A DNA stretch of 64,000 bases from an uncultured Oscillospiraceae bacterium. GTDB lineage: Bacteria > Bacillota > Clostridia > Oscillospirales > Oscillospiraceae. Below, piece after piece: positions 1 to 64,000 of this stretch (position 1 is its first letter; every line of letters starts with the position of its first letter). Made by a program: the position numbers and the translations under genes. The stretch spans positions 145,897-209,896 of the forward strand of contig CAKUHU010000002.1 in the NCBI GenBank assembly GCA_934659425.1. The letters run 5' to 3'. Under the pieces are notes generated by a model, which had not been told where the DNA came from, did not search any database, and saw nothing but the letters and a program-made list of their open reading frames with translations.

Positions 1-2
1 AT

Positions 3-257
3 ATCATCTCCGATAAGCCCAATGAGATTGCCCAGGGCATCCTCCACGAGCTGGACCGGAGCGTGACCTATCTAAGTGGGGAGGGCGGCTACTCCGGCCA
101 ATCTAAGAAGGTGATCCTCTGTGCGTTTAAGCAGCGACAGATCGTGGCCATCAAGGAGATGGTGCGGCAGGTGGACCCGGAGGCTTTTATGATCGTTACC
201 GCCGCCCACGAAGTGCTGGGAGAGGGCTTTAAAAGCTACCGCCAAGATGATTTGTAA
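3..257 (+). CDS. C-terminal end of a YitT-family membrane protein (DUF2179 domain), partial
   Basis: The gene enters from the left edge with frame 3 open. Only the last 84 residues are present. They read as the cytoplasmic DUF2179 domain that ends YitT/YebE-type membrane proteins: a Ser-Gly-Gln-Ser-Lys-Lys turn, a hydrophobic strand with a central Cys, then an Ile-Lys-Glu helix and a Val-Thr-Ala-Ala-His-Glu-Val-Leu-Gly-Glu-Gly-Phe ending. The membrane part lies outside the window. The family's transported substrate is not established, so no function is assigned. It stops 45 bases before the first LUD gene. Confidence 0.75.
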   Translation: MISDKPNEIAQGILHELDRSVTYLSGEGGYSGQSKKVILCAFKQRQIVAIKEMVRQVDPEAFMIVTAAHEVLGEGFKSYRQDDL

Positions 258-302
258 GGAGTTATTTTATCTTGTCGATTTCATCAGAAAGAAGGTTTTA
301 CC

Positions 303-902
303 ATGCCAAATTGGGAGAAGGTCACTGAAAATCTGGAGAGTCGTGGCTTTGTTGTGAGGCGCTTTGCCACCGGAGAAGAGGCGGCGGCGTACATAGACAG
401 CCAGATCGACGCGAAGACGGTGGGGATGGGGGGCTCCGTTACCCTCCGGGATCTGGGGCTTTACGACCGCCTCTCTGCCCACAATACGGTCCATTGGCAC
501 TGGAGTGAGGAGGGCCCCGCCGCCCGGGAGGCCGCTTTTTTATCACAGGTCTATCTCACATCGGCAAATGGCCTGGCGGAGACGGGGGAACTCATCAACA
601 TCGACGGGGTGGGCAACCGGGTATCCGCTACCCTCTATGGCCATGAAGCGGTCTATTTTGTGGTGGGTGCCAACAAGATCGCCCCCGATGCCGATGCCGC
701 TTTGTGGAGGGCCCGGAACATTGCGGCCCCGAAAAACTGCCAAAGGCTGAGCATGAAGACCCCCTGCGCTGTTAGGGCAGATAGGTGCTATGACTGCAGC
801 AGTCCCGAGCGGGGATGCAACATCTTTGTGACCTTGTGGCGCAAGCCGAAGGGGATCGCCAAGGTGGAAGTGATACTGGTAGAGGAAGAGCTGGGATACT
901 AA
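303..902 (+). CDS. LUD-domain protein (LutC/YkgG-like, former DUF162), copy 1
   Basis: The 199-residue product has the LUD fold of lactate-utilisation proteins: a Val-Gly-Met-Gly-Gly-Ser-Val-Thr-Leu substrate-loop motif near residue 40, a Leu-Thr-Ser-Ala-Asn-Gly-Leu-Ala-Glu-Thr-Gly segment, and a Val-Val-Gly-Ala-Asn-Lys-Ile core. A C-terminal Cys-x3-Ala-x3-Cys-Tyr-Asp-Cys-(x7)-Cys cluster precedes Leu-Gly-Tyr. LutC-type proteins act with iron-sulfur subunits in L-lactate oxidation. Here there is no lutA or lutB neighbour, so the role is unknown; single LUD genes of this type are common in Clostridia. An AAGAAGG ribosome site lies nine bases before the ATG. A near-identical copy follows directly. 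Confidence 0.85.
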   Translation: MPNWEKVTENLESRGFVVRRFATGEEAAAYIDSQIDAKTVGMGGSVTLRDLGLYDRLSAHNTVHWHWSEEGPAAREAAFLSQVYLTSANGLAETGELINIDGVGNRVSATLYGHEAVYFVVGANKIAPDADAALWRARNIAAPKNCQRLSMKTPCAVRADRCYDCSSPERGCNIFVTLWRKPKGIAKVEVILVEEELGY

Positions 903-948
903 AGCGCCAAAAAACAGGAAAATAACAGACAGAAGGGTGGGCTTTTTG

Positions 949-1548
949 ATGCCGGATTGGGAGAAACTTACGAAGAATTTGGAGCGGCATGGCTTTGCCG
1001 TGAAGCGTTTTGCCACTGGGGAAGAGGCGGCGGCGTATATAGACAGCCAGATCGACGCCAAGACGGTGGGGATGGGGGGCTCCGTCACCCTCCGGGATCT
1101 GGGGCTTTACGACCGCCTTTCCGCCCACAATACGGTCTATTGGCATTGGAGCGAGGAGGGGACTGCCGCCCTGAAAGGGGCGGCAGCCGCCCAAGTCTAC
1201 CTTACATCGGTGAATGGCCTGGCAGAGACGGGGGAGCTTATCAACATCGATGGCACGGGAAACCGGGTGGCGGCCACCCTTTATAACCATGAGACGGTCT
1301 ATTTCGTGGTGGGGGTCAACAAGATCGCCCCCGACGCCGACGCCGCTTTGTGGCGGGCCCGGAACATTGCCGCGCCGAAGAACGCTCAGCGTTTGGGGGT
1401 CAAGACCCCCTGCGCTGTCCGGGGGGATAGGTGCTATGACTGCCGCAGCCCTGAGCGGATCTGCGGTGCGCTTGTGAGAATGCTCTACAAGCCCAAGGGG
1501 ATCGCCAAGGTGGAAGTGGTGCTGGTGGAGGAAGAACTGGGCTACTGA
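949..1548 (+). CDS. LUD-domain protein, copy 2 (tandem duplicate)
   Basis: This 199-residue LUD protein is a tandem duplicate of the preceding gene. The two match almost residue for residue through the Val-Gly-Met-Gly-Gly-Ser loop and the C-terminal cysteine cluster, and the DNA of the central part is also highly alike, so the duplication looks recent or kept homogeneous. An in-frame GTG exists at 937, but ATG 949 is preferred: AAGGGTGG (933-940) sits eight bases upstream and the N-terminus then aligns with copy 1. As for copy 1, no partner subunits are visible and the substrate is unknown. Confidence 0.85.
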   Translation: MPDWEKLTKNLERHGFAVKRFATGEEAAAYIDSQIDAKTVGMGGSVTLRDLGLYDRLSAHNTVYWHWSEEGTAALKGAAAAQVYLTSVNGLAETGELINIDGTGNRVAATLYNHETVYFVVGVNKIAPDADAALWRARNIAAPKNAQRLGVKTPCAVRGDRCYDCRSPERICGALVRMLYKPKGIAKVEVVLVEEELGY

Positions 1549-1572
1549 GACTGGGGAAAGGAGGCGGTGGAC

Positions 1573-2661
1573 GTGAAAAAAAGGGCGTTGGCTCTGGCCA
1601 TAGTCGGGGGTCTTGTCCTGACAGGGTGTGAGGCGATGCTGGAACGGTCCTATGGATCCACCGCCGTCCATGTGGATAAGCCCACCACCGCGGAGGACAC
1701 CTCCGTCCTCCGGGTGGAAAATTACCGGGAATTGCTCTCCGCTGTCTTGTACCTGGTCTCCCAGGGGGAGGAGGAGGGGACCATCCAGTTCCACAATTAC
1801 GCCGGAGAGGTGGAGACGGACCTGACCGCAGCCTGCCTGGAGGTGGCGGCGGAGGACCCATTGGGGGCCTATGCGGTGGACTACATCAAGCATGAGGTCA
1901 ACCGAGTGGTGTCCTATGACCAGGCGGTAGTGTCTATCCACTACCGACGCACGGCAGAGCAGATCCGCTCTATCGTCAACGTCACAGGGACCAGCGCCAT
2001 TCGCGCCGAGCTGCAGGAGGCTCTGGCCCAGTTTTCCTCTGAGGTGATCCTCCGGGTGGCCTACTTCTCTGAGGACGAGGGCTCCATCGCCCGGCTCATC
2101 CGGCAGGCCTATTATGATGTCCCCTATGCCGCCTTGGGAATGCCCCAGGCAGATATCACCATTTATCCAGATACCGGCAGCCAGCGGTTGGTAGAGATTT
2201 TGCTTACCTATCCGGAGAGCGAGGAGCAGCTGCGGGAGAAGAGCGAGGAGCTGCTGGCACGGGTGGCGAATATTTCCGCGGCCTACTGGGGGATGGAGCC
2301 CCGCGCTGCTGCTGCCCGGGCGGGGATCGAGCTGAAGCTTTACACCAGCTATGCCCCAGAGGGCGGAGCCACTGCCTACGCGGCTTTGCTGGGAGGCTCT
2401 GCCAACGCCGAGGGGATGGCGTTGGCGTATGCCTTGGTGTGCCAGCAGGCCGGGCTGACAGGCGAGGTGGTGGAGGGCACATATCAGGGTGAGGATTGGT
2501 TTTGGAACGCAGTCCAGTTTGCGGATGGAGAGCGGTTGTATATCGATCTGGCCATAGGGGGCGTGGTATTCCGCACTGCTGAGGAGTTCTCGGCGGACGG
2601 CTACCAGTGGCTGGATGGCCCTCCGGTGGAGAAAACAGAGGGAGAGGAGCAGAAAACGTGA
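1573..2661 (+). CDS. Lipoprotein with a degenerate transglutaminase-like domain
   Basis: The product (about 362 residues) starts with a lipoprotein signal: Lys-Lys-Arg, a hydrophobic core, and the lipobox Leu-Thr-Gly-Cys at about residue 15-18, so it should be anchored outside the membrane. GTG 1573 is chosen over GTG 1567 because AGGAGG (1559-1564) lies eight bases upstream. The C-terminal quarter resembles a transglutaminase-like fold (Glu-Gly-x-Ala-x-Ala-Tyr-x-Leu-x3-Gly-Leu-x-Gly-Glu-Val-Val, then Trp-Asn-Ala-Val, then Tyr-Ile-Asp-Leu). The usual catalytic Cys is Ala (codon 2407-2409) and the His before Trp-Asn is absent, so it is probably a binding or structural domain. It follows the LUD gene by 24 bases. 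Confidence 0.7.
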   Translation: MKKRALALAIVGGLVLTGCEAMLERSYGSTAVHVDKPTTAEDTSVLRVENYRELLSAVLYLVSQGEEEGTIQFHNYAGEVETDLTAACLEVAAEDPLGAYAVDYIKHEVNRVVSYDQAVVSIHYRRTAEQIRSIVNVTGTSAIRAELQEALAQFSSEVILRVAYFSEDEGSIARLIRQAYYDVPYAALGMPQADITIYPDTGSQRLVEILLTYPESEEQLREKSEELLARVANISAAYWGMEPRAAAARAGIELKLYTSYAPEGGATAYAALLGGSANAEGMALAYALVCQQAGLTGEVVEGTYQGEDWFWNAVQFADGERLYIDLAIGGVVFRTAEEFSADGYQWLDGPPVEKTEGEEQKT

Positions 2662-2670
2662 TAATTTTCC

Positions 2671-2699
2671 TTTACAAGGGGGAAAATTTGTGATATATT
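2671..2699 (+). promoter_or_regulatory. Predicted promoter of rpsO
   Basis: TTTACA (2671-2676) and TATATT (2694-2699) are separated by exactly 17 bases, close to the sigma-A consensus. The start would leave a leader of roughly 110 bases before the rpsO start. Confidence 0.7.
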
Positions 2700-2815
2700 G
2701 CTAAAGCGTGTAACCGTCCATTCGCTTGGAGATGGGGAAAGGCCTTGTATCAAGGGGGATTCACCCACCCATCCCTCAGCCCTTTGGACAGAAAATGAAG
2801 AAAGGTGGAACATCC

Positions 2816-3082
2816 ATGATTCGCAAAGACGAAAAGACGGCCGTGATCGAGGCCAACCGCACCCATCCCACAGATACCGGCTCTCCCGAGGTCCAGATCG
2901 CCATTCTGACCACCCGCATCAATGAGCTCACCGAGCATCTGCGGGTCCACATCCACGACAACCATTCCCGCCGCGGACTGTATAAGATGATCGGCAAGCG
3001 CCGCAAGCTGCTGGATTATCTGGCAAAGAAGGACATTGAACGTTACCGTGCTATCATCGCCAAGCTGGGCATTCGGAAGTAA
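2816..3082 (+). CDS. rpsO: Ribosomal protein S15
   Basis: The 88-residue product is a full-length S15, a primary 16S rRNA-binding protein of the 30S platform. Diagnostic segments are Thr-Gly-Ser-Pro-Glu-Val-Gln-Ile-Ala near residue 22, His-x6-Asp-Asn-His-Ser-Arg-Arg-Gly-Leu near residue 41, and Arg-Arg-Lys-Leu-Leu-Asp-Tyr-Leu. ATG 2816 is used because AAAGGTGG lies upstream and it gives the family's length; a longer in-frame start at 2726 does not fit the family. A putative hairpin and the pnp gene follow, the classic rpsO-pnp order. In several bacteria S15 represses its own translation by binding its leader; whether this leader does so cannot be judged by eye. Confidence 0.97.
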
Positions 3083-3093
3083 GAATTGGAAAT

Positions 3094-3122
3094 CAGGGTG
3101 GCGGGCTTGTCCCGCCACCCTG
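3094..3122 (+). terminator. Hairpin after rpsO, possible weak terminator
   Basis: Twelve-base perfect arms CAGGGTGGCGGG and CCCGCCACCCTG enclose a five-base loop. Only a short interrupted T tract follows, so it may be a partial terminator or a processing or stability hairpin between rpsO and pnp. Confidence 0.6.
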
Positions 3123-3149
3123 TTCCCCATTTAGCAGGAAGAAAACACT

Positions 3150-3244
3150 CTCTGCAAAAACCGCTGATTTAGCAGTTGGATCTGGGCCCCGCGACCCAAA
3201 CGCGGGACATGGATCCAAGTGCTAAAGAACGGGACTTTGCAGAG
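3150..3244 (+). promoter_or_regulatory. Long imperfect hairpin in the pnp leader
   Basis: Three nested arm pairs close a 95-base stem-loop just before the pnp ribosome site: CTCTGCAAA (3150-3158) with TTTGCAGAG (3236-3244); CCG (3161-3163) with CGG (3230-3232); and TTTAGCAGTTGGATC (3168-3182) with GATCCAAGTGCTAAA (3212-3226), which has one mismatch. A CCCGCG/CGCGGG hairpin sits in the loop. Its position and shape resemble the RNase III-cleaved leader stem through which E. coli PNPase controls its own mRNA. The pairing is seen; the function is inferred by analogy. Confidence 0.6.
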
Positions 3245-3264
3245 GGAGAAGAAGGAGGACAAAC

Positions 3265-5406
3265 ATGTCAACCATTATCACCCATAAGCAATTCCCCAAT
3301 GAGCGCACCTACACCATGGATCTGTGCGGACGCCCCCTCTCCATCCAGGTGGGCAAGGTGGCCGAGCTGGCCTCCGCCTCCGCCATGGTCACTTATGGCG
3401 AGACCACCGTTATGGTGGCCGTTACCGCCGCACCACGCCCCCGGGATGGGGTGGACTTCTTCCCTCTGAGCGTGGACTTTGAGGAGAAGCTGTACGCCGT
3501 GGGCCGGATCCCTGGCTCCTTCCTCCGCAGGGAGGGGCAGCCCTCCCTGCCTGCCGTGCTGGCCAGCCGGGTCATCGACCGGTCCATCCGGCCCCTGTTC
3601 CCCTATGACTTCCGCAACGATGTGGTGGTGACCTGCACCGTGATGAGCCTGGACCGGGACTGCTCTCCTGAGGTCACCGCCATGATCGGTACCTCCGCCT
3701 GCCTGGCCATCTCCAACATCCCCTGGGCCGGCCCCATCGGCTGCCTGGAGATGGGCTATGTGGACGGACAGATCGTCTATAACCCCAACCAGGAGCAGAA
3801 GCACGCCTCCGTCCTGGACCTGACCGTGGCTGCCACCAAGGAGAAGGTCATCATGATCGAGGCCGGCGCTAAGGAGTTGCCCGATGACATCATGTACGAT
3901 GCCATTGTCAAGGCCCACGAGGAGATCCAGAAGCAGATCGAGCTCATCAACACCATGGTCTCCGAGATCGGCAAGGAGAAGATGACCTACGACCACGCCG
4001 CTTTCGATCAGGAGCTCTTCGACAAGATCGTTGCCGACTTCCTGCCCGAGGCCCAGGCCGCTATGGACACCGATGACAAGAACATCCGGGAAGAGCGCTG
4101 GAACGCCATGATTGAGAAGTGGCATGAGAAGTATCTGGAAGACCACCCCGATATGGATCAGTACCTGGAGGAGATCACCTACAAGTTCCAGAAGAAGATT
4201 GTCAAGGCTTGGCTGCTGGAGGGCCACCGGGTGGACGGCCGGCAGAAGAACGAGATCCGCCCGCTGGCCGCCGAGGTGGGCATCCTACCCCGGGTCCACG
4301 GCTCTGGCCTCTTTACCCGAGGCCAGACTCAGGTGCTCTCCATCTGTACGCTGAATACCCTGAGTGCCTGTCAGAAGCTGGACACCATCTGGGAGGAGGA
4401 AGAGGTGCGTTACATGCACCACTACAACTTCCCCGCCTACTCCACCGGCGAGGCCCGGGGCGCCCGGTCCACCAACCGCCGGGAGAAGGGACACGGCGCC
4501 TTGGCCCAGCGGGCCTTGGAGCCTGTCATCCCCAGCGCGGACGAGTTCCCCTACGCCATCCGCGTGGTGTCTGAGGTACTCTCCTCCAATGGCTCTACCT
4601 CCCAAGGCTCCATTTGCGGCTCCACCCTGGCCCTGATGGATGCCGGCGTGCCCATCAAGGCCCCCGTAGCCGGTATCTCCTGCGGTCTCATCCAGGATGA
4701 CGACGGCTCCTTCACCACCTTTATCGACATCCAGGGCGTGGAGGACTTCCACGGCGAGATGGACTTCAAGGTGGCCGGCACCAAGGCGGGCATCACCGCC
4801 ATCCAGATGGACATCAAAAACGACGGTTTGTCCCACGCCATCATCAAGGAGGCGCTGGACATCACCCGGGACGCCCGTTACGCCATCCTGGACGAGATCA
4901 TGCTGCCTTGTATCTCACGCCCCCGGGACGAGGTCTCCCCCTATGCCCCCAAGATGTTCAAGATGAAGATCGATGTGGATAAGATCCGGGAGGTCATCGG
5001 CTCCGGCGGCAAGGTGATCCAGAAGATTTGTGCCGAATCGGGGGCCAAGGTAGACGTGGAGGAGGACGGCACCATTTATATTTCCGGTGTGGACGCCTCT
5101 TCCTGCGACGCGGCCAAGAAGATGATTGAGACCATCGTCTTTGTCCCCGAGGTGGGGTCTCTCTACTACGGCAAGGTGGTCCGCATTATGCCCTTCGGCG
5201 CCTTCGTGGAGCTGGCCCCCGGCAAGGACGGTATGGTCCACATCTCCAAGCTGGCTGAGCACCGGGTGGAGAAGTGCGAGGATGTGGTCAACATCGGCGA
5301 CATGATTTGGGTGAAGGTCACCGAGATTGACGAGAAGGGCCGGGTCAACCTGAGCTATAAGGATGCCCTCCGGGAGATTAAGAATAACCCCGGGCTAAAG
5401 AAATAA
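3265..5406 (+). CDS. pnp: Polyribonucleotide nucleotidyltransferase (PNPase)
   Basis: This 713-residue enzyme degrades RNA 3' to 5' with phosphate and can add tails; it works as a trimer in mRNA turnover. All expected parts are present in order: a first RNase PH domain (with the Phe-Phe-Pro-Leu-Ser-Val-Asp-Phe segment and Arg-Glu-Gly-Gln-Pro-Ser motif), the helical linker, a second RNase PH domain (Asn-Arg-Arg-Glu-x-Gly-His-Gly; Ser-Asn-Gly-Ser-Thr-Ser-Gln-Gly-Ser), a KH domain around Val-Ile-Gly-Ser-Gly-Gly-Lys-Val-Ile, and a C-terminal S1 domain (Phe-Gly-Ala-Phe-Val-Glu). The start has an AAGGAGG site seven bases upstream. A strong terminator follows. Confidence 0.97.
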   Translation: MSTIITHKQFPNERTYTMDLCGRPLSIQVGKVAELASASAMVTYGETTVMVAVTAAPRPRDGVDFFPLSVDFEEKLYAVGRIPGSFLRREGQPSLPAVLASRVIDRSIRPLFPYDFRNDVVVTCTVMSLDRDCSPEVTAMIGTSACLAISNIPWAGPIGCLEMGYVDGQIVYNPNQEQKHASVLDLTVAATKEKVIMIEAGAKELPDDIMYDAIVKAHEEIQKQIELINTMVSEIGKEKMTYDHAAFDQELFDKIVADFLPEAQAAMDTDDKNIREERWNAMIEKWHEKYLEDHPDMDQYLEEITYKFQKKIVKAWLLEGHRVDGRQKNEIRPLAAEVGILPRVHGSGLFTRGQTQVLSICTLNTLSACQKLDTIWEEEEVRYMHHYNFPAYSTGEARGARSTNRREKGHGALAQRALEPVIPSADEFPYAIRVVSEVLSSNGSTSQGSICGSTLALMDAGVPIKAPVAGISCGLIQDDDGSFTTFIDIQGVEDFHGEMDFKVAGTKAGITAIQMDIKNDGLSHAIIKEALDITRDARYAILDEIMLPCISRPRDEVSPYAPKMFKMKIDVDKIREVIGSGGKVIQKICAESGAKVDVEEDGTIYISGVDASSCDAAKKMIETIVFVPEVGSLYYGKVVRIMPFGAFVELAPGKDGMVHISKLAEHRVEKCEDVVNIGDMIWVKVTEIDEKGRVNLSYKDALREIKNNPGLKK

Positions 5407-5416
5407 GAACTGTCTA

Positions 5417-5452
5417 ACGGCCGTCTCCTGTGATGGAGACGGCCGTTTTTTT
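5417..5452 (+). terminator. Terminator after pnp
   Basis: Perfect 12-base arms ACGGCCGTCTCC and GGAGACGGCCGT around a six-base loop are followed by a run of T. This is a canonical intrinsic terminator. Confidence 0.92.
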
Positions 5453-5475
5453 GAAAAGATGTGAGGCAGTACTCC

Positions 5476-5504
5476 TTGTATTTTCCTGTTTGATACGTTA
5501 TACT
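5476..5504 (+). promoter_or_regulatory. Predicted promoter of the 2-hydroxyacid dehydrogenase gene
   Basis: TTGTAT (5476-5481) and TATACT (5499-5504) are 17 bases apart. The start of transcription would fall about 45 bases before the chosen GTG start. Confidence 0.7.
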
Positions 5505-5559
5505 TTTACATATGAAAATCTTGCAAGATTGTGGCGTCTTGCATAGGGAGGAACAAGAA

Positions 5560-6540
5560 GTGAAAGTTATTCTGTTTGGCCAGGTGGGGCAGGCCAATTC
5601 CACCTGTAAAAAGCTGGAAGAGGAGTTGGGGATGGAGGTTGAGATCCACCAAGAGCCCCTGACCAAAGAAAATCTCCACCTGGTCCATGGATTTGATGCG
5701 CTGAATATTGATTACATGCCTATGAACGCCGATTTCCTGCAGGCTATCAAGGACACCGGGGTGAAGTATGTCTCTACCCGGTCAGTGGGCTACGATCTGA
5801 TCGACCTGGATGCGGCCAAACGGATCGGGCTGAAAATGGGCAACTCTTCTTACTCTCCCCACAATGTAGCGGAGTATACTGTTATGCTGATTCTGATGTG
5901 TGTGCGCAACGCGAAGCGGCATCTGGACGGCTATGTCTACCAGGATTTCTATACTCCGGATAAGCAGGGCAGAATGTTGGGAAATACTACGGTTGGTGTG
6001 CTGGGCACCGGCCGTATTGGCACCACGGTGATTCGTATCCTCCACGCTTTTGGCTGCAGGATCCTGGCCTACGACCTCTATCCCAATGAGGAAGTGAAGC
6101 AGTATGCCGAATATGTCGCTCTGGACACCCTTCTGGCCCAAAGCGACATAATCACTCTCCATATGCCTTCCACCAAGGAAAATCGCCATATGATCAACGC
6201 CGAGAGTGTGGCCAAAATGAAGAAGGGAGCTCTGCTGGTCAACACCGCCCGGGGCGCCCTGGTGGAGACCGATACTGTGCTGGAGGGGCTGGAGAGCGGT
6301 CAGCTGGGCGGGGCGGCTCTGGACGTGCTGGAGGAAGAGGTCCCCTATTATAAGAGAAACTGTGCCGGCGAGGTCATCAAAAGCCGCAGTATGAACGCTC
6401 TTCAGGGAATGCCCAACGTGATTCTCACCGGACACAACGCATGGAACACGGTGGATGCCTCAGATGAGACGCTGGAAAATTCTCTCCGGAGCTGCTATTG
6501 GGAACTGACTGGCCAGGAGAATCCCTATCGCTTGGTTTGA
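5560..6540 (+). CDS. D-2-hydroxyacid dehydrogenase (D-lactate dehydrogenase / VanH-like)
   Basis: The product reduces a 2-oxoacid with NADH (or the reverse); D-lactate dehydrogenase is the most likely activity. The Rossmann motif Gly-Thr-Gly-Arg-Ile-Gly lies near residue 150. The catalytic triad is Arg231 (Asn-Thr-Ala-Arg-Gly), Glu260 and His292 (Thr-Gly-His-Asn-Ala-Trp), with the 29- and 32-residue spacing known from D-lactate dehydrogenases. GTG 5560 is chosen over ATG 5512 because AGGGAGGA (5544-5551) sits eight bases upstream, giving 326 residues, the usual family length. It is monocistronic. Substrate (lactate, hydroxyisocaproate or other) cannot be fixed from sequence. Confidence 0.85.
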   Translation: MKVILFGQVGQANSTCKKLEEELGMEVEIHQEPLTKENLHLVHGFDALNIDYMPMNADFLQAIKDTGVKYVSTRSVGYDLIDLDAAKRIGLKMGNSSYSPHNVAEYTVMLILMCVRNAKRHLDGYVYQDFYTPDKQGRMLGNTTVGVLGTGRIGTTVIRILHAFGCRILAYDLYPNEEVKQYAEYVALDTLLAQSDIITLHMPSTKENRHMINAESVAKMKKGALLVNTARGALVETDTVLEGLESGQLGGAALDVLEEEVPYYKRNCAGEVIKSRSMNALQGMPNVILTGHNAWNTVDASDETLENSLRSCYWELTGQENPYRLV

Positions 6541-6567
6541 TACTGTGAGGATTTTAGCGGCAGAGCG

Positions 6568-6596
6568 TTGACGAAAGGGAAAAAATACTATAAAAT
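6568..6596 (+). promoter_or_regulatory. Predicted promoter of the crotonase gene
   Basis: TTGACG (6568-6573) and TAAAAT (6591-6596) are 17 bases apart, about 70 bases before the crotonase start codon. Confidence 0.65.
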
Positions 6597-6669
6597 GAGA
6601 CGCAGGAAGCAGCTTGGATATATAGGCTGAAAAAGTACATCACATTGACCAGTAGGAGGTAGTATTCCG

Positions 6670-7449
6670 ATGAACAATTTGCTTTTGGAAGTAAAGGACG
6701 GCGTGGCCGTCATCAGCATCAACCGCCCCCAGGCCTTGAATGCCCTGAACAGCGAGACCCTCATCGAACTGGACGCCTGTGTCAGCGAAGTGGAGAAGAA
6801 TGATGACGTAAAGGTGGTCATTCTCACCGGAGCTGGGGAGAAGTCTTTTGTGGCCGGAGCGGACATCGGCGAGATGCTGCCTCTGACCGCCGTGGAGGGC
6901 AAGGCTTTTGGACGTCTGGGCAACGACGTGTTTTTGAAGATCGAGCGGCTTTCCAAGCCCGTGATCGCTGCGGTGAACGGCTTCGCTCTGGGCGGCGGCT
7001 GTGAGCTGGCGATGTCCTGTGACATCCGCCTGGCCAGCGAGAAGGCCAAGTTCGGCCAGCCCGAGGTGGGCCTGGGCATCACCCCCGGTTTCGGAGGCAC
7101 TCAGCGTTTGGCCCGCATTGTGGGTACCGGCAAGGCCATGGAGCTGATTCTCACCGCCAAGACCATCAACGCCGCCGAGGCGGAAAAGATCGGCCTTGTG
7201 AATGCCGTCTATCCTCCGGAGGAGCTGATGGATAAGGCGGTTGAGATGGCCAAGGCCATCGCCGCCAACGCCCAGATCGCTGTCCGGGAGTGCAAGGCTT
7301 GTATCCGCCGGGGCATCCAGACGGATATTGACACCGGCATCGCTTACGAGACCGAGGCCTTTGGCCTGTGCTTCTCCACTGCCGACCAGAAGGAGGGCAT
7401 GTCCGCCTTCGTGGAAAAGCGCAAGGAGAAGAACTTCATCGGCAAATAA
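6670..7449 (+). CDS. crt: Enoyl-CoA hydratase / 3-hydroxybutyryl-CoA dehydratase (crotonase)
   Basis: The 259-residue product is a full-length crotonase that hydrates or dehydrates short enoyl-CoA. The oxyanion-hole segments Ala-Gly-Ala-Asp-Ile and Leu-Gly-Gly-Gly-Cys-Glu-Leu are present, as are both catalytic glutamates (Glu112 and Glu132, 20 residues apart as in the rat enzyme), and Gly-Phe-Gly-Gly-Thr-Gln-Arg-Leu follows. In butyrate-forming Clostridia this protein converts 3-hydroxybutyryl-CoA to crotonyl-CoA. No thl, hbd or bcd genes are adjacent, so the pathway is inference. It has its own promoter and terminator and is a single-gene unit. AGGAGGTAGT lies upstream of the ATG. Confidence 0.85.
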   Translation: MNNLLLEVKDGVAVISINRPQALNALNSETLIELDACVSEVEKNDDVKVVILTGAGEKSFVAGADIGEMLPLTAVEGKAFGRLGNDVFLKIERLSKPVIAAVNGFALGGGCELAMSCDIRLASEKAKFGQPEVGLGITPGFGGTQRLARIVGTGKAMELILTAKTINAAEAEKIGLVNAVYPPEELMDKAVEMAKAIAANAQIAVRECKACIRRGIQTDIDTGIAYETEAFGLCFSTADQKEGMSAFVEKRKEKNFIGK

Positions 7450-7467
7450 ACGAAAAGCTTGTCTGAA

Positions 7468-7501
7468 AAAATGGGGACGGCAGTTTTGCCGTCCCCATTT
7501 T
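7468..7501 (+). terminator. Terminator after crt
   Basis: Fifteen-base perfect arms beginning AAAATGGGGACGGCA enclose a four-base GTTT loop, and the 3' arm ends in TTTT. The A-rich 5' side makes it potentially bidirectional. Confidence 0.85.
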
Positions 7502-7554
7502 GCGGTTTGAGGAGGGGGGGCTTGTCCCTGCCTCTGGTATCATGTGTCCCTTTA

Positions 7555-7563
7555 TGGTATAAT
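7555..7563 (+). promoter_or_regulatory. Extended -10 promoter of the GTPase-nuclease gene
   Basis: TGG-TATAAT forms an extended -10 element. No good -35 hexamer is seen at 16-18 bases. It leaves a leader of about 60 bases. Confidence 0.5.
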
Positions 7564-7631
7564 ACTCTCAAAGCGCGGCCCTTGCGCCGCCCGACACCAG
7601 CGGGATAGGAAAGGGAAAGGAGGACTGCTCT

Positions 7632-10256
7632 ATGGACAAGCTTACTGTGGGGCTCTTGGCCCATGTGGACGCGGGAAAGACCACGCTGTCCGAGGCCCTG
7701 CTGTACCAGGGCGGCAGTCTCCGCCGGCTGGGGCGGGTGGATCACGCCGACGCCTTCCTGGACTCCGAGACACTGGAGCGGGAACGGGGCATCACCATTT
7801 TTTCCAAACAGGCGGTCCTGACCTGGGGAGATGTAGAGTGGACCCTTTTGGACACCCCAGGACATGTGGACTTTTCCGCGGAGACGGAACGGACGCTCCA
7901 GGTGTTGGACTGCGCCATTTTGGTGGTCTCCGGTCCGGACGGTCCCCAGGGGCACACCTTGACCCTCTGGAGACTTTTGGAGCGCCACAGAGTGCCCACT
8001 TTTCTCTTTCTCAATAAAATGGATCAGCCTGGGACAGACCAAGCCGGCCTGCTGCAAAAACTGAAAACAGTTCTCTCTGACAACATCCTGGATTTTTCCC
8101 ACTGCGATGGGGAGCCTTTTTGGGAGGAAGTCGCGCTGGGGGACGAGGGGGCGCTGGAGGAGTATATAGAGACGGGGCGTCTCTCGGACGGTACCCTTCG
8201 GGAAATGATAGGGATTCGGAAATGCTTCCCCTGCTTTTTTGGCTCTGCGTTGAAGGTAGAGGGGGTCCGTGCCCTACTGGACGGTTTGGCACGTTTTGCC
8301 CCGAGGCCCCACCGGGGAGAGGTGTTTGGGGCCAGGGTCTACAAAATATCCCGAGATCCCCAGGGGGCGCGGCTGACCCATTTAAAACTTACCGGCGGTA
8401 CGCTGAAGGTGAAAGCGGCGCCCCTTTCCCAGAGCGGAGAAAAGGTGGATCAGATCCGGATCTATTCCGGGGCCAAATTCACATTGACAGATGAGGCCGG
8501 GGCGGGTACAGTGTGTGCCGTCACCGGGCTGACCACTACCTATCCGGGTCAAGCTCTTGGAGCAGAGGGAGCTTGGGCCCCGCCCACCTTAGAGCCTGCC
8601 CTTGCCTACCAGCTCATTTTGTCTGCGGGGGCCGATCCCCACACCGTTTTTCCCAAGCTGAAGCTCCTGGCCGAGGAGGATCCGCAGCTTCATTTGGAGT
8701 GGAACGAGGCGCTGGGAGAGATCCATGTCCGGCTCATGGGGCAAGTCCAGGCGGAGGTGCTGAAGCGGCTGATTGCAGACCGTTTCGGGATAGAGGTGGA
8801 TTTTGGACCCGGGAATGTGGTCTACCGGGAGACCATCACCGCTGCTGTGGAGGGAGTGGGCCATTTTGAGCCGCTCCGCCACTATGCGGAGGTCCACCTG
8901 CTTCTGGAACCGCTCCCTCTGGGCAGCGGCCTTCAATTTGCCACAGCCTGCTCTGAGGACCAGTTGGACCGCAGCTGGCAGCGGTTGATCTTGACCCATC
9001 TGGCGGAAAAGCCCCATCGGGGGGTGCTCACGGGTTCAGCCATTACAGATATGAAGATCACTTTGATCGCGGGTCGGGCCCACGAGAAGCACACCGAGGG
9101 CGGTGATTTTCGCCAAGCCACCTATCGGGCGGTGCGGCAGGGCCTTATGAAGGCCCAGAGCGTCCTGCTGGAGCCTTGGTATGTCTTTCGGCTGGAGCTG
9201 CCCAGCGGTAGCCTGGGCCGGGCTTTGGCCGATCTTCAGCGTATGGGCGGAGAGATGGACGAGCCCCAGAGCGTGGGAGAGGAGACAGTCCTCACCGGCG
9301 GGGCCCCGGTATCTGCCCTCCGGGATTACAACAGGGAGGTGGCCGCCTATACCAGGGGACGGGGGCGGCTCACCTGTGCTCCGGGCGGCTACCGCCCCTG
9401 TGCCGATCAAGACGAGATCGTCTCTACCTTCGCTTACGACGCAGAGAGGGATGTGGATGACCCCGTGGGGTCCGTATTCTGTGCCCACGGCGCAGGGTAC
9501 AATGTGGCATGGGATCAGGTTGAGCGGCATATGCACCTGCCCGCTTGGGAGTTCCCCCCCTTCCCGCAGGAGGCTCCTCCGTCCTCTGCCCCTGTGCGCC
9601 CCGTCCCCCGGACGGGGAGTTTGGCGGAGGATAAGGAGCTGAGGTCCATCTTTGAGAGGACCTACGGGGCTATCAAGCCTCGGGCCTTTCAGCCGCCGCC
9701 CAAGGAGCATCGCCCTGCCTCAGGCGGGGGAAAGCGGACCGCTGCTCCAACTCTCGCCGGCCCGGAATATCTGCTGGTGGATGGCTATAACATCATTTTT
9801 GCGTGGGAGGATCTGAAAGCGGTGGCCCGGGAGAACCTGGATGCGGCCAGAAAGATCTTGATGGATGTCTTGAGCAATTATCAGGGCTTTCGTCAAAACC
9901 GGGTCATTTTGGTGTTTGATGCGTATAAAGTTCCCCAGGGTACCGGCTCGGTGACCCGGTATCACAATATCCATGTGGTATACACAAAAGAGGCGGAGAC
10001 GGCAGATGCGTATATAGAGAAGGTGAGCTACCGGCTTTCCCAGGAGAAATATCGAGTTCGGGTGGCCACCTCGGATGCCGCCGAGCAGTTCATTATTCTG
10101 GGCCATGGCGCGCTGCGCCTCTCCGCCCAGGATCTCCGAACGGAGGTGGAGCGCACCCAGGGAGAGATTGCCGCCATTCTCCGAAAGAACAATCTGAATC
10201 TGCCCCGGGAGCCCATGAGGGCCGCCTTTCAGCGGGCGGAGGAGGACAGCATATAA
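7632..10256 (+). CDS. Fusion of a TetM/EF-G-like ribosomal GTPase with a Rae1/YacP-type NYN endoribonuclease
   Basis: The 874-residue product has two parts in one frame. Residues 1 to about 640 match tetracycline ribosomal-protection factors and EF-G: G1 Ala-His-Val-Asp-Ala-Gly-Lys-Thr (10-17), Arg-Gly-Ile-Thr-Ile (52-56), Asp-Thr-Pro-Gly-His (74-78) and Asn-Lys-Met-Asp (128-131), then EF-G domains II to V. A Pro-rich linker of about 70 residues leads to residues 714-874, which match B. subtilis YacP/Rae1 closely (Leu-Leu-Val-Asp-Gly-Tyr-Asn; Val-Phe-Asp-Ala; Glu-Thr-Ala-Asp; Ala-Thr-Ser-Asp). Acidic residues Asp717, Asp763, Asp792 and Asp815 are kept. Rae1 is an A-site mRNA endonuclease. Coupled rescue or quality control on ribosomes is inference; tetracycline resistance is possible but unproven. 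Confidence 0.85.
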   Translation: MDKLTVGLLAHVDAGKTTLSEALLYQGGSLRRLGRVDHADAFLDSETLERERGITIFSKQAVLTWGDVEWTLLDTPGHVDFSAETERTLQVLDCAILVVSGPDGPQGHTLTLWRLLERHRVPTFLFLNKMDQPGTDQAGLLQKLKTVLSDNILDFSHCDGEPFWEEVALGDEGALEEYIETGRLSDGTLREMIGIRKCFPCFFGSALKVEGVRALLDGLARFAPRPHRGEVFGARVYKISRDPQGARLTHLKLTGGTLKVKAAPLSQSGEKVDQIRIYSGAKFTLTDEAGAGTVCAVTGLTTTYPGQALGAEGAWAPPTLEPALAYQLILSAGADPHTVFPKLKLLAEEDPQLHLEWNEALGEIHVRLMGQVQAEVLKRLIADRFGIEVDFGPGNVVYRETITAAVEGVGHFEPLRHYAEVHLLLEPLPLGSGLQFATACSEDQLDRSWQRLILTHLAEKPHRGVLTGSAITDMKITLIAGRAHEKHTEGGDFRQATYRAVRQGLMKAQSVLLEPWYVFRLELPSGSLGRALADLQRMGGEMDEPQSVGEETVLTGGAPVSALRDYNREVAAYTRGRGRLTCAPGGYRPCADQDEIVSTFAYDAERDVDDPVGSVFCAHGAGYNVAWDQVERHMHLPAWEFPPFPQEAPPSSAPVRPVPRTGSLAEDKELRSIFERTYGAIKPRAFQPPPKEHRPASGGGKRTAAPTLAGPEYLLVDGYNIIFAWEDLKAVARENLDAARKILMDVLSNYQGFRQNRVILVFDAYKVPQGTGSVTRYHNIHVVYTKEAETADAYIEKVSYRLSQEKYRVRVATSDAAEQFIILGHGALRLSAQDLRTEVERTQGEIAAILRKNNLNLPREPMRAAFQRAEEDSI

Positions 10257-10293
10257 AAAACCAAGGAGAGGCATTTGCCTCTCCTTGGTTTTT
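10257..10293 (+). terminator. Terminator after the GTPase-nuclease fusion gene
   Basis: Arms CCAAGGAGAGGCA and TGCCTCTCCTTGG with flanking A and T runs form a strong hairpin that begins directly at the stop codon. Confidence 0.9.
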
Positions 10294-10629
10294 CTTTTCT
10301 CCCTTTTAAGTTAATTGTTGCTACTGCATAGATGGACAATCCCAATGCAGATTTATTCAATGAATGTATGTTGCTTGTTTGACTGTATATCAAGGTAATG
10401 GCAATGTATAGTACCTCCCAGTTCTCTGATTTAAAATTTATATTTTTTCTGCCCACAAAGACAAATAAAAATAGGATACCCTGTTTCAAAGAGTATCCTC
10501 GAATGGACTTGACTATTTATTCGTGTATTCCGAATTTTATTCACGATTATACATACCAACATTTATCTTGAAAAGGGACTAAATTTATTCCGAGTTGTAA
10601 AGAGGCAAAATGGAGAGAAATTATTTTAA
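10294..10629 (+). other. AT-rich spacer without a supported gene
   Basis: This 336-base stretch is clearly richer in A and T than its neighbours. It holds one short inverted repeat (AGGATAC at 10473-10479 with GTATCCT at 10493-10499). Frames on both strands lack ribosome sites and family motifs. It may be a decayed insertion or simply a barrier between convergent units. Confidence 0.5.
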
Positions 10630-10662
10630 AAAGCACCCGCTGTTTGAAACAGCGGGTGCTTT
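10630..10662 (-). terminator. Terminator of the large SLH gene
   Basis: Arms AAAGCACCCGCTGTTT and AAACAGCGGGTGCTTT are perfect with almost no loop. Read on the minus strand the 3' arm runs into TTTTTAAAA, which suits the gene ending at 10683. Confidence 0.88.
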
Positions 10663-10682
10663 GAAAGGGCGGAGAAAGAGGA

Positions 10683-13073
10683 TCACTGCTTAATGATGAT
10701 GGTGGCAACAAAGGTAGCACCGTCATAGCTGCCGTAGGCCTCTATGATGTCCCCGGCGGCAAATCCGCTGGAGAGGTTCAGCGAGGAGCCGGACAAGTTC
10801 ATGAGGGAGGCGTTTTTCACATTCACGACCACCAGAGAAGTTTTTCCCAAGGAGTTGGTGACCTGTACCGTCATGGTCTTGGCGCTGCTTGTAGAGGAGG
10901 TCAGGAGCACCGTGCCAGTGAGCCGGGTGGAGGAGGAGGCGGTGGCGGTGATGTCGATGGACACCACTTCACTGCCGCTGGTCACCAGGGCCACAGTGTA
11001 GCCGGGTTTCAGATTATAGATGTTGGAAGAGACCCCGGCCTGGGTTACAGATACGCCGTCGGAGATGTTATAGGAGATGTCCGTGCCGTCGGAGAGGGTC
11101 ACATCGATCACGACCCCGGAGTTCTCCAATGTGACGCGGTTGATGGTGCCGGTCAGATTGGCGGTCTGGGGAGTGGATTCGATTTTTTCCACTTCATTGT
11201 AGCGGACGGTGAGGGTGACGCTGTCACCGGTGCGAAGCTGGTCTATGGAGCTTGTCTTGCCGTTGCGGACAATGGTGGGGAGATCGGTGATGTCCAGGTT
11301 GTAGGATACTACGCTGTCGTCGTTCAAGGTGATTTGAAGGACGGCCAGCAGGTTGGAGGTGTCATAGGTGATGGAGGTCAAGGTCCCCTCCACGGAGACA
11401 GAGCCGGGATAGGCGTCGATCTGGACGATCATATTGCCTGAGACCACCACAGTGACATACCAGCCGGATTCGATCTGAGCGAGGGTCTTGACTTCGCCGT
11501 TATAGGTGATGGCCGCGCTCTGGCTGACGGTATAGGAGACCTCCTTGCCGGTGAAGGTGTCGGTAATATAAACGCTCCGGGCAGTACCTACAGTGCCCAG
11601 ACGCTTGATGGGGCCCTGAATATAGCTGCTGACCGTATCTACTGCGATGGAAGCGGCCTGGTTGGTATCGGTAGCCACACGGATCTGAGCGTATTTTCCC
11701 ACCTGTGCGGTGGACAGGGAGCCCAGCGCGCCATTGACGGTGACGGCGATGCCGCTGGGGACGGTGTAGTGATATACCACGCCATTGAAGGCGGTGAGTC
11801 CCAAGGTGGTGACATTTCCGGTGGTGCTGACGCTTTCGATCAGGCCCTCCATCATCTGGGTGCCGCCGGAGAACCGGACCCCGGCCAAATGCTCCATCTC
11901 ATCCACGTAGCAGATGGCGGAGGTATATCCGGCATCTTCATCGATGAGATTCCGGTTCCCCACATTTTTGCCCACGGCCACCTGGGTAAAGCGGTCAATG
12001 GTATAATTGCGGACCTGGCCGTTTATCCGCAGGGAGAGCTGGCCATCCTGCAGCTGGGAGACTGAGCCGGAATAGGTGGTGAGGATACCGCTCAAACGGG
12101 CCGACTGCACTGCACCACGGGAGGTCAGGTTCAGCCGGACATATTTGCCGACCTCCAAAGCGGAGGAGGAGTCGAGCATATTGTCCTTATAGATCTCTGC
12201 GGTGGCGGGAAGGGAAAAGGCTTGGGAGGTGCCGGAGAGCTCACTGGACAAGGTCAGGATGATGCTTCCGTCGGCCGCCTTGGTGATGGCGGTGATGGTG
12301 CCCGCCTGCCAGTCATAGGAGGTGTATTCACTCAGCTCTGTCTCGATGCCGGCATCCTCCATGAAGTTCAGTGCCCGGCACAGCATGGTAGTCATTTCCG
12401 CGCGGGTCACAGCCCCCTGGGGGTCAAAGTTGCCGGTCTCTTTCCCCTTGACGATGCCGTAATTGGTGAGGATGTAAACATAGGGCTGAAGGGAGGGGGA
12501 AATATCGCTCTTGTCCAGATAGCTCAGAGGATAGGAGGACAGGCTCTTGGACAACGGCTCCAGCTGCATGGCCCGGACCAGATACATGCAGATGTTTTCC
12601 CGGGTCATGGTCTCCTCCAAATAGGTCTTAGGGACATTGCCCGGATCGGAGGTGTCCACGGATGCGGGATCGATCTGGGAGAGGGCCTCCAGCTCTGCCA
12701 GGGAAAGGACCCCGCTCTCGACAGCCACCGCCATCTCTGCGGCGGCCCAGATATTGATGCTGCTAGTGGAGGGAAGGATCTGGGTCATCTCCTTCTTCCG
12801 GTCGGCGGCGATTTTGGCTTGGGTGGAGGAGTCGATGCCGGTGGCTCTGGCACAAAACAGCAGCGTCTCGGCGGCGGTCATTTTGCCGTTGGGCTTAAAG
12901 GAGCCGTCCTCATAGCCCTTGGCATAGCCCAAATTGGCCATTTTTGTGATGTCCTCGTACCCCCAAAAGTTGCTGGGGACGTCGGTAAACTGGACGGCGT
13001 GGGCGGGCACGGCCCACAGCGAGAGGGTGAGCGCCAGCGTCATGGTCAGCGCGCCGAGCCGTTTCAATTTCAT
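10683..13073 (-). CDS. Large secreted S-layer-homology (SLH) protein with beta-repeat region
   Basis: The 796-residue product has a Sec signal peptide (Lys-Leu-Lys-Arg, hydrophobic stretch, Ala-His-Ala cut near residue 26), then three SLH modules over about residues 27-240: Phe-Thr-Asp-Val-Pro-Ser-Asn-Phe-Trp-Gly-Tyr; Pro-Leu-Ser-Tyr-Leu-Asp-Lys-Ser; and Gly-Asn-Phe-Asp-Pro-Gln-Gly-Ala-Val-Thr-Arg-Ala-Glu-Met. SLH modules bind pyruvylated wall polymers. The remaining 550 residues are Ser/Thr/Val-rich and fall into about seven repeats of 70-80 residues, each with a Gly-Thr-(Ile/Val)-x2-(Ile/Val) start and a Tyr-x-Ile/Val strand. This is probably a surface-layer or adhesive beta structure. GGAGGG precedes the ATG. 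It is transcribed alone from a good promoter. Confidence 0.85.
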   Translation of the reverse strand: MKLKRLGALTMTLALTLSLWAVPAHAVQFTDVPSNFWGYEDITKMANLGYAKGYEDGSFKPNGKMTAAETLLFCARATGIDSSTQAKIAADRKKEMTQILPSTSSINIWAAAEMAVAVESGVLSLAELEALSQIDPASVDTSDPGNVPKTYLEETMTRENICMYLVRAMQLEPLSKSLSSYPLSYLDKSDISPSLQPYVYILTNYGIVKGKETGNFDPQGAVTRAEMTTMLCRALNFMEDAGIETELSEYTSYDWQAGTITAITKAADGSIILTLSSELSGTSQAFSLPATAEIYKDNMLDSSSALEVGKYVRLNLTSRGAVQSARLSGILTTYSGSVSQLQDGQLSLRINGQVRNYTIDRFTQVAVGKNVGNRNLIDEDAGYTSAICYVDEMEHLAGVRFSGGTQMMEGLIESVSTTGNVTTLGLTAFNGVVYHYTVPSGIAVTVNGALGSLSTAQVGKYAQIRVATDTNQAASIAVDTVSSYIQGPIKRLGTVGTARSVYITDTFTGKEVSYTVSQSAAITYNGEVKTLAQIESGWYVTVVVSGNMIVQIDAYPGSVSVEGTLTSITYDTSNLLAVLQITLNDDSVVSYNLDITDLPTIVRNGKTSSIDQLRTGDSVTLTVRYNEVEKIESTPQTANLTGTINRVTLENSGVVIDVTLSDGTDISYNISDGVSVTQAGVSSNIYNLKPGYTVALVTSGSEVVSIDITATASSSTRLTGTVLLTSSTSSAKTMTVQVTNSLGKTSLVVVNVKNASLMNLSGSSLNLSSGFAAGDIIEAYGSYDGATFVATIIIKQ

Positions 13074-13120
13074 AATCTATCCCTCCGTAAATTTTAAGTG
13101 GTTTTGTCAACTTTATCCTG

Positions 13121-13149
13121 ATTATACGCCCTTGGGCAAAGAAAAGCAA
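13121..13149 (-). promoter_or_regulatory. Promoter of the large SLH gene
   Basis: On the minus strand TTGCTT (plus 13144-13149) and TATAAT (plus 13121-13126) are 17 bases apart. The start would fall about 40 bases before the start codon. Confidence 0.7.
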
Positions 13150-13212
13150 TTGTTTCCCACGGACGGCAGTGTTTCCCGGGCTACGGGAGGCCAGGGCATC
13201 CCTTCTCGATAA

Positions 13213-14217
13213 CTACAGCTTGGCCTTCCGCTGGAGCCGGATATCTTGGCCATAAAACCGAAGGACCCGGTATTCTCCTTCCAGCCGGGAGGCGGTCTGT
13301 CCGGCGTACCGGGCCCGCACTCCGTCCATGGACAGATTGGAGGAGATGACGGTGGCCCGCCCCTGGACCAGGCGGGTGTTGATCAAGGTATAGAGGGCGG
13401 ATTGGACGAAGGGGGTGGTCATCTCGCTGCCCAGATCGTCTAAGATGAGCAGGTCACAGCCCAGGTAGCGGCGGGTCTCATTCTGGGCGGCCCTCTCCTC
13501 TTGGACGTCTTTGGAGAATTTTTGTTCCTCAAACCGGGCAAAAAGAGATACTGCCGTGTCATAGACCACAGAAAAGCCGTTCTCCGCCACTGTCCGGGCG
13601 ATGCAGGCAGAGAGGAAGGTCTTTCCCAGGCCGGGGTCGCCGGTGAGGAAGAGATTTTGAAAATAAAACTTGCCGAATTTTTGGGCGTAGTTGAGGCACA
13701 GCTCATAGAGAAACTCCATATTTTCCCGGGGGGAGAGGCTCTCTCCCGGCCAGGGGAGGGGGGAATACCAGTCGAGGGAAAAGGTGTCGAAGGACTGCTC
13801 CCCCAGATCCAGGAGCTTGGACAGCTCCTTTACCTGCTCCTGAGCGCACAGAGTCTTCAGGCAATCGCACATCTGGGTGCCCATCCACCCGGTGTCGCCG
13901 CACTTTCTGCACTGGGGCACATCGTCCAGTGCGTCAGGCGGATAGCCCAACTCCTGAAGCAGCTGGGCCTGGCGGGTCTGGAGATCCATGTTCTTGTCCC
14001 GGATGACCTGGAGGGCGGGGGTGGGGTCGCTGCCCTGCTTCAGGCAGGAGGTGATAATATCTAAAATAGTCCCTCGGAGCTGCCGATCGATGGAGGCCAG
14101 CTCCGGCACCTGGGTATAGAGCTGCCGGCGGAGAGCTTCCGAGGCGGCCTGCCGGCGCTTTCGGGTCTCTTCCAGTCGGTGGGCAGCCCGGTGAAGGACG
14201 GCGGCGTCGTATCCCAT
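13213..14217 (-). CDS. DnaC/DnaI-like helicase-loader ATPase
   Basis: The 334-residue product is an AAA+ ATPase of the DnaC/IstB family. An N-terminal helical part is followed by a Cys-x2-Cys ... Cys-x-Cys zinc site at about residues 102-118, then Walker A Gly-Asp-Pro-Gly-Leu-Gly-Lys-Thr near 193-200, Walker B Leu-Leu-Ile-Leu-Asp-Asp-Leu-Gly near 256 and a C-terminal Arg-rich segment. Together with the dnaD-like gene just upstream it should load the replicative helicase in the restart or initiation primosome. Its ATG follows the dnaD stop with no gap (TAAATG), a sign of translational coupling. An IstB transposition helper is unlikely because there is no istA. Confidence 0.85.
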   Translation of the reverse strand: MGYDAAVLHRAAHRLEETRKRRQAASEALRRQLYTQVPELASIDRQLRGTILDIITSCLKQGSDPTPALQVIRDKNMDLQTRQAQLLQELGYPPDALDDVPQCRKCGDTGWMGTQMCDCLKTLCAQEQVKELSKLLDLGEQSFDTFSLDWYSPLPWPGESLSPRENMEFLYELCLNYAQKFGKFYFQNLFLTGDPGLGKTFLSACIARTVAENGFSVVYDTAVSLFARFEEQKFSKDVQEERAAQNETRRYLGCDLLILDDLGSEMTTPFVQSALYTLINTRLVQGRATVISSNLSMDGVRARYAGQTASRLEGEYRVLRFYGQDIRLQRKAKL

Positions 14218-15189
14218 TTAGGTGTCCCCCTTTTCCTGCTGTTTGAGAAAGGCCCGCAGCCGTTCCATGTCCTCCCGGGCCCGCCGGTCGGCTTCGCCGG
14301 GGGGGGAAGGCTGAGGGGCAGTGGCGCCGGCCCCGGCGGGCCGGCGGGGCCGGCGGCCTTCTTCCGCGTCGATCTGCTTTACGGAATGGAGATTCTTCTG
14401 ATGCCAGCTTTTCAGGATGGAGTCCATGTACGGCCAGTTTAAGCTCTGCTTTTTCAGCACGGTCTTCTCATAGGCCAGGCGGATGGACTCGTCATCAAAG
14501 CCCATGTCCAGCCAAGCGGCAATGTACTCTTTTTCCCGGGCCACCGGGGGGCGGTCCCGGATGTCCAGCAATGCCAAGATCTGGCCGGAGCGCTCCCGGA
14601 GAAGGGAGAGGCGTTTCAGATGGGCCTCCGCCCCCTCCGCAGTGTCCGCCCCCCGCTCCTTCCAACGGATGGCCTCCCGCTGGATCTGGGGCATTCGGGG
14701 CATCCGTCCGGGGCCGTATTTGCGCTGGTACTCTTCCACGCACCAGCTGACCACCAGCAAGATCACCTCCGGCGGAAGACCGGAGAAATCATAGATGGTG
14801 TAGAGGCTTTTCAGATCGGAGGTGGAGAGGGGTTTGCCGAGCCGGCGCTGGACCTCGGACACCAGGGCGGGAAAGGGGGAGGCGGTGTTCTCCAGTTCCC
14901 GGTTGATGTCGGAGGCAGTGTATTCCGGCGGTTGGGGAGCTGGATCGGCGACGGGGGAAGGCTGGCCCTGGGCCAGGCCCAGCTTTCTTAGCAGGGAGAG
15001 GGTGATGTCGGCTCGACCCGGCTCCCATTTGAGGGCACGGGCGGCGGAGGCGGTCTGATAGGCACCGCTGGTCTTCAAGAGATAGAGATAGAGCAAAGCG
15101 GCGTCCCCGCTGCCGGCAGAGAGGAGGCGGTCGGCCGCCTCAGCGGAGAGGGAGAGGATTCTGCCGGGAAGATAGATTTCTCCTGCCAT
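14218..15189 (-). CDS. DnaD-domain primosome protein
   Basis: The 323-residue product carries an N-terminal winged-helix-like part (residues 1-90) and DnaB2/DnaD-type helical domains at about 110-185 and 205-270. The last ends in the Trp-Pro-Tyr-Met-Asp-Ser-Ile-Leu-Lys-Ser-Trp signature of the family. A Pro/Arg-rich tail follows. DnaD-type proteins remodel DNA and help recruit the helicase loader. It is the first gene of a two-gene operon with the DnaC-like ATPase. AAAGGAGGCGG lies upstream of the ATG and a TTTACG-N17-TAAAAT promoter precedes it. Confidence 0.85.
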   Translation of the reverse strand: MAGEIYLPGRILSLSAEAADRLLSAGSGDAALLYLYLLKTSGAYQTASAARALKWEPGRADITLSLLRKLGLAQGQPSPVADPAPQPPEYTASDINRELENTASPFPALVSEVQRRLGKPLSTSDLKSLYTIYDFSGLPPEVILLVVSWCVEEYQRKYGPGRMPRMPQIQREAIRWKERGADTAEGAEAHLKRLSLLRERSGQILALLDIRDRPPVAREKEYIAAWLDMGFDDESIRLAYEKTVLKKQSLNWPYMDSILKSWHQKNLHSVKQIDAEEGRRPRRPAGAGATAPQPSPPGEADRRAREDMERLRAFLKQQEKGDT

Positions 15190-15233
15190 AGAGCCGCCTC
15201 CTTTCGACGTGAACTGTCATTTTCTATCCTCTT

Positions 15234-15262
15234 ATTTTACACGAAATCGAAAGATCCGTAAA
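15234..15262 (-). promoter_or_regulatory. Promoter of the dnaD-dnaC unit
   Basis: On the minus strand TTTACG (plus 15257-15262) and TAAAAT (plus 15234-15239) are separated by 17 bases, with a TG dinucleotide just before the -10 element. Confidence 0.65.
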
Positions 15263-15342
15263 GGAATATTTCAAGCAGGCCGCCCGGGAGAAAAAAGGTT
15301 CCATATTCTTTGTCAAAATCCAAAAAATTCACGATTTTTTGT

Positions 15343-15371
15343 TTTTCAACCCCTGCTGCCTATGTTATAAT
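15343..15371 (+). promoter_or_regulatory. Strong promoter ahead of the zapA upstream region
   Basis: TTTTCA (15343-15348) and TATAAT (15366-15371) are 17 bases apart and a TGT triplet gives an extended -10. It would start a transcript more than 500 bases before zapA. Confidence 0.7.
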
Positions 15372-15880
15372 ACATACAACTGTACAAACGCAGAGAAAAA
15401 TAAATCCAATGGTATGAAGTCAAGTAGGTGATGCAAAAAACATGACAAAAGTCTGGCTGAAAGAGCTGCGCAGACAGCAAAAAGGCAACACAAACGTAAA
15501 CCCTGCCCCTGAGAATTTTTGAAACAGGGGTGCGGCATCGGAGCGGTAAGTGCTTTGCTTAGCCCTCCGGCGGGATATACCGGTGGTTGCCTTTCAGCAC
15601 CGGACCAGTTTTCTGGCAGTTAAAGCGAATGCGCGTTTGTGCTGGAACCGATTGACCTCATGATACTTGAGGTCGCCATGAGTGCGATTGTGGTGGCGCT
15701 GGTATTTCGAATTTCCTTGCCCTGTTCCATACCAGAGCATTTGAGGAACAGGTAATTGGCAAACTGCTGCTTTTCGAAGAGAACTTGACCCTGCTGCCCT
15801 ACAGCTATTGTATCACGGGCATCCCAAAGCCCGCCTATACCTGAATCTATTAACTTTAAAACTTATGATATGAGGAGGGG
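15372..15880 (+). ncRNA. Unexplained 0.5-kb region upstream of zapA: long leader or non-coding RNA candidate
   Basis: A strong promoter points into about 500 bases with no convincing gene. A 26-codon frame begins at 15441, and short frames near 15660-15840 lack ribosome sites. Several hairpins are visible: CCCCTG/CAGGGG near 15508-15530, GACCTCA/TGAGGTC near 15655-15675 with an alternative CTCATG/CATGAG pairing, and CCTGTTCC/GGAACAGG near 15720-15752. It does not show the hallmarks of RNase P RNA, tmRNA, SRP RNA or a T-box. The ncRNA label is tentative; a decayed gene is the alternative. Confidence 0.35.
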
Positions 15881-15886
15881 CACGCT

Positions 15887-16207
15887 GTGAAGAATAAAGT
15901 GACTGTGACCATCGCCGGCCAGGAGTATACCTTGGTGGCCGCTGAGGATGCTGCGTACATGGAAAAAGTGGCCCAACATGTGGATGCCAAAGTGACAGAG
16001 GTGCTGGAGGGGGCCAGAGTCTCCAGCACGGAGGCGGCGATCCTGGCCGCGCTCAATGTGGCCGATGAGTATTTCAAAGAGATGAAGGCCGCTGAAAATC
16101 TGCGCGGCCAGCTCAAGGAATATCTGGAGGAGAGCGCAGATCTCAAGCTGCAGCTGTCTGAAGCCAAGCGGGAGATCTTTAAACTTCAAAATCAGGGAAA
16201 GAAATAA
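15887..16207 (+). CDS. zapA: Cell division protein ZapA
   Basis: The 106-residue product matches ZapA, which binds and bundles FtsZ at the division ring. The N-terminal strand segment (Val-Thr-Val-Thr-Ile-Ala-Gly-Gln-Glu-Tyr-Thr-Leu) is followed by a helix ending Ala-Ile-Leu-Ala-Ala-Leu-Asn-Val-Ala-Asp-Glu-Tyr, and then a long coiled coil rich in Glu and Lys. The start is GTG with GAGGAGGGG six bases upstream. The U32 peptidase gene starts two bases after its stop, so they are co-transcribed, an arrangement common in Firmicutes. Confidence 0.9.
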   Translation: MKNKVTVTIAGQEYTLVAAEDAAYMEKVAQHVDAKVTEVLEGARVSSTEAAILAALNVADEYFKEMKAAENLRGQLKEYLEESADLKLQLSEAKREIFKLQNQGKK

Positions 16208-16208
16208 T

Positions 16209-18290
16209 ATGCTGGAACTCCTTGCCCCCGCCGGGTCCATGGAGGCCCTGGCCGCCGCCGTGCAAAATGGGGCGGACGCGGTCTATCTGGGCTTCGGTGA
16301 CTTCAATGCCCGGCGCAATGCAAAAAATTTTACCGAGGCGGACTTCGCCTCGGCGGTTTCCTATTGCCATTTGCGGGGGGTAAAGGTCTATCTGACCCTC
16401 AACACCCTGCTGACAGACCGGGAGCTGCCCGATGCCGCCCACCTGGCCCGCCGGGCCAGCGAGCTGGGGGCAGACGCGGTGCTGGTACAGGACTTGGGAG
16501 TCCTCCGGGCGGTGCGGCAGTCTGCCCCGGAGCTGGCCGTCCACGCCTCGACCCAGATGACGGTTCACAATTTGGAAGGGGTCAGGATGTGCGCTGAGCT
16601 GGGGATGCAGCGGGCGGTGCTCTCCCGGGAGCTGCCGGCCAGCGAGATCGAGTACATCTGTGACCGCTCCCCCATCGAGATTGAGGTGTTCGGCCATGGG
16701 GCGCTGTGCATGTGCTACTCCGGCCAGTGCTTCTTCTCCGCCGTGGTGGGGGGGCGCAGCGGCAATCGGGGACTGTGTGCCCAGCCCTGCCGGATGAAAT
16801 ACGGGTGGAATAGCAGGGCGGACAGCTATCCCCTGTCGCTGAAGGATGCCTGCCTCATCGAGCAGGTCCGGAAGCTGCGGAAGATGGGGGTGGCCTGCCT
16901 GAAGCTGGAGGGGCGGATGAAGCGGGCCGAATATGTGGCGGTGATCACCCGTATTTATGCCGCCGTGCTGAAAGAGGACCGGATGCCTACACAGCAGGAG
17001 CTCCAAGACTTGAAGGATGCTTTTTCCCGCCAGGGGTTTACCCAAGGCTATTTTGATGACAAAAAAGGACCCCACATGTTCGGCGTCCGGGATGAGAGGA
17101 CGCCGGAGCCTAAGGCACTCTTTGAACAGGCCCGCCAGAGCTATGTGAACCGGGAGAACCCCCGGGTGGATGTGAAATTTTATGCCATGGTCCGGGCCGG
17201 AGAGCCGGTGCAGGTGGGGGTGGAAGATCCCCAGGGCCGGGTGGTCACCGCCGTTGGAGAAATACCGGAGAAGGCGGTCAGCCGGGCCTTGACGGGGGAA
17301 CAGGTGGAAAAGCAGCTCTTCCGAACGGGAGGGACCCCCTACAACTGCCTGGGAGTGAAGTCTGTGGTGGAGGAGGGGCTGAGCGTTCCCCTTTCCGCCC
17401 TCAATGCCCTTCGGCGGGAGGTGCTGGAGGGGCTGTCCGTCCAGAGGCAGACTCCTGTCCAGAGGAAAACGGGAGAATTCCACGCCGGGGCCAGATACGA
17501 AAACCGGAGAGAGCCGCCTGAGCTGACCGTGTCAGTGAGGAAGGCGGGGCAGGTCAGCGCGGAACTGCTGCGGCGGGCGCCGGCTATCTTGTATATTCCG
17601 GCGGAGGAGCTCTCCGCCCATCCGGAGTGCTTGAAGGGGCTCAGCCGGGAGACCGTTTTGGGCGTGATCCTGCCCCGGGTCATCTGGGACAGGGAGTGGC
17701 CCGGCGTGCTGGAGCAGCTCCAAAAGGCAAGGGAGCTGGGCGCCTCTGAAGCCCTGATAGGCAATTTGGGGATGGCGGCCGTGGCCCAAAAACTGGGCTT
17801 TACGCTCCGGGGGGACTACGGCCTGCCCGTATTCAACGCCCAGGCGTTCAAAGAGCTGAAACGGCTGGGGTTTGCCTCGGCCACCGCGTCGTTTGAGCTG
17901 AAGCTGGCCCAGATCCGGGATATGTCCAAGGCCCTTCCGGCGGAGGCCATTGTCTATGGGCGGCTGCCGCTGATGCTGACAGAAAATTGTATCATCCAAA
18001 ACCGGACAGGGCGGTGTACCTGCGAGGGGGATAATATCCTCACCGACCGGAAGGGAGAGCGGTTCCCGGTGGTAAAGGCGCCGGGATGCCGGAGTGAGAT
18101 CTTGAACAGCAGGAAGCTGTTTTTGGCCGATAAGAACGAGTGGAGGCGGGCGGGGCTTGCCTTTGCCCGGCTGGCGTTTACCACGGAGAATCCGTGGGAG
18201 TGTGTGCGGGCGATGGAACGCTACCAGGGACAGGGCGATTGGGTGCCTGCGGAGTTTACCCGGGGCCTTTATTATAGAGGCGTGGAGTGA
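16209..18290 (+). CDS. U32 family peptidase-like protein (RlhA-type, with DUF3656)
   Basis: The 693-residue product begins with the U32 barrel (Leu-Leu-Ala-Pro-Ala-Gly-Ser-Met-Glu-Ala-Leu; Gly-Ala-Asp-Ala-Val-Tyr-Leu-Gly). The family signature Glu-Val-Phe-Gly-His-Gly-Ala-Leu-Cys-Met-Cys-Tyr-Ser-Gly-Gln-Cys sits near residue 160, with further Cys (Gly-Leu-Cys-Ala-Gln-Pro-Cys-Arg) forming the likely iron-sulfur set. A DUF3656 region and a C-terminal Cys pair follow. E. coli RlhA, of the same layout, is needed for hydroxylation of 23S rRNA C2501; collagenase-like peptidase is the older label. RNA hydroxylation is inferred from the family. It is co-transcribed with zapA. Confidence 0.85.
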   Translation: MLELLAPAGSMEALAAAVQNGADAVYLGFGDFNARRNAKNFTEADFASAVSYCHLRGVKVYLTLNTLLTDRELPDAAHLARRASELGADAVLVQDLGVLRAVRQSAPELAVHASTQMTVHNLEGVRMCAELGMQRAVLSRELPASEIEYICDRSPIEIEVFGHGALCMCYSGQCFFSAVVGGRSGNRGLCAQPCRMKYGWNSRADSYPLSLKDACLIEQVRKLRKMGVACLKLEGRMKRAEYVAVITRIYAAVLKEDRMPTQQELQDLKDAFSRQGFTQGYFDDKKGPHMFGVRDERTPEPKALFEQARQSYVNRENPRVDVKFYAMVRAGEPVQVGVEDPQGRVVTAVGEIPEKAVSRALTGEQVEKQLFRTGGTPYNCLGVKSVVEEGLSVPLSALNALRREVLEGLSVQRQTPVQRKTGEFHAGARYENRREPPELTVSVRKAGQVSAELLRRAPAILYIPAEELSAHPECLKGLSRETVLGVILPRVIWDREWPGVLEQLQKARELGASEALIGNLGMAAVAQKLGFTLRGDYGLPVFNAQAFKELKRLGFASATASFELKLAQIRDMSKALPAEAIVYGRLPLMLTENCIIQNRTGRCTCEGDNILTDRKGERFPVVKAPGCRSEILNSRKLFLADKNEWRRAGLAFARLAFTTENPWECVRAMERYQGQGDWVPAEFTRGLYYRGVE

Positions 18291-18323
18291 GAGGATCCTA
18301 CCATGCCTTGCCTTGGGAGACAA

Positions 18324-18373
18324 GTGATTTCGAGAGACCATTCTTTTATAAAAGAATGGTCTCTCGAAATCAC
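18324..18373. repeat. Perfect 50-bp palindrome
   Basis: Two 25-base arms are exact reverse complements with no spacer (centre between 18348 and 18349). The left arm starts GTGATTTCGAGAGACC and the centre is TTTTATAAAA. No T run follows the right arm, so it is not a standard terminator. It lies between the U32 gene and dut. Confidence 0.9.
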
Positions 18374-18436
18374 GGGGCGCGGGGCTGATCGCAGGCGTAT
18401 TTCCAGATATTCCAACAGAAAGAGAGGCAGCTTCCC

Positions 18437-18895
18437 ATGGAACTGAAATTGAATTTGAAACCTCTTTCCCCCAAATTGGGGAAAGAGATCCCCTTTCCGA
18501 CCTATGCCACCTCCGGATCGGCGGGGATGGATCTGCGGGCTTGCTTGGATGAGCCGGTGCTGATCCCGGCGGGGGGGCGGGCCAAGGTCCCCGCCGGCTT
18601 TGCCATTGCGCTTCCCGGGCCGGAATACGTGGCGCTGGTGTTTGCCCGCTCTGGACTGGCCACTAAGCACGGCGTGGCCCTGTCCAACGGGGTGGGCGTC
18701 ATTGACAGCGATTACCGGGGGGAGATCATTGTGGGACTCATGAATTCCTCCGGAGAGGATTATACTGTGGAGCCGGGGGAGCGGGTCGCCCAGCTGGTAG
18801 TGATGCCGGTGGTCCAGGCCGGCCTTACCGTAACAGAGGCTTTGGATGACACCGATCGGGGGGCCGGGGGCTTTGGTTCCACCGGGAAGGCATGA
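18437..18895 (+). CDS. dut: dUTP diphosphatase (dUTPase)
   Basis: The 152-residue trimeric dUTPase hydrolyses dUTP to dUMP, keeping uracil out of DNA and feeding thymidylate synthesis. The five motifs are present: Ser-Gly-Ser-Ala-Gly-Met-Asp-Leu-Arg-Ala; Phe-Ala-Arg-Ser-Gly-Leu-Ala; Gly-Val-Gly-Val-Ile-Asp-Ser-Asp-Tyr-Arg-Gly-Glu; Gly-Glu-Arg-Val-Ala-Gln-Leu-Val; and C-terminal Asp-Arg-Gly-Ala-Gly-Gly-Phe-Gly-Ser-Thr-Gly. Length is typical. It opens a tight run with maf, mreC, mreD and mrdA; the gap to maf is 13 bases. Confidence 0.95.
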   Translation: MELKLNLKPLSPKLGKEIPFPTYATSGSAGMDLRACLDEPVLIPAGGRAKVPAGFAIALPGPEYVALVFARSGLATKHGVALSNGVGVIDSDYRGEIIVGLMNSSGEDYTVEPGERVAQLVVMPVVQAGLTVTEALDDTDRGAGGFGSTGKA

Positions 18896-18908
18896 GGAGG
18901 CATAAAGA

Positions 18909-19496
18909 ATGAAGATCGTATTGGCCTCTCAATCTCCCCGTAGGCAGGAGCTTTTGAAGCAGATGGGACTGTCCTATCAGATCGTTGTCCCCAACATTGA
19001 CGAGCGTATGGCCAGGGGCCTTCCGCCCCGGGCTTTGGTGGAGGCTATCTCTGCTGAAAAGGCCGCGGCGGTGGCCGGCCAAGTGGAAGAGGACGCCATC
19101 ATCATCGCCGCCGACACGGTGGTGGCCTTGGACGGCAGGCTGCTGGGCAAGCCGAAGGACAAGGCGGACGCCCGGCGGATGCTCTCCGGATTGTCGGGGT
19201 GCCGCCACCAAGTATATACAGGTTTCACGGTGCTTCAGGGCGGGGAGCGGGTCACCCAGAGTGAGGAAACAGAGGTGTCCTTCCGTCCCCTGACCCAGGA
19301 GGAGATCGGCTGGTACATCGCCACAGGAGAGCCCATGGACAAGGCGGGGGCCTACGGGATCCAGGGCGTGGGCGCTCTGCTGGTGGAGGGCATACACGGG
19401 GACTATTTCAACGTGATGGGCCTGCCGGTATGTGCGCTGGGCCAGGTGCTGCTCCGCTTCGGCGTGGACTGCCTGGATCTGTGTGCCGGAAAATGA
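18909..19496 (+). CDS. maf: Maf-like nucleoside triphosphate pyrophosphatase
   Basis: The 195-residue product is a Maf-family pyrophosphatase that removes non-canonical nucleotides (dTTP/UTP or m7GTP type). The N-terminal Leu-Ala-Ser-Gln-Ser-Pro-Arg-Arg-Gln-Glu-Leu-Leu motif, the Ala-Asp-Thr-Val-Val motif near residue 70 with catalytic Asp, and Lys-Ala-Gly-Ala-Tyr-Gly-Ile-Gln-Gly near residue 143 are all seen. The last of these favours the dTTP/UTP (YhdE) subgroup. Placement before mreC is conserved in many bacteria and in B. subtilis. GAGGAGG lies upstream. Confidence 0.92.
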   Translation: MKIVLASQSPRRQELLKQMGLSYQIVVPNIDERMARGLPPRALVEAISAEKAAAVAGQVEEDAIIIAADTVVALDGRLLGKPKDKADARRMLSGLSGCRHQVYTGFTVLQGGERVTQSEETEVSFRPLTQEEIGWYIATGEPMDKAGAYGIQGVGALLVEGIHGDYFNVMGLPVCALGQVLLRFGVDCLDLCAGK

Positions 19497-19518
19497 ACGT
19501 GGAACGGGAGCAGATGCG

Positions 19519-20373
19519 GTGAAAAATTTCCTGAAAAACAACGGAATATTGATCCTGGTCATTGCACTGCTGCTGGCCTTGATCACGGCGGTGGTCTCCT
19601 TTACCTTCGGGGGGATCGCCAATCCCCTGTCCAATCTGGCGGGGGTGGTTTCAACACCTTTCCGCAATGGGATCCACGCTTTTGTAGAGTGGACGGAGGG
19701 CGTATATTCCGACGCCTTTTTGCGGGAGAGCATGGCCGAAGAGTTAGAGGAGCTGAGGCAGGAAAATGCCCAGCTTCGGGAGCAGGCCCGGGAGGCCGAG
19801 GCGGCCCTTCGGGAGAATGAACGGCTTCGGGATCTGTTGGGCCTTCAGGAAAAGAAACGGAAATTCGACTATGAGTCGGCCACCGTCACCGCCCACGGCA
19901 GCTCAAACTGGGCCTCCACCCTGACCATCAGCAAGGGTTCCACTGCCGGAGTGGAGGCGGGAGAGTGCGTGGTCGATCAGTACAACAACCTGGTGGGGAT
20001 CATCTCCGAGGTGGGCCTCAACTGGTCCACGCTCATCACTGTGGTGGATGTAGACCTGGAGATGGGCGGATTGATCGCACGCACAGATGGAGCCGCCATC
20101 TTAGAGGGGGACTTTTCCCTCATGGGGCAGGGAAAACTGAAGCTGACCTATCTTCCGGAGGGGACCCAGCTTTTGGCGGGAGATACCATCCTGACTTCAG
20201 GCCTGGTATCGGGCGGAACGGCCACCTATCCCTCCAGACTGGTGGTGGGCTATGTGGAGGAAGTGTGCTCTGATGACAGCGGTATGAGTGATTATGCCGT
20301 GCTGACCCCGGCGGCGGATCTGGATGGGCTCAAGCAGGTGTTCATCATCAAGGAGTTCGAGATCGTGGAGTGA
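19519..20373 (+). CDS. mreC: Rod shape-determining protein MreC
   Basis: The product (about 284 residues) is a single-pass membrane protein of the elongasome that connects MreB/MreD with PBP2 and RodA. A transmembrane helix spans residues 10-30, a coiled coil runs from about 68 to 110, and two beta domains with Gly-Ser-Thr-Ala-Gly-Val-Glu-Ala-Gly and Asn-Asn-Leu-Val-Gly-Ile-Ile-Ser-Glu-Val follow. GTG 19519 is chosen since it leaves a short cytoplasmic tail and has GGGAG upstream; a longer frame from 19432 would run through maf. No mreB lies in the window, although it often precedes mreC. Confidence 0.92.
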   Translation: MKNFLKNNGILILVIALLLALITAVVSFTFGGIANPLSNLAGVVSTPFRNGIHAFVEWTEGVYSDAFLRESMAEELEELRQENAQLREQAREAEAALRENERLRDLLGLQEKKRKFDYESATVTAHGSSNWASTLTISKGSTAGVEAGECVVDQYNNLVGIISEVGLNWSTLITVVDVDLEMGGLIARTDGAAILEGDFSLMGQGKLKLTYLPEGTQLLAGDTILTSGLVSGGTATYPSRLVVGYVEEVCSDDSGMSDYAVLTPAADLDGLKQVFIIKEFEIVE

Positions 20374-20404
20374 GGATGCTGAAATTGGGAAAGGGGGATG
20401 TCGT

Positions 20405-20917
20405 ATGACGACCAGGGATTTTGCCATCAAATGGCTGGCCTATGGGTTGGCATTGCTGCCGGTGTGGTTTTCTGACGTTTTTTTGCTCAGCAGCTTCCCC
20501 TTCTTTGGCGTAAAGCCCATGCTCCTCCCTCTGGCCGCCATGGCGGTGGCCACCTTGGAGGGCGCCGCAGCCGGGGCGGGATTCGGTCTGGCCGTGGGGA
20601 TCCTCTTTGAGACGGTGAGCCCGGGTGCGCCGGGGACGATGATTTTTTTGATGAGCTTTCTGGGCCTGGCGGCAGGGCTGCTGACCCGGTATGCCCTGCG
20701 TCAGGATTTGATCGGCTGTGTTCTCTGCTCTGGGCTGGGGCTGGCAGTCATCGACGCCGGCCGGATCGCGGTCCGGCTGTTGGTCGGTACAGCCCCCCTG
20801 GGGGCCATGTTGAAGGTGGCCGGGAAAGAAATCCTGTGGAGCCTCTGCTTTGTGCCTTTGGTATACCTGCTGTTTCGCTGGGTATTTTACCGGGTGCCCA
20901 AGGCCACGGTTTTATAA
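20405..20917 (+). CDS. mreD: Rod shape-determining protein MreD
   Basis: The 170-residue product is a hydrophobic protein with about five membrane helices and few family motifs. It is identified by its size, its topology and its position between mreC and a class B PBP. MreD is part of the elongasome and helps organise side-wall peptidoglycan synthesis. ATG 20405 is preferred because AAAGGGGGATG lies just upstream; an earlier in-frame start overlaps mreC. The gap to mrdA is 11 bases, so the genes are co-translated. Confidence 0.88.
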   Translation: MTTRDFAIKWLAYGLALLPVWFSDVFLLSSFPFFGVKPMLLPLAAMAVATLEGAAAGAGFGLAVGILFETVSPGAPGTMIFLMSFLGLAAGLLTRYALRQDLIGCVLCSGLGLAVIDAGRIAVRLLVGTAPLGAMLKVAGKEILWSLCFVPLVYLLFRWVFYRVPKATVL

Positions 20918-20928
20918 GGGGGCGGGGT

Positions 20929-23025
20929 ATGGACGGAAAACGGTTCCAACTGCGCACGCGGGTGACGCTGATCCTGCTGGTGGTCATTTTTCTTGTTTTC
21001 GCTTGGGCGCTTTTTGACCTCCAGGTGGTCAACGGCAGTTATTATCTGGAGCAGTCCACTCGAAAGATCGCCAATACGGAGACGGTCCAGGCCGCCCGGG
21101 GAGAGATCCTGGACCGGTATGGCCGGGTGTTGGTATCCAATCGGGCCACCTATCAGGTGACGCTGGATACCAAGCTGATGGGGAACACGCAGAACCGCAA
21201 CGATACCATATTGGACCTTTTGGAGATCTGCCGGGAGCAAGGGACGGGGTGGAATGACTCCCTGCCGGTGACGGTGGAAGGTCCCTTTTCCTATACCTCG
21301 GATAGCCCCTATGAGAACGTCACCGTTGGTGAGGACGGTACGAAGACCCGCTCGTCCACCCAGCTGGCAAGGCTGATCGAGGTGCTGAAGCTGAAGAGCC
21401 TGTCGGCCGGATCCTCCGCTGGGGAGCTGGTCAGCGGGCTGCGGACTTACTTTGAGGTGGATGAGTCGGTGGGAGAGGACGAAGGCCGCGCTTTGGTGGG
21501 GGTGCTCTATGAGTTGGCGCTCCGCAGCAAGGACATTGCCAGGACCGGTTATGTGTTTACCAAGGATGTGGACATTGCGTTTATCACGGCGGTGAAGGAG
21601 CGGCAGCTCGCGGGGGTAAAGATCGACACGGTCAGCGTCCGGCAGTACAACACCAAATACGCCGCCCACCTGCTGGGACAGGTGGGGCCCATCTATGCGG
21701 AGAACTGGGAGGCGTATCGCGATAAGGGCTACTCCATGAGCGATACCGTGGGCAAGGACGGCGTGGAGCAGGCCTTTGAAGCGATCCTGCGCGGAACGCC
21801 TGGAGTGAAGGACATCGAACTCAACCAGAACGGAAAAATCGTCAGTGAGAACTGGCACATGAATCTGGAGACTGGCGAGGTCTCTGCCCCCAGCCCGGGG
21901 GACAATGTGATGCTCACCTTGGATATCAAGCTCCAGGAGGTGGTGGAGGAGGCGCTGGCCCGGTATGTCCCCAACATGACTGATGAGGCCCAGGGGGCGG
22001 CCTGTGTGGTCACCGACATGACGGGGGGCATTTTGGCCTGCGCCTCCTATCCCACCTTTGACCCCGCGACCTACTCCCAAGAGTACAACAATCTGCTGAG
22101 CGATCCGCTGAACCCTTTGTTCAACCGGGCCCTGCAGGGCCTCTACGCCCCGGGCTCCACCATCAAGATGGCTGTGGCGGCGGGGGCGCTGGAGGAGGGG
22201 GTCATCACCGCCACGGAGAAGATTCTGGACACCGGCCGCTATAAGCACTATGACCGCATCCAGGACCAGCCCATGTGCTGGTATTTCCGGCAGTACGGGA
22301 ATACCCACGGCTATGAAAATGTGTCGGAGGCCATCCGGGACTCCTGCAACATATATTTTTATGAGGCCGGTTTGCGGCTGGGGATCGAAAAGCTGGACGC
22401 ATATGCCGCCCTGTTTGGCCTGGGGGAGAAAACCGGCTTGGAGCTCTATGAGGAGCAGGGCGAGGTGGCGGGCCCGGAAACCAGCGCCAAGCATGGGCAG
22501 ACTTGGTATGAAGGGGACACCATGTACGCCGCCATCGGTCAAGGGAATACTCAGGTCACGCCCATCCAGCTGGCCAACTATGTGGCCACGCTGGTCAACG
22601 GCGGGTCTCACTATCCCACTCACCTGCTGAAGACGGTAAAATCCAGCGACTTTTCCCAGGTGGTGGAGGAATACCGGCCAGAGGCCCGGGATGAGATCGG
22701 CCTGGACAGCGCCAACTTAGAGGCCATCAAGCTGGGAATGGGCATGGTGGCCAGTGAGGGGTCTGCGGCCAGCTATTTCCGGGATCTGGATGTGGAGATC
22801 GGGGCCAAGACGGGCACCGCACAGGTGGCCAGAAACAGCGAGGCCAACGCCATATTGGTGGCCTTTGCCCCTTATGACGACCCGGAAATTGCCATCTCCA
22901 TTGTGGTGGAGCGGGGCGGATCGGGTACCTTAGTGGCCGCCATTGCCGCCGAGATTTTGGACTACTATTTTTCCGCCAAGGACGCCATGGACATCCCGGT
23001 GTCAGAAAATACACTGGTGCGGTAG
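20929..23025 (+). CDS. mrdA: Penicillin-binding protein 2 (class B transpeptidase, elongation)
   Basis: The product (about 698 residues) is a monofunctional D,D-transpeptidase of the rod-elongation complex. It has one N-terminal membrane helix (about residues 10-32), then a pedestal domain (Ala-Arg-Gly-x-Ile-Leu-Asp-Arg-Tyr-Gly), then the transpeptidase domain with Ser-Thr-Ile-Lys (catalytic Ser410), Ser-Cys-Asn, and Lys-Thr-Gly-Thr-Ala. ATG 20929 is used with AAGGGGGCGGGG upstream. A pedestal insertion of about 120 residues (roughly 110-230) is as usual for PBP2 of Clostridia. It ends the dut-maf-mre cluster; beta-lactam binding is expected. Confidence 0.94.
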   Translation: MDGKRFQLRTRVTLILLVVIFLVFAWALFDLQVVNGSYYLEQSTRKIANTETVQAARGEILDRYGRVLVSNRATYQVTLDTKLMGNTQNRNDTILDLLEICREQGTGWNDSLPVTVEGPFSYTSDSPYENVTVGEDGTKTRSSTQLARLIEVLKLKSLSAGSSAGELVSGLRTYFEVDESVGEDEGRALVGVLYELALRSKDIARTGYVFTKDVDIAFITAVKERQLAGVKIDTVSVRQYNTKYAAHLLGQVGPIYAENWEAYRDKGYSMSDTVGKDGVEQAFEAILRGTPGVKDIELNQNGKIVSENWHMNLETGEVSAPSPGDNVMLTLDIKLQEVVEEALARYVPNMTDEAQGAACVVTDMTGGILACASYPTFDPATYSQEYNNLLSDPLNPLFNRALQGLYAPGSTIKMAVAAGALEEGVITATEKILDTGRYKHYDRIQDQPMCWYFRQYGNTHGYENVSEAIRDSCNIYFYEAGLRLGIEKLDAYAALFGLGEKTGLELYEEQGEVAGPETSAKHGQTWYEGDTMYAAIGQGNTQVTPIQLANYVATLVNGGSHYPTHLLKTVKSSDFSQVVEEYRPEARDEIGLDSANLEAIKLGMGMVASEGSAASYFRDLDVEIGAKTGTAQVARNSEANAILVAFAPYDDPEIAISIVVERGGSGTLVAAIAAEILDYYFSAKDAMDIPVSENTLVR

Positions 23026-23060
23026 AGCTGACAACCCAAATAGGAAATGAGGAAACTGTT

Positions 23061-24884
23061 TTGCACATAGACGAGCGATGCTGGTTTGACCCTGCGGATT
23101 TGTGCTGCAAGACCCCTTATGGCGCGGTGGCCTCTGGAACGGAGGTGGCCTTCACTCTCCGGCCCAAAAGGGCAGAGGGCTTTGTCCGAGCCTATCTCAC
23201 CGCCAGATGGGAAATGGATGGGGACGCAGTCACGCAGCTGCCCCTCCCTTGGACTGGACTGGACGGAGATCGGGACCAGTTTTCCGGAAGGCTGAAGACA
23301 GAGAATTATGTGGGATTGGTGTGGTATACCCTTTGCCTGGAAGAGCTGGATGGGACGAAGGAGGAGCGGGGAGAATTCCAGCTCACGGTGTACGACGGCG
23401 CAGAGGAGGTGCCTGAATGGTTTGGCCAGGGTGTGACCTATCAGATCTTCCCCGACCGCTTTTGCAGGCTGCGCGTGCCGGAGCCTGCCGGGATGGTGGG
23501 AGGAAGGCAGGTTCACCAGAGCTGGGAGGAGGAGCCGGAGTACCGCCCGGATGAGCGGGGTGAGATCCGAAACCGTGACTTTTTCGGCGGGAGCCTTGCC
23601 GGGATCGCGGCCAAACTGCCCTATTTGAAGGAGTTGGGGGTGGATACGCTCTACCTTTGCCCCATCTTCGAGGCGGCGGAGAACCACCGCTATGGCGTTG
23701 CCGATTATGAAAAAATCGACCCCATGCTGGGAGAGAAGGCGGATTTTGCCCGGCTGTGCCAGACGGCCCACCAAATGGGGATGCGGGTCATGCTGGATGG
23801 GGTCTTCAACCACACAGGATTTGTGTCGAAGTATTTCAATGGAGACGGCTTTTATCCGGGACCGGGGGCGGGACAGAGCATGGATTCCCCCTATTATGAC
23901 TGGTTCACCTTCCAGCACTGGCCCGATCAATACACTGCCTGGTGGGGCATCTATTCTCTGCCTACCACCAACAAAGACAGCAAGGCTTGGCTGGAGTATA
24001 TCACAGGGGAAAACGGCGTGATCCGGTCCTGGCTGCGGGCGGGGGCGGACGGCTGGCGGCTGGATGTGGCAGATGAACTGCCGGATTTTGTGGTCAGTGC
24101 CATTCATGCGGCCGCCCGGGCAGAGAAGCTGGACGCCGTGGTGATCGGAGAGGTGTGGGAGGATGCGTCCCACAAGATCGCCTATGGAGTTCGCCGCCGG
24201 CATGTGCTGGGGGGGCACTGTGACGGAGTGATGAACTACCCCCTCCGCACTGCGCTGCTGGAGTTCCTGATGGGCGGCGATGGAGCGCGGTTTCAGGAGG
24301 CAGTGGAGCGGCAACGGCAGAATTACCCCCGCTGGGCCTTCTATTCCGGTATGAATTCTCTGGGCACCCATGACACGCCCCGGGTTTTGACGCTCTTAGG
24401 GGTGGGCAGCGACAAAAAGGACCAGTCCAGGGATTATCGGGCCCACAGCCGAATGACGGAGGAGGAGCGGCGGCGGGGGATATCCCGACTCAAATTGGGA
24501 AGCCTTTTGCTCTACGCTCTCCCCGGCTCTCCCACGCTCTATTATGGGGATGAGGCGGGGATGGAGGGCTTTGAGGACCCCTTTAACCGCCGGACCTTTC
24601 CTTGGGGGCGGGAGGACAAAGAGCTGACGGCGTGGTTTACCGGCTTGGGAAGGGCCAGACGGGAGCTGCCCGGCTTAAGACGGGGGGAGCTTACGTGGCT
24701 GGAGTGTGGGGGACGGGTGGTCTCTTTTGTCCGGACGCTGGCGGAGGAAAAGGTGGTGGCCTGCGTCAACGTGGGAGAGGAGCCCGCCGCAATAGAACTG
24801 CCGGATGGAGCCGTCATCCAGCTCAAGGCCATGGAGGGCAGGCTGCTTCGTTGGAGCGGAGAGGAAGTAAGGGCGATCTTATAG
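23061..24884 (+). CDS. Glycoside hydrolase family 13 enzyme (neopullulanase / cyclomaltodextrinase-like)
   Basis: The 607-residue product has an N-terminal beta domain (about 1-125, CBM34-like) and a GH13 barrel. Region I reads Asp-Gly-Val-Phe-Asn-His, and the catalytic residues are Asp335 (Arg-Leu-Asp-Val-Ala), Glu364 (Gly-Glu-Val-Trp) and Asp438 (Thr-His-Asp-Thr-Pro). There is no signal peptide, so it should act in the cytoplasm on imported maltodextrins or related glucans. The start is TTG 23061, with GAGG eight bases upstream and no better ATG. It starts 35 bases after mrdA and may share that transcript, although its role differs. Exact substrate is not decidable. Confidence 0.88.
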   Translation: MHIDERCWFDPADLCCKTPYGAVASGTEVAFTLRPKRAEGFVRAYLTARWEMDGDAVTQLPLPWTGLDGDRDQFSGRLKTENYVGLVWYTLCLEELDGTKEERGEFQLTVYDGAEEVPEWFGQGVTYQIFPDRFCRLRVPEPAGMVGGRQVHQSWEEEPEYRPDERGEIRNRDFFGGSLAGIAAKLPYLKELGVDTLYLCPIFEAAENHRYGVADYEKIDPMLGEKADFARLCQTAHQMGMRVMLDGVFNHTGFVSKYFNGDGFYPGPGAGQSMDSPYYDWFTFQHWPDQYTAWWGIYSLPTTNKDSKAWLEYITGENGVIRSWLRAGADGWRLDVADELPDFVVSAIHAAARAEKLDAVVIGEVWEDASHKIAYGVRRRHVLGGHCDGVMNYPLRTALLEFLMGGDGARFQEAVERQRQNYPRWAFYSGMNSLGTHDTPRVLTLLGVGSDKKDQSRDYRAHSRMTEEERRRGISRLKLGSLLLYALPGSPTLYYGDEAGMEGFEDPFNRRTFPWGREDKELTAWFTGLGRARRELPGLRRGELTWLECGGRVVSFVRTLAEEKVVACVNVGEEPAAIELPDGAVIQLKAMEGRLLRWSGEEVRAIL

Positions 24885-24916
24885 AAACTTTTTCCGCAGA
24901 AAAATAGAAAGTTTTG

Positions 24917-24925
24917 TGGTATGAT
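24917..24925 (+). promoter_or_regulatory. Extended -10 promoter of the small SLH gene
   Basis: TGG-TATGAT forms an extended -10 motif about 35 bases before the start codon. No clear -35 element is seen. Confidence 0.45.
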
Positions 24926-24962
24926 AAAAGCGCAGCAATTCTAATATGCAGAGGTCAAGAAT

Positions 24963-25580
24963 ATGAAAAAGCGATTGATTACACTTCTATGCGCACTGGC
25001 GATGATGACGAATCCTGCCTGGGCAGCCGAAAATGGGTCGGCTTACAGTGACGTTGCGGGGGATGAATGGTTTGCGCCGGCGGTGCATGAGATGACGCGG
25101 CTGGGCGTTATGACCGGGGTGGAGGATGGGGCCTTTGCCCCCTATCAGGTGGTGACCAGAGCCACGGTGATCTTGGTCTTATGGCGGCTGGAGGGCTCTC
25201 CCGAGGCTACTGTAGAGGAGCCTTTTCCCGATACGGAGGACTGGTTTGAGACTGCCGCAGCTTGGGCTAAGGGCACAGGTATCGCCAGCGGCTACGGGGA
25301 TGGGACCTTTGGCGGACAGAATGCAGTGACCCGGGAGCAGTTGGCTGTGTTTCTTTACAATTATGCCAAATACAAAGGAGACACTGTGGCGGAAGGGGTC
25401 TTGGGGCTGTTCAGCGATGTATCGGCCATCTCTCCGTGGGCGGAGGAGGCGATGCGCCACGCCGTAGGGGCGGGGATTCTCCAAGGCAACGATGTGGGAA
25501 CGATAGAGCCGCAGGGCGTTGCCAACCGGGCGGCGTTGGCGGTTATGCTTCAGCGGATGCTGATCCCGGCGGCCGGATGA
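24963..25580 (+). CDS. Small secreted protein made of three SLH modules
   Basis: The 205-residue product has a signal peptide (Lys-Lys-Arg, hydrophobic core, Ala-Trp-Ala cut near residue 21). Three SLH modules fill almost everything after it: Tyr-Ser-Asp-Val-Ala-Gly-Asp-Glu-Trp-Phe; Phe-Pro-Asp-Thr-Glu-Asp-Trp-Phe; and Phe-Ser-Asp-Val-Ser-Ala-Ile-Ser-Pro-Trp, each followed by a Gly-Tyr-x-Asp-Gly-x-Phe or similar turn and an Arg-Ala/Arg-Glu helix. It has no effector domain, so it may be a wall-bound adaptor or structural component. A second, much larger SLH protein lies at 10683-13073. Confidence 0.88.
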   Translation: MKKRLITLLCALAMMTNPAWAAENGSAYSDVAGDEWFAPAVHEMTRLGVMTGVEDGAFAPYQVVTRATVILVLWRLEGSPEATVEEPFPDTEDWFETAAAWAKGTGIASGYGDGTFGGQNAVTREQLAVFLYNYAKYKGDTVAEGVLGLFSDVSAISPWAEEAMRHAVGAGILQGNDVGTIEPQGVANRAALAVMLQRMLIPAAG

Positions 25581-25626
25581 TTTGTGTCCAGATTGGGAAC
25601 ATTTTGTGAATTTTTCTGAAGATTCC

Positions 25627-25656
25627 TTGACGTTTTTCCCTCATTTGAGATATGCT
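25627..25656 (+). promoter_or_regulatory. Promoter of the marR-type gene
   Basis: TTGACG (25627-25632) and TATGCT (25651-25656) are 18 bases apart, about 30 bases before the start codon. Confidence 0.6.
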
Positions 25657-25688
25657 CCCGTCGAGACGATAAAAAGGAGCGAATCGGC

Positions 25689-26117
25689 ATGGACCATATT
25701 TTGATGTGCTATCTTCGGGTAAGTCAGCATTTGTCGCAGCAATTTCGAAGCCATTTTGGAAAAATGAACCTGACTTTTCCCCAGGCCTTGGCTCTCAGCG
25801 TGTTGGGAACGGAGGGCCCGATGCCCATCAGCAAGCTGGCTGAACGGACGGGGAACGCCAATTCCACGATCTCCGGCATTATGGACCGTTTGGAGCGGCT
25901 GGGCCTGGCAAAACGGACCCGTTCTGAGCTGGATCACCGGGTCATTTATGTGGAGGCCACGGAGAAGTATCAGGAGCTCCGGGGGAAGGCAGAGACAGGA
26001 GTCAATGAGTATTTTGGAGGCCTGCTGAATGCGCTGGAACCTGAAGAGCGGCAGGACATCGTCAGGGCGCTGGAGCTGCTGGACAGGACGTTGATAGACA
26101 AGGAATGCCCGGAATGA
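25689..26117 (+). CDS. MarR-family transcriptional regulator
   Basis: The 142-residue product is a winged-helix regulator. The recognition part reads Ile-Ser-Lys-Leu-Ala-Glu-Arg-Thr-Gly-Asn-Ala-Asn-Ser-Thr-Ile-Ser-Gly-Ile-Met-Asp near residues 48-68, followed by Leu-Glu-Arg-Leu-Gly-Leu and a wing with the Asp-x-Arg motif (Asp-His-Arg-Val). N- and C-terminal helices form the dimer domain. The ligand is unknown. It is upstream of a membrane-anchored glycosidase-like gene in the same direction, but the 170-base gap makes co-transcription uncertain. Confidence 0.88.
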   Translation: MDHILMCYLRVSQHLSQQFRSHFGKMNLTFPQALALSVLGTEGPMPISKLAERTGNANSTISGIMDRLERLGLAKRTRSELDHRVIYVEATEKYQELRGKAETGVNEYFGGLLNALEPEERQDIVRALELLDRTLIDKECPE

Positions 26118-26289
26118 AAAGAGACGGCTGCGGGTATTCTGCAAGCCTCGCATAAAATCATCAGGCTTTATGAAAGAGAAGATCGCTTTCATAATAAAAA
26201 AGTGAGTTGGCCGGCCGGAGATGAAGGCGGGCGGAGAAGGGGCAGAGGCGCCGACAGACCGGCGCGGACCCCGAAGGGGGATGGAGCGG

Positions 26290-27381
26290 GTGCGAACCTC
26301 ATATGGCTACAACACATACCGGGGACGATCTAAGCTGCGGACGTTTTTGCTGATCCTCATCGTGATCTTACTGGTGGTGTTGGCGCTGGCGGTGGCCGCC
26401 TTTTTCCTGCTGCAAAAATATATTGTCTACGGCGATGACGGCAGAGCACACCTGGAGCTGCCCTTTTTCCAAGCTTCAGAAAGTCAGCCTTCCGGCATGC
26501 CTCCTGGGGAGCAGGATATTTTGGTGGTGACGCAGCAGCCTTCGCCTGAGCCTGCTCAAGAGCCTGCGTTAAAGGCGGTTTGGCTGCTCCGGACCGCCCT
26601 CAGCGACGGCACGGCCGCTGATCAGGTCCAATCGGCCGGGGGCAATGCGGCAGTGTTTAACATGAAAGCGGATGACGGCACATTGGGGTATGTGTCCTCT
26701 CTGCCGGAGGCAAGAACGTGGGGGACTTCCGCCGCCGCCCCTGGCCTCAATGAGACGATCCGGGAGCTGACAGATTCGGAGCTCTATACCATTGCACGGG
26801 TATCCTGCTTTAAGGACAACAAGGTTCCCCGAATGAATAATGCGCTGGCCATTAGGACCAACAGCGGGTATAATTGGCGGGACCCAGAGGGGATTCGTTG
26901 GATGAATGTGTCGAGCGCAGAGGCGCGAAGCTATGTGGTCGGAGTGTGTAAAGAACTGGCTGAGTTGGGCTTCGATGAGATCCTGCTGGAGAATGCCTGC
27001 TATCCCGCGGAGGGGGACCTCTCCTATATCAAAAAGGGAGATGCTTACGACCCGGAGAATTTGTCGGGACCGGTGGAGCAGTTTTATCAAGAGGTGGCCG
27101 ACGCACTGGAGGGCACCGGTGTAAAATTGTCGCTTTCCACGTCGAAGGAAGTCATGGACGGTGCAGGAAACCTGAGCGGACAGGATCCTGAGCTGCTGGG
27201 CCGGTATGCCGCGAGGATTTATGTCGTGCCGCCGGAAGAACTGGGTGATTATGATGAGGCCCTCTCCGCGGCCGGTATGGAGGCGTCTGACTTGGTGTAT
27301 GTGATTGCCGGCAGCACAGCAGGAGAGGATATCGTTCATTTCAGCAGTTCTCTTTCCGGGATTTTGATCTCCTCTGAATAA
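26290..27381 (+). CDS. Membrane-anchored putative glycoside hydrolase (DUF4015-like)
   Basis: The product (about 363 residues) has a basic N-terminus, one strong transmembrane helix (about residues 17-42), an extended Pro/Glu/Ser-rich stretch, and a barrel-like domain resembling DUF4015 putative glycoside hydrolases (Ala-Ala-Val-Phe-Asn-Met-Lys-Ala-Asp-Asp-Gly-Thr-Leu-Gly-Tyr; Arg-Val-Ser-Cys-Phe; Asn-Trp-Arg-Asp-Pro-Glu-Gly; Gly-Phe-Asp-Glu-Ile). It probably acts on wall or extracellular glycan. GTG 26290 is favoured because AAGGGGG (26274-26280) sits nine bases upstream; ATG 26221 and ATG 26281 are in frame but lack spacing. A terminator follows. Confidence 0.7.
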   Translation: MRTSYGYNTYRGRSKLRTFLLILIVILLVVLALAVAAFFLLQKYIVYGDDGRAHLELPFFQASESQPSGMPPGEQDILVVTQQPSPEPAQEPALKAVWLLRTALSDGTAADQVQSAGGNAAVFNMKADDGTLGYVSSLPEARTWGTSAAAPGLNETIRELTDSELYTIARVSCFKDNKVPRMNNALAIRTNSGYNWRDPEGIRWMNVSSAEARSYVVGVCKELAELGFDEILLENACYPAEGDLSYIKKGDAYDPENLSGPVEQFYQEVADALEGTGVKLSLSTSKEVMDGAGNLSGQDPELLGRYAARIYVVPPEELGDYDEALSAAGMEASDLVYVIAGSTAGEDIVHFSSSLSGILISSE

Positions 27382-27394
27382 AACAGAAAAAAAG

Positions 27395-27430
27395 ATCTGC
27401 CAGACCTCCGCAAGGTCTGGCAGATTTTTT
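27395..27430 (+). terminator. Terminator after the glycosidase-like gene
   Basis: Arms ATCTGCCAGACCT and AGGTCTGGCAGAT are perfect, with a short loop, and are followed by TTTTT. Confidence 0.92.
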
Positions 27431-27627
27431 ATACAGGGGCATTGTCGAAATAGACGAAAATAATAGTTTATACTAATGGGTTTTCCACAAATTATTTAAT
27501 TTTCTGACAAATTAAACTACAAATGTATATAAAAAAATGAGAAAAAAGTTGCGAAAAAGAATAAAAATAAATAAATTCTGACTAAAAATTGACGAATATA
27601 GTACAAAGCAACAATAAAAAATAAAGT

Positions 27628-27656
27628 TTGCATTCTGCCTGCGTTTCAGGTATGAT
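27628..27656 (+). promoter_or_regulatory. Promoter of the V-type ATPase operon
   Basis: TTGCAT (27628-27633) and TATGAT (27651-27656) are 17 bases apart. About 150 bases of very AT-rich DNA (27460-27620) lie directly upstream and could act as an UP element. No gene is visible in that stretch. Confidence 0.7.
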
Positions 27657-27710
27657 GATAAACAGCAAAGTATCTTGATTTTTGGCACCAACGAAAAAGG
27701 CGGTGAGAAA

Positions 27711-28025
27711 ATGTCTATGGATGCGATCAAACAAGTGACTGAAAGTGAGGAGCAGGCCCGGGAGCGGAGAGCCCAGGCTCAGTCCCAGGCAAAGGCCTTG
27801 GTGGACCGGGCAAAAAAGGAGGGGCAGATGAAACTGGCTGAGGCGCGAAAAGCTGCGCAGGCCCAGGTCAGGGAGAAGCTGTCCGAGGCAGAGGAGCGTG
27901 GTGCGGAAAAGACCCGGACGGTTTTGGAGGAATATGAGATCGACTGCAAAGCGCTCAGAGACAGAGCGGAAGGGAAATTGGAGGAGGCCGCAGAGCTCAT
28001 CGTCAGAAGGGTCGTGAGAGATTGA
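27711..28025 (+). CDS. V-type ATPase peripheral-stalk subunit (subunit G/H-like)
   Basis: The 104-residue product is almost wholly a charged coiled coil (Ala/Glu/Lys/Arg rich) ending in Glu-Leu-Ile-Val-Arg-Arg-Val-Val-Arg, as in the stalk subunit (AhaH, or NtpF of Enterococcus) that pairs with subunit E. ATG 27711 is chosen because AAGGCGGTGAG lies just upstream; an earlier in-frame start has no ribosome site. It is the first gene of the operon, and the subunit I gene begins one base after its stop. Confidence 0.8.
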   Translation: MSMDAIKQVTESEEQARERRAQAQSQAKALVDRAKKEGQMKLAEARKAAQAQVREKLSEAEERGAEKTRTVLEEYEIDCKALRDRAEGKLEEAAELIVRRVVRD

Positions 28026-28026
28026 T

Positions 28027-30496
<2,470 letters not shown>

Positions 30497-30517
30497 GCCC
30501 GGAAACGGGGGATTGCC

Positions 30518-31207
30518 ATGAACGGATTGGAAAAGATCACCCAGCGTATCGCTGCAGATGCCCAGGCGGAGGCGGATGCCCTGCTGGCCCAGGCCCAGGC
30601 GGAGGCAGATGCCATTGCCGCTGAGTGGGAGGAGCAGGCCCGGAAGGAGAGTGCGGATATTCTCTCCCGGGGGGAGTCCAACGCGGCCGAGCGGGCCGCC
30701 CGGCTGGAGAGCGTGGCCCAGTTGGAGGGGCGAAAGCTCCTGCTCTCTGCGAAGCAGGAGATGATCGGAAAGGCCTTTGGCCGGGCGCTGGAGAAGCTGC
30801 TGACGCTGCCCCGGGAGGAGTATATCGAGCTGCTGGCCGCTCTGTGTGCCAAAGCTGCTGTCACGGGGAAGGAAGAGGTGGTTTTCTCTCCGAAGGACAG
30901 CGTCAAGGTGGGCAAGCGGGTGGTGGCCAGGGCTAACGAGCTGCTTGCCAAAGGGGTGGCACCCAAGCTTCCTGAGGAATGGACGGAGTCTGCCGCCGGA
31001 GCCGTCCTGGATAAGGTGCTCACCGCCGGCTCCGCCATCTTGGCGGGCACGGGGATGCTCACCTTGTCTGAGGAGACCCGGCCGATCCAAGGGGGCTTTA
31101 TCCTCTGCTCTGGGGGGGTAGAGATCAACTGTGCCTTTGACACCTTGGTGCGGCTGGCTCGTCCTCAGCTGGAGCGGCAGGTGGCCCAGATCCTATTTGA
31201 GGAATAA
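30518..31207 (+). CDS. ntpE: V-type ATPase subunit E
   Basis: The 229-residue product has a long N-terminal helix rich in Ala, Glu and Gln (residues 1-95) that pairs with the small stalk subunit, and a C-terminal globular domain (Gly-Gly-Phe-Ile-Leu-Cys-Ser-Gly-Gly-Val-Glu-Ile-Asn-Cys-Ala-Phe-Asp) that contacts the catalytic head. Ile-Gln-Gly-Gly-Phe-Ile and the Asn-x3-Asp ending are family features. It sits between K and C, as in other bacterial V-ATPase operons. The gap to K is 21 bases. Confidence 0.9.
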   Translation: MNGLEKITQRIAADAQAEADALLAQAQAEADAIAAEWEEQARKESADILSRGESNAAERAARLESVAQLEGRKLLLSAKQEMIGKAFGRALEKLLTLPREEYIELLAALCAKAAVTGKEEVVFSPKDSVKVGKRVVARANELLAKGVAPKLPEEWTESAAGAVLDKVLTAGSAILAGTGMLTLSEETRPIQGGFILCSGGVEINCAFDTLVRLARPQLERQVAQILFEE

Positions 31208-31234
31208 CTGCCTGCCCGCAGAAAGGAGGAAGCC

Positions 31235-32224
31235 GTGAAGGATACGGATTATCTCGCTATCTCCACCCGGGTCCGGGCGATGGAAAACCGCCTGTTGACA
31301 CGGGAGCGCCGGGAGCGGATGCTGGATGCCCGCACGGATGAGGAAGTCATCAAGATCCTCATGGAGTGCGGCTATGCCGAGCCGGAAAACCTGAGTGTTC
31401 CCGCGGTCAATGCCGTATTGTCCCAAGCCAGGGAGGAGCTGTTCCGAGAGCTGAAGGAAGCAGTTCCCCAGAGGGAACTGGTGGAAGTATTTCAGGTCAA
31501 ATATGACTATCACAACGCCAAAGTCCTCCTGAAGGCGGAGGCCGTAGGGGAGGATGCCGGCCGGCTGCTGATGTCCGGCGGGCGCTATGACAGGAAAGCA
31601 CTCTCAGATGCTTTCCAGCGGGGCACTTTGTCTGACTGCTCTGAGCTCTTTCGAAGGGCGGTGGAGGAAGCGCGGAGCGTGCTGGCCGACCGCAGGGACC
31701 CCCAGCGGGCTGATCTGATCTTAGACCGGGCCTGCTATGAGGAGATGACCGCCGCCGCGCAGAACAGCGGCAGCCCCTTTCTCCAGGGATATGTTCGGCT
31801 GGCCATCGACGCGGTCAACCTGCGGGTGGCGGTCCGGTGTGCCCGGATGAACGCGGGACAGGAATTGCTGCGGATGAGCCTGCTCCCCGGCGGCAATGTG
31901 GATCCCCAGGCTATCGCCGCTGCCAAGGGAGGCGACCTGGCCGGGAAGTTTGCGGCTTCTGCCTTGGAGAGCGCGGCCCAGTCGGGGGCCAGCCTGACCG
32001 CCCCGGGAGGGTGGAGCCTCACCCATTTTGAACAGCTGTGTGACGACGCGCTGATGGACTATCTGGCCCAGGCCAGACGGGTGGCCTTCGGCGAACAGCC
32101 GGTGGTGGGCTACCTGTGTGCGCGGGAGGCGGAGGCCACCGCCATTCGGACCATCCTCTCCGGGCGGAAAGCGGGTCTCAGCGGCGAGGAGATCCGGGAA
32201 AGGCTGCGTGAGAGCTATGTCTGA
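31235..32224 (+). CDS. ntpC: V-type ATPase subunit C (rotor-to-K-ring socket)
   Basis: The 329-residue product is all-helical and matches subunit C/AhaC, the funnel that connects the central rotor to the K ring. N-terminal Asp-Tyr-Leu-Ala-Ile-Ser-Thr-Arg-Val-Arg-Ala-Met-Glu and C-terminal Gly-Tyr-Leu-Cys-Ala-Arg-Glu-Ala-Glu-Ala-x3-Ile-Arg are typical. The start is GTG 31235 with GAAAGGAGGAA upstream. Its end overlaps the start of subunit F by eight bases. Confidence 0.9.
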   Translation: MKDTDYLAISTRVRAMENRLLTRERRERMLDARTDEEVIKILMECGYAEPENLSVPAVNAVLSQAREELFRELKEAVPQRELVEVFQVKYDYHNAKVLLKAEAVGEDAGRLLMSGGRYDRKALSDAFQRGTLSDCSELFRRAVEEARSVLADRRDPQRADLILDRACYEEMTAAAQNSGSPFLQGYVRLAIDAVNLRVAVRCARMNAGQELLRMSLLPGGNVDPQAIAAAKGGDLAGKFAASALESAAQSGASLTAPGGWSLTHFEQLCDDALMDYLAQARRVAFGEQPVVGYLCAREAEATAIRTILSGRKAGLSGEEIRERLRESYV

Positions 32225-32531
32225 ATACAAAATTGCTGCCCTGGGAGATCGGGACAGCGTATTGGGCTTTCGGGCCCTGGGGCTGGATGTGTATCCTGTG
32301 GAGCGTTTGGAGGATGCCAAGACTGTCCTGCACCGGCTGGCCAAGGAAAACTATGCCATTGTCTATCTGACAGAGGGCTTTGCCAAGGATATGGGGACGG
32401 AGATCGCCCGGTATCAAGACGCCCTGATCCCTGCTGTCATTCTGATCCCCGGGAAAGAGGGGAGCTTGGGCATCGGCATGGCCAACGTAAAGAACGCGGT
32501 GGAGCGGGCCGTTGGCACCGATATTCTGTAG
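32217..32531 (+). CDS. V-type ATPase subunit F
   Basis: The 104-residue product is the small Rossmann-like subunit F (NtpG in Enterococcus), part of the central rotor with subunit D. Ile-Ala-Ala-Leu-Gly-Asp-Arg-Asp-Ser-Val-Leu-Gly-Phe near the start and Pro-Ala-Val-Ile-Leu-Ile-Pro-Gly near residue 72 are the family marks. ATG 32217 lies inside the 3' end of subunit C, so it is translationally coupled. A structured 187-base gap follows before subunit A, while all other gaps in this operon are short. Confidence 0.9.
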   Translation: MSEYKIAALGDRDSVLGFRALGLDVYPVERLEDAKTVLHRLAKENYAIVYLTEGFAKDMGTEIARYQDALIPAVILIPGKEGSLGIGMANVKNAVERAVGTDIL

Positions 32532-32557
32532 GCCCAGAGCCGGGAATTTCCCATAAT

Positions 32558-32705
32558 TTTATCGGTGAGCGGCCCTCTCGCCGTTCCTTATCCCCCGGTG
32601 AGACCGTCAAGGGGTTTCCCGCTGGGGAGGGGAGAAGCGGCAGAGTGAACAGGTCCCGGCATCCGTGCCGGGGCGAAGGAGAGGGAGCCTGCCCTGACGA
32701 GAAAG
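32558..32705 (+). promoter_or_regulatory. Structured GC-rich intergenic element inside the V-ATPase operon
   Basis: The gap between subunits F and A can fold into several hairpins: CGGTGAG with CTCGCCG (with one G-U pair) near 32561-32584, CCCC-CGGT with ACCG-x4-GGGG near 32591-32614, CCGCT with AGCGG near 32619-32641, and CCCGGCA with TGCCGGG near 32658-32675. The ribosome site of the next gene follows the last one. It could be a riboswitch, an attenuator or an mRNA-processing element. The Rfam Na+-responsive classes are worth testing given the Na+-type K subunit. Function is inference. Confidence 0.4.
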
Positions 32706-32718
32706 AAGGTCGTGTAAC

Positions 32719-34494
32719 TTGAGCGGAAAAGTTGTCAAAGTCTCCGGCCCCCTGGTGGTGGCTACCGGGCTCAGCGATGCCAATATGGCCGACGTGGTCC
32801 GGGTGGGGCCCCAGCGGCTTATCGGAGAAATATTGACTATGAATGGGGACTCCGCCTCCATCCAGGTCTATGAGGAGACCTCTGGCCTGGGGCCGGGCGC
32901 GGAGGTTGTCACCACCGGCGCCCCCCTCTCGGTGGAGCTGGGCCCGGGCATGATCGAAAATATTTATGACGGCATCCAGCGGCCCTTGGAGGAGATCGTC
33001 AAGGTAGCCGGGGCCAACATTGCCCGGGGCATTGAGATACCCGGGCTGAACCGGGAGAAGAAGTGGGAGTTCACCCCCGCCGTCCAGGCGGGGGACCGGG
33101 TGGAGGCGGGGGATGTCATCGGCACGGTGCCCGAGACGGTATCCGTCCTCCATAAGATCATGATCCCCCCCAAGATGAGCGGCACCATCCTGTCCATCCA
33201 GGCTGGGACCTACACCGTTACCGACCCCATCGGCATCCTGGTGGATGACAAGGGGGAGCGGCATGAGCTTACCTTGATGCAGAAGTGGCCCGTCCGGGTG
33301 GGCCGGCCCTACAAGCGCAAATATCCCCCCAAGACCCCTCTGCTTTCCGGCCAGCGGATCGTGGACACCATGTTCCCGGTAGCCAAGGGAGGCACCGCCG
33401 CCATCCCCGGCCCCTTCGGCTCGGGCAAGACGGTCATGCAGCACCAGATGGCCAAGTGGTCCGATGTGGATATCGTTATCTACATCGGCTGCGGTGAGCG
33501 GGGCAACGAGATGACCGACGTGCTCCGGGAATTCCCCGAGCTGGTGGACCCCCGGAATGGGGAGCCGCTGATGAAGCGGACCGTCCTCATCGCCAACACC
33601 TCCGACATGCCGGTGGCCGCTCGGGAGGCCTCGGTCTACACCGGCATCACCATCGCCGAGTACTTCCGTGACATGGGCTATGACGTGGCCGTCATCGCCG
33701 ACTCCACCTCCCGCTGGGCCGAGGCCCTCCGTGAGATGTCCGGCCGTCTGGAGGAGATGCCCGGCGAGGAGGGTTACCCGGCCTATCTGTCCTCCCGGCT
33801 GAGTCAGTTCTATGAGCGGGCGGGCGTGGTGGAGTGCCTGGGCTCTGATGCAGACCGCCGGGGTTCCCTGACTGCCATCGGCGCCGTGTCCCCGCCGGGT
33901 GGCGATCTGTCCGAGCCGGTGAGCCAGGCCACCATGCGGATCGTCAAGGTCTTCTGGGCCCTGGACTCCAGCCTGGCCTACCGCCGGCACTTCCCGGCCA
34001 TCAACTGGCTCACCTCCCACTCGCTGTACCTGGACTCCCTGAAGCCTTGGTATGACGAGAATTTGGGGGAGCAGTTCATGGAGCATCGGGACAGGGCCAT
34101 GGCCATCCTCCAGGAGGAGGCCAGCCTGAACGAGATCGTCCAGTTGGTGGGCAAGGACTCCCTGTCCCCCGGCGACCAGCTGACTCTGGAGACCGCCAAA
34201 ATGATCCGGGAGGACTTCCTGCAGCAAAACGGGTTTGTGGAGGTGGACTGGTACTCCAGCTATGAACGCCAGGACAAGATGCTCCAGATGATCCTGGACT
34301 ATGACAAGCTCTGCCGGGAGGCCATCGTCCAGGGGGCCTCTGCCGCCGACCTCTTCGTCATCCCCTTCCGGGAGAAGATGGGCCGGGCCAAGAGTGTTCC
34401 CGATGACCAACTTGCTGAGGTCTATCGTGAGATGGCCCGGGATATGGAAGTGCAGATCGCCGACGCGGTGGCCAAAGGGGAGGCGGAAGTATGA
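32719..34494 (+). CDS. ntpA: V-type ATPase catalytic subunit A
   Basis: The 591-residue product is the ATP-hydrolysing subunit. It has the P-loop Gly-Pro-Phe-Gly-Ser-Gly-Lys-Thr (about 231-238), the catalytic Glu in Gly-Cys-Gly-Glu-Arg-Gly-Asn-Glu, and [12 protein letters not shown]. It also has the non-homologous bulge region (about 110-190) that distinguishes A from F1-beta. The start codon is TTG 32719, with AAGAAGGT eight bases upstream and the N-terminus at the family position. Its last four bases overlap the ATG of subunit B (ATGA). Confidence 0.96.
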
Positions 34495-35873
34495 TTCGAG
34501 AATATAAGACCATCCAGGAGGTCAATGGTCCTCTAATGATGGTGCGGAAGGTGCAGGGTGTCACCTACGATGAACTGGGTGAGATCGAACTGCCCAACGG
34601 CGACATCCGCCACTGCAAGGTATTGGAGATCAACGGGGACAATGCGGTGGTCCAGCTCTTTGAGCCCTCCGCCGGAATCAATCTGGCCGACTCTAAGGTC
34701 CGTTTTTTGGGGCACCCTCTTCAGTTAGGGGTGTCTGCGGAGATGCTGGGCCGGGTGTTTAACGGCATGGGCCAGCCCACCGACGGCGGCCCCGCCATTC
34801 TCCCTGAGGAGTACCGGGACATCAACGGTCTGCCCATGAACCCGGCGGCCCGGGACTACCCCAACGAGTTCATCCAGACGGGTATTTCCGCCATCGACGG
34901 GCTCAACACCCTGGTCCGGGGGCAAAAGCTGCCCATCTTCTCCGGCTCCGGCCTGCCCCACGCTGCCCTGGCCGCCCAGATCGCCCGGCAGGCCAAGGTG
35001 CTGGGCGGCGATACGACCAACTTCGCCGTGGTCTTTGCCGCCATCGGCATCACCTTTGAGGAGTCCAACTATTTCGTGGAGGAGTTCCAGCGCACCGGCG
35101 CTATCGACCGGACTGTCCTCTTTACCAACCTGGCCAACGACCCCGCCGTGGAGCGGATTGCCACCCCCCGGATGGCCCTGACTGCTGCGGAGTATCTGGC
35201 ATTTGAGAGGAATATGCATGTGCTGGTCATCCTGACCGACATCACCAACTACGCCGAGGCCCTGCGGGAGATCTCGGCGGCCAAGAAGGAGGTCCCCGGC
35301 CGCCGGGGGTATCCGGGCTATCTGTATACCGATCTGGCCACCATGTATGAGCGGGCGGGCCGGCAGTTGGGCAAGCCGGGTTCCATCACCATGATCCCCA
35401 TTCTGACCATGCCGGAGGATGACAAGACCCACCCCATCCCCGACCTGACCGGCTATATCACCGAAGGGCAGATCATCCTGAGCCGGGAGCTGTTCCGGAA
35501 AGGCGTTATCCCTCCCATCGACGTGTTGCCTTCCCTATCCCGGCTGAAGGACAAGGGCATCGGCGAGGGAAAGACCCGGGCCGATCACTCGGGGGTCATG
35601 AACCAGCTCTTTGCCGCCTATTCCACTGGCAAGGAGAACAAGGAGCTCATGTCCATCTTAGGCGAGGCCGCTCTGAGTCCCACCGACCTTCTGTATGCCA
35701 AGTTTGCAGACGAGTTTGAAAAGCGCTATATCTCCCAGGGGACCGATGAGAACCGGGGCATTATAGAGACCATGGACATCGGCTGGGAACTCCTCTCCAT
35801 CCTGCCGCCGGCAGAGTTGAAACGGATCAAACCGGAGTTCATTGAGAAATACCTCCCGAAAAAGGAGGGGTGA
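34491..35873 (+). CDS. ntpB: V-type ATPase regulatory subunit B
   Basis: The 460-residue product is the non-catalytic nucleotide-site subunit that alternates with A in the head. It lacks a P-loop, as expected (Ile-Phe-Ser-Gly-Ser-Gly-Leu-Pro-His in its place). It has Glu-Glu-Ser-Asn-Tyr-Phe, [12 protein letters not shown] and the [14 protein letters not shown] signature. It overlaps subunit A by four bases and is three bases from subunit D. Confidence 0.96.
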
Positions 35874-35876
35874 TTC

Positions 35877-36590
35877 ATGGCGGTCATGAACGTAAACCCC
35901 ACCCGGATGGAGCTGACCCGGCTGAAGGGGCGCCTGCGGACAGCCACCAGAGGCCATAAGCTGCTCAAGGACAAGCGGGATGAGCTTATGAAGCAGTTTA
36001 TGGAAGTGGTGCGGGAGAACCGGGAGCTCCGGACGAAGGTGGAGACAGGATTGATTCGGGCGAATACGGCCTTTGCCGCGGCCTCTGCGGTCATGTCCCC
36101 TGAGATGCTGGAGCAGGCGATATTGTACCCGAGGGAGTCTGTCTCCTTGAACATGGAGTTTCAAAATATCATGTCTGTGGATGTGCCGGTCTATCAGTTT
36201 CAAACCAAGAGCGGAGAGGGAGATGCGGGCTGTCCCTACGGCTTTGCCGCCACCTCTGGAGAATTGGACGATGCGGTGGAGACATTGTCCCAGGTGTTTC
36301 GGGATATGCTCCGGCTGGCCGAGGTGGAGAAGACATCCCAGCTCTTGGCACAGGAGATCGAAAAGACCCGCCGCCGGGTCAATGCCCTGGAATATGTGAA
36401 GATCCCCCAGATGGAGGAGACCATCAAATATATCTCCATGAAGCTGGATGAGAACGAGCGGGCCACCACGATCCGGCTGATGAAGGTGAAGGATATGATA
36501 TTGAAGGAGGCCATTGAGGAGAAGCGGGCTGAGGATGTGGAGGCGATCCGGACCTTTGATCCCAGCGGTCCGGAACCCCAAGGAGTGTGA
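35877..36590 (+). CDS. ntpD: V-type ATPase rotor subunit D
   Basis: The 237-residue product is the central shaft subunit. Its first helix [13 protein letters not shown] and [13 protein letters not shown] are the family signature. The second long helix contains Arg-Arg-Val-Asn-Ala-Leu-Glu-Tyr and [10 protein letters not shown]. AAAAGGAGGGGTGA lies before the ATG. It is the last gene of the operon, and two terminator-like hairpins follow. Confidence 0.95.
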
Positions 36591-36635
36591 CCAGGGCTCC
36601 TTCCGCTTCTGCAGTGAGAAGCATAAGTCAAAAAG

Positions 36636-36670
36636 GCACTGTTTGGAATAGATTCAAGCAGTGCTTTTTT
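36636..36670 (+). terminator. Terminator of the V-type ATPase operon
   Basis: GCACTG (36636-36641) pairs with CAGTGC (36659-36664), with TTGGA/TTCAA extending the stem, followed by TTTTTT. Confidence 0.8.
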
Positions 36671-36704
36671 GTGTTCGATGAAATATACCCAGCTGTTAAA
36701 ATAC

Positions 36705-36743
36705 AAGACAGCGCCGTTTGAAAGATCCAGACGGCGCTGTCTT
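36705..36743. terminator. Second hairpin between the ATPase operon and the convergent gene
   Basis: AAGACAGCGCCGT and ACGGCGCTGTCTT are perfect 13-base arms. A T-rich stretch follows on the plus strand. On the minus strand it can serve the gene ending at 36852. Confidence 0.75.
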
Positions 36744-36851
36744 TGCTTTATTTTTTGACATTTGTACGCAAAAGCGCTGCACTTCTATCATTACTTTTTT
36801 GCTTTTCACTTTGTGGATAGAGAAGGACGCTTTGCAAATAGAGGATGGTGC

Positions 36852-37442
36852 CTACATTTTTTCCAGCCAGCTTCGAAGCTGGCTGGCGTGGCTCTGGTTT
36901 TCTGCAGCTAAGGCGCGATAAAGCTCAATGAGACAGGGATCGGCAGAGGCGTTGGCTGCGGAAAAGAGAGACAAAGCGGCCTGCTGTTCGGCCTGATATT
37001 GCGCCCGGAGGACCAGGGGCAGAGAGTTGGACTGGGGGGCGGGCGTAGGGGGGATAGAGTGATTTTTACCGGAGATGAGAAAATAGGCGGCAGAGAGCCG
37101 GCGTGCCTGTTTTCGCTTGGCGGCAGATAAGGCGGCGGGGAGAGGTTCCCGCCCTGCCCGGCGGATGAGGGAGTGGTAGATGCGATAGCTGTCCACCGCT
37201 TGTTTCAGAAGGCACCCTAAGGTGGGCAGCTCTCCAGCACTGGCCTCTCCCAGGCAGACCGGCGGCGGAGTGGGGTCAGTCCGTATGCGTGTCATGGGCT
37301 GGGGAGGAGGCGGGTCCACGGCGGGGATTGCTGGGGGCTCTACGGTAAAGGGGCAGTCGGGCCGGTCTTCAGGCATCACCCGCTGCCAAACCCGTTGAAA
37401 GGCGGCTTGGTCCAGGGGGGCGGGAGCTGGGGTCTCGTTCAT
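36852..37442 (-). CDS. Ferritin-like hypothetical protein
   Basis: The product (about 196 residues) has a Pro-rich first part (to about residue 65) and helical segments. The last of these (Arg-Ala-Gln-Tyr-Gln-Ala-Glu-Gln-Gln-Ala-Ala-Leu, then Leu-Tyr-Arg-Ala-Leu-Ala-Ala-Glu-Asn-Gln-Ser-His) has the Glu-...-Glu-x2-x-His spacing of ferritin-like four-helix bundles. The metal set is not complete by eye, so enzymatic function is not claimed. ATG 37442 is favoured over 37460 because GGAAGGAGG lies seven bases before it. No operon partner is present; tRNA genes lie divergently upstream. Confidence 0.55.
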   Translation of the reverse strand: MNETPAPAPLDQAAFQRVWQRVMPEDRPDCPFTVEPPAIPAVDPPPPQPMTRIRTDPTPPPVCLGEASAGELPTLGCLLKQAVDSYRIYHSLIRRAGREPLPAALSAAKRKQARRLSAAYFLISGKNHSIPPTPAPQSNSLPLVLRAQYQAEQQAALSLFSAANASADPCLIELYRALAAENQSHASQLRSWLEKM

Positions 37443-37516
37443 AACGATTCCTCCTTCCATTGATTTCTTTCCATCCTATGCAAAAAAGAAAAAATGGACC
37501 AGAAAAGAAAAAAGGG

Positions 37517-37545
37517 TTGACAAAGCAGGGACATTTGGATATAAT
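37517..37545 (+). promoter_or_regulatory. Consensus promoter of the tRNA pair
   Basis: TTGACA (37517-37522) and TATAAT (37540-37545) are both exact consensus with a 17-base spacer, 14 bases before the first tRNA, as expected for a strongly expressed stable RNA unit. Confidence 0.92.
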
Positions 37546-37559
37546 AAACCTTGTTTTTT

Positions 37560-37636
37560 GGACGATTAGCTCAGCTGGTATGAGCATCCGCTTGACGTGC
37601 GGGAGGTCACAGGTTCAAGTCCTGTATCGTCCACCA
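37560..37636 (+). tRNA. tRNA-Val (anticodon GAC)
   Basis: A full cloverleaf is visible: acceptor GGACGAT with ATCGTCC, D arm with GCTC..GAGC, anticodon loop TTGACGT reading GAC, and T arm ACAGG-TTCAAGT-CCTGT. A genomically encoded CCA (37634-37636) is present. Confidence 0.95.
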
Positions 37637-37674
37637 GAAAACTGTGTGGGCCTGAACACATGTTCAGGCACCAT

Positions 37675-37750
37675 GCGGGTGTAGCTCATCTGGTAGAGCG
37701 CCACCTTGCCAAGGTGGAGGTAGCGAGTTCGAGCCTCGTCACCCGCTCCA
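37675..37750 (+). tRNA. tRNA-Gly (anticodon GCC)
   Basis: Acceptor GCGGGTG pairs with CACCCGC. The D arm is GCTC..GAGC, the anticodon stem CCACC/GGTGG holds loop TTGCCAA with GCC, and the T arm contains GTTCGAG. CCA is encoded. It is 38 bases after tRNA-Val, on the same transcript. Confidence 0.95.
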
Positions 37751-37751
37751 T

Positions 37752-37790
37752 GCCGTCGCGGACTGTATATCGTCCGCGACGGCTTTTTTT
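37752..37790 (+). terminator. Terminator of the tRNA pair
   Basis: Arms GCCGTCGCGGAC and GTCCGCGACGGC are perfect, with an eight-base loop, and are followed by seven T. Confidence 0.95.
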
Positions 37791-38036
37791 ATCAAAAGCC
37801 ATCTCTCACAGTGCCGCGCCAAGTGCCGTTGCGAAGCGGCGGCTGCGCTTTGCACACTTGTCTGCGGATGGGTGCCTCCTTTTCGGGCTGAACCCGCTTG
37901 CGCTTACAACAAACGCTGAGCGGCTTTGCTATGTATGGAGCCCCTAAACGGCATAAGCGCGAAAAGGATCTCGCAGGGCTTCGGTTTGGGTTTTGACACA
38001 AATCTGAGAGCGGTATCCTTTTTGGCGGCACAGGGC
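37791..38036 (+). other. Unassigned spacer with a structured stretch
   Basis: No gene with a ribosome site is seen here. At 37962-38023, AAAAGGAT-CT-CGC pairs with GCG-GT-ATCCTTTT and is followed by more T. The loop contains TTTG...CAAA, so a small structured RNA or a second terminator-like element is possible. The frames look coding-like on the minus strand near 37800-37940 but lack a start. Confidence 0.35.
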
Positions 38037-38074
38037 AAAAACGGAGTATCCAATTTGGGTACTCCGTTTTATTT
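38037..38074. terminator. Bidirectional terminator downstream of azlD
   Basis: AAAACGGAGTA and TACTCCGTTTT-type arms enclose a short loop, with T runs on both strands. It can end the azlCD transcript from the right and any transcript from the left. Confidence 0.75.
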
Positions 38075-38201
38075 CTGCCCGCGGAAGCTGGATAGTGCCG
38101 GAGGGGCAGGAGGGCTCCATCCGCGGATGGAGAGGTGTGTGTATCCCGCTTTTGTTCTATCTGATTGCCCGATCCCCAATGGGCTTGGGCCTTGTCAAAT
38201 A

Positions 38202-38531
38202 TCATACAAATACGGTCTGTACCAAAAACATATAAAGCAGGGTGCCGCCGAGGATGGAGAGCAGGGTACTGTGCTTCCATTTGTGCAGGAGTACCACCGA
38301 AGCTACGGCAATCAGCTGTGGAAGCCAATTTCCTGCCTGAGAAAAAGTGATGTTCCGCAGACAATAGACCACTAGCATAGCCATTACAGCTGGGGGAAGG
38401 ACCCGCCCCAAATAGAGGATGAGTTTGGGAGGCTGTCCGCCCCGGTCAAAGAGGAAGAAGGGGAGGGCCCGGGTCAGGAAGGTCACACCGGTCATCACGG
38501 CGAAAAGGGCGACGGTGTAGCGTAGATTCAT
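38202..38531 (-). CDS. azlD: Branched-chain amino acid exporter small subunit AzlD
   Basis: The 109-residue product has four hydrophobic helices and the AzlD pattern Thr-Phe-Leu-Thr-Arg-Ala-Leu-Pro-Phe-Phe-Leu near residue 17, followed by Leu-Gly-Arg-Val-Leu-Pro-Pro-Ala-Val-Met. AzlCD exports branched-chain amino acids and analogues such as azaleucine. Its ATG overlaps the stop of azlC by four bases (ATGA). Together with the liv importer at 56.9-61.8 kb the cell holds both import and export routes for these amino acids. Confidence 0.88.
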   Translation of the reverse strand: MNLRYTVALFAVMTGVTFLTRALPFFLFDRGGQPPKLILYLGRVLPPAVMAMLVVYCLRNITFSQAGNWLPQLIAVASVVLLHKWKHSTLLSILGGTLLYMFLVQTVFV

Positions 38532-39229
38532 GGTGCCACCTCTTTCTGCGCATTGTCCAGCTTGCCTTGGAGGGGCACCAGGGAGATCACAATGACTGCC
38601 AGGGCGGGAAGGAGGAACCGGTCCGGGCCTAAGAGCAAAAGGGACAGCAGTGCCGCCCCCGCCCCGATCAGAGCGGGGAGATGGGAATCGGCCTCCTCCC
38701 ATTGTCCAATGACGATAACCACGAAAAGAGCGGTCATGGCAAAATCTGCGCCCTCGGAGTTAAAAGACAAGGCACTTCCCAAAAGCCCGCCCAATACGGA
38801 GCCGGCCACCCAATAGAAATGATCCAGCAGGGAAATACAGAAATAGTAATCTTGAGGGGCGACTCCCTGGGGAGGACGGAGAGAAGTGAGAAGGGCGTAT
38901 GTCTCATCGGTGAGGGAAAAAATCATGTAGAGTTTCCGCCAGCCCATGCCCCGAAACTTCTCCAGCATAGACAGGCCGTAGACAAAATGACGGAAATTGA
39001 GGATCAAAGTCATGATGGCTGCGTGGCCCAATGGGGCCATGGAGTCCAGCAGTTCAACGCCGAGAAACTGGGCGGATCCGGCGAAAACAGTAACAGACAT
39101 GAGGAAAGACCAGATTACGGGATAGCCGATGGCGTTCATCAACAATCCAAAGGCGGTGCCGAGGGAGAGATAGCCCAGCATCACCGGTATAGTGGCGGGA
39201 AAAGCTGCGGCGAGGGCTTTTCGATTCAC
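38528..39229 (-). CDS. azlC: Branched-chain amino acid exporter large subunit AzlC
   Basis: The product (about 233 residues) is an integral membrane protein of the AzlC/YgaZ family. The N-terminal Pro-Val-Met-Leu-Gly-Tyr-Leu-Ser-Leu-Gly-Thr-Ala-Phe-Gly and the Phe-Ala-Gly-Ser-Ala-Gln-Phe-Leu-Gly motif near residue 52 are characteristic, as is Asn-Phe-Arg-His-Phe-Val-Tyr-Gly. GTG 39229 is preferred because AAAGGAG lies eight bases upstream; GTG 39238 would overlap that site. It forms a two-gene operon with azlD. Confidence 0.88.
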   Translation of the reverse strand: MNRKALAAAFPATIPVMLGYLSLGTAFGLLMNAIGYPVIWSFLMSVTVFAGSAQFLGVELLDSMAPLGHAAIMTLILNFRHFVYGLSMLEKFRGMGWRKLYMIFSLTDETYALLTSLRPPQGVAPQDYYFCISLLDHFYWVAGSVLGGLLGSALSFNSEGADFAMTALFVVIVIGQWEEADSHLPALIGAGAALLSLLLLGPDRFLLPALAVIVISLVPLQGKLDNAQKEVAP

Positions 39230-39390
39230 GGGAGACACTCCTTTGTATGGGATATCGGAATGGATTTCATTTTAAAGCAAGTCGGGAAAAAAGGCAAGGG
39301 AAAAGGTGGGATTTCAAAGCCTCTTCCCTTTCTGGAGAAAAAGAGCTATAATATTGCAATCAAGTTTCCGCTTCGCTCGGGAGGTTTCCT

Positions 39391-40287
39391 ATGGAAAAAT
39401 TACTCTTTATTTATAATCCCCATGCAGGAAAGGGCCTGGTGCGGGGGGAACTGGACGGCATCCTGAATGCCTTTACCAAGGCGGGCTGTCTGGCCACGGT
39501 TTACCCCACCCAGGGGCCCGGCGATGCGGCGAAGGCCGCCCGGGGGCTGGCATCACAGTTTGACCGGGTGGCCTGCTGCGGCGGGGACGGCACGCTTCAT
39601 GAGGTCATCGAAGGGCTGATGGACTTGCCGGAGAGTGCCCGGCCACCCATCGGCTATATCCCCGCGGGGACCACTAACGACTTTGCCCGGAACCTTTCCC
39701 TCCCCAAGGAGATGGAGGATATGGCGGCCCTGGCCGCCTCTGGAAGTCCCAGGCCGGTGGATATTGGACGTTTTGATGAGGGCTATTTTATCTATGTGGC
39801 GGCTTTTGGGGCCTTTACGGATGTGTCCTATAATACACCTCAGCAGTTTAAAAATGTGTTCGGTCATCTGGCCTATGTGCTCAAAGGGGTGGCTGAGCTG
39901 GCCAGCCTGAAGGGGTATCGGCTCACAGTGGAGCACGACGGCGGAGTGCTGGAGGGGGAGTACCTCTACGGCATGGTGAGCAATACCATTTCTGTGGGAG
40001 GGCTGATCGGACTGCCCCAGGAGGAGGTAGCCCTGGATGACGGCCTTTTGGAGGCGGTGCTGGTGGAGATGCCCAGATCGGTGCCCCAGCTCAACGCCAT
40101 CATCCGGGGATTGGCAAAACAGGAGTACGACAGGCAAAGCGGGATCGTGGGCCTTCACTCCTCTCAGTTCTGCATCACCTGCACAGAGTCCGTGCCCTTT
40201 ACCCTGGACGGGGAATTTGGCGGGGCTCATCGAAAGGCCCGCATCGCCGCGGTGGAGCGGCCGGTAAAAATCATATACGGAAAGTGA
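39391..40287 (+). CDS. Lipid kinase of the DagK/YegS family
   Basis: The 298-residue product has the diacylglycerol-kinase catalytic fold: Asn-Pro-His-Ala-Gly-Lys-Gly near residue 9, Gly-Gly-Asp-Gly-Thr-Leu-His-Glu near residue 64 (nucleotide loop) and Gly-Thr-Thr-Asn-Asp-Phe-Ala-Arg near residue 92. A C-terminal domain with Leu-Asp-Gly-Glu closes the active site. It phosphorylates a membrane lipid, probably diacylglycerol, returning it to phospholipid synthesis. GGGAGGT lies upstream of the ATG. The mnmG start is only four bases after its stop, so they share a transcript. Confidence 0.88.
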
Positions 40288-40291
40288 AATT

Positions 40292-42112
40292 ATGAGTAAC
40301 GATTATAACGCTGGAATCTTTGACGTGGCCGTCATCGGAGCGGGTCACGCGGGTATCGAGGCCTCCCTGGCCTGTGCCCGGCTGGGGCTCAGGACGCTCT
40401 GCTTTACCATCAATCTGGACGCGGTGGGAAATATGCCCTGCAACCCCGCCATCGGCGGTACCGGGAAAGGGCATCTGGTCCGCGAGATCGATGCGCTGGG
40501 GGGCGAGATGGGGCGGTGTGCCGACCGGGCCTGCATCCAATACCGGGTACTGAATCGGGGCAAGGGCCCGGCTGTCTGGTCTCTCCGGGCCCAGGCAGAC
40601 CGACGGAAATATCAAGAGCTGATGAAGCAGACCTTGGAGAGGCAGGAAAACCTGTGGATAAAGCAGGGGGAGATCACCGATATCCTGACCGACGCCTCCG
40701 GTGCCGTCTCCGCCGTCCGCACCGATCATGGGGCGGTGTATCAGGTGAGAGCTGCCATTGTCTGTACGGGGACCTACCTGGCGGGGCGGACCATTGTGGG
40801 TGAGGTGACAAGGGAGAGCGGCCCCGATGGCATGGCCGCCGCCGGCCCTCTGTCCCAATGCCTGCAAAACCTTGGAGTGAGCCTCCGCCGCTTTAAAACG
40901 GGTACGCCCCCCCGGGTCAATCGGCGGAGCGTGGACTTCTCCAAGATGGAGCTTCAGGTGGGGGATGAGGTGCCGGTGCCCTTTTCCTTTTCCACCCAGG
41001 ACCCGCCAAAAAACCAGGCGGTGTGCCATTTGACGTATACTACGGAGGAGACCCACGCAGTCATCCGGGCCAACTTGGACCGTTCCCCTCTTTTTTCCGG
41101 GGTGATCCAGGGGGTGGGTCCCCGGTACTGCCCCTCCATTGAGGACAAGGTGGTCCGTTTCGCCGACAAGCCGAGGCATCAGCTCTTTATTGAGCCCATG
41201 GGACTACATACGGAGGAGCTCTATATCCAGGGCTTCTCCTCCTCTCTTCCGGAGGAGGTGCAGGTCCAGATGCTCCACACCATCCCGGGCTTGGAGCGGG
41301 CAGAGATGACCCGGGCGGCCTACGCCATCGAGTACGATTGCGTCGATCCCACCCAGCTGCAGCCTACGTTGGAGCACAAAAAGATTCCCGGGCTCTATGG
41401 CGCGGGGCAGTTCAACGGCTCCTCGGGCTATGAGGAGGCCGCCGCCCAGGGGCTTATGGCGGGCATCAACGCGGCCATGAAGCTGTTGGGCCGGGAGCCG
41501 GTGATTTTGGGCCGGGAGCAGGGATATATCGGGGTGCTCATTGACGATCTGGTGACCAAGGGGACCAATGAGCCCTACCGAATGATGACCTCCCGGACTG
41601 AGTACCGGCTCCTCCAGCGCCCGGACAACGCTGACCGGCGGCTGATGCCTGTGGGCCATCAAGTGGGCTTGGTGAGTGACGAGACCTACCAAAAGATGGT
41701 GGACAAATATGCGGCGGTGGAGGCGGAGATGGACAGGCTGGAGAAGACGGGCTGTCCGAAGGGGAAGCTGGCGGATCTCCTGCGCCGGCCGGAGAATACC
41801 TATGCCGGCCTGGTGCCGCTGGACCCCAATCGCCCTCCTCTGCCCCAGCCGGTGCAGGAGGCGGTGGAGATCGAGATCAAGTACGCTGGATATATCCGCC
41901 GCCAGGAGCGGCAGGTGGAGGAGATGCGGAAGCTGGAGAGCCACCCCCTGCCCGCCGATCTGGACTATACGGCCATGCAGGGCCTTCGGCTGGAGGCCCG
42001 CCAGAAGCTCAGCCAGATCCGGCCCTTCAATTTAGGACAGGCCAGCCGGGTGTCCGGAGTGAGCCCGGCGGATATTGCCGCATTGATGGTATATTTGGAG
42101 AAGGGGAAATAG
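40292..42112 (+). CDS. mnmG: tRNA uridine-5-carboxymethylaminomethyl modification enzyme MnmG (GidA)
   Basis: The 606-residue FAD enzyme works with the GTPase MnmE to install the (carboxymethyl)aminomethyl group on U34 of tRNAs. The FAD motif Gly-Ala-Gly-His-Ala-Gly is at about residues 16-21. Asn-Pro-Ala-Ile-Gly-Gly-x-Gly-Lys-Gly-His-Leu, Gly-Thr-Tyr-Leu and [10 protein letters not shown] follow, and the C-terminal Tyr-Ala-Gly-Tyr-Ile-x-Arg-Gln part binds MnmE. No mnmE is in the window. The second wobble-uridine enzyme, mnmA, lies 105 bases downstream. Confidence 0.95.
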
Positions 42113-42217
42113 GGCTTTGCCGCTGAAAAAAGAGCCTTTTCCCAGGACGTGGGGAGGGGGAGAAGGGCCTGCTTCAGGACAGGCGGTGCTGCGGCTTTCC
42201 CCGGGAAAGGAACGCTT

Positions 42218-43252
42218 ATGAAACCAAAGATCGTGTTAGGACTGTCCGGCGGTGTGGATTCCGCTGTCTCCGCCCGTCTGCTGACAGAGGGATATGAGGT
42301 GACGGGACTGTACCTCTCCATCGGGCCGGAGGCTGTCGGAGCGGACGATGCGGCCAGAGTGGCGGAGGAACTGGGGATCGGATTTCGTGTCATGGACATC
42401 TCTGAGGCCCTGGAGCGCCACGTGAAAGCCCCCTTTGCCGCCGAGTACCTGGCCGGGCGCACGCCTCTGCCCTGCGCCCGGTGCAATCCACTGGTGAAAT
42501 TTCCGGCTCTGCTGGCGGCGGCGGATGAGCTGGGGGCGGAATTTGTGGCCACCGGCCACTACGCCCGGACGGGGCGCTCTGCCGAGGGCCGGGCCCTTCT
42601 TCGGAAGGGGATGCCCGGTAATGACCAGTCCTATATGCTTTCCCGCCTCCCCCAGGAGATCCTGCGCAGGGTGGTATTCCCGCTGGGAGAGTATGAAAAG
42701 CCCGGCGTGCGGGCGCGGGCACGGGAATTCGGTATCCCGGTGGCGGACAAGCCGGACTCCATGGAGATCTGCTTCATTCCCGACAACGACTATGCTGCCT
42801 GGCTGGACAGCAGAGGGGGTATGCCCTCCGGGGGGGATTTCATCGCGCCTGACGGCGCGGTGCTGGGGCGGCATAAGGGCATCCACCATTATACCCTGGG
42901 CCAGGGCCGGGGCTTGGGGGTATCCGGCCCCCACCGGTACTATGTGTCCCATATCGACCCGGAGCGCAACACCGTTACCCTGTCTGATGGCTCAGATCTG
43001 ATGGCCCGGCAGGTGCTCTGTGACCAGCCCAACTGGATCGCCATCGCCTCGCTGGATGGCCCCAGAGAAGTGGCCGCCCGATTCCGCCACGCCAAAACGG
43101 AGACGCCCTGCACCATCCGTCCCTTGCCTGACGGGGGTGTTTTGGTGGAGGCCCATGAACCTGTCCGGGCGCCGACGCCGGGACAGATGGCGGTGTTTTA
43201 TGACGGGGACACCGTGGTGGGGAGCGCCTGGATCGTGGGGAGAAAGGAATAA
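42218..43252 (+). CDS. mnmA: tRNA-specific 2-thiouridylase MnmA
   Basis: The 344-residue product activates U34 with ATP and inserts sulfur at C2. The PP-loop Ser-Gly-Gly-Val-Asp-Ser is at residues 10-15. The nucleophile-type Cys lies in Cys-Ala-Arg-Cys-Asn (86-90) and the second Cys in Met-Glu-Ile-Cys-Phe-Ile-Pro near residue 186. Thr-Gly-His-Tyr-Ala and Lys-Gly-Met-Pro-Gly-Asn-Asp-Gln-Ser-Tyr-Met-Leu are family marks. ATG 42218 has AAAGGAA eight bases upstream; an earlier in-frame start is not supported. Placement with mnmG suggests joint production of the doubly modified wobble base. Confidence 0.94.
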   Translation: MKPKIVLGLSGGVDSAVSARLLTEGYEVTGLYLSIGPEAVGADDAARVAEELGIGFRVMDISEALERHVKAPFAAEYLAGRTPLPCARCNPLVKFPALLAAADELGAEFVATGHYARTGRSAEGRALLRKGMPGNDQSYMLSRLPQEILRRVVFPLGEYEKPGVRARAREFGIPVADKPDSMEICFIPDNDYAAWLDSRGGMPSGGDFIAPDGAVLGRHKGIHHYTLGQGRGLGVSGPHRYYVSHIDPERNTVTLSDGSDLMARQVLCDQPNWIAIASLDGPREVAARFRHAKTETPCTIRPLPDGGVLVEAHEPVRAPTPGQMAVFYDGDTVVGSAWIVGRKE

Positions 43253-43259
43253 AAAAGAA

Positions 43260-43288
43260 GCGCCCAGCCTCAGGAAGAGGCTGGGCGC
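43260..43288. terminator. Bidirectional terminator between mnmA and the MATE gene
   Basis: GCGCCCAGCCTC and GAGGCTGGGCGC form perfect arms. An A-run on the left and a T-rich right side allow use by both convergent transcripts. Confidence 0.85.
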
Positions 43289-43297
43289 TGTATTTTC

Positions 43298-44671
43298 TTA
43301 TCCCTTGCGGAGCTCTGCGTCCCGCCGGGCCAGGATACGGGGGAAGCGGAGGAAAAACATGGTGCCTGTGGTCAAAGCGGCGCAGATGTCTGCGATGGGC
43401 TCGGCCAGCCAGACGGCAAAGACCTGGTTGGAGAGGAACTGGGGCAGGATGAGGATGAGGGGGATGAGCAGGATGATCTTCCGAAGCAGGGCCAGGAACA
43501 AGGAGACCTTGGCCTCCCCCAGGGCCACAAAGGTCTGCTGGCAGGAGGACTGGACGCCAAAGGCGAACATGCCGGCCAGGTAGACCCGCAAAGTCTGCCG
43601 GGCCGCATCCACCAACTCCGGCTTGTCGTTGAACAGGGCGATGAACACGTTGGGGAAGAGTTCGGCGGAGGCCCACATGACACAGGTGAAGACCAGACAG
43701 CTTCTCAGCAGCAACCGAAAGGCCTTTTTCACCCGGTCAAAATTTCCCGCGCCGAAATTGAAGCCGATAATGGGCTGGGCGCCCTGGGCCAAGCCGTGGA
43801 GGGGCATGGAGCCTACCTGCATCACCGAGGAGGCGATGGTCATGGCGCCCACATAGACGTCTCCGCCATAGGCCTTCAGTGAGGAGTTGAAGGTGATGGA
43901 AACCAGACTCTCCGTGGACTGCATGATGAAGGGGGAGATCCCGATGGCCACCACTGGCAGGAGTACGGAGGGTTTGAGGCGAAGATGCCTGAGACGCAGC
44001 TTCAGGAGGGTCCGCTTTCCCAAAAGGAAGGACAAAACCCAGAGGGCGGAGACCGTCTGAGACAGGATGGTGGCCAGGGCGGCCCCCGTCACCCCCATGT
44101 GAAGGCCGAAGATGAAGATGGGGTCCAGCACGATGTTGCACACCGCGCCGATGACCACGGTAAGCATGGAGAAAAGGGAGAAGCCCTGAGTGGTGATGAA
44201 GTTGTTGAGCCCGATAGAGAGGAGCACCGACACCGTTCCCCAGAGATAGACGGACAAATATCCGCTGGCGTAGGGGAGGGTGGTCTCGCTGGCGCCAAAG
44301 AGAAGGAGCAGCGGGTCTTTGAAAATCTGAAAGAGGGCGGTGGCGGCGACAGCCATGCAGAAAAGCAGGGCGGTGCAGCTGCCTAAGATGGCCTCTGCCC
44401 CGTCGATGTCTTTTTCTCCCATGCAGATAGCGGCCCGGGAACCTCCGCCCATGCCTGCCAGGGCGGAGAGGGCGGAGATGAACATGAGGATGGGGAAGGT
44501 GACGCCCAGGCCGGTGAGGGCCAGGTCGCCCACCTCCTCCATGCGGCCGATGTACATTCGGTCTACAATGTTGTAAAGGGCGTTGATGAGCTGGGCAGCG
44601 ACGGCGGGGAGGGCCAGTTTCACCATGAGCTGTCCCACCGGGGCGGAGCCCAGCGGATTCTGATTTTCCAT
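43298..44671 (-). CDS. MATE family multidrug/Na+ efflux transporter
   Basis: The product (about 457 residues) has twelve predicted helices in two related halves, typical of MATE exporters (Leu-Pro-Ala-Val-Ala-Ala-Gln-Leu-Ile-Asn-Ala-Leu-Tyr-Asn-Ile-Val-Asp-Arg near residue 22; Gly-Ala-Gln-Pro-Ile-Ile-Gly-Phe-Asn-Phe-Gly-Ala in the second half). It exchanges cations for drugs or metabolites; the substrate is unknown. ATG 44671 is used: it overlaps the stop of the HD gene by one base (TGATG), so the two are coupled. A longer in-frame start at 44806 would run into the HD gene. Confidence 0.9.
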   Translation of the reverse strand: MENQNPLGSAPVGQLMVKLALPAVAAQLINALYNIVDRMYIGRMEEVGDLALTGLGVTFPILMFISALSALAGMGGGSRAAICMGEKDIDGAEAILGSCTALLFCMAVAATALFQIFKDPLLLLFGASETTLPYASGYLSVYLWGTVSVLLSIGLNNFITTQGFSLFSMLTVVIGAVCNIVLDPIFIFGLHMGVTGAALATILSQTVSALWVLSFLLGKRTLLKLRLRHLRLKPSVLLPVVAIGISPFIMQSTESLVSITFNSSLKAYGGDVYVGAMTIASSVMQVGSMPLHGLAQGAQPIIGFNFGAGNFDRVKKAFRLLLRSCLVFTCVMWASAELFPNVFIALFNDKPELVDAARQTLRVYLAGMFAFGVQSSCQQTFVALGEAKVSLFLALLRKIILLIPLILILPQFLSNQVFAVWLAEPIADICAALTTGTMFFLRFPRILARRDAELRKG

Positions 44672-45261
44672 CAGTTGTTCTGCTCTCCTTCCAGGAAATA
44701 GGTGGCCTCCATGTCGGCCACAGAGAGGGCGAAGGCCAGGGGATACTGCTCCAAGGCCTGTCCCACCAGACGGCTGTCCTCCGCCCCGGAGAAGCCCATG
44801 TGCCAACGGATGGCCATGGCCTCCTGGCGGGTCAGCCTCATATAGCCAGAGATGATATAGACGGATTTTTCTCCGTGGCCGTAGGGAAGAGGGTCCTCAT
44901 AGAAGAAGGTGGGGACCTTCTCCCACTGGCCGGTGAGCTCGTTTTTCACATTGCGGGTGCCTGCCCGGTAGCAGTTTATCTTGCAGATGTCGTGGAGCAG
45001 GGCGGAGATGGCCACGCTCTCGTCAGAGACCTCCAGGCCGTAAAGCTCCCGCACCCGCTCCCGGGCCAGATAGTTCACCAGGCAGTGATAGACGTTGAGG
45101 CTGTGATCGCAAAGCCCGCCGGCGTATGCGCTGTGATACCGGGCGGAGGCGGGACAGGTGAAGAAGTCAGATTTGTTCTCCAGATAATCCAGCAGAGCAT
45201 CGCTGCCCTCCCGGTGGATATATTTTTCATAGATTTCGATGAATTCCTCTTTTCCGCTCAT
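44671..45261 (-). CDS. HD-domain phosphohydrolase
   Basis: The 196-residue product has the HD superfamily metal ligands: His53 (Cys-Asp-His-Ser-Leu), His90-Asp91 (Leu-Leu-His-Asp-Ile-Cys-Lys), and a later Asp in Val-Ala-Asp-Met-Glu. Such proteins hydrolyse phosphate esters, often nucleotides. The substrate is not recognised. AAAGGAGGT lies upstream of the ATG. It is the first gene of a pair with the MATE exporter; a link between the two functions is not evident. Confidence 0.82.
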   Translation of the reverse strand: MSGKEEFIEIYEKYIHREGSDALLDYLENKSDFFTCPASARYHSAYAGGLCDHSLNVYHCLVNYLARERVRELYGLEVSDESVAISALLHDICKINCYRAGTRNVKNELTGQWEKVPTFFYEDPLPYGHGEKSVYIISGYMRLTRQEAMAIRWHMGFSGAEDSRLVGQALEQYPLAFALSVADMEATYFLEGEQNN

Positions 45262-45338
45262 GGGGACCTCCTTTTAGATCGATCAAGATGGGGATATTAT
45301 ACCACCCAAGGGGAGAGGGGGCAAGCGATGTGCAGGGG

Positions 45339-45367
45339 TTGACAAAGGGGAAAAAACAGGAGAAAAT
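45339..45367 (+). promoter_or_regulatory. Promoter of the M16 peptidase gene
   Basis: TTGACA (45339-45344) is exact. GAAAAT (45362-45367) at 17 bases is a weaker -10 element. About 40 bases follow before the start codon. Confidence 0.55.
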
Positions 45368-45411
45368 AAACAAGATCGGCACAAGCTACTTTTGAGAAAA
45401 GGAGCGTCCCT

Positions 45412-46662
45412 ATGTACCAGAGAAGATTTCTCCCAAACGGTGTCCGACTGCTGACAGAGACGGTCCCCGGCGTGCGCTCTGCCGCCCTGGGCATTTGGGT
45501 GGGCGTGGGCTCCCGGCGGGAGACCGCCGCCGAAAGCGGCAGCGCCCATTTTATCGAGCATATGTCCTTCAAGGGAACTGCCCGGCGGTCGGCCGCCCAA
45601 CTGGCCCAGGAGATGGACGCCATCGGCGGCCAGCTCAATGCCTATACCACCAAGGAGGACACCGTCTACTACGCCTGGGTACTGGATACCCACCTGCGGC
45701 AGGCGGCCGATATCCTCTGTGACATGCTGTTTTGCTCCCAGTTCGATGAGTCTGATGTGAACATCGAGCGGGGGGTCATTTTGGAAGAGATAAACATGTA
45801 TGCTGACAATGCGGAGGACCTGTGTGCCGAACGGCTGGCGGCGGCGGTGTACCGCGGCTCTGCTTTGGCCCGGCCTATCCTGGGGCGGCGTGCTACCCTG
45901 AATAAGATGACGGGAGAGGGGCTGCGGAACTGGCAAAAGGCCCACTATGTACCCTCTGCGCTGGTGGTGACACTGGCGGGGAGCTTTACCCAGGCGGATG
46001 TGGACGACTTGACGGAGCGCTTTTCTGACCTCTCCGGCCCTCCCCTGCCGCCGGAAAAGCCAGCCGTCTATACCCCCGCCTTTACGGTAAAGCGGAGGGC
46101 CGCCGAACAAAACCACCTGACGCTGGCCTTCCCGGGGCTGCCCCTGGGAGATCCCCGGCGCTTTCCCCTTCAGCTTTTATCATCCATCTTGGGCGGCGGC
46201 ATGTCCTCCCGGCTGTGGCAGAAGGTGCGGGAGGAGAGTGGGCTTTGCTACTCGGTTTACACCTACGGCGCAGGACATGCGGACACCGGGCTCTTCGCCG
46301 TCTACGCCGCTACCGGTGCGGACACGGAGGCAGAGGCCCTGAAGACCATCGCCCGGGAGATTCGGCGGTTTACCGGCGAAGGGGTGACCCAGGAGGAGCT
46401 GGACCGCGCCCGGGAACAGTCTAAGGCCAACGTGCTCATGGGGCTGGAGTCCACCCAATCCCGGATGAGCGCCCTGGGTAACGGGGAGCTGCTGTCGGGA
46501 GAGGTGCTGTCCACCGAAGAGATCATTGCCGCCTATGACGCCGTCACCCCCCAGGAGATACAGGCTTTGGCGGCGGAGCTGCTGGATTTTGAAAAGATGT
46601 CCCTCTCCGCGGTGGGGCGAGTGGGCGCAGAGGAGAGATACCGGGAGCTGCTCTTGGGCTGA
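45412..46662 (+). CDS. M16 family zinc peptidase (processing peptidase type)
   Basis: The 416-residue product has the inverted zinc motif His46-Phe-Ile-Glu49-His50 and the distal Glu in Val-Ile-Leu-Glu-Glu-Ile-Asn-Met-Tyr, about 75 residues later. The C-terminal half carries Gly-Gly-Gly-Met-Ser-Ser-Arg-Leu-Trp-Gln-Lys-Val-Arg-Glu, the substrate-binding Arg/Tyr region. It resembles YmxG/PqqL-type cytoplasmic peptidases of about 410 residues. Its substrate is unknown. GAAAAGGAGCG lies before the ATG. It is monocistronic with its own promoter and terminator. Confidence 0.9.
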   Translation: MYQRRFLPNGVRLLTETVPGVRSAALGIWVGVGSRRETAAESGSAHFIEHMSFKGTARRSAAQLAQEMDAIGGQLNAYTTKEDTVYYAWVLDTHLRQAADILCDMLFCSQFDESDVNIERGVILEEINMYADNAEDLCAERLAAAVYRGSALARPILGRRATLNKMTGEGLRNWQKAHYVPSALVVTLAGSFTQADVDDLTERFSDLSGPPLPPEKPAVYTPAFTVKRRAAEQNHLTLAFPGLPLGDPRRFPLQLLSSILGGGMSSRLWQKVREESGLCYSVYTYGAGHADTGLFAVYAATGADTEAEALKTIAREIRRFTGEGVTQEELDRAREQSKANVLMGLESTQSRMSALGNGELLSGEVLSTEEIIAAYDAVTPQEIQALAAELLDFEKMSLSAVGRVGAEERYRELLLG

Positions 46663-46686
46663 CACAGGGACAGATGCAAAGAAAAT

Positions 46687-46722
46687 GGGGCGCTCCCGCA
46701 CAAAGGGAGCGCCCCGTTTTTT
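46687..46722. terminator. Bidirectional terminator after the M16 gene
   Basis: GGGGCGCTCCC and GGGAGCGCCCC are perfect arms followed by G-TTTTTT. On the minus strand the far arm is followed by ATTTTC, so it can also end the small gene at 46731-46865. Confidence 0.88.
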
Positions 46723-46730
46723 GCGGGGAC

Positions 46731-46865
46731 TTATGCCGCCTTGCTCATTTCCCGCAGTTCGCCCTGGGCCTCGCTCATGGAGTCGGCAGAGAAACAAAAC
46801 CGCCCGGCGGCATCGTACACCTCCACATGGCCCCGCACATATCTCAATTCAAACCGTTCCGTCAT
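46731..46865 (-). CDS. Small hypothetical protein (44 residues)
   Basis: A 44-codon frame begins with ATG (plus 46863-46865) behind AAAGGAGTGAGG about six bases upstream, and ends in TAA directly before the shared terminator. The peptide starts Met-Thr-Glu-Arg-Phe-Glu-Leu-Arg-Tyr-Val-Arg-Gly-His-Val-Glu-Val and has a Phe-Cys-Phe-Ser-Ala-Asp-Ser turn and a C-terminal charged helix. This looks like a small beta-alpha domain with no membrane segment. Good ribosome site, clean end and coding-like composition support it; no function is recognised. Confidence 0.65.
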   Translation of the reverse strand: MTERFELRYVRGHVEVYDAAGRFCFSADSMSEAQGELREMSKAA

Positions 46866-47308
46866 TTGGACCTCACTCCTTTCTGATGATGTCATTTTAT
46901 CAGAATAGGTGTCCTATAAAATGGACTATAAAAGGAGGGGGATTTGGGGCAGGGAAAAATTTTACGGTGCAATGATCCCAGAATAGGTGAAAGATCCGGA
47001 ATGTGAGGGAGGGGCCGATGATGGGAACGATCAAAAAATATGCGCTGTCGATCCGGTTGCTCGTGGCGTTCAAAAGCATCGCGGTGATTTCCTGACAGGG
47101 GAAAGGAAAGATGCTTTATCTGTTCAATTTCGGCTATATCGGTTGCTCCATCGTCCTGTCGGTTGCCGTCTGGGACAACAGGTCTTTTGCAAGTACGTAT
47201 GCCCTATCACTGTTTTTCTCAAGCTCAGCTGGGTACATCCTGCGTATAGAGTGCGCAAGGAGCTTGTCCGAAGGGGGCACTATCACTTTCTCCTTCGGGC
47301 AGAAAACA
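46866..47308. other. Spacer with a short direct repeat and weak reading frames
   Basis: CAGAATAGGTG occurs twice (46901-46911 and 46979-46989). A 26-codon frame follows GGGAGGGG near 47018, and a 70-codon frame at 47111-47323 follows GGGGAAAGGAAAG but runs into the metG terminator. Neither has family motifs. The region may hold remnants or a small peptide gene; I do not call one. Confidence 0.35.
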
Positions 47309-47340
47309 AACGGGAGCGGCTGATTTCAGCCGCTCCCGTT
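47309..47340. terminator. Terminator of metG (both directions possible)
   Basis: Fifteen-base arms AACGGGAGCGGCTGA and TCAGCCGCTCCCGTT are perfect. On the minus strand TTTGTTTTC follows, which suits metG ending at 47360. Confidence 0.88.
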
Positions 47341-47359
47341 GCTATTTCTGGTAAAACGC

Positions 47360-49327
47360 TCAGCACAGCTTAGCGCCGGCGGGGATGTCGTCATCCACGA
47401 TCATGAGGTGGAGCTTTTCCTCGCCGTGCTCGTGGTGGACGGCGGAGATCAGCATGCCGCAGCTCTCCAGCCCCATCATCTTCCGGGGAGGCAGGTTGAC
47501 GATGGCCACCAAGGTCTTGCCCACCAGTTCCTCCGGCTCATAGAATTTGTGGATGCCGGAGAGGATCTGCCGGTCGGTGCCGGTGCCGTCATCCAGGGTG
47601 AAGCGCAGGAGCTTTTCGCTCTTCTTTACCGCCTCGCAGGCCTTTACCTTTACCACCCGGAAATCGGACTTGCAGAAGGTGTCAAAGTCCACCTGCTCGG
47701 TGAGCTGGGGTTCCACCTCCACAGCGGGCAGGGCGGCCTTCTTTGTGGCCTCCTCCATGGCGGCCAGGGCCTCCAGTTCCTTGTCCAGGTTGATCCGGGG
47801 GAACAGGTTCTCCCCCCGCTGCACCGTCACGGTGGAGGACAGATGGCCCCAGTCCTGGGCGCTTTCCCAGGTGCGGCAGCCGGAACAGGCGCCGATCTGG
47901 GCAAAGATTTTTTCCGCCGTGTCCGGCATGAAGGGGGTCAGCAGGACGGCGGAGAGGCGGATGGCCTCCAAGAGGTTATACATGACCCGGGCCAGCCGGG
48001 GGCCGTTGGCGGCCATGTCCTTGGCCAGGGTCCAGGGGGTGTTTTCGTCGATATACTTGTTGGCCCGCCCGATGACCTGGAATACCTCGGCCAGGGCGTC
48101 CTGGAACTGATATTTTTCCATGGCGGCCTCATAGCGGCCCCGGAGGCCGGAGGCCAGGGCAATGAGCTCGGCGTCCTTCTCTTTGTCCTCGGCCTGTTCA
48201 GCGGGCAGGGTGCTGCCAAAATACTTATCCACCATAGTGATGGTGCGGCTGAGCAGATTACCAAGGTCGTTGGCCAAATCGGTGTTGATGGTCTGGATCA
48301 GCAGTTCATTGGAGAAGTTGCCGTCAGAGCCGAAGGGGAAGGTCCGCAGCAGGAAGAAGCGAAGGGCGTCTACGCCGAAGCGCTCTGCCAGTACATAGGG
48401 ATCTACCACGTTACCCTTGGATTTGCTCATCTTACCGCCGTCCAGCAGCAGCCAGCCGTGACCATAGACCTTCTTGGGCAGGGGCAGATTCATGCTCATG
48501 AGCATGGCGGGCCAGATGATGGAGTGGAAACGGACGATCTCCTTACCCACAAAGTGGACGTCGGCGGGCCAGAACTTCTCCAGATCGTGGTGCTCGTCAT
48601 TCATAAAGCCCAGGGCGGTCATGTAGTTGAAAAGGGCGTCGATCCACACATAGACCACATGGCCCGGGTCAAAGTCCACCGGCACGCCCCAGGTGAAAGA
48701 GGTCCGGGAGACGCACAGGTCCTCCAGGCCGGGTTTGATGAAGTTGTTCACCATCTCATGGACCCGGCTGCGGGGCTCCAGAAAGTCGGTGTTTTCCAAC
48801 AGGTCCTGGACCCGGTCGGCATACTTGCTCAGGCGGAAGAAGTAGGCCTCCTCCTCGGCGTCCTGGACCTCCCGGCCGCAGTCGGGGCACTTGCCGTCCT
48901 TGAGCTGGCTCTCCGTCCAAAAGGACTCGCAGGGCTTACAGTACTTGCCGGTGTATTTGCCCTTATAGATGTCCCCGTTCTCGTACATCTTCTTGAAGAT
49001 CTTCTGCACAGCGGCGACGTGATAGCCGTCGGTGGTGCGGATAAAGCGGTCGTTGGAGATGTTCATCAGCTTCCACAGGTCGCGCACGCCCCGGGGACCA
49101 TCTACAATGCGGTCGACAAACTCCTGGGGGGCAATGCCAGCCTCCTTGGCCTTATCCTCGATCTTTTGGCCGTGCTCGTCGGTGCCGGTAAGGAACATGA
49201 CATCAAAACCTTGAAGCCGCTTATAGCGGGCCATAGTGTCAGTGGCCACCGTGCAGTAAGTGTGGCCAATGTGAAGTTTGTCCGAGGGATAGTAGATAGG
49301 AGTGGTAATATAGAATTTTTCAGGCAT
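47360..49327 (-). CDS. metG: Methionyl-tRNA synthetase
   Basis: The product (about 655 residues) charges tRNA-Met. It has the class I signature His-Ile-Gly-His (19-22), a zinc knuckle Cys-x2-Cys ... Cys-x2-Cys near residues 128-150, and Lys-Met-Ser-Lys-Ser near residue 300. An anticodon-binding helical domain follows, and the C-terminal Trbp111-like tRNA-binding domain begins at Val-Asp-Phe-Asp-Thr-Phe. ATG 49327 is chosen because GGAGG lies nine bases upstream and the protein then starts at the usual position. The gene overlaps the end of the preceding membrane-protein gene by eight bases, so the two are coupled. Confidence 0.95.
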   Translation of the reverse strand: MPEKFYITTPIYYPSDKLHIGHTYCTVATDTMARYKRLQGFDVMFLTGTDEHGQKIEDKAKEAGIAPQEFVDRIVDGPRGVRDLWKLMNISNDRFIRTTDGYHVAAVQKIFKKMYENGDIYKGKYTGKYCKPCESFWTESQLKDGKCPDCGREVQDAEEEAYFFRLSKYADRVQDLLENTDFLEPRSRVHEMVNNFIKPGLEDLCVSRTSFTWGVPVDFDPGHVVYVWIDALFNYMTALGFMNDEHHDLEKFWPADVHFVGKEIVRFHSIIWPAMLMSMNLPLPKKVYGHGWLLLDGGKMSKSKGNVVDPYVLAERFGVDALRFFLLRTFPFGSDGNFSNELLIQTINTDLANDLGNLLSRTITMVDKYFGSTLPAEQAEDKEKDAELIALASGLRGRYEAAMEKYQFQDALAEVFQVIGRANKYIDENTPWTLAKDMAANGPRLARVMYNLLEAIRLSAVLLTPFMPDTAEKIFAQIGACSGCRTWESAQDWGHLSSTVTVQRGENLFPRINLDKELEALAAMEEATKKAALPAVEVEPQLTEQVDFDTFCKSDFRVVKVKACEAVKKSEKLLRFTLDDGTGTDRQILSGIHKFYEPEELVGKTLVAIVNLPPRKMMGLESCGMLISAVHHEHGEEKLHLMIVDDDIPAGAKLC

Positions 49328-50165
49328 GATCGTTGGCCTCCGTTTCAACTTCAGCCGGGGTGCCCCCGGCGGGATGCTGTTCTAAAAGCAGGGCGGCGTG
49401 GGCCGTGAGGAAGAGGACGGCAAAGCCGTAGCGGAGCAGATCCGCTGCGGAGTGATGATCGGCCAAGGTTACCAAGGAGAAATAGACCCCCATCAGACAA
49501 AACACCGCCGTCCGCCGGGGCTTTCCGGTTTGGAAGGAATACCCGGCGATAAAATAGAGTCCCATCAGGCTAAAGACAATAGCAAAAACCTCATAGAGGT
49601 AATCCAGAATCACCGGATCTGCGGCCCGGACCTGGTAGTCAGAAATGAGCCATACGCAAAAGAGCAGGCACAGTTCCAAAAGAGGCAGGCTCTCCTTGCC
49701 CTTATCTAAGCCGTGGTAAAGGTTGCGGGACCAAGTCAAGACACAGGGCAGACCGAGCAGACAGAGAAAAATGCGAAGAGGAGGCAGAGCCGCGGCAGCC
49801 ACCCGGCCGCCCCAAGTATCGGCAGATATGGAGTTATGGTAGACCACGGATAGGTTGATGACCTCCATCCCGGCGCTGAGCAGCAGGAGAAAGGCGGAGA
49901 GGATGGCGGCGGTAAGGTAGAGGGTATTTCTCTTGGCATCAAAGGCCTGATCCCAGGACAGGCGCTCTTTGTTTTGCCAGCACAGGGCGATGAAGGAGCC
50001 CACTATGAGGGCCGACCATATCAGTAGAACTATAGCGGAGGGGGCGCCGGGAATGGCCAGGCCGGTGTCCGGCTCGAAGCCGGCGGAGAGCTGCCATTTC
50101 CGAAGGACAAAGCCCGCCAGTCCGCCTAAAATGGCTATGGTGGGAAGGAGAATATTTTTTCGCAT
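49320..50165 (-). CDS. Conserved membrane protein of unknown function
   Basis: The product (about 281 residues) has about eight hydrophobic helices separated by short loops and an acidic C-terminal tail after Gly-Gly-Thr-Pro-Ala-Glu-Val-Glu. No family motif is recognised. ATG 50165 is preferred: AGAGGGG lies about 12 bases upstream, whereas the ATG at 50186 has none. It is the first gene of a unit with metG, behind a good promoter, which places a housekeeping gene under the control of a gene of unknown role. Confidence 0.7.
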   Translation of the reverse strand: MRKNILLPTIAILGGLAGFVLRKWQLSAGFEPDTGLAIPGAPSAIVLLIWSALIVGSFIALCWQNKERLSWDQAFDAKRNTLYLTAAILSAFLLLLSAGMEVINLSVVYHNSISADTWGGRVAAAALPPLRIFLCLLGLPCVLTWSRNLYHGLDKGKESLPLLELCLLFCVWLISDYQVRAADPVILDYLYEVFAIVFSLMGLYFIAGYSFQTGKPRRTAVFCLMGVYFSLVTLADHHSAADLLRYGFAVLFLTAHAALLLEQHPAGGTPAEVETEANDHA

Positions 50166-50205
50166 CAGCGTCAAGTCCCCTCTCATTGAGGTTTCGTAAT
50201 AATGT

Positions 50206-50234
50206 AGTATAGCACGATTGGAGGGATTTGAAAA
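50206..50234 (-). promoter_or_regulatory. Promoter of the membrane protein-metG unit
   Basis: On the minus strand TTTTCA (plus 50229-50234) and TATACT (plus 50206-50211) are 17 bases apart, with TGC giving an extended -10. Confidence 0.72.
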
Positions 50235-50280
50235 GGGGGGGATTTTTCTCGTCCCGTTTCGCCTTTTTAAAAATTAGGGG

Positions 50281-50310
50281 GGCCATCTTTTCCGTGCGGA
50301 AAAGATGGCC
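50281..50310. terminator. Hairpin between the metG promoter and the broken XRE gene
   Basis: GGCCATCTTTTCCG and CGGAAAAGATGGCC are perfect 14-base arms with a two-base loop. A-rich sequence on the right gives a U-run only on the minus strand side of a later transcript. It may terminate transcripts coming from the right. Confidence 0.6.
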
Positions 50311-50322
50311 CTCGGAAAAAAG

Positions 50323-50515
50323 TTAAGAATCCGTCCGCCCCATCAGGTAATCCAAAGTCACGTCAAAAAAGTCAGCCAGAGCAATCAGATATTGAATGGA
50401 TGGTTCCCTATCTTCGCCTTCATATGCTTGATAGGAACGGCCCCGTATCCCCAGGCGATCCGCATATTCCTTTTGCTTTGCGGACTTCTCGCAATCTGAT
50501 ATGAAATGGTGTCAT
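50323..50515 (-). pseudogene. Frameshifted XRE-family helix-turn-helix regulator
   Basis: On the minus strand a start at 50515 reads Met-Thr-Pro-Phe-His-Ile-Arg-Leu-Arg-Glu-Val-Arg-Lys-Ala-Lys-Gly and then soon stops. The neighbouring frame continues with Lys-Glu-Tyr-Ala-Asp-Arg-Leu-Gly-Ile, Ser-Tyr-Gln-Ala-Tyr-Glu and Phe-Asp-Val-Thr-Leu-Asp-Tyr-Leu-Met-Gly-Arg-Thr-Asp, the classic end of XRE regulators. A small deletion in the first helix region explains the shift. The gene therefore looks inactive. It faces away from the DUF6809-like remnant. Confidence 0.75.
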
Positions 50516-50556
50516 TTTTATAATGCGCTCATATCGAGCATATTGGAGTGATTACT

Positions 50557-50849
50557 GTGGACCGCATTTTAGAGTTCCTGGAGAAAACGACTAAACCAGA
50601 GATTTAGGCCCGGAATACTTCGCCCTGCTCCAAAAGTTAGGTCCTTTGAACGACATTTTTCAAAAGGCCACCTCTATAAAACTGATGGATCAATGTTTTT
50701 TCGCCAACACAGATATAACGGAGTTTGAGCGCCGGGAGGGCTTCGCACGGGGCTTCCGCCTGGGGGCGGAGATGATGCTGGCTGTCCTCACCCTTACTGC
50801 TTTGTCTGACGCTCCAAATACTCATCATAGGTCATGGGGATGTCGATGA
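50557..50849 (+). pseudogene. Frameshifted DUF6809-like gene
   Basis: GTG 50557 behind GGAGTGA reads Met-Asp-Arg-Ile-Leu-Glu-Phe-Leu-Glu-Lys and stops after 16 codons. A second frame from about 50609 continues with Pro-Glu-Tyr-Phe-Ala-Leu-Leu-Gln-Lys-Leu and ends with Phe-Ala-Arg-Gly-Phe-Arg-Leu-Gly-Ala-Glu-Met-Met. Together they match the layout of small DUF6809 proteins (N-terminal Met-Asp-x-Ile-Leu; C-terminal Phe-x2-Gly-Phe-Arg-Leu-Gly). The remnant runs into the 3' end of the opposite ABC-F gene. Family assignment is by memory of this pattern. Confidence 0.6.
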
Positions 50850-52389
50850 GCTTTCCGTCTGGGGTGAAGTCGAAGATCCGGTTGGCCACAGTCTGCACCA
50901 GCTGGTGGTCATGGCAGGAGAAGAGCACGTTACACTTCACCGCCTCCAGCCCGTTGTTGACGGCGGCGATGGACTCCAGATCCAGGTGGTTGGTGGGCTG
51001 ATCCAGCAGCAGTACGTTGGCCCCGGAGAGCATCATCCTGGAGAGCATGCACCGCACCTTCTCTCCGCCGGAGAGCACTTTCACCGGCTTATACACGTCA
51101 TCGCCGGAAAAAAGCATCCGGCCCAAAAAGCCCCGGAGATAGGCCTCATGGGGGTCGGAGGAGAACTGGCGCAGCCACTCCACCAAGTTGTCCTCGCAGC
51201 CCTCAAAGAACTGGGTGTTGTCCTTGGGGAAATAGGAGAAGGTGGCCGTCTGGCCCCACTTCACGGTGCCTTCGTCGGGCTCCCACTCTCCGGTCAGGAT
51301 CTTGAATAGGGCAGTGTGGGCATTCTCATTGTCGCCCACAAAGGCGATCTTGTCCCCGTGGTTTACCATAAAGCTAACCTTATCCAGCAGCTTGACCCCG
51401 TCCACCGTCTTGCTGACGTCGGTAACGAAGAGGATGTCCTTGCCCACCTCCCGGTCGGGAGAGAAGGACACCCAGGGGTAGCGGCGGGAGGAGGCGGGGA
51501 TCTCCTCCAAGGTGATTTTCTCCAGCAGCTTGCGCCGGGCGGTGGCCTGCTTGGACTTAGACTTGTTGGCCGAGAAGCGGGAGATGAACTCCTTGAGTTC
51601 CTGGGCCTTCTCCTCGTTGCGCTTGTTTTGGTTCTTCATCAAATTCTGCATGAGCTGGGAGGCGTCATACCAGAAATCATAGTTGCCCACGTAGAGCTTG
51701 ACCTTGTTGTAGTCGATGTCCACGATGTGGGTGCAGATGGTGTTCAAAAAGTGCCGGTCGTGGCTGACCACGATGACGGTGCCCTCAAAGTCCAGCAGGA
51801 AATCCTCCAGCCAGTTGGTGGCGGCGATGTCCAGGTTGTTGGTGGGCTCGTCCATCATGAGGATGTCGGGATTGCCGAAGAGGGCCTGGGCCAGCAGTAC
51901 CTTTACCTTCAGCCGGCCGTCCACGTTTTCCATCACATCGCCATGCATGGACACGGGGATGCCAAGCCCCTGGAGGATGCGGGAGGCGTCCGACTCCGAC
52001 TCGTAGCCCCCCAGTTCGGCGTATTCGGCCTGGAGCTCGGCGGCCCGGATGCCGTCTTCGTCGGTGAAGTCCTCCTTTTCATAGAGGGCGTTCATCTCTT
52101 TGCCGATGTCATAGAGGTGCTGGTTGCCCATGAGCACCGTATCCATGACGGTGTAGGCGTTATACTGGTTCTGATCCTGCTTGAGGACGGACATACGGGT
52201 GTTGGGAAGGACAGATACCTCGCCGGAGGTAGGCTCCAGCTGGCCGGACAGGATCTTCAAAAAAGTGGACTTTCCCGCGCCGTTGGCACCGATGATGCCG
52301 TAGCAGTTGCCCTTGACGAACTGCAGATCCACGTGGGAAAAGAGGGGGGTGCCGGAGTAGTTGAGGGACAGGTCGGAAACGGTGATCAT
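50794..52389 (-). CDS. ABC-F family ATPase (YbiT/EttA-like) with one degenerate ATP site
   Basis: The 531-residue product has two ABC domains and the charged linker of ABC-F translation factors (about 245-300). Domain 1 has Walker A Gly-Ala-Asn-Gly-Ala-Gly-Lys-Ser (34-41) and Walker B Asp180-Glu181, but its signature is Val-Asp-Gly-Arg-Leu (156-160). Domain 2 has signature Leu-Ser-Gly-Gly-Glu (439-443), but Walker A is Gly-Asp-Asn-Glu-Asn-Ala-His-Thr (352-359) and Walker B is Asp463-Gln464. Thus the composite site using Walker A1, Walker B1 and signature 2 is intact and the other is lost. ABC-F proteins act at the ribosomal E site; a resistance role is not implied. No membrane domain exists. 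Confidence 0.88.
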   Translation of the reverse strand: MITVSDLSLNYSGTPLFSHVDLQFVKGNCYGIIGANGAGKSTFLKILSGQLEPTSGEVSVLPNTRMSVLKQDQNQYNAYTVMDTVLMGNQHLYDIGKEMNALYEKEDFTDEDGIRAAELQAEYAELGGYESESDASRILQGLGIPVSMHGDVMENVDGRLKVKVLLAQALFGNPDILMMDEPTNNLDIAATNWLEDFLLDFEGTVIVVSHDRHFLNTICTHIVDIDYNKVKLYVGNYDFWYDASQLMQNLMKNQNKRNEEKAQELKEFISRFSANKSKSKQATARRKLLEKITLEEIPASSRRYPWVSFSPDREVGKDILFVTDVSKTVDGVKLLDKVSFMVNHGDKIAFVGDNENAHTALFKILTGEWEPDEGTVKWGQTATFSYFPKDNTQFFEGCEDNLVEWLRQFSSDPHEAYLRGFLGRMLFSGDDVYKPVKVLSGGEKVRCMLSRMMLSGANVLLLDQPTNHLDLESIAAVNNGLEAVKCNVLFSCHDHQLVQTVANRIFDFTPDGKLIDIPMTYDEYLERQTKQ

Positions 52390-52559
52390 AGAAGAACTCC
52401 TTGCTTTATCAGTTTAACCCCAATAGTATATCATATTTTGGCAACAAAACAAGGGCAGGCGGGGAGAAAAAGTCCCGAAAAAGGGCGCGATTCAGGGGAA
52501 ATGCCCGGCACAGGCGGGCCTGCGCCGGGCGAAAAGAGGGGCGCTGGATGTCCTCCCGC

Positions 52560-52589
52560 TTGCCAGGGGTGCCGGGGCAGTGATATACT
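52560..52589 (+). promoter_or_regulatory. Promoter of the rlmA-like gene
   Basis: TTGCCA (52560-52565) and TATACT (52584-52589) are 18 bases apart with TGA before the -10 element. The start codon is 22 bases further. Confidence 0.6.
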
Positions 52590-52611
52590 GAGAAAAAAGG
52601 AGGCGGAGCGT

Positions 52612-53430
52612 GTGGAAAGTCTGTTTTGCTGTCCCATCTGCGGCGGTGCGCTGGAGCGGGAGGGAGGGCGGTATGCCTGTCCGAAGGGCCACAGCTTCGA
52701 TGTGGCCCGGGAGGGATATGTGAACCTCCTCCCCGCCAACCGCCAGCACTCCAAGGCGCCGGGGGACAACAAGGCCATGGCTGCCGCCCGGACCCGGTTT
52801 TTAGACGGCGGCTGGTATGCCCCCCTCCGGGATTGCCTGTGTATGCTGAGCGGGGAGCTCGCCCCGGAGGGGGCTGCCGCTTTGGATGCCGGCTGCGGGG
52901 AGGGGTGGTATACAGCGGCCCTGACCCAGGTCCTCTCCGATAAAGGCGGGCGCTTGGCCGGGGTGGACCTCTCCAAGCCGGCGGTGAAAAAGGCCGCCCG
53001 CCGATGCCCAGGGGCGGAGATCGCTGTGGCATCTGTCTACCGCCTGCCCTTGGCGGACAGCTCGGTGGATCTGCTCCTTAACTGTTTCTCACCTTTGGCG
53101 GCAAAGGAATTTTACAGAGTGTTGAAACTGGGTGGAAAATTCCTCTACGTAGTCCCCGGCCCCCGGCACCTCTGGGAGCTGAAGGAGATCCTTTACGATT
53201 CGCCCTATGAAAACGAGGAAAAGGCGGAGGAGTATGAGGGGCTTGCCCTTCGCTCGGTGACTGCAGTGGAGACCTCCTTTACCCTCACTGCGCCAGAGGA
53301 CATCCAGGCCCTTTTCCACATGACTCCCTATACTTGGAAAACCCCTAAGATGGGGCAGGAGCGTCTGGCGGCGGTGGATACCCTCTCCGTCACCGCCCAG
53401 TTCCGGGTCCATGTGTTCCAGAGGATCTGA
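52612..53430 (+). CDS. rlmA: RlmA-like 23S rRNA (guanine-N1) methyltransferase
   Basis: The product (about 272 residues) starts with the zinc site Cys7-x2-Cys10 ... Cys23-x3-His27, typical of RlmA enzymes. The segment Asp-Val-Ala-Arg-Glu-Gly-Tyr-Val-Asn-Leu-Leu follows, and then a SAM-binding motif Leu-Asp-Ala-Gly-Cys-Gly-Glu-Gly-Trp-Tyr near residue 88. RlmA methylates G745 (RlmA-I) or G748 (RlmA-II) in helix 35. Which one cannot be decided, though RlmA-II is the Gram-positive form and affects tylosin response. GTG 52612 is used because AAGGAGG lies seven bases upstream; a very long upstream frame is not coding. Confidence 0.87.
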   Translation: MESLFCCPICGGALEREGGRYACPKGHSFDVAREGYVNLLPANRQHSKAPGDNKAMAAARTRFLDGGWYAPLRDCLCMLSGELAPEGAAALDAGCGEGWYTAALTQVLSDKGGRLAGVDLSKPAVKKAARRCPGAEIAVASVYRLPLADSSVDLLLNCFSPLAAKEFYRVLKLGGKFLYVVPGPRHLWELKEILYDSPYENEEKAEEYEGLALRSVTAVETSFTLTAPEDIQALFHMTPYTWKTPKMGQERLAAVDTLSVTAQFRVHVFQRI

Positions 53431-53482
53431 GCGGAGGGGGCACCCGCCGTTTGCCCGAGAAGACGCTCGCGGTATTTTGGGA

Positions 53483-53538
53483 TTGACAAAACCCTCCTAC
53501 AGCTGTAGTATGTATGCAGATACTACAATTGTAGGAGG
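53483..53538 (+). promoter_or_regulatory. blaI promoter overlapped by two BlaI-type operators
   Basis: TTGACA (53483-53488) and TAGTAT (53506-53511) are 17 bases apart. Two 12-base palindromes, CTACAGCTGTAG (53497-53508) and CTACAATTGTAG (53523-53534), match the TACA-N2-TGTA core of BlaI/MecI operators. Their centres are 26 bases apart. The flanks make one large inverted repeat (19-base arms, two mismatches). One operator overlaps the -10 region, so autorepression is very likely. Confidence 0.85.
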
Positions 53539-53545
53539 GTTTGCC

Positions 53546-53911
53546 ATGACCAAGTTGTCAGAGCGGGAGTGGACGGTGATGACCGCTTTGTGGGAGACCG
53601 GCGGCGCCGAGCTGGGGGAGCTGGCAGAGCAGCTGCGGCCGGACACCGGATGGAGCCGGAACACGGTGCTGACCTATCTGACCCGGATGGAGGCCAAGGG
53701 TCTGGTGGCCATCGACAAGGAGACGTCTCCCCACCGATACCGGGCAGCCCTGGACCGGGCCGGCTGTCAGGCCCAAGAGCGGCGCAGCTTTCTCCAGCGG
53801 GTCTACCGGGGCTCTGCCGGAGACCTGGTGGCGGCGTTTTTGAAGGAGGAGCCCATCTCTCGGGAGGAGCGGGAGAAGCTGCGGCGGCTGCTGGACGAGA
53901 TGGAGGTGTGA
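53546..53911 (+). CDS. blaI: BlaI/MecI-family repressor
   Basis: The 121-residue winged-helix repressor starts Lys-Leu-Ser-Glu-Arg-Glu-Trp-Thr-Val-Met-Thr-Ala-Leu-Trp. The recognition region reads Trp-Ser-Arg-Asn-Thr-Val-Leu-Thr-Tyr-Leu-Thr-Arg-Met, and the C-terminal dimer helix ends Arg-Arg-Leu-Leu-Asp-Glu-Met. Family members are inactivated by cleavage in the C-terminal part after BlaR1 senses a ligand. GGAGGG precedes the ATG at 53546. The BlaR1-like gene starts four bases after its stop. Confidence 0.9.
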   Translation: MTKLSEREWTVMTALWETGGAELGELAEQLRPDTGWSRNTVLTYLTRMEAKGLVAIDKETSPHRYRAALDRAGCQAQERRSFLQRVYRGSAGDLVAAFLKEEPISREEREKLRRLLDEMEV

Positions 53912-53915
53912 GGCC

Positions 53916-55916
53916 ATGACAGATTTTTGGGGTTTCCTGCTCCAGACAATGACAGCCTCCGGCGTAGCGGCGGTTCTGCTGGTGGTAAAGGCCATGTTTC
54001 GGGATAAGCTCTCCCCCCGGTGGCAGTTCGCCGCCTGGGGAGTGCTGGCCCTGATCCTCTTGGTCCCGGCGGGACAGGGCGGGCGGTATGTGCTGGTGAA
54101 CTGGCCCTGGTTGGTGGAGGCGGCCAAGACCGTCCTTGCCGGGGACTATTCCCTGACTCATGTTCTGGCCCCCATTCCCCTGCTGCGGTTTGCCCCGCCG
54201 GAGACGGCGGCGGACTGGCTGTATTCCCTCTATGCGGCGGGGGCGGCGCTCCTTTTGGCCCGCTACCTCATCTCTTATTTCCGGCTGCGGCTGACGCTGC
54301 GGCGAGGGATGCCCGCCGCAGGGGAACAGAGCGCCCGGATCGCGGCGGTGGCGGAGCGGTACGGCCTGTCCTCATGCCGGGCGGTGGAGGTCCCCGGCCT
54401 GACCTCCGCTTTTATCTGCGGGGTGTTCCGGCCGGTATTGGCCCTTCCCGCAGGGATACAGACTGACGATAAGGTCATCCTTCATGAGCTGATCCACCTG
54501 CGGCAGCGGGATGCGGTCTGGGGACTGGTCATCTGCCTGCTGCGGTGCCTTCACTGGTGCAATCCCCTGCTGTGGTACTGCGCTGACCGGGCGGGCAATG
54601 ACTTAGAGGAGCGATGTGATCAGCGGGTGCTTGAGCTGCTGGAGGGAGAGGAGCGCCGGGATTACGGCCGCATCCTGCTGTCCATGGCCAATGAGAAGTA
54701 TGCCCGGGCGCCGGGCACGACCTCCATGGCCAACGGGGGAAAGAACATCCGCCGGCGTATTGAATCCATTGCCCGGTTCAAAAGATACCCGGCGGGGATG
54801 GCTCTGGCATCGGTCTGCGTGACGGTGATCCTGACGGTGCCGCTGCTGTTGGGGACCCGGGCCCTGGGGATCTATGAGGACCGGTATTATCTGCCGGCGG
54901 ATTGGAACGTCAAGATGACGATGGCCTCTGCCCGGACGGTGTACTGTACCACATACGCCGGGGCGATGGATGCCTATGCCAAGTCGGTTTTGAACCAAAA
55001 CGGCTTTTACCGGGCCATGTGCGCTCCCATAGAGGAACAGGGGGCCATTGCGGATACACTGCTGCGGGCCGCAGAGGAGAACCGCTATCCGGCATGGGAC
55101 CCCGGCCTTCCCTGCTGGCCCAATTCCCAGAGAGGATACCGAATCTATAATTTAGAGCCTGTGGGTGGGGACGCCTATGAAGGGCTGCTGGCGGTGGAGC
55201 TCAACTATCCGCCCGATGGACAGCCCTCAGAGGGCCAGAGTACCTGGCTGGCAGCTCAACGGGTCCGGGCCGAACGGAGGGAGGCCCGCTGGGTGGTCCT
55301 GCCCTTAGAGGATTTTTGGGCTGTGCAGACGGACCGGGATTCCCTGCCGATCTATGTCTGTGAGGAGTTTCCCGCCTGGCGCTATGAGGCCCAGGCAGAG
55401 GGGTTCATCCTCCGACTGAGCTACCAGACCTCCTATGCGGTAGACAGCTACCAGAAAAGCAGCAGTTGGGTTTCCTCCTATTCGACCTTTGACACCACCC
55501 CCCGGCCCAATGGCACCTTCTCCTGCATAGATGGTCAGGATCTTAAAGCCATCTATACCGGCGATCCGGCGGATAAGGGAGGGATCATCAGTGTGGGAGT
55601 ATCGGTCAAACCTCTGGATGGGGAAGAGCGGTCTTCTGTGGATGATTCCTCTGGCTTTGGCAGCGAGGCCTGGCGGTATCTGTCCGATCCCACCGCCAAT
55701 GCCGGCGGCTCCAGCACAGACGGCTCCAGTTGGGGGACCCAGTCCCTTGAGGGGGAGGACTGGGAGACGCAGATCGGACTGTGCGGCGGGGGCGGCACCG
55801 CTGACCCGGAGCATTTTGACCGGGAGAGGGGCTATCATGCCGACCTCTATATCAATGGGAGAAAGAGGGCGGAGCTGACGCTGATGCCTGTGGAGGGAGG
55901 TGCCGTCCTTGACTGA
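53916..55916 (+). CDS. BlaR1-like M56 membrane metallopeptidase with a non-PBP sensor region
   Basis: The 666-residue product has N-terminal membrane helices (about 10-55 and 105-130) and the M56 zinc motif His190-Glu-Leu-Ile-His194, followed by Arg-Gln-Arg-Asp and a Glu-Glu-Arg-Cys-Asp stretch holding the third ligand. A further membrane helix lies at about 290-310. The outer C-terminal part (about 310-666) lacks the Ser-x2-Lys, Ser-x-Asn and Lys-Thr-Gly motifs of the BlaR1 penicillin sensor. It is Ser/Gly-rich at the end with paired Cys. It should pass an unknown outside signal to BlaI. No beta-lactamase gene is adjacent. Confidence 0.85.
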   Translation: MTDFWGFLLQTMTASGVAAVLLVVKAMFRDKLSPRWQFAAWGVLALILLVPAGQGGRYVLVNWPWLVEAAKTVLAGDYSLTHVLAPIPLLRFAPPETAADWLYSLYAAGAALLLARYLISYFRLRLTLRRGMPAAGEQSARIAAVAERYGLSSCRAVEVPGLTSAFICGVFRPVLALPAGIQTDDKVILHELIHLRQRDAVWGLVICLLRCLHWCNPLLWYCADRAGNDLEERCDQRVLELLEGEERRDYGRILLSMANEKYARAPGTTSMANGGKNIRRRIESIARFKRYPAGMALASVCVTVILTVPLLLGTRALGIYEDRYYLPADWNVKMTMASARTVYCTTYAGAMDAYAKSVLNQNGFYRAMCAPIEEQGAIADTLLRAAEENRYPAWDPGLPCWPNSQRGYRIYNLEPVGGDAYEGLLAVELNYPPDGQPSEGQSTWLAAQRVRAERREARWVVLPLEDFWAVQTDRDSLPIYVCEEFPAWRYEAQAEGFILRLSYQTSYAVDSYQKSSSWVSSYSTFDTTPRPNGTFSCIDGQDLKAIYTGDPADKGGIISVGVSVKPLDGEERSSVDDSSGFGSEAWRYLSDPTANAGGSSTDGSSWGTQSLEGEDWETQIGLCGGGGTADPEHFDRERGYHADLYINGRKRAELTLMPVEGGAVLD

Positions 55917-56523
55917 GCGGGAGAATTTATATGCCGGGATCTCCTATGCGGCGTGGGGATATCTGTTCCTCTATGTGGACTTCAATTTGGGCACGGTCAG
56001 CATACTGCCCCGGTTTGTAGGGTATCTGCTGTTCCTTGCCGCCATTGGGAAATTGGGGGAAAAGAGGAGGGATTTGGAACTGCTGCGGCCCCTGGGGATG
56101 CTGCTGGCCGTGTGGAATATCGCCGACTGGATGGCCTCCTGGCTGGGCACCACAGTGGACGGGTGGTTCCTGCCGCTGGATCTGATCGTGAACGCTGTGG
56201 GTCTCTACTTTCATTTTCAGATGTTCACCGATTTTGCGGCCCTGGCGGCGGAATATCAGGGACCGGACGGTATTCTGGTCCGCCGGCTTCTCCACTGGCG
56301 GACGGTGCAGGCGGTACTGACCACTGTGGCGGCTGTGGCCTATCACTTAATGGAGCGTCTGGACGGGATGTGGACCTATGGCGTTTTGACTCTGGCCCTG
56401 ATACAGGTTATAGTGGCAATCTGCCTAATGGCCGCACTGTTTTCGCTGCGGAAGCTTTTCCGGGAGGAGCTGTGGGATGAAGAGCCGCCTCCGGCAGGAG
56501 AAGCTTCTCAAAATGGCAGGTGA
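55909..56523 (+). CDS. Integral membrane protein of the BlaI/BlaR1-like operon
   Basis: The product (about 204 residues) has about six hydrophobic helices, a central Tyr-Phe-His-Phe-Gln-Met-Phe segment and an acidic, Pro-containing tail. No family is recognised. TTG 55909 is preferred: AGGGAGG (55894-55900) lies eight bases upstream, while GTG 55900 overlaps that site. It overlaps the 3' end of the BlaR1-like gene by eight bases, so it is part of the same operon and a candidate target or helper of this signalling module. A terminator follows. Confidence 0.72.
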   Translation: MTERENLYAGISYAAWGYLFLYVDFNLGTVSILPRFVGYLLFLAAIGKLGEKRRDLELLRPLGMLLAVWNIADWMASWLGTTVDGWFLPLDLIVNAVGLYFHFQMFTDFAALAAEYQGPDGILVRRLLHWRTVQAVLTTVAAVAYHLMERLDGMWTYGVLTLALIQVIVAICLMAALFSLRKLFREELWDEEPPPAGEASQNGR

Positions 56524-56556
56524 AACGGCGCCGGAAAATAGAGAAAATTCCATAAA

Positions 56557-56596
56557 GAAAGGGCCGGTTTTTCCCTTGAAAAACTGGCCCTTTTTA
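56557..56596 (+). terminator. Terminator of the BlaI/BlaR1-like operon
   Basis: AAGGGCCGGTTTTTC pairs with GAAAAACTGGCCCTT (one mismatch near the base) and is followed by TTTTT. Confidence 0.88.
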
Positions 56597-56791
56597 TGCG
56601 CAGAGGACTTTTCGTTCCAGTCCAGCATAGGGCGGGATGTTCCGCAGGTACTTCCTCGCCCCGGTCGGGGCCCGCTCCTCTGTGCGCAGATGCCGGCCAT
56701 AGACGGCGGCAGGGGGATCTATCATCAAAGATGCGGGAAATGCGGGTTCAACCTGAGGATAATTTGCCTCAAAAGCTATATTTTGTATAAA
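56597..56791 (-). other. Spacer with an open minus-strand frame, no start supported
   Basis: On the minus strand a frame stays open from about 56820 to a TAA at 56594. It includes an ATG at 56725 giving 43 residues ending Leu-Arg-Asn-Ile-Pro-Pro-Tyr-Ala-Gly-Leu-Glu-Arg-Lys-Val-Leu. No ribosome site precedes that ATG and the frame crosses the livF terminator, so it may be a gene remnant. Confidence 0.3.
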
Positions 56792-56832
56792 AAGGCACTG
56801 GACTTCGTCGTAACGGCGAAATCCAGTGCCTT
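56792..56832 (-). terminator. Terminator of the liv operon
   Basis: AAGGCACTGGA pairs with TCCAGTGCCTT around a long loop. On the minus strand the arm runs into TTTTTATA. Confidence 0.75.
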
Positions 56833-56909
56833 ATCATTGCATTGAACAGTTGCCATTTATTCTGGGGCCTTTCCCAGACTATGAGGCTTTTGCATTTAGG
56901 CAGGCCTTT

Positions 56910-57617
56910 TCAGCCGCCCAAGTAGGCCCTTTTCACGCTTTCATTGCTCAAAAGCTCCTGGCCAGTGCCGCTGGTGACGATCTTTCCTGTTTCCAGCACG
57001 TAGCCCCGGTCTGCCACAGAGAGGGCCATTTGGGCATTCTGCTCTACCAGAAGGATGGTGGTGCCCGCCTTGTGGAGAGACTGGATGATCTCAAAAATCT
57101 GGTCCACCAGGATGGGGGCCAGGCCCATGGAGGGTTCATCCAGCATGAGCAGTTTGGGGGAGGACATGAGCCCCCGACCCATGGCCAGCATTTGCTGCTC
57201 ACCGCCGGACAGAGTGCCGGCGGTCTGACGGCGGCGCTCCTTTAAGCGGGGGAACTGCTCATAGATCCGTTCCAGCCCGGGGGAGATCTCCGAGTTGGGC
57301 CGGGTATAGGCGCCCATTTCCAGGTTTTCCTCCACCGTCATGTTGAGAAAGACCCGGCGGCCCTCCGGTACATGGGCAAGCCCCATCTCCACGATCTTAT
57401 GGGGCTTTACACCCACCAGCGATTGATCCAGAAACTCTGCTGAGCCGTTCTTGGGGTGCAGAAGGCCGGAGATGGTCTTCAGGGTGGTGGACTTGCCCGC
57501 TCCGTTGGCGCCGATCAAGGTGACGATCTCTCCTTCATGGACCTCAAAGGAAACGCCCTTGATGGCGTGGATCGCGCCATAGTAGACGTTGATGTCCGAT
57601 ACACGCAAAAGTGCCAT
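56910..57617 (-). CDS. livF: Branched-chain amino acid ABC transporter ATP-binding protein LivF
   Basis: The 235-residue ATPase has Walker A Gly-Ala-Asn-Gly-Ala-Gly-Lys-Ser near residue 36, signature Leu-Ser-Gly-Gly-Glu-Gln-Gln near residue 136 and Walker B Leu-Leu-Met-Leu-Asp-Glu near residue 156. The LivF-specific Val-Pro-Glu-Gly-Arg-Arg-Val-Phe segment is present. It pairs with LivG to power the LivHM channel. It is the last gene of the operon, three bases after livG, with AGAAGGAGG before the ATG. Confidence 0.95.
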   Translation of the reverse strand: MALLRVSDINVYYGAIHAIKGVSFEVHEGEIVTLIGANGAGKSTTLKTISGLLHPKNGSAEFLDQSLVGVKPHKIVEMGLAHVPEGRRVFLNMTVEENLEMGAYTRPNSEISPGLERIYEQFPRLKERRRQTAGTLSGGEQQMLAMGRGLMSSPKLLMLDEPSMGLAPILVDQIFEIIQSLHKAGTTILLVEQNAQMALSVADRGYVLETGKIVTSGTGQELLSNESVKRAYLGG

Positions 57618-57620
57618 CGC

Positions 57621-58469
57621 TCACTCCTCCTTCTTGGTGCCCAGGTAGGCCTTGATGACCTCGGGGTTGTTCTGGATCTCCTTGGCTGTGCCCTTGGCGA
57701 TGATCCTGCCGAAGTTCAGCACACAGATCCCCTCGCAGATATTCATGACCAGGGACATGTCGTGCTCAATAAGCATGATGGCGATGTGGAAGGTATCCCG
57801 GATCTTGACGATGTTTTCCATCAGCTCGGTAGTCTCTGAGGGATTCATGCCGGCGGCGGGCTCATCAAGGAGCAGCAGGGAGGGATTGGTGCCCAAGGCC
57901 CGGACGATCTCCAGCCGCCGCTGGGCACCGTAGGGCAGGCTGCCGGCCTCGTGGTCGGCGAAACCCTCCATATCGAAGATGGAGAGAAGCTCCAAGGCCC
58001 GCTCCCGGGCGGTTTTCTCCTGCCGCCAATATGCGGGAGTGCGGAAAATGGCGTTGGGAAGCCTGTAGTCCATGGAGTTGTGGAGCCCGATCAGCACGTT
58101 GTCTATCACCGACAGCTGGGAAAAGAGGCGGATGTTTTGGAAGGTGCGGGCAATGCCGGCGTGATTGACCTGGACGGTGTTCATGCCAGAGGTGTCCATG
58201 CCGCCCAGCAGGATGGTGCCTCGGGTGGGCTGATAGACCTTGGTCAGCAGGTTAAAGACGGTGGTCTTGCCTGCGCCGTTGGGCCCAATCAGTCCAGCAA
58301 TCTCCGTGCGGCCGATGGCCATATTGAACTCATTTACGGCAGTCAGGCCGCCAAAGTCGATGCCCAAGTGCTGGCATTCCAGAATAGGGGTCTTATCCAC
58401 ATCCCGCTCCGGAATGATATTCGTGCTGGGCACAGGGACCAGCTTGGCATCTTCATTAAATTTTTTCAT
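57621..58469 (-). CDS. livG: Branched-chain amino acid ABC transporter ATP-binding protein LivG
   Basis: The 282-residue ATPase has Walker A Gly-Pro-Asn-Gly-Ala-Gly-Lys-Thr near residue 62 and the LivG segment Gly-Ile-Ala-Arg-Thr-Phe-Gln-Asn-Ile-Arg-Leu-Phe. Signature Leu-Pro-Tyr-Gly-Ala-Gln-Arg-Arg (the usual LivG form) and Walker B Leu-Leu-Leu-Leu-Asp-Glu-Pro-Ala-Ala-Gly-Met-Asn-Pro complete it. An N-terminal extension of about 25 residues is slightly longer than in E. coli. It overlaps livM by four bases. Confidence 0.95.
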   Translation of the reverse strand: MKKFNEDAKLVPVPSTNIIPERDVDKTPILECQHLGIDFGGLTAVNEFNMAIGRTEIAGLIGPNGAGKTTVFNLLTKVYQPTRGTILLGGMDTSGMNTVQVNHAGIARTFQNIRLFSQLSVIDNVLIGLHNSMDYRLPNAIFRTPAYWRQEKTARERALELLSIFDMEGFADHEAGSLPYGAQRRLEIVRALGTNPSLLLLDEPAAGMNPSETTELMENIVKIRDTFHIAIMLIEHDMSLVMNICEGICVLNFGRIIAKGTAKEIQNNPEVIKAYLGTKKEE

Positions 58470-59515
58470 TTGTCAGCCCCTCCCTTCTGCGGGATCTTTC
58501 GGCCGATGCCGATGCGCTCTAAGATGCGGGAGAGGGAGAAATCATAGCCGCCCATGAGCCCCGTGGGCTTGAAGATCATCATCAGGATCAAAACAGCGGA
58601 GTAGAGCACCATGCGGTAGTCAGAGAAGCTGCGCAGGATCTCGGGCAGAACGGTGAGGACTGTGGCGGACAAAACGGAGCCCAGCATGGAGCCCATGCCG
58701 CCCAGCACCACCATGACCAGGATCTCGATGGATTTCATAAAGCCGAAGGTGCTGGGATAGAGGGAGCCGAGATATCCGGCGTACAGACAGCCGGCAACGC
58801 CTGCAAAAAAGGCGGACAGAGTAAAGGCCATGACCTTGTAATAAGTGGTGTTGACGCCGCAGGACTCTGCGGCGATCTCATTTTCCCGGATGGATAAAAT
58901 GGCCCTTCCGTGGCGGGATTTCATCACCATGTGGATGACAAGGCAGGTACATACGACACAGATCAGTACCAGTATCAAACTGGAGATCTTGGGGATTCTC
59001 TTCAAGCCGGAGGCGCCGTAGGTAAAGTCGAAGCCTAAAACCGAGTCGATGTTGGTGATGATGACCCGGATGATCTCACCGAAGCCCAGGGTGATGATGG
59101 CCAGATAATCTCCCTTTAGCCGCAAGGCGGGGACGCCGATGAGAATGCCGAAGATAGCGGCCACGATGCCGGAGAGGAGAAGGGCGGCAATGATATAGAG
59201 CACATACTGTATCCCCGAGGCGTTGGCGGCATCCATTGCCTTTAAGAAGATGCCGCCAGTGTACGCGCCCACGGCCATGAAACCGGCGTGTCCCAGGGGA
59301 AGCTGTCCCAAATAGCCAGTGGCCACATTCAAAGAGACAGATAGAATGATATTGATGCCCACCACGACCAGTACACCGCTGTAAAAAGAGGAGAGCGGGC
59401 TCTTGCCGGTGAAGCCTCCGCTCATATACAGTCCCACCAGCAGGAGCAGAGCGATCAAAACTGTGTTGATGAGATATCGGGCAGGCATGGGGAGATAAAC
59501 GGATCTTTTTTTCAT
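58466..59515 (-). CDS. livM: Branched-chain amino acid ABC transporter permease LivM
   Basis: The 349-residue permease has about nine membrane helices, with the family segment Gly-Tyr-Leu-Gly-Gln-Leu-Pro-Leu-Gly-His-Ala-Gly-Phe-Met near residue 70 and the cytoplasmic coupling region Arg-Ile-Pro-Lys-Ile. Ser-Arg-His-Gly-Arg-Ala-Ile-Leu-Ser-Ile-Arg-Glu-Asn-Glu-Ile-Ala-Ala is the usual ATPase-contact helix. TAAGGAGGT lies before the ATG. It is 12 bases downstream of livH. Confidence 0.94.
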   Translation of the reverse strand: MKKRSVYLPMPARYLINTVLIALLLLVGLYMSGGFTGKSPLSSFYSGVLVVVGINIILSVSLNVATGYLGQLPLGHAGFMAVGAYTGGIFLKAMDAANASGIQYVLYIIAALLLSGIVAAIFGILIGVPALRLKGDYLAIITLGFGEIIRVIITNIDSVLGFDFTYGASGLKRIPKISSLILVLICVVCTCLVIHMVMKSRHGRAILSIRENEIAAESCGVNTTYYKVMAFTLSAFFAGVAGCLYAGYLGSLYPSTFGFMKSIEILVMVVLGGMGSMLGSVLSATVLTVLPEILRSFSDYRMVLYSAVLILMMIFKPTGLMGGYDFSLSRILERIGIGRKIPQKGGADK

Positions 59516-59527
59516 ACCGGCACCTCC

Positions 59528-60409
59528 TTAAACCTTTTCCTGGATGGGCTTACCCAGGATACCTGTGGGCTTGACCAGCAGTACAATAATCAAAATGGCG
59601 AAAACCACCCCGTCCTTCCAAGTGGAGAGACCGACGGCGGTGACCAAGGCCTCCGCCAGACCGATGGCAAAGCCGCCTATCATGGCGCCGGGGATGGAGC
59701 CGATACCGCCCAGAACAGCGGCCACAAAGGCTTTCAATCCCAGCATGGAGCCCATGGTGGGGTTGGCCTGGGGATAGGCACACAGGTAAAGCACAGAGCC
59801 CACTCCAGCCAGGGCGGAGCCTACAGCAAAGGTAAAGGAGATGGTGCGGTTCAAGCTGATGCCCATGAGCTGGGCGGCGCCCATGTCTTCGCTTACGGCC
59901 CGCATGGCCTTGCCCAGCTTGGTTTTTTGGACCAGGAAGGTCAAGATCGCCATGCAGATAATAGACACCACAATGGTAAGCAGGGCAGGGAAGCTTACCG
60001 TCACGCTGCCCACGGACAGTTCAGGGCCGGACACCAAAGTGGGTACGGTCTGTGCGCCTGCGCCGAAGATAAGCTGGAAGCTGTTTTCCAGCAGGAAGGA
60101 TATACCGATGGCGGTGATGAGAAGGCTCAGGCGGGGGGCGGAGCGCAACGGGGTGTAGGCCAGCTTCTCGATCAGGATTCCCAATAAAGTACAGACTATG
60201 ACGGCCAGGATCATGGAGGGAATGGGATGCAGGCCCAGATTGTATATGGAAAACCATACCACATAAGCGCCCACCATGATGATGTCGCCGTGAGCGAAGT
60301 TCAGCAGCAGGATGATACCATATACCATGGAATAGCCCAAAGCCACCAAGGCGTAAATGGAACCGGACTGCAGGCCGTTGATGACCTGGCTGATGATGGT
60401 AGAGAACAA
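59528..60409 (-). CDS. livH: Branched-chain amino acid ABC transporter permease LivH
   Basis: The 293-residue permease has about eight membrane helices and the LivH signature Asn-Gly-Leu-Gln-Ser-Gly-Ser-Ile-Tyr-Ala-Leu-Val-Ala-Leu-Gly-Tyr-Ser near the N-terminus. Lys-Ala-Met-Arg-Ala-Val-Ser-Glu-Asp is the coupling region and Ala-Val-Leu-Gly-Gly-Ile-Gly-Ser-Ile-Pro-Gly-Ala-Met the C-terminal motif. The start is TTG 60409, ten bases after AAGGA; an ATG at 60416 is out of frame. A hairpin-rich 176-base gap separates it from the binding-protein gene. Confidence 0.93.
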   Translation of the reverse strand: MFSTIISQVINGLQSGSIYALVALGYSMVYGIILLLNFAHGDIIMVGAYVVWFSIYNLGLHPIPSMILAVIVCTLLGILIEKLAYTPLRSAPRLSLLITAIGISFLLENSFQLIFGAGAQTVPTLVSGPELSVGSVTVSFPALLTIVVSIICMAILTFLVQKTKLGKAMRAVSEDMGAAQLMGISLNRTISFTFAVGSALAGVGSVLYLCAYPQANPTMGSMLGLKAFVAAVLGGIGSIPGAMIGGFAIGLAEALVTAVGLSTWKDGVVFAILIIVLLVKPTGILGKPIQEKV

Positions 60410-60524
60410 GGGTCATCCGTCCTTTCTCTCTGAATAGATTGGCGCTCGACAGGGCCGGAGGGTCCGGAAGCTTCGGGCCACCCGGCCCCGGCGAGTGCCG
60501 GAGGCGGGATATTCCGGAATGAAG

Positions 60525-60560
60525 CTGTGCGGGGAAAACACGCCGGTTTCCCCCGCACAG
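60525..60560 (-). promoter_or_regulatory. Hairpin between the binding-protein gene and livH
   Basis: CTGTGCGGGGAAA pairs with TTTCCCCCGCACAG with a single bulge. There is no U-run. Such hairpins after the binding-protein gene usually protect the upstream mRNA or thin out read-through, giving more binding protein than permease; this role is inferred. Confidence 0.6.
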
Positions 60561-60585
60561 TCGGTCATCTCGGTTCCGATGGTGC

Positions 60586-61797
60586 TTAGAACAGCTCGGT
60601 AAAGACCTCCTGGCCCTCCTGAAGCTGCATCATGGAAACGGACTTGATGGGATCGTTGAACTCGTCAAACTCGAAAGTTCCGGTCAGGCCCTCCAGGCCC
60701 TTGGTAGCCTTCATAGCATTGATAACGGCCTGCTTGTACTCGTCAGTGCCAGCCTCCAGGCCCTGATCCTCAGCGGCCTTCAGGGCGTTGCACATCAGCA
60801 TGGCGGCATCATAGCCCAAAGGCTCGAACATGCCGGTGATGGCCGCGCCGTACTTGGCCTCGTAAGCAGCCTCAAACTCGGGATTGGCACCAGCGCCGTA
60901 GCCAGAGCAGTAGACGGAGCCCTCCAGATCCTCGGCAGAGGCGTAATCCTTGACGCCGGCCCAGCCGTCGCCGCCCAGGAAGGTGCTGGTAACGCCCACC
61001 TGACGGGCCTGGGTGACGATCATGCCGTCATCCTCATAGTAGTTGGGGCAGAAGACCACCTCGGGGTTAGAGGCGGCGATATTGGTCAACTGGGCCTTGA
61101 AGTCCACGTCGCCGGCGGCATAGGCCTCTGTATTGGTAACGGTGATGCCCAGCTCTTGGCACTTGGAGACAAAGGAGTTCTTCAGACCCTCAGAGTAGTC
61201 GTTGCCAGTCTCGAAAATAACGGCGGCAGTGGTGACGCCCATTTTCTCAGCGGCATACTCAGCCATCTTCTCACCCTGGAAGGGGTCAATGAAGCAGGCA
61301 CGGAACACATTGGTGCGGATCTCTGTGCTGTCGCTGGCGGGATCCAGGCGGGTGACACCGGCGGCAGTGGCAGAAGCAGTGATCTGGGGCATGTTGGACT
61401 CGTAGGTCTCATCTGCTACAGCGATAGTGGGGGCGGTGAGAACACAGCCGATGAGAGCGGTGATGCCGTCGCTGACCAGACGATTGTAGGCGGTGACGGC
61501 CTCGGTGGCATCGCCCTTGTCATCATACTCAATGACCTTTACGGTCTTTCCGTTGATGCCGCCGTTCTCGTTGAGCTGGTCGATATACAGCATGGCACCG
61601 TTCCGGACAGAGTTGCCGTAGACAGCGTTGTCGCCGGTGGTATTGGCCAGCAGACCGATGACGATCTCACCGCCGGCGGAATCTCCTTCAGCGGCGGAAG
61701 GGGCGGAAGACTCGGTGGCGCCGCCGCCAGCACAGCCGGAGAGCAGGCCGAAGACCATGGCACCGGCCAAGCTCAAAGCAAGAATACGTTTCTTCAT
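60586..61797 (-). CDS. livJ: Branched-chain amino acid substrate-binding lipoprotein
   Basis: The product (about 403 residues) has a lipoprotein signal with lipobox Leu-Leu-Ser-Gly-Cys near residue 22 and a Ser/Ala/Gly-rich linker. A type I periplasmic-binding fold follows: Ile-Val-Ile-Gly-Leu-Leu-Ala-Asn-Thr-Thr-Gly; Gly-Asn-Ser-Val-Arg-Asn-Gly-Ala; Val-Ile-Glu-Tyr-Asp-Asp-Lys-Gly-Asp. Leu/Ile/Val is the expected ligand class, though aromatic or short amides are possible for this family. ATG 61797 is used; AGGAGG lies nine bases upstream, and the TTG at 61806 is too close. It is the first gene of the operon. Confidence 0.93.
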   Translation of the reverse strand: MKKRILALSLAGAMVFGLLSGCAGGGATESSAPSAAEGDSAGGEIVIGLLANTTGDNAVYGNSVRNGAMLYIDQLNENGGINGKTVKVIEYDDKGDATEAVTAYNRLVSDGITALIGCVLTAPTIAVADETYESNMPQITASATAAGVTRLDPASDSTEIRTNVFRACFIDPFQGEKMAEYAAEKMGVTTAAVIFETGNDYSEGLKNSFVSKCQELGITVTNTEAYAAGDVDFKAQLTNIAASNPEVVFCPNYYEDDGMIVTQARQVGVTSTFLGGDGWAGVKDYASAEDLEGSVYCSGYGAGANPEFEAAYEAKYGAAITGMFEPLGYDAAMLMCNALKAAEDQGLEAGTDEYKQAVINAMKATKGLEGLTGTFEFDEFNDPIKSVSMMQLQEGQEVFTELF

Positions 61798-61825
61798 TTC
61801 ATTCAACCTCCTTTAGGTTGTTGAC

Positions 61826-61854
61826 ATTATACGTTTTGATGGATAAATTGTCAA
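61826..61854 (-). promoter_or_regulatory. Consensus promoter of the liv operon
   Basis: On the minus strand TTGACA (plus 61849-61854) and TATAAT (plus 61826-61831) are exact, with a 17-base spacer. GTTGACA (plus 61819-61825) and TGTCAAC (plus 61849-61855) form an inverted repeat around the promoter and could be a repressor site. Confidence 0.9.
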
Positions 61855-61918
61855 CCGTTTATTTGTATAATGTCTTCAATGGAAGGATGGCTATTTTGGA
61901 GAAAATGACGGAGAAAGA

Positions 61919-62635
61919 TCAGATAATAAGCCCTCCATTGGGGGCGAGAACCTGTCCGGTGAGAAAGCTGCCGGCGGAAGAGCAGAGAAAAGAGACACAC
62001 TCCGCCACATCCTGAACATTGCCCAGCCTGCTTAGAGGGGTCTCTTGGGCCAGCTGTGCCAGGCATTGAGCCCCGAGGGCTTGGTTCATATCCGTATCAA
62101 TAACGCCGGGGGAGACACAGTTCACTGTAATGCCGGAGGGTCCTACCTCCTTGGCCAGTGCCTTGGTCAAGCCGATCACGCCGGCTTTTGCGGCGGAGTA
62201 GGCCGTCTCACAGGCGCCGCCCACCTGTCCCCACATGGAGGAGATGGTGACGATTTTCCCCGACTTCTGGCGAATCATTTGGGGGAGGACGGCCCGGCAG
62301 CAGTAAAAGACCCCGTCCAGGTCAATGCCCATCACCCGCCGGTAATCGTCATCGGACATGGTTTGGGTGAGTCCCTGCCAAGCAATCCCTGCATTACACA
62401 CTAAAGCGTCAAGTTGACAGTATTTATTCAAAATGACAGTTACCATGGACTCCACTTGGCGGGGATCGGACACATCGGCGAAAAGGGCCAAGCCCCCCAA
62501 CTCCTCTGCCAAGGCCTCCGCTTGGGCGCGAGAGCGGCGGTAGTTTAAAATGACTTGATAGCCGTTAGCGTGAAGGCGGCGGGCCACAGCGGCTCCAATG
62601 CCTCGGCCTGCGCCGGTGATCAGGGCAACTTTCAT
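61919..62635 (-). CDS. Short-chain dehydrogenase/reductase (FabG-like)
   Basis: The product (about 238 residues) is a classical SDR. The cofactor motif Thr-Gly-Ala-Gly-Arg-Gly-Ile-Gly is at 7-14, Asn-Ala-Gly near 81, and the catalytic set is Ser133, Tyr146 and Lys150 (Tyr-Ser-Ala-Ala-Lys). Arg residues in the first beta-alpha unit suggest NADPH. It may reduce 3-oxoacyl-ACP or another carbonyl; the neighbours do not say which. ATG 62635 is used with AAGGAGG nine bases upstream. It lies upstream of the liv operon on the same strand but has its own promoter region. Confidence 0.85.
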   Translation of the reverse strand: MKVALITGAGRGIGAAVARRLHANGYQVILNYRRSRAQAEALAEELGGLALFADVSDPRQVESMVTVILNKYCQLDALVCNAGIAWQGLTQTMSDDDYRRVMGIDLDGVFYCCRAVLPQMIRQKSGKIVTISSMWGQVGGACETAYSAAKAGVIGLTKALAKEVGPSGITVNCVSPGVIDTDMNQALGAQCLAQLAQETPLSRLGNVQDVAECVSFLCSSAGSFLTGQVLAPNGGLII

Positions 62636-62673
62636 AGAGAATGCCTCCTTGGACACATTGAGGGTAAAGATAA

Positions 62674-62701
62674 GTGATATATGACGAAGGTATTGTATCA
62701 C
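62674..62701 (-). promoter_or_regulatory. Extended -10 promoter and inverted repeat of the SDR gene
   Basis: On the minus strand TGA-TACAAT (plus 62692-62700) is an extended -10 motif. GTGATA (62674-62679) and TATCAC (62696-62701) form an inverted repeat overlapping it, a possible operator. Confidence 0.4.
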
Positions 62702-62810
62702 AAAATTTTCCCAGTTTCATCGTAATTTTGCAGTTTGCGCGATCAGGAGGCGGCGTAAGAAAGGATTATTAGCTTTGGCCGCACAGCAGCCATATCAATG
62801 CACCTTTTTG

Positions 62811-62848
62811 AAGCGGCGGCTTTGAGAAACAAAGCCGCCGCTTTTTTT
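62811..62848 (+). terminator. Strong terminator with no evident upstream plus-strand gene
   Basis: AAGCGGCGGCTTTG and CAAAGCCGCCGCTT are perfect arms with a five-base loop, followed by seven T. The stretch 62702-62810 on its 5' side holds no gene that I can support. Confidence 0.9.
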
Positions 62849-62969
62849 AACGAAACATTTGTAAGGGTTCAGTGCCTCAGAGAAATCATGAAAAGGTACA
62901 CCCGACACTCTTTTACTGCTGCAAAATCGTTGGTGCGTTCCTGAATTTGTAACTTTTCTTTGAATCATA

Positions 62970-63009
62970 TTGACAGCACCCCCCACAGGCAGTATACTTA
63001 CAATATACT
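62970..63009 (+). promoter_or_regulatory. Promoter and probable operator of the TetR gene
   Basis: TTGACA (62970-62975) and TATACT (62993-62998) are 17 bases apart. AGTATA (62991-62996) and TATACT (63004-63009) form an inverted repeat over the -10 element, the expected place for TetR autorepression. Confidence 0.75.
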
Positions 63010-63030
63010 AAATAGAATTGGGGTTTCGAT

Positions 63031-63675
63031 ATGGGGCGAGAGAATAAAAAAGATGCTGTCGCTGCATTACATCGGGAGAAAATAATGGATGCTGCTGAAA
63101 CCCTCTTTTCCGAAAAAGGTTTTGAAGCAACAACGATTGAAGATGTTTCAAAAGCATCCGCATATAGTCGCCGCACAATTTATGCTTATTACGAAAGCAA
63201 AGACGATATTTTGCATCATATTATAGAAAAGGGTCTGCTTTTATTAAAAAACGAAATCAATCGTGCAATACAGGAGGACAGAGACTTTATTTTACAGTAC
63301 AGGGCAATTTGTTTGGCTATGGTCAAATATCAAACGCAATGCCCTTGTTCCTTGGACCATGTAATAAAAGCAAACACCGCAAATATGAATTTTGAAAATC
63401 TTTCTGATACAGTAAAACACATATTAGTTTTAGGGACAGAAATTAATGATCTTCTCGCGGAGTTTGTCGAAGCTGGAAAAAGGAGAGGAATGATTCGCCA
63501 AGATGTTGTGCCGTTGATGAGCGTGTATATATTGTGGTCGAGTATGACCTCGTTAATCACGCTTGCCCAAACAAAGGGAAAGTTTATCTATAAACAATTT
63601 GGCATTTCAGAAAATGACTTCTACGAATATGGATTTAAGCAGATCATCAATTCTATTCTGGAGGTAAAAATTTGA
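63031..63675 (+). CDS. TetR/AcrR-family transcriptional regulator
   Basis: The 214-residue product has the TetR helix-turn-helix (Ile-Met-Asp-Ala-Ala-Glu-Thr-Leu-Phe-Ser-Glu-Lys-Gly-Phe; Thr-Thr-Ile-Glu-Asp-Val; Ser-Arg-Arg-Thr-Ile-Tyr-Ala-Tyr-Tyr) at residues 16-62 and a C-terminal ligand domain with a Cys-Pro-Cys at about 109-111. The coding sequence is visibly richer in A and T than the rest of the window, and codon choice differs, pointing to recent transfer. It lies right before a KTR gene found on mobile elements. Confidence 0.9.
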   Translation: MGRENKKDAVAALHREKIMDAAETLFSEKGFEATTIEDVSKASAYSRRTIYAYYESKDDILHHIIEKGLLLLKNEINRAIQEDRDFILQYRAICLAMVKYQTQCPCSLDHVIKANTANMNFENLSDTVKHILVLGTEINDLLAEFVEAGKRRGMIRQDVVPLMSVYILWSSMTSLITLAQTKGKFIYKQFGISENDFYEYGFKQIINSILEVKI

Positions 63676-63676
63676 G

Positions 63677-63847
63677 ATGGATACTATTTGGCTGCTTTGC
63701 CCTTTTTGCAGGGGTAAAACTCGTGACAGAGTGCGAGTAGACACAGCATTATTAAATTATCCTCTCTATTGTCCTAAATGCAAGAGAGAAGTGCTGATAA
63801 ATGTCAAAAATCTAAAAATCGAAGTTGTTTGTAAGCCAGACGCTTAG
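63677..63847 (+). CDS. Cysteine-rich KTR-domain small protein
   Basis: The 56-residue product starts two bases after the TetR stop. It shows Leu-Leu-Cys-Pro-Phe-Cys-Arg-Gly-Lys-Thr-Arg, Val-Asp-Thr-Ala-Leu and Pro-Leu-Tyr-Cys-Pro-Lys-Cys-Lys, a zinc-ribbon-like pattern with two Cys-x2-Cys pairs and the Lys-Thr-Arg that names the family. Such genes sit on conjugative and other mobile elements of Firmicutes, often next to TetR regulators. Function unknown; nucleic-acid binding is a guess. The ribosome site GGAGG lies 12 bases upstream. Confidence 0.82.
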   Translation: MDTIWLLCPFCRGKTRDRVRVDTALLNYPLYCPKCKREVLINVKNLKIEVVCKPDA

Positions 63848-63848
63848 A

Positions 63849-63890
63849 CGCAGTGCAATCCGAGGAAATCGGCTTGTGCTGCGTTTATTG
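63849..63890 (+). terminator. Terminator after the KTR gene
   Basis: ACGCAG-type left arm pairs with CTGCGT, with inner CCGA/TCGG pairing, and is followed by TTTATTGTTTT. Confidence 0.7.
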
Positions 63891-63928
63891 TTTTAAGCTT
63901 TTCAATAAAAATCATGGAGGAATATAGT

Positions 63929-64000
63929 GTGAAAGTGAGTACCAGACCAGCACAGAGGAAAAAGGGCGCACAAAAACGTCCCTGCAAACAGGCCGTTTTG
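63929..64000 (+). CDS. Start of an unidentified gene, cut by the window edge
   Basis: GTG 63929 lies seven bases after GGAGGAA and opens a frame to the window end. The 24 visible residues are basic (Thr-Arg-Pro-Ala-Gln-Arg-Lys-Lys-Gly-Ala-Gln-Lys-Arg) and contain one Cys. Too little is present to name it. Confidence 0.45.
   Translation, partial: MKVSTRPAQRKKGAQKRPCKQAVL

What the first reader, a model, noticed from the sequence alone, without database searches (positions are those of the whole stretch)
7632..10256. Natural fusion of a ribosomal-protection-type GTPase with an A-site mRNA nuclease
Seen: one uninterrupted 874-codon frame with complete EF-G/TetM G motifs in the first 640 residues and a full YacP/Rae1 NYN domain (Asp717, Asp763, Asp792, Asp815) at the end, joined by a Pro-rich linker. 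Known: TetM-type factors enter the A-site region of the ribosome, and B. subtilis Rae1 cuts mRNA in the A site in a translation-dependent way. Inference: the GTPase delivers or licenses the nuclease, so the protein may detect stalled ribosomes, cut the mRNA and help clear the ribosome. It could be a stand-alone stress or drug-response system. The gene has its own promoter and terminator.
Basis: partly seen in the sequence, partly recalled or inferred. Interest (0 to 1): 0.85.

Follow-up and report, generated by a model that had tools for sequence, protein, structure and literature searches.

The report
Translation GTPase fused to Rae1-like RNase
Many gut Clostridia carry one protein that joins a GTPase of the ribosome-binding kind to an enzyme related to one that cuts messenger RNA on ribosomes, and it seems to have taken the place of the separate enzyme found in their cousins; the fusion was noted in print in 2015, and what it does is not known from the papers found here.

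Summary
Window 7632-10256 is one intact 874-codon gene: EF-G/Tet-like GTPase, structured tail, disordered linker, full YacP/Rae1 NYN domain with all four acidic residues. It is no artefact: 41 of 44 related loci show the fusion. Nor is it a discovery: Atkinson 2015 (PMC4342817) reported it in ten Clostridiales and guessed at drug resistance. New here: (i) of 196 Clostridia genomes, 70 have the fusion, 58 a stand-alone YacP, none both; a draw of 393 gave one with both; (ii) the GTPase family is a group apart from TetM/TetO and EF-G, with its own invariant domain-IV tip loops, so tetracycline removal is unlikely; (iii) stand-alone YacPs mostly end in an LEKxRR-like motif that 49 of 49 fused domains lack; (iv) the gene has a promoter-like box shared with relatives, short leaders and no conserved neighbour. 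Best reading: it is these cells' Rae1, brought to ribosomes by a built-in translational GTPase. Against tight coupling: unfused GTPases occur in 10 of 196 genomes, five without any YacP, and 53 of 58 YacP genomes lack such a GTPase. No activity has been shown. New member of a known, uncharacterised family.

The parts
7555..7563 (+). putative extended -10 promoter element TGGTATAAT
   Evidence: read; like element upstream of the gene in 6 of 9 close relatives (counted by eye); not reported by the consensus scan
7616..7623 (+). putative ribosome binding site AAAGGAGG
   Evidence: sequence
7632..10256 (+). fusion gene, 874 codons, translational GTPase plus NYN_YacP RNase
7632..9410 (+). EF-G/Tet-like GTPase core, residues 1-593 (G domain, II, III, IV, V)
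8850..8894 (+). domain IV tip loop I, EGVGHFEPLRHYAEV (residues 407-421)
   Evidence: 11 of 15 positions identical in 22 of 22 fusions, the other four in 18 to 21; differs from TetO and EF-G
9081..9137 (+). domain IV tip loop III and what follows, HEKHTEGGDFRQATYRAVR (residues 484-502)
   Evidence: KHT[ED]GGD in 45 of 45 (44 loci, one of them unfused, and the window); TetO has SPVSTPADF at this place, EF-G HEVDSSEMAF
9411..9551 (+). family tail, residues 594-640, with SVFCAHGAGYNVAW signature
   Evidence: structured in the model; shared by unfused members
9552..9764 (+). flexible linker, residues 641-711, Pro-rich, with a conserved short helix EL..IFERT (669-677)
   Evidence: pLDDT under 50 on both sides of the helix; a loosened pattern matches 42 of 42 fusions, a stricter one 31 of 42
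9771..10199 (+). NYN_YacP (Rae1) RNase domain, residues 714-856; Asp717, 763, 792, 815
10256..10293 (+). intrinsic terminator, 17-pair stem, T-rich tail

Best explanation
It is the Rae1 (ribosome-associated endoribonuclease) of this bacterium, built onto its own translational GTPase. The EF-G-shaped part binds the factor site of a paused ribosome with GTP and uses family-specific domain-IV tips to probe the decoding centre. The tethered NYN domain, on a flexible linker of about 70 residues, then cuts the mRNA at or near the A site, most simply after GTP hydrolysis and withdrawal of domain IV. Shown: gene, domains, intact active sites, wide presence in Clostridia, exclusion of stand-alone yacP, own group and tip loops. 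Inferred: ribosome binding, pause recognition, order of events, cleavage.
For: Fusion and stand-alone YacP exclude each other: 70, 58 and 0 both in 196 genomes (Fisher p 1.7e-14, which ignores kinship); one genome with both full-length forms, G300, in the draw of 393. All four acidic residues conserved in 49 of 49 fused and 29 of 29 stand-alone domains. Stand-alone yacP sits between rlmB-like and sigH-like genes in 7 of 7 genomes looked at; in one fusion genome (G013) these two are neighbours with no yacP between. The LEKxRR-like C-terminal motif is found in 25 of 29 stand-alone and 0 of 49 fused domains (2 cut-off fused ones left out). Rae1 R166P, in that motif, was one of the suppressors of the efp swarming defect that the authors class with loss of function (PMC6613710, passages), so the GTPase may have taken over what that arm does. 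EF-G-like fold. Fusion genomes G001 and G008 also hold rows that group as EF-G.
Against: No biochemical data. Exclusion may reflect one or few ancestral relocations inherited by descent. Unfused GTPases of the same family occur with no YacP in 5 genomes (G041, G044, G070, G084, G441), so the GTPase does something without the nuclease. 53 of 58 genomes with stand-alone YacP have no such GTPase at the sensitivity, so YacP works without it. 68 of 196 genomes have no NYN_YacP match, so the function is dispensable. In G122 and G162 the unfused GTPase and yacP lie far apart on one contig. In 11 of 12 fusion genomes no rlmB-like gene lies beside the best sigH match, so the loss of yacP from its old place is seen in one genome only.
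Confidence: 0.5

Rival explanations
1. A tetracycline-type ribosomal protection protein with an added RNase, as proposed in 2015: the GTPase ejects a drug and the RNase adds to resistance.
For: Closest solved structures by single-sequence search are TetO and TetM, though a family profile scores T. thermophilus EF-G almost the same as TetO, 393.5 against 397.3 bits; PMC4342817 proposes it; the public record names the Agathobacter rectalis member a TetM/TetW/TetO/TetS family protein.
Against: NCBIfam tet_protect scores 407.6 bits against a cut-off of 775; none of 15 genomes searched, four of them with the fusion, passes it. Loop III is another sequence than in TetO and is invariant. The family is split from TetM/TetO by a branch of support 99. 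No leader regulator found and short 5' regions in most relatives looked at. No conserved neighbour.
Confidence: 0.1
2. A ribosome biogenesis or rRNA/tRNA maturation factor: the GTPase binds an assembly intermediate and the NYN domain trims RNA.
For: The domain has been proposed to act in rRNA and tRNA maturation (cited in PMC4342817); stand-alone yacP lies beside an rlmB-like gene and one that I take from memory for mrnC; EF-G relatives LepA and BipA are linked to assembly (titles and abstracts listed).
Against: The one studied YacP, Rae1, depends on translation to destabilise mRNA and is listed among nucleases that cut mRNA in the A site (PMC10100781, PMC12320835, passages). Domain-IV tips are among the most invariant stretches.
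Confidence: 0.2
3. The two halves work separately: the fusion only keeps both near ribosomes, and GTP hydrolysis has no part in cleavage.
For: Unfused GTPases live with and without YacP and far from it; long disordered linker.
Against: No unfused row falls inside the fusion group in a tree with 20 fused and 12 unfused rows; short linker helix kept in 42 of 42 by a loosened pattern; stand-alone C-terminal motif missing in 49 of 49 fused domains.
Confidence: 0.18
4. Sequencing or assembly artefact joining two genes.
For: None found.
Against: Same fusion in 41 of 44 loci and in 70 of 196 genomes; one locus (L004) is from a record titled complete genome.
Confidence: 0.01

Closest known systems
Clostridial Tet proteins with a YacP-like NYN domain (Atkinson 2015, PMC4342817; passages read)
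   Same: Same architecture, same order of bacteria; very probably the same family
   Different: The passage reads it as possible antibiotic resistance; Rae1 was described later (2017, as cited); the passages seen say nothing of yacP replacement, family tip loops or an unfused sister group
Rae1/YacP of Bacillus subtilis (5mq8, 5mq9)
   Same: NYN_YacP domain, four acidic residues, many core positions
   Different: Stand-alone; has the C-terminal FEKLRR form of the motif that fused domains lack; no GTPase
TetM/TetO ribosomal protection proteins
   Same: EF-G-like GTPase, best single-sequence PDB match
   Different: Different domain-IV loops; far below the curated cut-off; NYN domain and own tail. 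A family profile finds EF-G about as close
EF-G and EF-G-like factors
   Same: Fold, G motifs
   Different: EF-G rows are split off with full support (the tree was rooted on them, so it does not say whether Tet or EF-G is nearer); genomes with the fusion also hold EF-G
Unfused members of the same family, about 650-670 residues in most (L041, L101-L111)
   Same: Same tail signature and tip loops
   Different: No NYN domain; outside the fusion group in the tree

Membership tests
Rae1/YacP endoribonuclease | NYN_YacP domain above the curated cut-off | tested here: met
   165 bits against 24.6
Rae1/YacP endoribonuclease | conserved acidic residues | tested here: met
   D7, D53, D81, D104 equivalents in 49 of 49 fused, the window among them
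Rae1/YacP endoribonuclease | C-terminal LEKxRR-like motif holding Arg166 of Rae1 | tested here: not met
   25 of 29 stand-alone, 0 of 49 fused; the profile match ends at 144 of 166 here
Rae1/YacP endoribonuclease | place between rlmB and sigH | tested here: not met
   stand-alone 7 of 7; window neighbours are other genes
Rae1/YacP endoribonuclease | translation-dependent mRNA cleavage on the ribosome | not testable with these tools
   needs bench work
Tetracycline ribosomal protection proteins | curated NCBIfam score | tested here: not met
   407.6 against 775 bits
Tetracycline ribosomal protection proteins | domain-IV loop sequence of TetM/TetO | tested here: not met
   KHTEGGD in place of the SPVSTPAD stretch
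Tetracycline ribosomal protection proteins | drug displacement | not testable with these tools
   needs bench work
EF2-family translational GTPases | G1-G5 motifs and domains III-V in EF-G order | tested here: met
   GTP_EFTU, EFG_IV and EFG_C in 55 of 55 family rows, EFG_III in 51
EF2-family translational GTPases | ribosome-stimulated GTPase activity | not testable with these tools
   needs bench work

The most novel reading that the evidence does not exclude
A one-protein ribosome rescue machine: a translational GTPase whose own tip loops recognise a paused ribosome gates an A-site mRNA nuclease, making GTP-controlled mRNA cleavage the usual Rae1 pathway of a large share of gut Clostridia.
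Probability: 0.3. Interest if true: 0.85.

Novelty: new member of a known kind. Interest (0 to 1): 0.5.

Why it matters
How Rae1 reaches and selects its ribosomes is, as far as I know, still open. A natural fusion that stands in for the separate enzyme points to a partner activity that can be tested. It also warns that a fusion named as a tetracycline resistance protein in a public record may be a housekeeping factor; such names could inflate resistome counts.

Tried and rejected
The own-genome search failed because no genome is held for the window, so absence of a separate yacP could not be tested in the window's own genome. A strict linker pattern matched 31 of 42 fusions; the looser one, written after seeing the misses, matched 42 of 42. 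An early NYN extraction with too narrow a pattern caught 10 domains and was redone with 80. Neighbourhood comparison found no conserved partner gene: the gene upstream that I take from memory for pnp is shared with 3 of 44 loci. The 5' leader folds worse than its shuffles and no Rfam family reached its gathering score there. A phage-labelled record with the fusion (L171) also holds an ORF that starts like bacterial prolyl-tRNA synthetase (recognised from memory, no family search), so I take it for bacterial DNA; a second such record, MT835514.1, was not looked at. The NYN tree has few columns; it neither shows nor rejects a single origin (p-AU 0.57). The sigH test was weak: in 1 of 12 fusion genomes an rlmB-like gene lies beside the best match, all 12 best matches are under the family's cut-off and several may not be sigH. 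Of the 29 stand-alone domains, 26 came from the best-scoring loci, which may favour complete C-termini; the motif was sought in the last 25 residues of stand-alone and the last 40 of fused domains. The tail search used 17 fused rows and one unfused row, so distant unfused members may be missed. Not held: Leroy 2017, Condon 2018, Deves 2023, Gilet 2025; Condon 2018 is on the distribution of Rae1 and may mention the fusion.

Full report
OBSERVATION. The frame at 7632-10256 is open for 874 codons and holds, in order, GTP_EFTU, EFG_III, EFG_IV, EFG_C and NYN_YacP. EF-G domain 2 is seen at 20.7 bits, under its cut-off. By single-sequence search the best solved relatives are TetO (E 3e-73), TetM and EF-G for the first part and the YacP chains 5mq8/5mq9 for the last. 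With a family profile TetO (397.3 bits) and T. thermophilus EF-G (393.5) are about equal. AlphaFold2 gives mean pLDDT 83.7 and pTM 0.64: confident GTPase, tail to about 640 and most of the NYN domain; 644-666, 681-708, 818-821 and 857-859 are under 50. Foldseek ranks EF-G structures first. I draw no position of NYN relative to the GTPase from the model.

NOT AN ARTEFACT. The protein search scored 7980 relatives; the 120 rows listed, the query included, carry PF05991 beside the GTPase domains. The genome scan returned 44 loci: 41 have both tail and NYN in one frame, two are cut by contig ends (L019, L040) and one, L041, is unfused. The records are named Oscillospiraceae, Acutalibacter, Pseudoflavonifractor, Lachnospiraceae, Clostridiaceae and similar.

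PRIOR ART. [quoted passage not shown] Searches of the open library showed no later study of it among the titles and abstracts listed (two searches listed 20 of 73 and 20 of 47). The library lacks most subscription journals and four Rae1 papers that I asked for. Two of the listed relatives bear the name 'translation factor GTPase family protein'.

REPLACEMENT OF STAND-ALONE YACP. In 16 of 16 genomes chosen because they hold the fusion, the one PF05991 match lies in a frame of 850 or more residues, the fusion. In an even draw of 196 genomes of the class, joined with a search for the 53-residue tail signature, the tally is: fusion in 70 (one genome, G432, has two), stand-alone YacP in 58, both in 0, no NYN_YacP match in 68. 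Fisher's p of 1.7e-14 ignores kinship and should be read as description. In the larger draw, which overlaps the first, 250 of 393 genomes have a match and five have more than one. Of these five, only G300 has a full fusion and a full stand-alone gene; in the other four the extra matches are short, one of them (G386) just over the cut-off at 26.5 bits. Stand-alone yacP lies between rlmB-like and sigH-like genes in 7 of 7 genomes looked at (G300, G122, G179, G076, G144, G162, G409; rlmB named by motif or by eye, sigH in four by TIGR02859 over its cut-off). In fusion genome G013 an rlmB-like gene and the sigH match (under cut-off) are adjacent with no yacP; in the other 11 fusion genomes searched no rlmB-like gene was seen in the stretch around the best match.

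UNFUSED SISTERS. Ten of 196 genomes have GTPases with the same tail but no NYN, 11 genes in all: five genomes with stand-alone YacP and five with none. L041's genome also has a stand-alone YacP. In a tree of 47 rows the fusions form one group (20 rows, support 100) that no unfused row enters; the whole family (32 rows, 99) is split from TetM/TetO and from 12 EF-G rows (quick tree, SH-aLRT only, rooted on EF-G; L041 and L121 are long branches). This cuts both ways: it fits a single fusion event, and it shows that the GTPase has a role without the nuclease.

DOMAIN IV TIPS. Loop III reads AHxKHTEGGDFRxA, with KHT[ED]GGD in 45 of 45 sequences tested. TetO has YYSPVSTPADFR and EF-G YHEVDSSEMAFK at this place. 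Loop I is VGHFEPLRHYAEV, also unlike both. According to PMC4342817 these loops contact peptidyl-tRNA in EF-G and dislodge the drug in Tet proteins. Ten positions of loop I and eleven of loop III and its flank are invariant in 55 rows, nine of them unfused. I infer a constant ribosomal target that is neither EF-G's nor TetM's.

THE NYN DOMAIN. Rae1's D7, D53, D81 and D104 are kept in 49 of 49 fused and 29 of 29 stand-alone domains. The C-terminal LEKxRR-like motif is present in 25 of 29 stand-alone and 0 of 49 fused; the column of Arg165 is Arg in 29 of 29 stand-alone and in 4 of 49 fused (where the alignment of fused ends is loose). Rae1 R166P was among the class II suppressors that the authors class with loss of function (PMC6613710, passages). 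So fused domains lack an element that matters in Rae1. That the GTPase replaces it is my inference. The linker keeps a short helix of pattern E[LIV]xx[IL][FLMI]x[RKQMN][TA] in 42 of 42 (loosened after a stricter one matched 31 of 42): a candidate docking motif.

REGULATION AND CONTEXT. A TG-extended -10 box lies upstream in the window and in 6 of 9 close relatives; two have weaker forms and one none (my count by eye). Where it is present in relatives the leader is short, with little room for a TetM-type attenuator (that comparison is from memory). In the window the leader is about 65 bases; with the first codons it folds worse than its shuffles. A strong terminator follows. No neighbour is conserved. 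Two of 72,556 plasmid records carry a fusion, both large and typed non-mobilizable: one is named a tetracycline resistance protein and lies near a toxin-antitoxin pair, the other has a recombinase gene about 1 kb away.

MECHANISM. [quoted passage not shown] An EF-G-like body would put domain IV into that same site, so both can hardly sit there together (inference). The flexible linker allows a sequence: GTPase binds, probes and hydrolyses GTP; domain IV leaves; NYN enters and cuts. NYN could instead cut outside the A site. Binding, order and cleavage are all unproven.

VERDICT. Real, widespread in Clostridia, reported in print in 2015, and with no functional study found in these searches. The exclusion of stand-alone Rae1 and the distinct tips make a Rae1-type ribosome factor likelier than a drug resistance protein.

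Noticed in passing
L172:4120-6921 (NZ_CP143948.1, Agathobacter rectalis): A fusion gene is named TetM/TetW/TetO/TetS tetracycline resistance protein in the record, next to genes named BrnT toxin and CopG antitoxin.
   Followed up: partly
plasmid hits H4-H15 (Clostridioides difficile): Twelve plasmid records of about 97 to 150 kb carry a stand-alone NYN domain gene with 42.8% identity to the window's domain.
   Followed up: no
L171 (MT835563.1): A record deposited as bacteriophage holds a fusion gene and an ORF that looks like bacterial prolyl-tRNA synthetase (from memory); probably bacterial DNA.
   Followed up: partly
G432 (L120, L136): One small genome holds two different fusion genes.
   Followed up: no
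L121 (G409:C37): A Tet-like GTPase with the best tet_protect score of the 15 genomes, 478.6 bits, still under cut-off; long branch beside TetM/TetO.
   Followed up: no
window 10683-13073 (-): 796-residue protein that starts with what look like S-layer homology repeats, downstream and convergent; named from the sequence, no family search made.
   Followed up: no
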